The notes under the pieces were generated by a model, which saw only the letters and a list, made by a program, of their open reading frames with translations, searched no databases and was not told where the DNA came from. The position numbers and the translations under genes were made by a program. A stretch of DNA of 12,134 bases, taken from positions 1-12,134 of the forward strand of contig MLAK01000072.1 in assembly GCA_001839685.1 (NCBI GenBank), in the 5' to 3' direction. Within the stretch, counting starts at the first letter, position 1; every line of letters begins with the position of its first letter. The DNA comes from Tritrichomonas foetus. Its lineage: Eukaryota; Parabasalia; Tritrichomonadida; Tritrichomonadidae. Below are positions 1-12,134 of the stretch, piece after piece.

Positions 1-34
1 TATTGTTAAATTTTGGGTTTGATGAAATTTTTAG

Positions 35-67
35 TGTTTTCATTTAATTTTTTTATGTTTTCATTTA
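35..67. repeat. 12-bp direct repeat with 21-bp period
   Basis: TGTTTTCATTTA occurs at 35-46 and again at 56-67. Read on the minus strand, the 21-bp period equals one seven-residue heptad (NENIKKL then NENTKNF) inside a short open frame. That frame ends at a TAA at 6-8 and is blocked upstream by a stop at 141-143, so it holds at most about 44 codons and crosses the N-containing palindrome. It may be the tail of an old coiled-coil gene, or chance in AT-rich DNA. Confidence 0.4.
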
Positions 68-98
68 TGATTTCGTTGGTTTTCTCATTCATGAATTT

Positions 99-143
99 TG
101 AGTTGNNATAANTTGNAGCNNNGCTGCAACTTATCACAACTTA
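99..143. repeat. Near-perfect palindrome with ambiguous bases
   Basis: The left arm at 102-119 reads GTTGNNATAANTTGNAGC and the right arm at 123-140 is GCTGCAACTTATCACAAC. Every called base of the left arm pairs with the right arm. Pairing extends outward through 101/141 (A-T), 100/142 (G-T wobble) and 99/143 (T-A). The three central bases are N. All seven N bases of the window lie in the left arm and loop, which suggests poor base calling at a strong hairpin. It could be a transposon or MITE end, a cruciform, or a fold-back artefact. No second copy was seen in the window. Confidence 0.75.
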
Positions 144-724
144 TAGGTCTACTTTATTAGTTCATATTCGACTTCTTTCAGCCAAATTAAAATTGTATAT
201 TGCTTTGTACTGGTGACACAATAATAATATCATATATTTAATTTTTATTATAATTAACAGCTTATCAACAAGACAATTGATCTCACATCGATATTCGGTA
301 TTATATTAATGCTTCACACGTCTAAGGGAATATTCCTTATTATTATAACAATAATGATACAAAAAAAGATTTCTTCTCCAAACAAACCCAACTATTTCGA
401 TATTTCCAGATCACAAAGGGTCAATATACAAAAAAATGATTGCTTGTGAACCTAACATTCATTAATTTACAATTTATAATGTCAAAACATAATTCACTTC
501 GATTTTTGATTTATTAAATAATTCATTAAATAATATTAAATATATTAATGTTAATATAACAAAAACATTACCCAGTATCAAAATATCGAATATAAGGAAA
601 TCACAAAACAATCTACTCAAAGACGAAACAATTTCAAGAAAGAAAAACCTAAATTAGATATAATATATGGAAATATATAAAAGAGAATTAATACTAAGTT
701 GGTATTTATGACGTTTATGGCTAC
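141..724. other. AT-rich non-coding spacer
   Basis: No convincing gene, tRNA or repeat is visible. All six frames are broken by frequent stops, and the short open stretches have the low-complexity composition expected of AT-rich DNA. The right end is the 3' flank of the MATE gene. Confidence 0.6.
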
Positions 725-730
725 TTTATT
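725..730 (-). terminator. AATAAA overlapping the MATE gene stop
   Basis: On the minus strand the stop and following bases read TGAATAAAG. The last A of the TGA stop is therefore the first A of an AATAAA hexamer. Trichomonad mRNAs are known for polyadenylation signals at or very near the stop codon, so this is a plausible 3'-end signal. Use of the site is inferred. Confidence 0.4.
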
Positions 731-2523
731 CAAAGTTCTGTAGGTGGCTGTGCTGTCTTAGGGGTGATGCTGCTGAAGTGGCGGCGATCCTTATTAACAG
801 TTCCCTTCTTGGCTGAAGGTACCGAATTCTTCATGGCTGGTGTGACACTGCTAAAGTGTCTTCTGAAGTCTTTCTCTTGTTTCTCCTTATTGATAACTTC
901 AGATCTAGAAACAACAACATTCATTGCTGGTGTGATGTTGCTGTAGTGACGGCGGAACATGAAGACTGGTTGTTGCGTCATCTTTCCATCATCTACATCA
1001 TCTTTCTGTTCAATTGATTCCATTTCACCATCAGCTCCCATTTCACTCTGGTCGACAGTGAGGAGGAACCTAAGCTTCCAAATAGCAACTGACCAAACGA
1101 TGATGAATGCCCAAACATCTCTGGCGACGAATGACAAGTGGAGACGGATTGGGTTGGCTTTGTCAGTGAAGTAGAAAATGGTACTGAAAAGTGGGATAGG
1201 CACCAAAAGTGTCAAGCATGATGTAATGATAGAAAGTGTAACCATCTTTGTGGCCACAAGACAAACGACAATTGTGAATTGACCCATATTGATGAAAGTT
1301 GTGCAGAAAGAGTAAATCATCGTCTTTTCAGCGTAGTGAAGGAATCTTTCATCTTTTCCGTAAAGTGAAGCGAGTTGTCTTGGGAAGACGCACAAAATGA
1401 GACACATAAGGGCAGACCATGCTGTACCGATTCCGAATGCGTATAAAACGAGTTTCATGAGACGGTGGAGACGGTTGCTACCGAAGGCATATGAACCGGC
1501 TGGAAGGAAGCCCTGGTTAAGTGCGTTGCAAACGCAAATAACAATTTCGTAGAGACGATCGACGAGATTCCATGCGGCCATAACTGGTACGTATTCGCCA
1601 ACAGCTTCACCAGAAAGTGCGACATATTTACCAAGCATAAGAACTGGAATTTCAGCGGCGAAGTTTGAGATGAGCTGTGAGAAGGAAACTTTGAGGGCTG
1701 TCCATGAGTGTGGATTGAACTTCTTGAAGAACATGTTGAATTTTGGCTTAACGGTGTATTTTCCGCAAAATACCATTACAAAAATATAAACGAATGGAAT
1801 GAGGCAGGCAAGAGTATTGGCAACGGCAGCACCCCACATGTCTGTCTTGAGAGCAATAAGGAAAAGTGGATCGAAAACGCACATTGTAAGAACGCATGAT
1901 GTGATCTGGCAAACTCCGTACATAACTGTTTTACCCATAGCTTGAAGTAAACCGCAAAGTCCAAGGTAAGCATAGTTGATGAAAGCGCAGCATAATTGTG
2001 GAATGAGATAATTCATACACATATCGCAAATCATATCATCAGCTCCGTACCAGCGGCAGAGTGGTCTGGCGCATGGAATTAAAATGGCTGGAACAATAAT
2101 ACCTGCAATTAAAACATATCTTATCATATCAACAACAACTTGGGCACAATGCTCTGGTTGTCTGATACCGAACAAATAACTGATTCTTTCACTGAGACAA
2201 ATGTTGAAGTATTGACCAATGGCAATATGGATGAAATCGACGACAATGATGATTGACATAACAGTCATACCAGCTTCGCCATGCTTGGACTTGGAAATCC
2301 AGAAGGAGTTCATTAAACCGTAGAGGGCATTAACCAATTGTGAGCAAAGTGGACCGATTGTAAGTTTGCAAAGTGTGCGGAATGGAGGATAGGCGCCGAG
2401 CTCCTTTTGCTCCTTGGCATCATCAATATCGTTTTCGAGAACTTCTTTCTTTTCCATGTTTGGATTATCAAGTTGATCATCTCCTCCAGCGTTGAGTGGC
2501 TCGTTGAGGTCGGGATTATCCAT
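730..2523 (-). CDS. MATE-family multidrug/solute efflux transporter
   Basis: 597-residue polytopic membrane protein. Family members use an ion gradient to export drugs or organic solutes across the plasma or organelle membrane. A hydrophilic acidic N-terminus (residues 1-48) is followed by about eleven or twelve hydrophobic segments between residues 50 and 488. MATE-like features include the first-helix stretch GPLCSQLVNALYGLMNSFWI (57-76), LGLCGLLQAMGK (187-198) and a Pro/Gly-rich helix around residues 331-345, in two similar halves. The start is the ATG at 2523; the GTG codon just before it is not needed. The cytosolic tail (about 489-597) carries three copies of RRH(F/Y)S(S/N)(I/V)TP beginning near residues 524, 554 and 580, separated by Lys/Ser-rich linkers. 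Codon use is richer in GC than in the Sec24-like and GH31 genes, which suggests good expression. The family is clear from the fold pattern; the substrate cannot be told. Confidence 0.85.
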   Translation of the reverse strand: MDNPDLNEPLNAGGDDQLDNPNMEKKEVLENDIDDAKEQKELGAYPPFRTLCKLTIGPLCSQLVNALYGLMNSFWISKSKHGEAGMTVMSIIIVVDFIHIAIGQYFNICLSERISYLFGIRQPEHCAQVVVDMIRYVLIAGIIVPAILIPCARPLCRWYGADDMICDMCMNYLIPQLCCAFINYAYLGLCGLLQAMGKTVMYGVCQITSCVLTMCVFDPLFLIALKTDMWGAAVANTLACLIPFVYIFVMVFCGKYTVKPKFNMFFKKFNPHSWTALKVSFSQLISNFAAEIPVLMLGKYVALSGEAVGEYVPVMAAWNLVDRLYEIVICVCNALNQGFLPAGSYAFGSNRLHRLMKLVLYAFGIGTAWSALMCLILCVFPRQLASLYGKDERFLHYAEKTMIYSFCTTFINMGQFTIVVCLVATKMVTLSIITSCLTLLVPIPLFSTIFYFTDKANPIRLHLSFVARDVWAFIIVWSVAIWKLRFLLTVDQSEMGADGEMESIEQKDDVDDGKMTQQPVFMFRRHYSNITPAMNVVVSRSEVINKEKQEKDFRRHFSSVTPAMKNSVPSAKKGTVNKDRRHFSSITPKTAQPPTEL

Positions 2524-2535
2524 CACTGTTAACTA

Positions 2536-2548
2536 ACCTTTGAAGGAA
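2536..2548 (-). promoter_or_regulatory. Possible initiator of the MATE gene
   Basis: The minus strand reads TTTCCTTCAAAGG, placing TTCA about 18 bases before the ATG at 2523. It fits the TTCA core seen before the other genes but lacks the CATA of the clearer copies, so it is the weakest of the set. A better TTTCATATTCC lies at 2558-2568, but on the opposite strand. Confidence 0.3.
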
Positions 2549-3591
2549 ACTTTTTCTTTCATATTCCAAAGAATTTCAATAGAATGGGATAAATCAATGA
2601 GTTAATTCTGAACTTAGCCCAACAATTTATTCGTATTTTCTATTATTTCTTTGAATTGTTCATACATTTTTGAGAAGAAATTTCATCTTTGGCTTTTTGG
2701 TAAATAATTGATGAAAATTTCTCAGTTAAATAATTAACCATAAAATTGACCATTTCCCACATTCACAAGATAGACAATGAAATGAATTCGAAATAGAGAT
2801 TCTCTTTTTCAATAGACTATGAAAAAAATTGATATGAAATTCATCGATAGTATTGAAAATGAAAAAATCAAATCAATTTTTCTAGGCTATTTTTGTATGA
2901 TGCATTTAAAACATAGCCTCATCATATCTCAATTTTTCTGAAAGTCTTTTTGGAATATAGTCAATAAATCCTATTTTCCCCATTTATAATATATAGAATT
3001 GTCTTTTCATTAAAAGCAACAAATCAATTGTTCAATTCCAGAATTGAATATAAAAAAAATGTTAGTGAAATCATTTAGCCCCATTTATTCAAACAAACTT
3101 TGTCAATCTTCATATCAAATCACTTAACTAAATTTCAAATAAAATATTTTTCAACAATTATCAAAAATTCTAATATGTCTATCAATTGTTTTTAATGTCT
3201 CTTAATCATCTCAAATTATTGAAGTGGAAATCATTGAAAAAAGATTAGTAATTGATAGCAAATTCAAAAAATAAATAATACTATACAATTACTCTGAAAT
3301 GTTCAACAATATCTTCAGAATTTGAATAATACATATCTCGTGCAAATATCCATCAAAACATCGTTATAATTTATTTTACTTTCTGAAAAACACAAGAAAA
3401 GTATACTTCTTCGAATATACCCGAAAAACGATGAACATTTTTTTCTCGATTATTATTCCTAAGATAGAATTTCGCTAATTTCCCATGAGCATCATTGTAA
3501 ACTATTAGCTAAAAATATCGGGAACATTTTGAGGGAACAGTTCTGCTAATCGAGCTTTATCTTATAATTAGAATATATTTCTTCAAATAAA
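2549..3591. other. AT-rich intergenic spacer of about 1 kb
   Basis: No gene, RNA or repeat array is recognisable. It joins the 5' side of the MATE gene to the 3' side of the Sec24-like gene. The longest open stretch seen is plus-strand, about 49 codons ending at a TAA near 3479. It lacks a start at its beginning, has a Lys/Phe/Tyr/Ile-heavy composition and resembles no family I know. Confidence 0.6.
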
Positions 3592-5061
3592 TTAATCAGA
3601 AATGATATATTTATTGCACATATCTTTGAATTCATCTGGTGTCACAACATTAATGTAAAATGGCCACAAATTTTGATTGAAAATTTCGTCGATTTGAAAA
3701 TTGTCGAGTTTTTTCAGAACATATAGTACAGGTGGAGCTATAATTATGCTGCAATCAGGCATTTCTTTCAAATGATAAAGTAAATTGCATTTACCAAAAT
3801 TCAATAAAACATAATATAGTCGAAAAACATCAATTTGCAAATTATTTCCTATATCTGCTAAGCAAGTTCCAGTAATCGCTTGCTTAATTTCATCAGTTAG
3901 TTTCTCTTTAATAGTCCTCTTGAAGTCTTCTCCATCCCAAGCTGCGCGAAGTACATCAGAGGCAAATCCTTTCAAAAGAAGAGAAATTGTAATGTTTTCG
4001 TTGACGTTTGCTGCATTTTTATGAAGTGTGTGAACAGTTAGGAAAGTGCCATTCCTTGTTCTGACTGATTCTAAAAATCTTGTATGAATATGATTTTTAT
4101 TTTCTTCACATTGGAAACGGATGGACCCTCCAACCATTGAGTTTAACTTTAACTTTGTGATGAACTCCTTTGTATTCACTGATCCTGAGCATCCAGTCGT
4201 TTTCGTGAACGTGACACATCTTGGTGCATAAAAGCGTGTTCTATCTGAAGGCCTAGACATAAAAACAATTTTCCTCACAATGGATGCCGGCAAGTCAGCA
4301 GTTCCAAAAACAGATCCAAAGCTATATCTTGTGACAGCACTATATCTTCTGAATTCTGGGGGCCCACCAATATGAACGATAGATTTAGCTTCAGAAACTG
4401 CTTCACCGAGAGCTTCTGCATCAGAAACTTGCAAATCACAAATTTTTCGATAGAAGAATAAAAAGAAGGCGACTGGCCGTTTTGATGCAGCCTTCAAGGA
4501 GCACCTCAGCCCGAAAAATGGATCGCATACTGGATTAAGCTCAGCTGGCCTCAATGCATAAATTGATGTAATTGATGGAATAACAACAGATTGAATCCAT
4601 TCTCTTTCAATTACGTATTGTTTTAACATTTCAACAAAATTTGGATTATCATAAATATCAAAAATTAAAAGTCCATTTTTGACCGACGCAAATATGGCAT
4701 TATTGGCCATGCAGACAATAGAAATCGTATCGTCGTCTGTTATTGAATTGTACAGTTCTGTTAGATAAGCAATAAGCTTATTTTGAGGCATTTCAATATC
4801 GAATATAAAAAAGAAGTGATTTCTGGGAATTGACTTTGGACCAAACTGGTATGATCCATTCGAAAAATCCGAATCTGGATGGCAAATTGGGCAATCAGTG
4901 TCTTTTTCGTTCTTTAAGGGAAATAATGGGCATTTGCATTTTGGACATTTTTTAATTGCTTGTGAAAAAAATAAATATGATTCTGGCTCGAGATTGATTT
5001 GAACACATCCCAAAAGCGATTTGTTATCGAGAACCTTTGTGGAATTAAAAAGAAGCGTCAT
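3592..5061 (-). CDS. Short divergent Sec24-like COPII coat protein
   Basis: 489-residue soluble protein. Sec24 is the cargo-binding subunit of the inner COPII coat on ER exit sites and pairs with Sec23. A zinc-ribbon is seen at C39-x2-C42-x14-C57-x2-C60, with the CxxC spacing of Sec24. A vWA-like trunk follows from about residue 81 (HFFFIFDIEMP), with the GLRCSLKAASKRP stretch (184-196) matching the Sec24 GAALxAA helix. A segment like the Sec24 pattern F..KL..L....G...R.R is at 300-317, then TVHTLHKN (342-349), like the RVHTLCLP of Sec24. A helical part ends near PPVLYVLKKL (443-452). Typical Sec24 proteins exceed 700 residues: the long disordered N-terminus is absent and no gelsolin-like C-terminal domain is evident. 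Sec23 is the alternative, but the Arg that Sec23 uses for Sar1 GAP activity lies in the missing domain. It is divergent with the coiled-coil gene. The Sec23/24 assignment is fairly firm, Sec24 over Sec23 less so. Confidence 0.65.
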   Translation of the reverse strand: MTLLFNSTKVLDNKSLLGCVQINLEPESYLFFSQAIKKCPKCKCPLFPLKNEKDTDCPICHPDSDFSNGSYQFGPKSIPRNHFFFIFDIEMPQNKLIAYLTELYNSITDDDTISIVCMANNAIFASVKNGLLIFDIYDNPNFVEMLKQYVIEREWIQSVVIPSITSIYALRPAELNPVCDPFFGLRCSLKAASKRPVAFFLFFYRKICDLQVSDAEALGEAVSEAKSIVHIGGPPEFRRYSAVTRYSFGSVFGTADLPASIVRKIVFMSRPSDRTRFYAPRCVTFTKTTGCSGSVNTKEFITKLKLNSMVGGSIRFQCEENKNHIHTRFLESVRTRNGTFLTVHTLHKNAANVNENITISLLLKGFASDVLRAAWDGEDFKRTIKEKLTDEIKQAITGTCLADIGNNLQIDVFRLYYVLLNFGKCNLLYHLKEMPDCSIIIAPPVLYVLKKLDNFQIDEIFNQNLWPFYINVVTPDEFKDMCNKYIISD

Positions 5062-5067
5062 TAAAAT

Positions 5068-5084
5068 GACATGTTATATGAAAT
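5068..5084 (-). promoter_or_regulatory. Initiator-like element of the Sec24-like gene, with tiny uORF
   Basis: The minus strand reads ATTTCATATAACATGTC. If transcription starts at the A of TCA, the 5' leader is 18 bases. It contains an ATG seven bases in, opening a three-codon frame (Met-Ser-Phe) whose TAA overlaps the gene's own ATG as TAATG. TTTCATATAACATGTC is identical to a 16-mer upstream of the ribosomal S18 gene. Function is inferred from position and similarity. Confidence 0.5.
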
Positions 5085-5436
5085 TAAAATAATGAATATT
5101 ATTAAATATCGCGATCTAAAACGAATATTTAAAATAACTCTTGAAAAATAATAATAAAAATTGTATTTATTAATTAATAAATATATCACAGCATTAAAAA
5201 TTCTAACAACAGTATTATTTTTTTTAAAATCTCAATATTCCCTTAAAAATTTGGCTTGCCAACTGATAATTATCAAAAATATAATCAATTACGCTAAATT
5301 CAGTTTATTCAATTTTGATAAAAATCAACTTTTGAAACTTTATATAGTCTTTTTTTTCATAATATTAGACCATATAAACTCGGAAAAAGTGAATTCGGAT
5401 TGAATTTATTTGTCATCAAAAATTTGTGAGAGATCG
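5085..5436. other. Divergent intergenic region between the Sec24-like and coiled-coil genes
   Basis: About 350 bases of extreme AT content with long T and A runs separate two genes that point away from each other, so it probably holds upstream regions for both. An open frame at 5161-5403 (+) has no ATG at its start, is rich in Ile, Leu, Lys and Asn, and resembles translated AT-rich spacer. I do not call it a gene. Confidence 0.6.
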
Positions 5437-5450
5437 TTTTTTCATATTCT
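5437..5450 (+). promoter_or_regulatory. Initiator-like element of the coiled-coil gene
   Basis: TTTTTTCATATTCT places the A of TCA 12 bases before the ATG at 5456. Such a short leader is typical of trichomonad mRNAs and supports this ATG over the in-frame GTG at 5426, which lies upstream of the element. Confidence 0.5.
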
Positions 5451-5455
5451 CCAGA

Positions 5456-6670
5456 ATGAGTGACGAATACGAGCCTTCTGCCCTTCCTCCACTCGATCCA
5501 AAAAAGTCAACAAGTTCAAATGATGAAATTGATATTTCGCCACAAGAAATTAAACGCGCAATCCTTCAATTATATCCACGAATCCAATCTATCGAAAAAA
5601 AATTGAAAGACATTCAATCACAACTTCCTTCTGAATTGAACAAAAGTATATTACAAATTAGACGCGATATTTCAACTCTAAGGGAAAAATATGGAACTCA
5701 AATCGATATCAGCGACGTAATTTCTCACATTGTTGAAGTTGAAAATCGTTTAAATTTGAACATCGATCTTTGCGTTGACGAATCAGTCTCAAATTTCAAT
5801 AAAAATATCCTCCAATATTATAAGCCAGAGGAAGCTTCAAATGACAATACACTTGAAGATTTCAATAAAAGAATCAATAGTTTTGAAGAATTGATGAACC
5901 AACAAAACAAACATAAAGAGCAAAGATTATCCAATCTCGAAAGAAAAATTGCGAAGTTGACTTCACATCCTCCTTCACAATCTTCATCAGAACAGATTGA
6001 AAAACCATCTAAAACAATGAAATCACAAAACCTTCAATTGGCTGAATTAAAATCTAAAATAAACAAAATTTCAATTCCTTCTGATCAAAATAACGTCTTT
6101 TCTGTGACACAACCAATATCAACAACAACATCATCATTATCAACAACAACAACTCTTTCTTCTCCAAGCACTAAAAATTCAATTGTCAAACCTAAGCAAA
6201 TTAAAGATAATACAATACCATTACAAAACTTAACAGACCTTGTTCAAAATTTCAGAAATGACTTCACAAATTCTTTAACTGAAGCTCGTCAAAAAACACA
6301 AGATTGTAAAAATCGAATAATCGAAGTGAAAAATATGACCAATGAAATTAAAGAATCCGCATCAGATATTGAAAGTCGGGTCATTGAAGTAAATAATTTA
6401 TGCGATTCCCTTTCGAAGCAAATTTCCGGAATAAACCAAAAATTATTACATAATGATGCACAAAAAGCAATTGAATCAATAACAATGCAAATAAAAAGTG
6501 CACAAGATAACATAATGATGGAACTTAATTCAATTAAATCACGATTAAAGAAATGTGAAATGTCAGAGCCTTTAATTGAAACTACTTTTTCAAATGTCGA
6601 TTCAAATTCCAACAAAGAACCTAATTTGGCCATTGTTACTGTTGGAGAAACCGCTGACATTGAAAATTAA
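5456..6670 (+). CDS. Hypothetical coiled-coil protein
   Basis: 404-residue hydrophilic protein with no signal peptide, no membrane segment and no catalytic domain that I recognise. A Pro/Asp-rich N-terminus (MSDEYEPSALPPLDPKKS) is followed by predicted coiled coils at about 31-78, 86-121, 132-169, 190-206 and 255-365, with heptad-spaced Ile, Leu and Val (for example IQSIEKKLKDIQSQL, 43-57). A Ser/Pro linker lies near 169-185, and a Ser/Thr-rich low-complexity linker (TTTSSLSTTTTLSSPS, 223-238) separates the middle and C-terminal coils. The last 35 residues are uncoiled and acidic. The ATG at 5456 was preferred to the in-frame GTG at 5426 because of the TTTTTTCATATT element between them. A structural or cytoskeleton-associated role is possible, but coiled coils alone do not show it. 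Confidence 0.75.
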   Translation: MSDEYEPSALPPLDPKKSTSSNDEIDISPQEIKRAILQLYPRIQSIEKKLKDIQSQLPSELNKSILQIRRDISTLREKYGTQIDISDVISHIVEVENRLNLNIDLCVDESVSNFNKNILQYYKPEEASNDNTLEDFNKRINSFEELMNQQNKHKEQRLSNLERKIAKLTSHPPSQSSSEQIEKPSKTMKSQNLQLAELKSKINKISIPSDQNNVFSVTQPISTTTSSLSTTTTLSSPSTKNSIVKPKQIKDNTIPLQNLTDLVQNFRNDFTNSLTEARQKTQDCKNRIIEVKNMTNEIKESASDIESRVIEVNNLCDSLSKQISGINQKLLHNDAQKAIESITMQIKSAQDNIMMELNSIKSRLKKCEMSEPLIETTFSNVDSNSNKEPNLAIVTVGETADIEN

Positions 6671-6675
6671 ACAAA

Positions 6676-6691
6676 TGTTTTCCCCAAAACA
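6676..6691 (+). terminator. Small hairpin just after the coiled-coil gene stop
   Basis: TGTTTT-CCCC-AAAACA forms a perfect six-base-pair stem with a CCCC loop, starting five bases after the TAA. The stop itself reads TAAA, the tetranucleotide proposed as a trichomonad polyadenylation signal. A role in 3'-end formation is a guess. Confidence 0.3.
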
Positions 6692-6761
6692 CACATAGAT
6701 TTCCGTGCGTCATGTACATACAAACACTTTTACTTTTTTCCAATATTATTATTTCTAAATC

Positions 6762-6767
6762 AATAAA
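6762..6767 (+). terminator. AATAAA in the 3' flank of the coiled-coil gene
   Basis: CAATAAAGTG lies about 90 bases after the stop and is followed by a T-rich stretch (GATCTTTTTTTCCCC). This is a classical polyadenylation signal layout. The sequence is certain; its use is inferred. Confidence 0.4.
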
Positions 6768-6797
6768 GTGTTTGATCTTTTTTTCCCCAATTAAGCA

Positions 6798-7172
6798 TTA
6801 AAAATAATACAGTGAATAAAAGAGGAGAAGTCTCTCATATTCATTCATGCACTTGGAAAATTCGATAATCATTTCAATTTCGTTATTTACGATTATAAAA
6901 TTTCGAGAAGAAAGATCAACTTCGTGATCATCATCAGATAAATCAAAAATAATCTCATGCTTGGCATCTTCAATGATTGAATGATGTCATGTTTGAAATC
7001 TTTGTCAGAACAGTGATCTAATTTTGTTTAGAATCTTCCAATTAAGTTCCTTCAGAATCATTTTATTAGATTGAGAAAAATTATAAATAAAATTATAATT
7101 GTTCAATTCACTAATCACATTTGATATAGTTTCCATGAACATTGATTCCAATATTTGAAGATATCTTTTAAC
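6798..7172 (-). pseudogene. Probable decayed gene fragments, frameshifted
   Basis: Three overlapping minus-strand open stretches in different frames follow one another. They are 7172-7005 (55 codons, starting VKRYLQILES and passing an ATG at 7142), a piece from 7024 to about 6967 (LDHCSDKDFKHDIIQSLK), and 6986-6798 (62 codons with HEIIFDLSDDDHEVDLSS, ending in TAA). Composition is protein-like, with in-phase Asp codons and balanced charge, unlike the translated spacers elsewhere in the window. Frame changes near 7010-7020 and 6970-6985 would be needed to read through. Together with the 70-residue frame upstream on the same strand this may be one broken gene. I do not recognise the family. Chance open frames in AT-rich DNA are the alternative. 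Confidence 0.35.
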
Positions 7173-7298
7173 TCAGTTCTACAAGTCTTTTAATACAAAT
7201 TTTCCATATGATATCGGTCATTATGCACCAATTTTTTCAAAGTAAAACTAGTTTTAAAAATATATTTTTTTCATTGTTCCAGCAAACGGGAATATTTT

Positions 7299-7304
7299 TT
7301 TATT
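7299..7304 (-). terminator. AATAAA after the 70-residue frame
   Basis: The minus strand reads TAG AAATAAAA, with AATAAA starting two bases after the stop. This mirrors the arrangement at the MATE gene and gives modest support to the small frame as a transcribed gene. Confidence 0.3.
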
Positions 7305-7305
7305 T

Positions 7306-7518
7306 CTAATAAAAAGAACTATACATTTCACGAATACTCTTCATTTCTAGAATACCAAAAGAAGCTTTGCTTACATTTGAATATTCTTTGATTACACCTG
7401 AATAATACTTGTAATCATCATCTGAACTACATAATAAAGCAACATCTGAGTGATTACTTCTTCGAGATTTAGCATTTTGTAATATCAAATTCACATCAGA
7501 TTTTATCGACACCGGCAT
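7306..7518 (-). CDS. Possible small protein of 70 residues, or 5' end of a broken gene
   Basis: The predicted protein starts MPVSIKSDVNLILQNAKSRR and ends EMKSIREMYSSFY. It has a basic N-terminal part, an acidic patch (SSDDDYKYY), no signal peptide and no membrane segment, and I do not recognise it. Two things favour a real gene: TTTTTCATAG, matching the initiator-like element of the other genes, lies eight bases before the ATG, and AATAAA follows the TAG by two bases. Minus-strand frame fragments continue downstream to 6798, so it may instead be the surviving first part of a longer gene. It is divergent with the ribosomal S18 gene. Confidence 0.4.
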   Translation of the reverse strand: MPVSIKSDVNLILQNAKSRRSNHSDVALLCSSDDDYKYYSGVIKEYSNVSKASFGILEMKSIREMYSSFY

Positions 7519-7522
7519 TTTT

Positions 7523-7532
7523 CTATGAAAAA
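7523..7532 (-). promoter_or_regulatory. Initiator-like element before the 70-residue frame
   Basis: The minus strand reads TTTTTCATAG, with the A of TCA eight bases before the ATG at 7518. Sequence and spacing agree with the elements before the coiled-coil and Sec24-like genes. Confidence 0.4.
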
Positions 7533-7727
7533 GTTTACTTTACAAGAACAAAAATTTTTGCCAATGAAATTCCTCGGTCAATTCCTCCATAACGACCAAA
7601 CTTGAATAAAAATACTACGATCAAACTAGATCAAATTATAAAGGTAAATCAGAATTTTTGGCGTACCTCAAATATCCACTTTTTGATGAACCACATACAA
7701 ATATAAATGGCATTATCATGATTTACT

Positions 7728-7743
7728 TTTCATATAACATGTC
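7728..7743 (+). promoter_or_regulatory. Initiator-like 16-mer upstream of ribosomal protein S18
   Basis: TTTCATATAACATGTC is identical to the element before the Sec24-like gene. Starting at the A of TCA (7732) would give a 45-base leader, long for a trichomonad. That leader would include an out-of-frame ATG at 7739 opening a frame that runs to 8125, through most of the S18 gene. Either this ATG is skipped because it lies only seven bases from the 5' end, or transcription starts further down, perhaps in the pyrimidine run CCTTTC at 7766-7771. Confidence 0.4.
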
Positions 7744-7776
7744 CGTATCCAACGGTTTTGGTCGACCTTTCGTGAA

Positions 7777-8241
7777 ATGCCTCTCGAGGTTACAGATCCA
7801 TCTGCCTTCCGTGATATGGTTCGTATGCTCGCCACAAACGTTGATGGCCGTAAGCCACTCTACCTTGCCCTTACAAACATCGCAGGTCTCGGCCGTAGAT
7901 TTTCTCATGCAGTCTGCCGCCGCGCTGGCCTCGACCCACTCCGCCGTGCCGGAACACTTACAGGACCAGAAGAAGAACGTATCGTCGCAATCATTCAAAA
8001 TCCAGTCGAAAATGGAATCCCAGTTTGGATGCTCAACCGCCGCTTCGATCGCGCAACTGGAAAAGATCTCCAATGGGCTGGAACTGATCTTGGCGCTAAC
8101 CTCCGTAACGATATCGAAAGAATGAAGAAGATGAGGATGAAGCGCGGTATCCGCCACGGACTCCACCTTAAGGTTCGTGGTCAATGCACTAAATCCACAG
8201 GTCGTCGTGGTACAGCTGTCGGTGTCGAACGTAAGAAGTAA
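7777..8241 (+). CDS. RPS18: 40S ribosomal protein S18 (uS13 family)
   Basis: 154 residues, close to the usual 152 of eukaryotic S18. It sits in the head of the small subunit and contacts the P-site tRNA and the bridges to the large subunit. Family landmarks are seen in order: NVDGRKPLYLALTNIAGLGRR (21-41; the helix-two-turn-helix core), RRAGTLTGPEEERIVAIIQNP, IPVWMLNRR, and the basic RGIRHGLHLKVRGQCTKSTGRRG followed by a VERKK end. The ATG at 7777 gives the expected N-terminus; no in-frame ATG lies upstream before a stop at 7735. Codon use is strongly biased to C-ending codons (CGC, CTC, ATC, AAC), and the gene is far more GC-rich than its surroundings, as expected for a very highly expressed gene. 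No intron is seen. The stop reads TAAAA. Confidence 0.97.
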   Translation: MPLEVTDPSAFRDMVRMLATNVDGRKPLYLALTNIAGLGRRFSHAVCRRAGLDPLRRAGTLTGPEEERIVAIIQNPVENGIPVWMLNRRFDRATGKDLQWAGTDLGANLRNDIERMKKMRMKRGIRHGLHLKVRGQCTKSTGRRGTAVGVERKK

Positions 8242-8273
8242 AAACACGATTCCATTTTTTTGTGGAATGTTTT
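8241..8273 (+). terminator. Hairpin in the 3' UTR of the S18 gene
   Basis: AAAAC pairs with GTTTT, and ATTCCA (8249-8254) with TGGAAT (8263-8268), enclosing a T-rich loop and leaving a three-base bulge on the left arm. It starts at the stop codon. It may mark the mRNA 3' end or affect stability. No AATAAA was seen after this gene. Confidence 0.35.
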
Positions 8274-8778
8274 CAAAATTTCAATTATTTATTTTTTTAA
8301 AAATCATTTCTTTAATTAGCACTATATATAATTATTAACATCTCATGTCTTTCAACTTACTTTTTTTATTATTATTATTTTTTTTTCCTTCTCTTCTTTT
8401 GTTTTTATCATATTTCCAATTTATTGTATCAACAAATGATCAATAACGGAATGAATGACTCATATGTCGAATCTCAAAGTTGCTTTATCGTTTGAATCAA
8501 AATGGATCTGATTTTACTTATTAACTTCAATAGAAATTATAAATGCTAACATAAAAGTAGAATTCTTATTCACCAAAACATTGTCAATACATAGCCATGC
8601 AAAAATAATGTGGTGTTATGATTATTCACTATAGCATGACGAATATACTCTAATTTATATTATTATGGCAATTATTATTATATGAAAATGTAAAAAATCA
8701 ATAAAAAAACAACGAAGAATGTGAATTTTTTTCAAGAAATATTTTAAAAACAAAAAAACACAATAAGAAATTTTTGAT
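8274..8778. other. Convergent 3' spacer between S18 and the GH31 gene
   Basis: AT-rich, with T and ATT runs at about 8350-8400 and A runs at about 8700-8765. No open frame, RNA or repeat family is recognisable. It holds only the 3' flanks of the two convergent genes. Confidence 0.6.
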
Positions 8779-8799
8779 GAATTATAAAAATTATAATTC
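8779..8799 (-). terminator. Perfect hairpin across the GH31 stop codon
   Basis: GAATTATAA (8779-8787) and TTATAATTC (8791-8799) are perfect inverted repeats with a three-base loop. The GH31 stop codon (8793-8791) lies in one arm. All but two pairs are A-T, so the hairpin is weak, but its position at the stop matches the hairpins after S18 and the coiled-coil gene. Confidence 0.3.
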
Positions 8800-11700
8800 T
8801 TCAGAGTTCAGAAGATGTACTTTCTTCTGAGTATTATTAAGTCCAGTCTCAAGAATGTCAGCAGACTTAGTTGATATCTGCTTTTGCTTTAATTTCTTGT
8901 ACAACACAATTGGAATTGTTATCGACATTGTAATGAAGCCAATCCCAAGAATAAATCCAATAATTAATGTTGCAAGTGTCATTTGACTAATGTGATAAAC
9001 TACAGCAGTTAGTTTCCAATTGGTATTTAAAGATAGAGGATCAGATTCAGGGATTTTAATTTTCAATACACTTCCAGAATGTATTGTTTCATATCCTTGA
9101 ATCCCTTTAGGTCTTCTAGAAAGTCCGAAAATAATAATATTTTTAATTTGATATGATGAACAATCAAAATTTCCATCATTCGTCATTCTTATTGTCCCTC
9201 TATTAAGTTCAACTTTTACTTTACAATAAGAACCATTTAGATAATCAAATGAAACGCCATCATCAAAGTATATTTCGCCATAAGCTTGCTCATCATCATC
9301 CATTGAAATATACATGTCAAGGTTTTGAGTTTTCAATGTTTGCATTGTTGATTCTTCAGCTTTTTGGAAAACACAAATAACTTTTCCACCTGCTAAAAAT
9401 ATCGGTGTATCTATTATCGTTACAGAATATGGAGTAGTTTCAGTATGTTCTAAACCGCCTGGATAACAATACCATCTTCCTGGTGGTTTAATGACATATC
9501 TTATAGTTTGATTTTCTTCAACAATTGGTGCAAGCATGAAAGTGTCAGCAACAACAACAAGATCGGTAATAGTATGCGCAGGCTCAAAATCTGGGTAAAT
9601 TGCCCATAATGGTTTAACTATAGGATTTCCTGTTAAATTTGCTTGACGAGCTGCATTATACCAAACTAAGAGATGTTGATATCGTTTATTAATTGAAGCT
9701 AGTATTGCATTAAATATAACACCAGTATATAAATATGGTTCTCTATAATCAGTTAGATATGAACTATGCTCCCGGAAAAAGGGACTTGTCCAAGCAGCAA
9801 GTTGAAACCATCTCACTAATAATTCATTTGAAGGTGAACTACTAAATCCACCAACATCTGAACCAATGAAAGGAATTCCAGATATTCCACTACCAATTAC
9901 ATGAACTAAAGATGCTCGTAAATCTTCCCATGTTGCATCGTTATTACCAGTAATTGTCCATGCATATTTCTGTGATCCTGAAAAGCAGCTACGTGATACC
10001 AAAAAAGGCCGTAAGTTTGGTTTTTGAGTATTTCTACTGATCAGGCCATGATAAGTGCTAGCAGCCATCAAAGTTCCATAAATGTTGTGAATATCACGAT
10101 TTTCAAATCCTCCGTTATGTACAACATATTTTGGAAATGTATTTTCATTCACATTATTTTGATTTTGGTCATCTTCATCATTACCATCTTTAGCATCATT
10201 TTTATCATCTGCAATATTTTTGTCATCAGTAAAAATGAAATTATGATTTGCTATATCATTTTGATTTTCAGTTTGTTTTCCAGAATCTTCAACATCCAAT
10301 TTATTTTTATGTGAAAGAATTGGGAAAATAGTGGCTTCATTCATATCAATCCAATAGAATACATTCGTGTTTGAGATGTCAATATCATATTGATACTGTG
10401 ATGCCCACCAATCTCGCACTTTTTGATTTAAAAAGTCAGGCCAGGAAGACAAGCCAGCGTGACTATTTGCAACAAAAGGCGAAACACCATCAGACATATT
10501 TACAAAGTAGTTTAATTTTTTTGCATCATTGTATTGACGATGTTGAACATTGGAAGGGAGGTAGGGATCAGATAATCGTATTAAATAACGATCGCTTGTC
10601 AAAACCTGGCCAATTAGTTTTTTTGGTTCAGGAAAAGTTGTAGAATTGAATCCAAAAGCTGCATTATTGGCTAAATGGTCTGTTCCAAGCCAAATTGAAT
10701 CAAATGGAACTTTTGCAGATTCGAGTGATTGCATCACTTTTGTTACTTCATCTTGTGAATGATATGAACTTCGACATTGGTGATACCCGAGTGAAAAAAT
10801 TGGTGGGAAAAAAGGACGTCCTGTCAAAGATGTGAATTTTTGAATAATGCTGTTAAAATTTCCAAAAAATAAATAAACATCGATAAAACCAGTCTCACTT
10901 AAAAAACGTAACGATGAATCTTCTGTTACTTGTACAAAAGTGTCACTCGGATTTGCCCAGAAAATTCCAATTTGATGTTTTGTAGAATGTGCAATTATAA
11001 AAGGATTTGATGAATAATGCTTGTAAGAATCATAATTATAAAGGCGATAAATTTGTCCATCAATATTAAAGCTTTGAGTGTTTCCTCCGAGTCCAGAAAA
11101 ATAAAAATCATTCTTACCGAAAGAAAAATCGCATCCAACAGATGTAAATGAATCATCTCCTTCATTTAAAGAAAAGTCATCATTTAAAAGAGATTCATCA
11201 TGTAAAAGAGATTTTCCATTTAAAAGAGATTCATCATGTAAAAGAGATTCATCATTTAAAAGAGATTTTCCATTTAAAGGAAATTTTGGAGTTGAAGCTT
11301 TTTTTATTTTTTCATGAAAAAAAGATGATTTTCTGTTTTCTGGATTTTCAAAAATAAACTGCGAATTTTTGTTAAACTCTAAAATTGTTTCTCGATTCTT
11401 TTCAAATTCAATCCAAAATGGATCAACATAAATTTTGATGATTATATTTAATAATTGACTCGACAATTCGAAGTATTTAATATATTTGTTCATACTGAGT
11501 TTTTCGAATTCTCCAAAAGTATTTTGGTTAATTATGCAGCTTTCTGATGAAATATCATATCGATTTTTTTCATGATTTTTAATGTTGGTTTTAATTCGAA
11601 TACTTTGATGTTTCGGCGAGGAAATCATTATTGATACATTTGTTGGTTCGTTGAACTCCGTTAGATCCGCAATAAAATGCGTTTGATTGAATATGATCGA

Positions 11701-11826
11701 ATTTATGTCAATTGAATAGTTTGCGGTGAAATTGAAGTTCCTCCGACAGAAAGGAACATTATTGCACGAATTGAAAGGATTATCGGCTATAATGGTGGCA
11801 AGGAGCAAAAATAAGAGATTCACCAT
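8791..11826 (-). CDS. GH31 alpha-glucosidase-like membrane protein, possibly inactive
   Basis: 1011 residues, closest in motif pattern to the alpha subunit of ER glucosidase II. An N-terminal signal peptide (about 1-15) is followed by SCNNVPFCRRN (20-30), like the cysteine motif of glucosidase II. The beta-sandwich includes SVGCDFSF and YRLYNYDSY. The catalytic barrel has WIDMNE with nucleophile D494, RDIHNIYG (577-584), RSCFSGSQ, GSDVGGF (655-661) and FREHSSYLTDYREPYLY (684-700). A single membrane helix (about 949-975) and a 36-residue basic cytosolic tail make it a type I protein, whereas glucosidase II alpha is soluble. The acid/base Asp of the family TGDN motif is Asn (N628 in TGNNDATW), and WLDIEH is changed to WLGTDH (G381). 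A repeat SLL(N/H)(D/G)(E/K) lies at about 184-222 and an Asp/Asn-rich insertion at about 505-562. It may be a surface or ER pseudoenzyme, a transglycosylase, or an active enzyme using D630. The GH31 family is certain; activity is doubtful. Confidence 0.9.
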   Translation of the reverse strand: MVNLLFLLLATIIADNPFNSCNNVPFCRRNFNFTANYSIDINSIIFNQTHFIADLTEFNEPTNVSIMISSPKHQSIRIKTNIKNHEKNRYDISSESCIINQNTFGEFEKLSMNKYIKYFELSSQLLNIIIKIYVDPFWIEFEKNRETILEFNKNSQFIFENPENRKSSFFHEKIKKASTPKFPLNGKSLLNDESLLHDESLLNGKSLLHDESLLNDDFSLNEGDDSFTSVGCDFSFGKNDFYFSGLGGNTQSFNIDGQIYRLYNYDSYKHYSSNPFIIAHSTKHQIGIFWANPSDTFVQVTEDSSLRFLSETGFIDVYLFFGNFNSIIQKFTSLTGRPFFPPIFSLGYHQCRSSYHSQDEVTKVMQSLESAKVPFDSIWLGTDHLANNAAFGFNSTTFPEPKKLIGQVLTSDRYLIRLSDPYLPSNVQHRQYNDAKKLNYFVNMSDGVSPFVANSHAGLSSWPDFLNQKVRDWWASQYQYDIDISNTNVFYWIDMNEATIFPILSHKNKLDVEDSGKQTENQNDIANHNFIFTDDKNIADDKNDAKDGNDEDDQNQNNVNENTFPKYVVHNGGFENRDIHNIYGTLMAASTYHGLISRNTQKPNLRPFLVSRSCFSGSQKYAWTITGNNDATWEDLRASLVHVIGSGISGIPFIGSDVGGFSSSPSNELLVRWFQLAAWTSPFFREHSSYLTDYREPYLYTGVIFNAILASINKRYQHLLVWYNAARQANLTGNPIVKPLWAIYPDFEPAHTITDLVVVADTFMLAPIVEENQTIRYVIKPPGRWYCYPGGLEHTETTPYSVTIIDTPIFLAGGKVICVFQKAEESTMQTLKTQNLDMYISMDDDEQAYGEIYFDDGVSFDYLNGSYCKVKVELNRGTIRMTNDGNFDCSSYQIKNIIIFGLSRRPKGIQGYETIHSGSVLKIKIPESDPLSLNTNWKLTAVVYHISQMTLATLIIGFILGIGFITMSITIPIVLYKKLKQKQISTKSADILETGLNNTQKKVHLLNSEEL
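11163..11288 (-). repeat. 18-bp coding minisatellite in the GH31 gene
   Basis: Five 18-bp units tile 11181-11270, alternating CATTTAAAAGAGATTCAT or ...TTTTC with CATGTAAAAGAGATT variants. A degenerate unit lies at each side (11163-11180 and 11271-11288). Because 18 is a multiple of three the frame is kept, and each unit encodes six residues of the SLLNDE/SLLHDE/SLLNGK type. The units differ at only a few bases, pointing to recent duplication or ongoing unequal exchange. Confidence 0.9.
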
Positions 11827-11851
11827 TATGCTTAAAAAACCTTTTACAATT

Positions 11852-11862
11852 ATTTGAAATTT
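11852..11862 (-). promoter_or_regulatory. Possible initiator of the GH31 gene
   Basis: The minus strand reads AAATTTCAAAT, with the A of TCA 29 bases before the ATG at 11826. It shares the TTTCA core, with A in place of the T that follows in the better copies. Confidence 0.3.
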
Positions 11863-12134
11863 TGTTTGTTGAGTTAGATATAAATTGAATTTTTGAATTG
11901 ACTATCTAAAAATACATTGAATTGATTTATCATTTTTTTATTGAAAAGATTCACAATGTTTCAACTGAATACGCAAATATGCTCCATTATTTCCAGATAT
12001 TCTGAACTCAAAATATTATAAACAATATCTTAACAAACATCCACAAATTATGGGATTGATTTTGGCCAGATTCACCTGTATCAAATTACTTTTAAGGATG
12101 TAGTCCCATGCCGTTAACTATTAAAAAAATTGAA
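11863..12134. other. AT-rich 5' flank of the GH31 gene
   Basis: No open frame, RNA or repeat is recognisable up to the end of the window. It presumably holds upstream sequence of the GH31 gene. Nothing in it could be matched to a known element. Confidence 0.55.

Follow-up and report, generated by a model that had tools for sequence, protein, structure and literature searches.

Is the GH31-family protein P0001 of Tritrichomonas foetus, encoded on contig MLAK01000072.1, an active glucosidase? Similarity would label it a maltase or glucosidase, as its T. foetus relative P0010 is annotated. GH31 enzymes of the glucosidase II and maltase types share a TGDN(T)AxW motif, whose Asp is the general acid/base. 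According to a preliminary description of the window (the whole stretch of DNA analyzed here, 12,134 nucleotides), this Asp is missing from P0001. The same window contains a MATE-family transporter gene (730-2526, minus strand), a ribosomal protein S13/S18 gene (7777-8241, plus strand), and an ORF of 489 aa with CxxC pairs near its start (3592-5061, minus strand), for which no significant match was found in Pfam or PDB. TCAYTW, an initiator-like motif of T. vaginalis, is not enriched in the window (59 found versus 68.7 expected). The P0001 frame and its domain-level features are as follows.

8791..11826, minus strand: GH31-family ORF of P0001, 1011 aa, with a hydrophobic N terminus and a C-terminal transmembrane-like segment
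11782..11826, minus strand: signal-peptide-like hydrophobic N terminus, from hydropathy only
11152..11295, minus strand: low-complexity stretch, residues 178-225, with pLDDT <50, mostly derived from an 18/54-bp tandem repeat
9655..10815, minus strand: GH31 TIM-barrel domain, residues 338-724, from Pfam and the fold match to glucosidase II alpha
10144..10314, minus strand: Asp/Asn-rich insert of about 57 residues (505-561) just past the nucleophile loop, disordered in the prediction (pLDDT <50)
8866..8985, minus strand: C-terminal helix, residues 948-987, with a hydrophobic transmembrane-like segment followed by a basic tail, from the model and hydropathy

By homology, P0001 belongs to GH31. 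Pfam and the fold match place a TIM barrel between N-terminal mutarotase-like and C-terminal domains, and the matches to PF01055 (E = 1.2e-79), PF13802 (2.3e-20), and PF21365 (1.1e-9) are all above the cut-off. The hydropathy values of the N-terminal and C-terminal segments are 1.42 and 2.33, respectively; judging from these values and the modelled helix, P0001 is probably a type-I membrane protein. Its earlier designation as a membrane protein is backed by hydropathy and the model, which agree on a hydrophobic N terminus and the C-terminal helix 948-987. The tandem repeat (11162-11285) is in-frame in the P0001 gene and encodes a Leu/Asp/Ser/Asn-rich stretch that is not found in P0002, P0003, and P0004, the close relatives of P0001.

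The residues that bear directly on catalysis are encoded at the following positions.

9943..9945, minus strand: N628 (AAT) at the acid/base Asp column, equivalent to D616 of human GAA, from codon reading and alignments
9937..9939, minus strand: D630 (GAT), the proposed stand-in acid, from codon reading and alignment
10345..10347, minus strand: D494, the nucleophile Asp, retained in WIDMNE and equivalent to GAA D518, from the codon and alignments

Codons 626-631 of P0001 (minus strand) read ACT GGT AAT AAC GAT GCA, and the encoded segment TGNNDATWEDL aligns without a gap with TGDNTAEWDHL of mouse glucosidase II alpha (5f0e). Both the codon reading and this alignment confirm the reported absence of the acid/base Asp, with AAT as codon 628 at 9943-9945. 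The assignment also stands when GH31 enzymes and trichomonad paralogues are aligned. In a 299-row alignment of the four clade members (P0001-P0004) and 295 others, from which four proteins outside the range of 560-1300 aa were left out, column 628 contains Asp in 294 of the 295 other homologues. The lone exception is P0056, with Ala in this column and Ser as the nucleophile; as it has neither catalytic Asp, it is possibly another GH31 pseudoenzyme. Among the T. foetus paralogues, the acid/base Asp is kept in P0010 and in the 12 other paralogues of the tree alignment. The relative P0003 shares the Asn with P0001. The TGD sequence that supplies the general acid/base Asp of active GH31 enzymes is therefore not found in P0001, which has N628 in its place. 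The nucleophile D494, likewise described before, is indeed kept in WIDMNE, as seen from its GAT codon and from the alignments.

The acid/base is not the only pocket residue that differs. For the comparison with human GAA, we take the GAA residue numbers to correspond to those of P0001 on the basis of alignments to GANAB-type proteins and of GAA motifs. According to a report on GAA, 11 residues contact the ligand in its −1 subsite, and D404 forms a hydrogen bond to the ligand there (PMC5653652). P0001 has replacements at 4 of these 11 positions (W376→S353, D404→G381, W613→I625, and D616→N628) and a conservative change at a fifth (I441→L423), so that of the −1 subsite set of active GH31 enzymes it lacks, besides the acid/base, the equivalents of D404, W376, and W613, and has Leu for I441. 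The remaining 6 (the equivalents of GAA W516, D518, M519, R600, F649, and H674) are kept; in P0001 numbering, they are W492, D494, M495, R612, F653, and H687. The CWPG motif reads SHAG in P0001. The respective codons are listed below.

9952..9954, minus strand: I625 in place of a Trp found in 294/295 homologues (GAA W613), 3 residues before the acid/base, from the alignment
10684..10686, minus strand: G381 in place of an Asp found in 293/295 homologues (GAA D404), from alignments
10768..10770, minus strand: S353 in place of a Trp found in 253/295 (GAA W376), from alignments
10456..10461, minus strand: H456-A457 in place of the WP of CWPG (W456 in 293/295), from alignments
9991..9993, minus strand: R612, retained (GAA R600); Leu in P0002-P0004, from alignments
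9766..9768, minus strand: H687, retained (GAA H674); Gln in P0002-P0004, from alignments

P0002-P0004, which come from read assemblies, show 51-54% identity to P0001 across 802-808 shared columns. The grouping of P0001-P0004 has an SH-aLRT support of 100 and persists after removal of the pocket columns and those next to them. W353 and the WP of CWPG are absent in all four members, and Gly replaces D381 in three of the four. Asn628 is found in two (P0001 and P0003), which requires two changes on the tree, whereas P0002 and P0004 retain both catalytic Asp residues. D494 is kept throughout the clade: a large automatic alignment has a gap at the nucleophile column in P0002 and P0003, but finer alignments put the Asp there. 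In P0002-P0004, R612 is replaced by Leu and H687 by Gln, and the loop that carries MNEPS is shortened, with its E, P, and S gone. P0001 keeps R612 and H687, so what was lost from the pocket differs between the branches. All four members have the hydrophobic C-terminal helix; the N-terminal hydropathy of P0002 is weak (0.89). The nearest clade, with a support of 86-88 that is under the usual mark, is formed by P0010-P0013 (the T. foetus "Neutral alpha-glucosidase AB" and its kin).

No close clade members other than P0002-P0004 appear among the best 120 of 316 matches with P0001 as the query or the best 120 of 211 with P0003, nor among all 67 matches of the four-member alignment; the search was word-based, and distant members of the clade may escape it. 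The matches listed include no clade member named as a T. vaginalis or T. musculus protein.

Variability within groups of four rows was compared between the pocket columns and the rest, with columns taken as independent and the pocket being small. In P0001-P0004, 7/11 pocket columns vary, versus 527/859 others (0.61; p = 1). The sister quartet P0010-P0013 gives 1/11 and 0.62 (p = 0.00053). Five further quartets show 0/11 (0.65), 3/11 (0.75), 1/11 (0.68), 5/11 (0.75), and 2/11 (0.75) variable pocket columns, with the fraction for the rest in parentheses and p values from 1.3e-5 to 0.038. Thus, in the six control quartets, which may mix orthologues with paralogues of different ages, 0-5 of the 11 pocket columns vary, compared to 0.62-0.75 of the rest. 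The same picture emerges from the 811 columns that are filled in both the clade (7/11 versus 475/800) and its sister (1/11 versus 487/800). Since the clade pocket varies at 7/11 versus 0.61 and the control pockets vary less, there is no visible extra constraint on the pocket of the P0001 clade. P0001 and its relatives (51-54% identity) are at the low end of the compared pairs (54-80%), indicating that the rest of the protein is no more constrained than usual. Pocket constraint is relaxed in the P0001 clade relative to the rest of the protein. The quartet with 5/11 variable pocket columns includes the T. foetus paralogue L040, and pocket change is therefore also seen outside the P0001 clade.

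Among the 80 columns that are invariant in 19 reference rows, P0001 differs in 4/9 pocket and 7/71 other columns (p = 0.018), P0003 in 6/9 and 11/71 (p = 0.0023), and P0004 in 5/9 and 11/71 (p = 0.0135); for P0002 (4/9 and 17/71), the difference is not significant (p = 0.18). An alternative set of 44 columns, conserved at >=95% in 184 rows and with a slightly different pocket list, gives 4/11 pocket versus 3/33 other columns changed in P0001, which is borderline (p = 0.054), as is P0004 (p = 0.053); P0003 is significant (p = 0.0038), and P0002 has no enrichment (p = 0.27).

In PMC11288935, 17 GH31 proteins are given for T. vaginalis and the same number for T. tenax. The T. foetus assembly (63.7 Mb, 1064 contigs) contains 14 intact full-length GH31 frames, including P0001, and a Pfam search of it yields 15 GH31 places, one of them (on C208) very weak; these counts are lower bounds because the assembly lacks at least P0184, a T. 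foetus GH31 protein with a top match of 50% identity in it. Short pieces at C524:18795-19338 are 57-68% identical to parts of P0184, contain internal stops, and look like a gene fragment. Over 940 residues, P0010 and a frame on C581 of the same assembly are identical, and L034, which is P0010 in sequence, was left out as a duplicate. Some paralogues are unusual. L040 (C831:13500-18100) keeps both catalytic Asp residues but has the changes D381N, W456Y, W492N, R612K, and W625S (P0001 numbering); it lies on a different branch and may therefore be an independent T. foetus GH31 pseudoenzyme. L037 (C275:75500-80200) has an odd acid/base motif, SADCWALW, with the Asp kept, and Gly at the F615 column. 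The very weak place, L042 (C208:63800-68800), is an 843-aa frame with Lys at the acid/base column and no recognizable catalytic motifs in the alignment; its match to the GH31 barrel (PF01055) scores 23.5 bits and spans model positions 204-327 only, and it was excluded from the tree and counts.

Could P0001 still be an enzyme? The preliminary description offered D630 as a substitute. Located two residues along the loop past the acid/base strand, it would serve as the general acid/base, and catalysis would persist. D630 accompanies N628 in both clade members that have this Asn, whereas Ser or Asn stands at 630 in the two that keep D628; among the 295 other homologues, Asp at column 630 is found in just 8. 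However, all 8 retain the normal acid/base, which indicates that D630 is an ordinary residue and no sign of a shift. A moved acid would also not restore the sugar contacts lost via G381, S353, and I625, and P0003 additionally lacks the equivalents of R612 and H687 and part of the MNEPS loop. What is left of the proposal is the company that D630 keeps with N628 within the clade; as a substitute, D630 is weak at best, and its role as the acid/base is highly unlikely. A changed reaction mode, with D494 forming the glycosyl-enzyme and N628 allowing an acid-independent reaction on activated donors, has a precedent in myrosinase-type GH1 enzymes. It would agree with the presence of D494 in all four clade members and of R612 and H687 in P0001, but the loss of the D404 equivalent and of two pocket Trp residues should weaken sugar binding at −1, and a new activity of the whole clade would not predict variation in 7 of its 11 pocket columns. 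We consider such a change very unlikely.

The AAT codon is one base away from GAT and was seen in the one assembly examined, so one might suspect that the enzyme is active and the codon was misread or misassembled; yet changes are also seen at three more pocket positions and in the CWPG motif, and P0003 shares the Asn, making this extremely unlikely. A read error was rejected as a sufficient cause, several pocket positions being changed. Pocket losses and two low-complexity stretches would also be expected of a decaying gene that is presently functionless. This is highly improbable, given that the frame is open for 1011 codons, a length over which 0 of 300 neutral simulation runs were free of stops, that variation outside the pocket (0.61) resembles that of the controls (0.62-0.75), and that no clade member has lost the hydrophobic C-terminal helix.

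Taken together, P0001 is most likely a GH31 pseudoenzyme of T. foetus with a probable membrane anchor, a complete fold, and a non-catalytic role. Its residue losses sit in a frame that is intact and conserved, and both the GH31 fold and a hydrophobic C-terminal helix are predicted for it. Catalytic residues have been lost, whereas the predicted fold and the constraint elsewhere have been kept, as is expected of a pseudoenzyme. The term pseudoenzyme, used in the preliminary description, is well supported by the four −1 subsite losses, the other losses in the relatives, and a pocket that varies at the background rate. P0001 would have arisen within a glucosidase-II/maltase-like expansion in trichomonads. 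Because W353 and the CWPG residues are missing from every clade member, selection on the pocket would probably have been lifted before these lineages diverged. With Asn at the acid/base position, the sugar-binding Asp replaced by Gly, and two pocket Trp residues lost, ordinary retaining hydrolysis should not run in P0001. The ectodomain would be under selection for another task, in which regions away from the old −1 subsite most likely bind a partner or ligand, either on the cell surface or within the endomembrane system. A lectin-like function, also suggested earlier, is possible, but it is doubtful that the former −1 subsite still binds a glucoside, because the equivalents of D404 and W376 are gone. 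As a tentative extension, this tritrichomonad branch of membrane-anchored GH31 proteins might have become a surface recognition family, whose members could be receptors, adhesins, or regulatory partners of active paralogues. P0001 offers a clear example from nature of pocket decay without loss of the fold, in a conserved and probably membrane-bound protein of a parasite of cattle and cats. With one GH31 branch probably non-catalytic, counts of digestive enzymes would be corrected.

Among known proteins, P0001 has the same domain order and fold as GANAB, the ER glucosidase II alpha (5f0e, 7jty), with a high structural match; 5f0e is its top sequence match among the solved structures (E = 2.9e-100). 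Glucosidase II alpha works with a beta subunit to remove glucose from N-glycans in the ER; its likeness to P0001 is one of sequence and fold. The two share the nucleophile Asp and the pocket Arg and His. Two Asp residues of GANAB, the acid/base and the one in the −1 subsite, are lost in P0001 together with two pocket Trp residues, and P0001 carries a hydrophobic C-terminal helix and a disordered insert past the nucleophile loop. P0010-P0013, too, belong to GH31 and have a hydrophobic C-terminal helix. In contrast to P0001, however, 10 of their 11 pocket columns are identical and equal to those of a bird GANAB, the eleventh being Phe or Tyr, and P0010-P0013 look catalytically competent.

No earlier account of T. 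foetus P0001 was found in the literature listed on inactive GH31 proteins, trichomonad GH31 proteins and alpha-glucosidases, or T. foetus glycoside hydrolases. The paper with the T. vaginalis and T. tenax counts does not contain the word "inactive," and its one passage with "catalytic" refers to a peptidase (PMC11288935). Insect GNBPs, as described in an excerpt of PMC3981738, are relatives of GH16 enzymes that have lost activity and act in innate immune recognition. Like P0001, they are related to glycosidases but belong to a different family and have a separate N-terminal glucan-binding domain (PMC3981738). Another parallel comes from sandflies and other flies, for which the available text of PMC8063059 describes two separate groups, LysAglu1-like and NET37 clade IV, of GH31 proteins that lack catalytic residues. 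In the lysosomal-type fly proteins, both Asp residues are replaced by Gln, and in NET37, the proton donor is replaced by Pro (PMC8063059). These dipteran proteins resemble P0001 in the loss of catalytic residues but come from insect lineages and have lost other residues, and NET37 has one N-terminal membrane segment (PMC8063059). GH31 proteins without catalytic residues are thus already known from flies, in the portion of that work available (PMC8063059), and P0001 adds a case in T. foetus.
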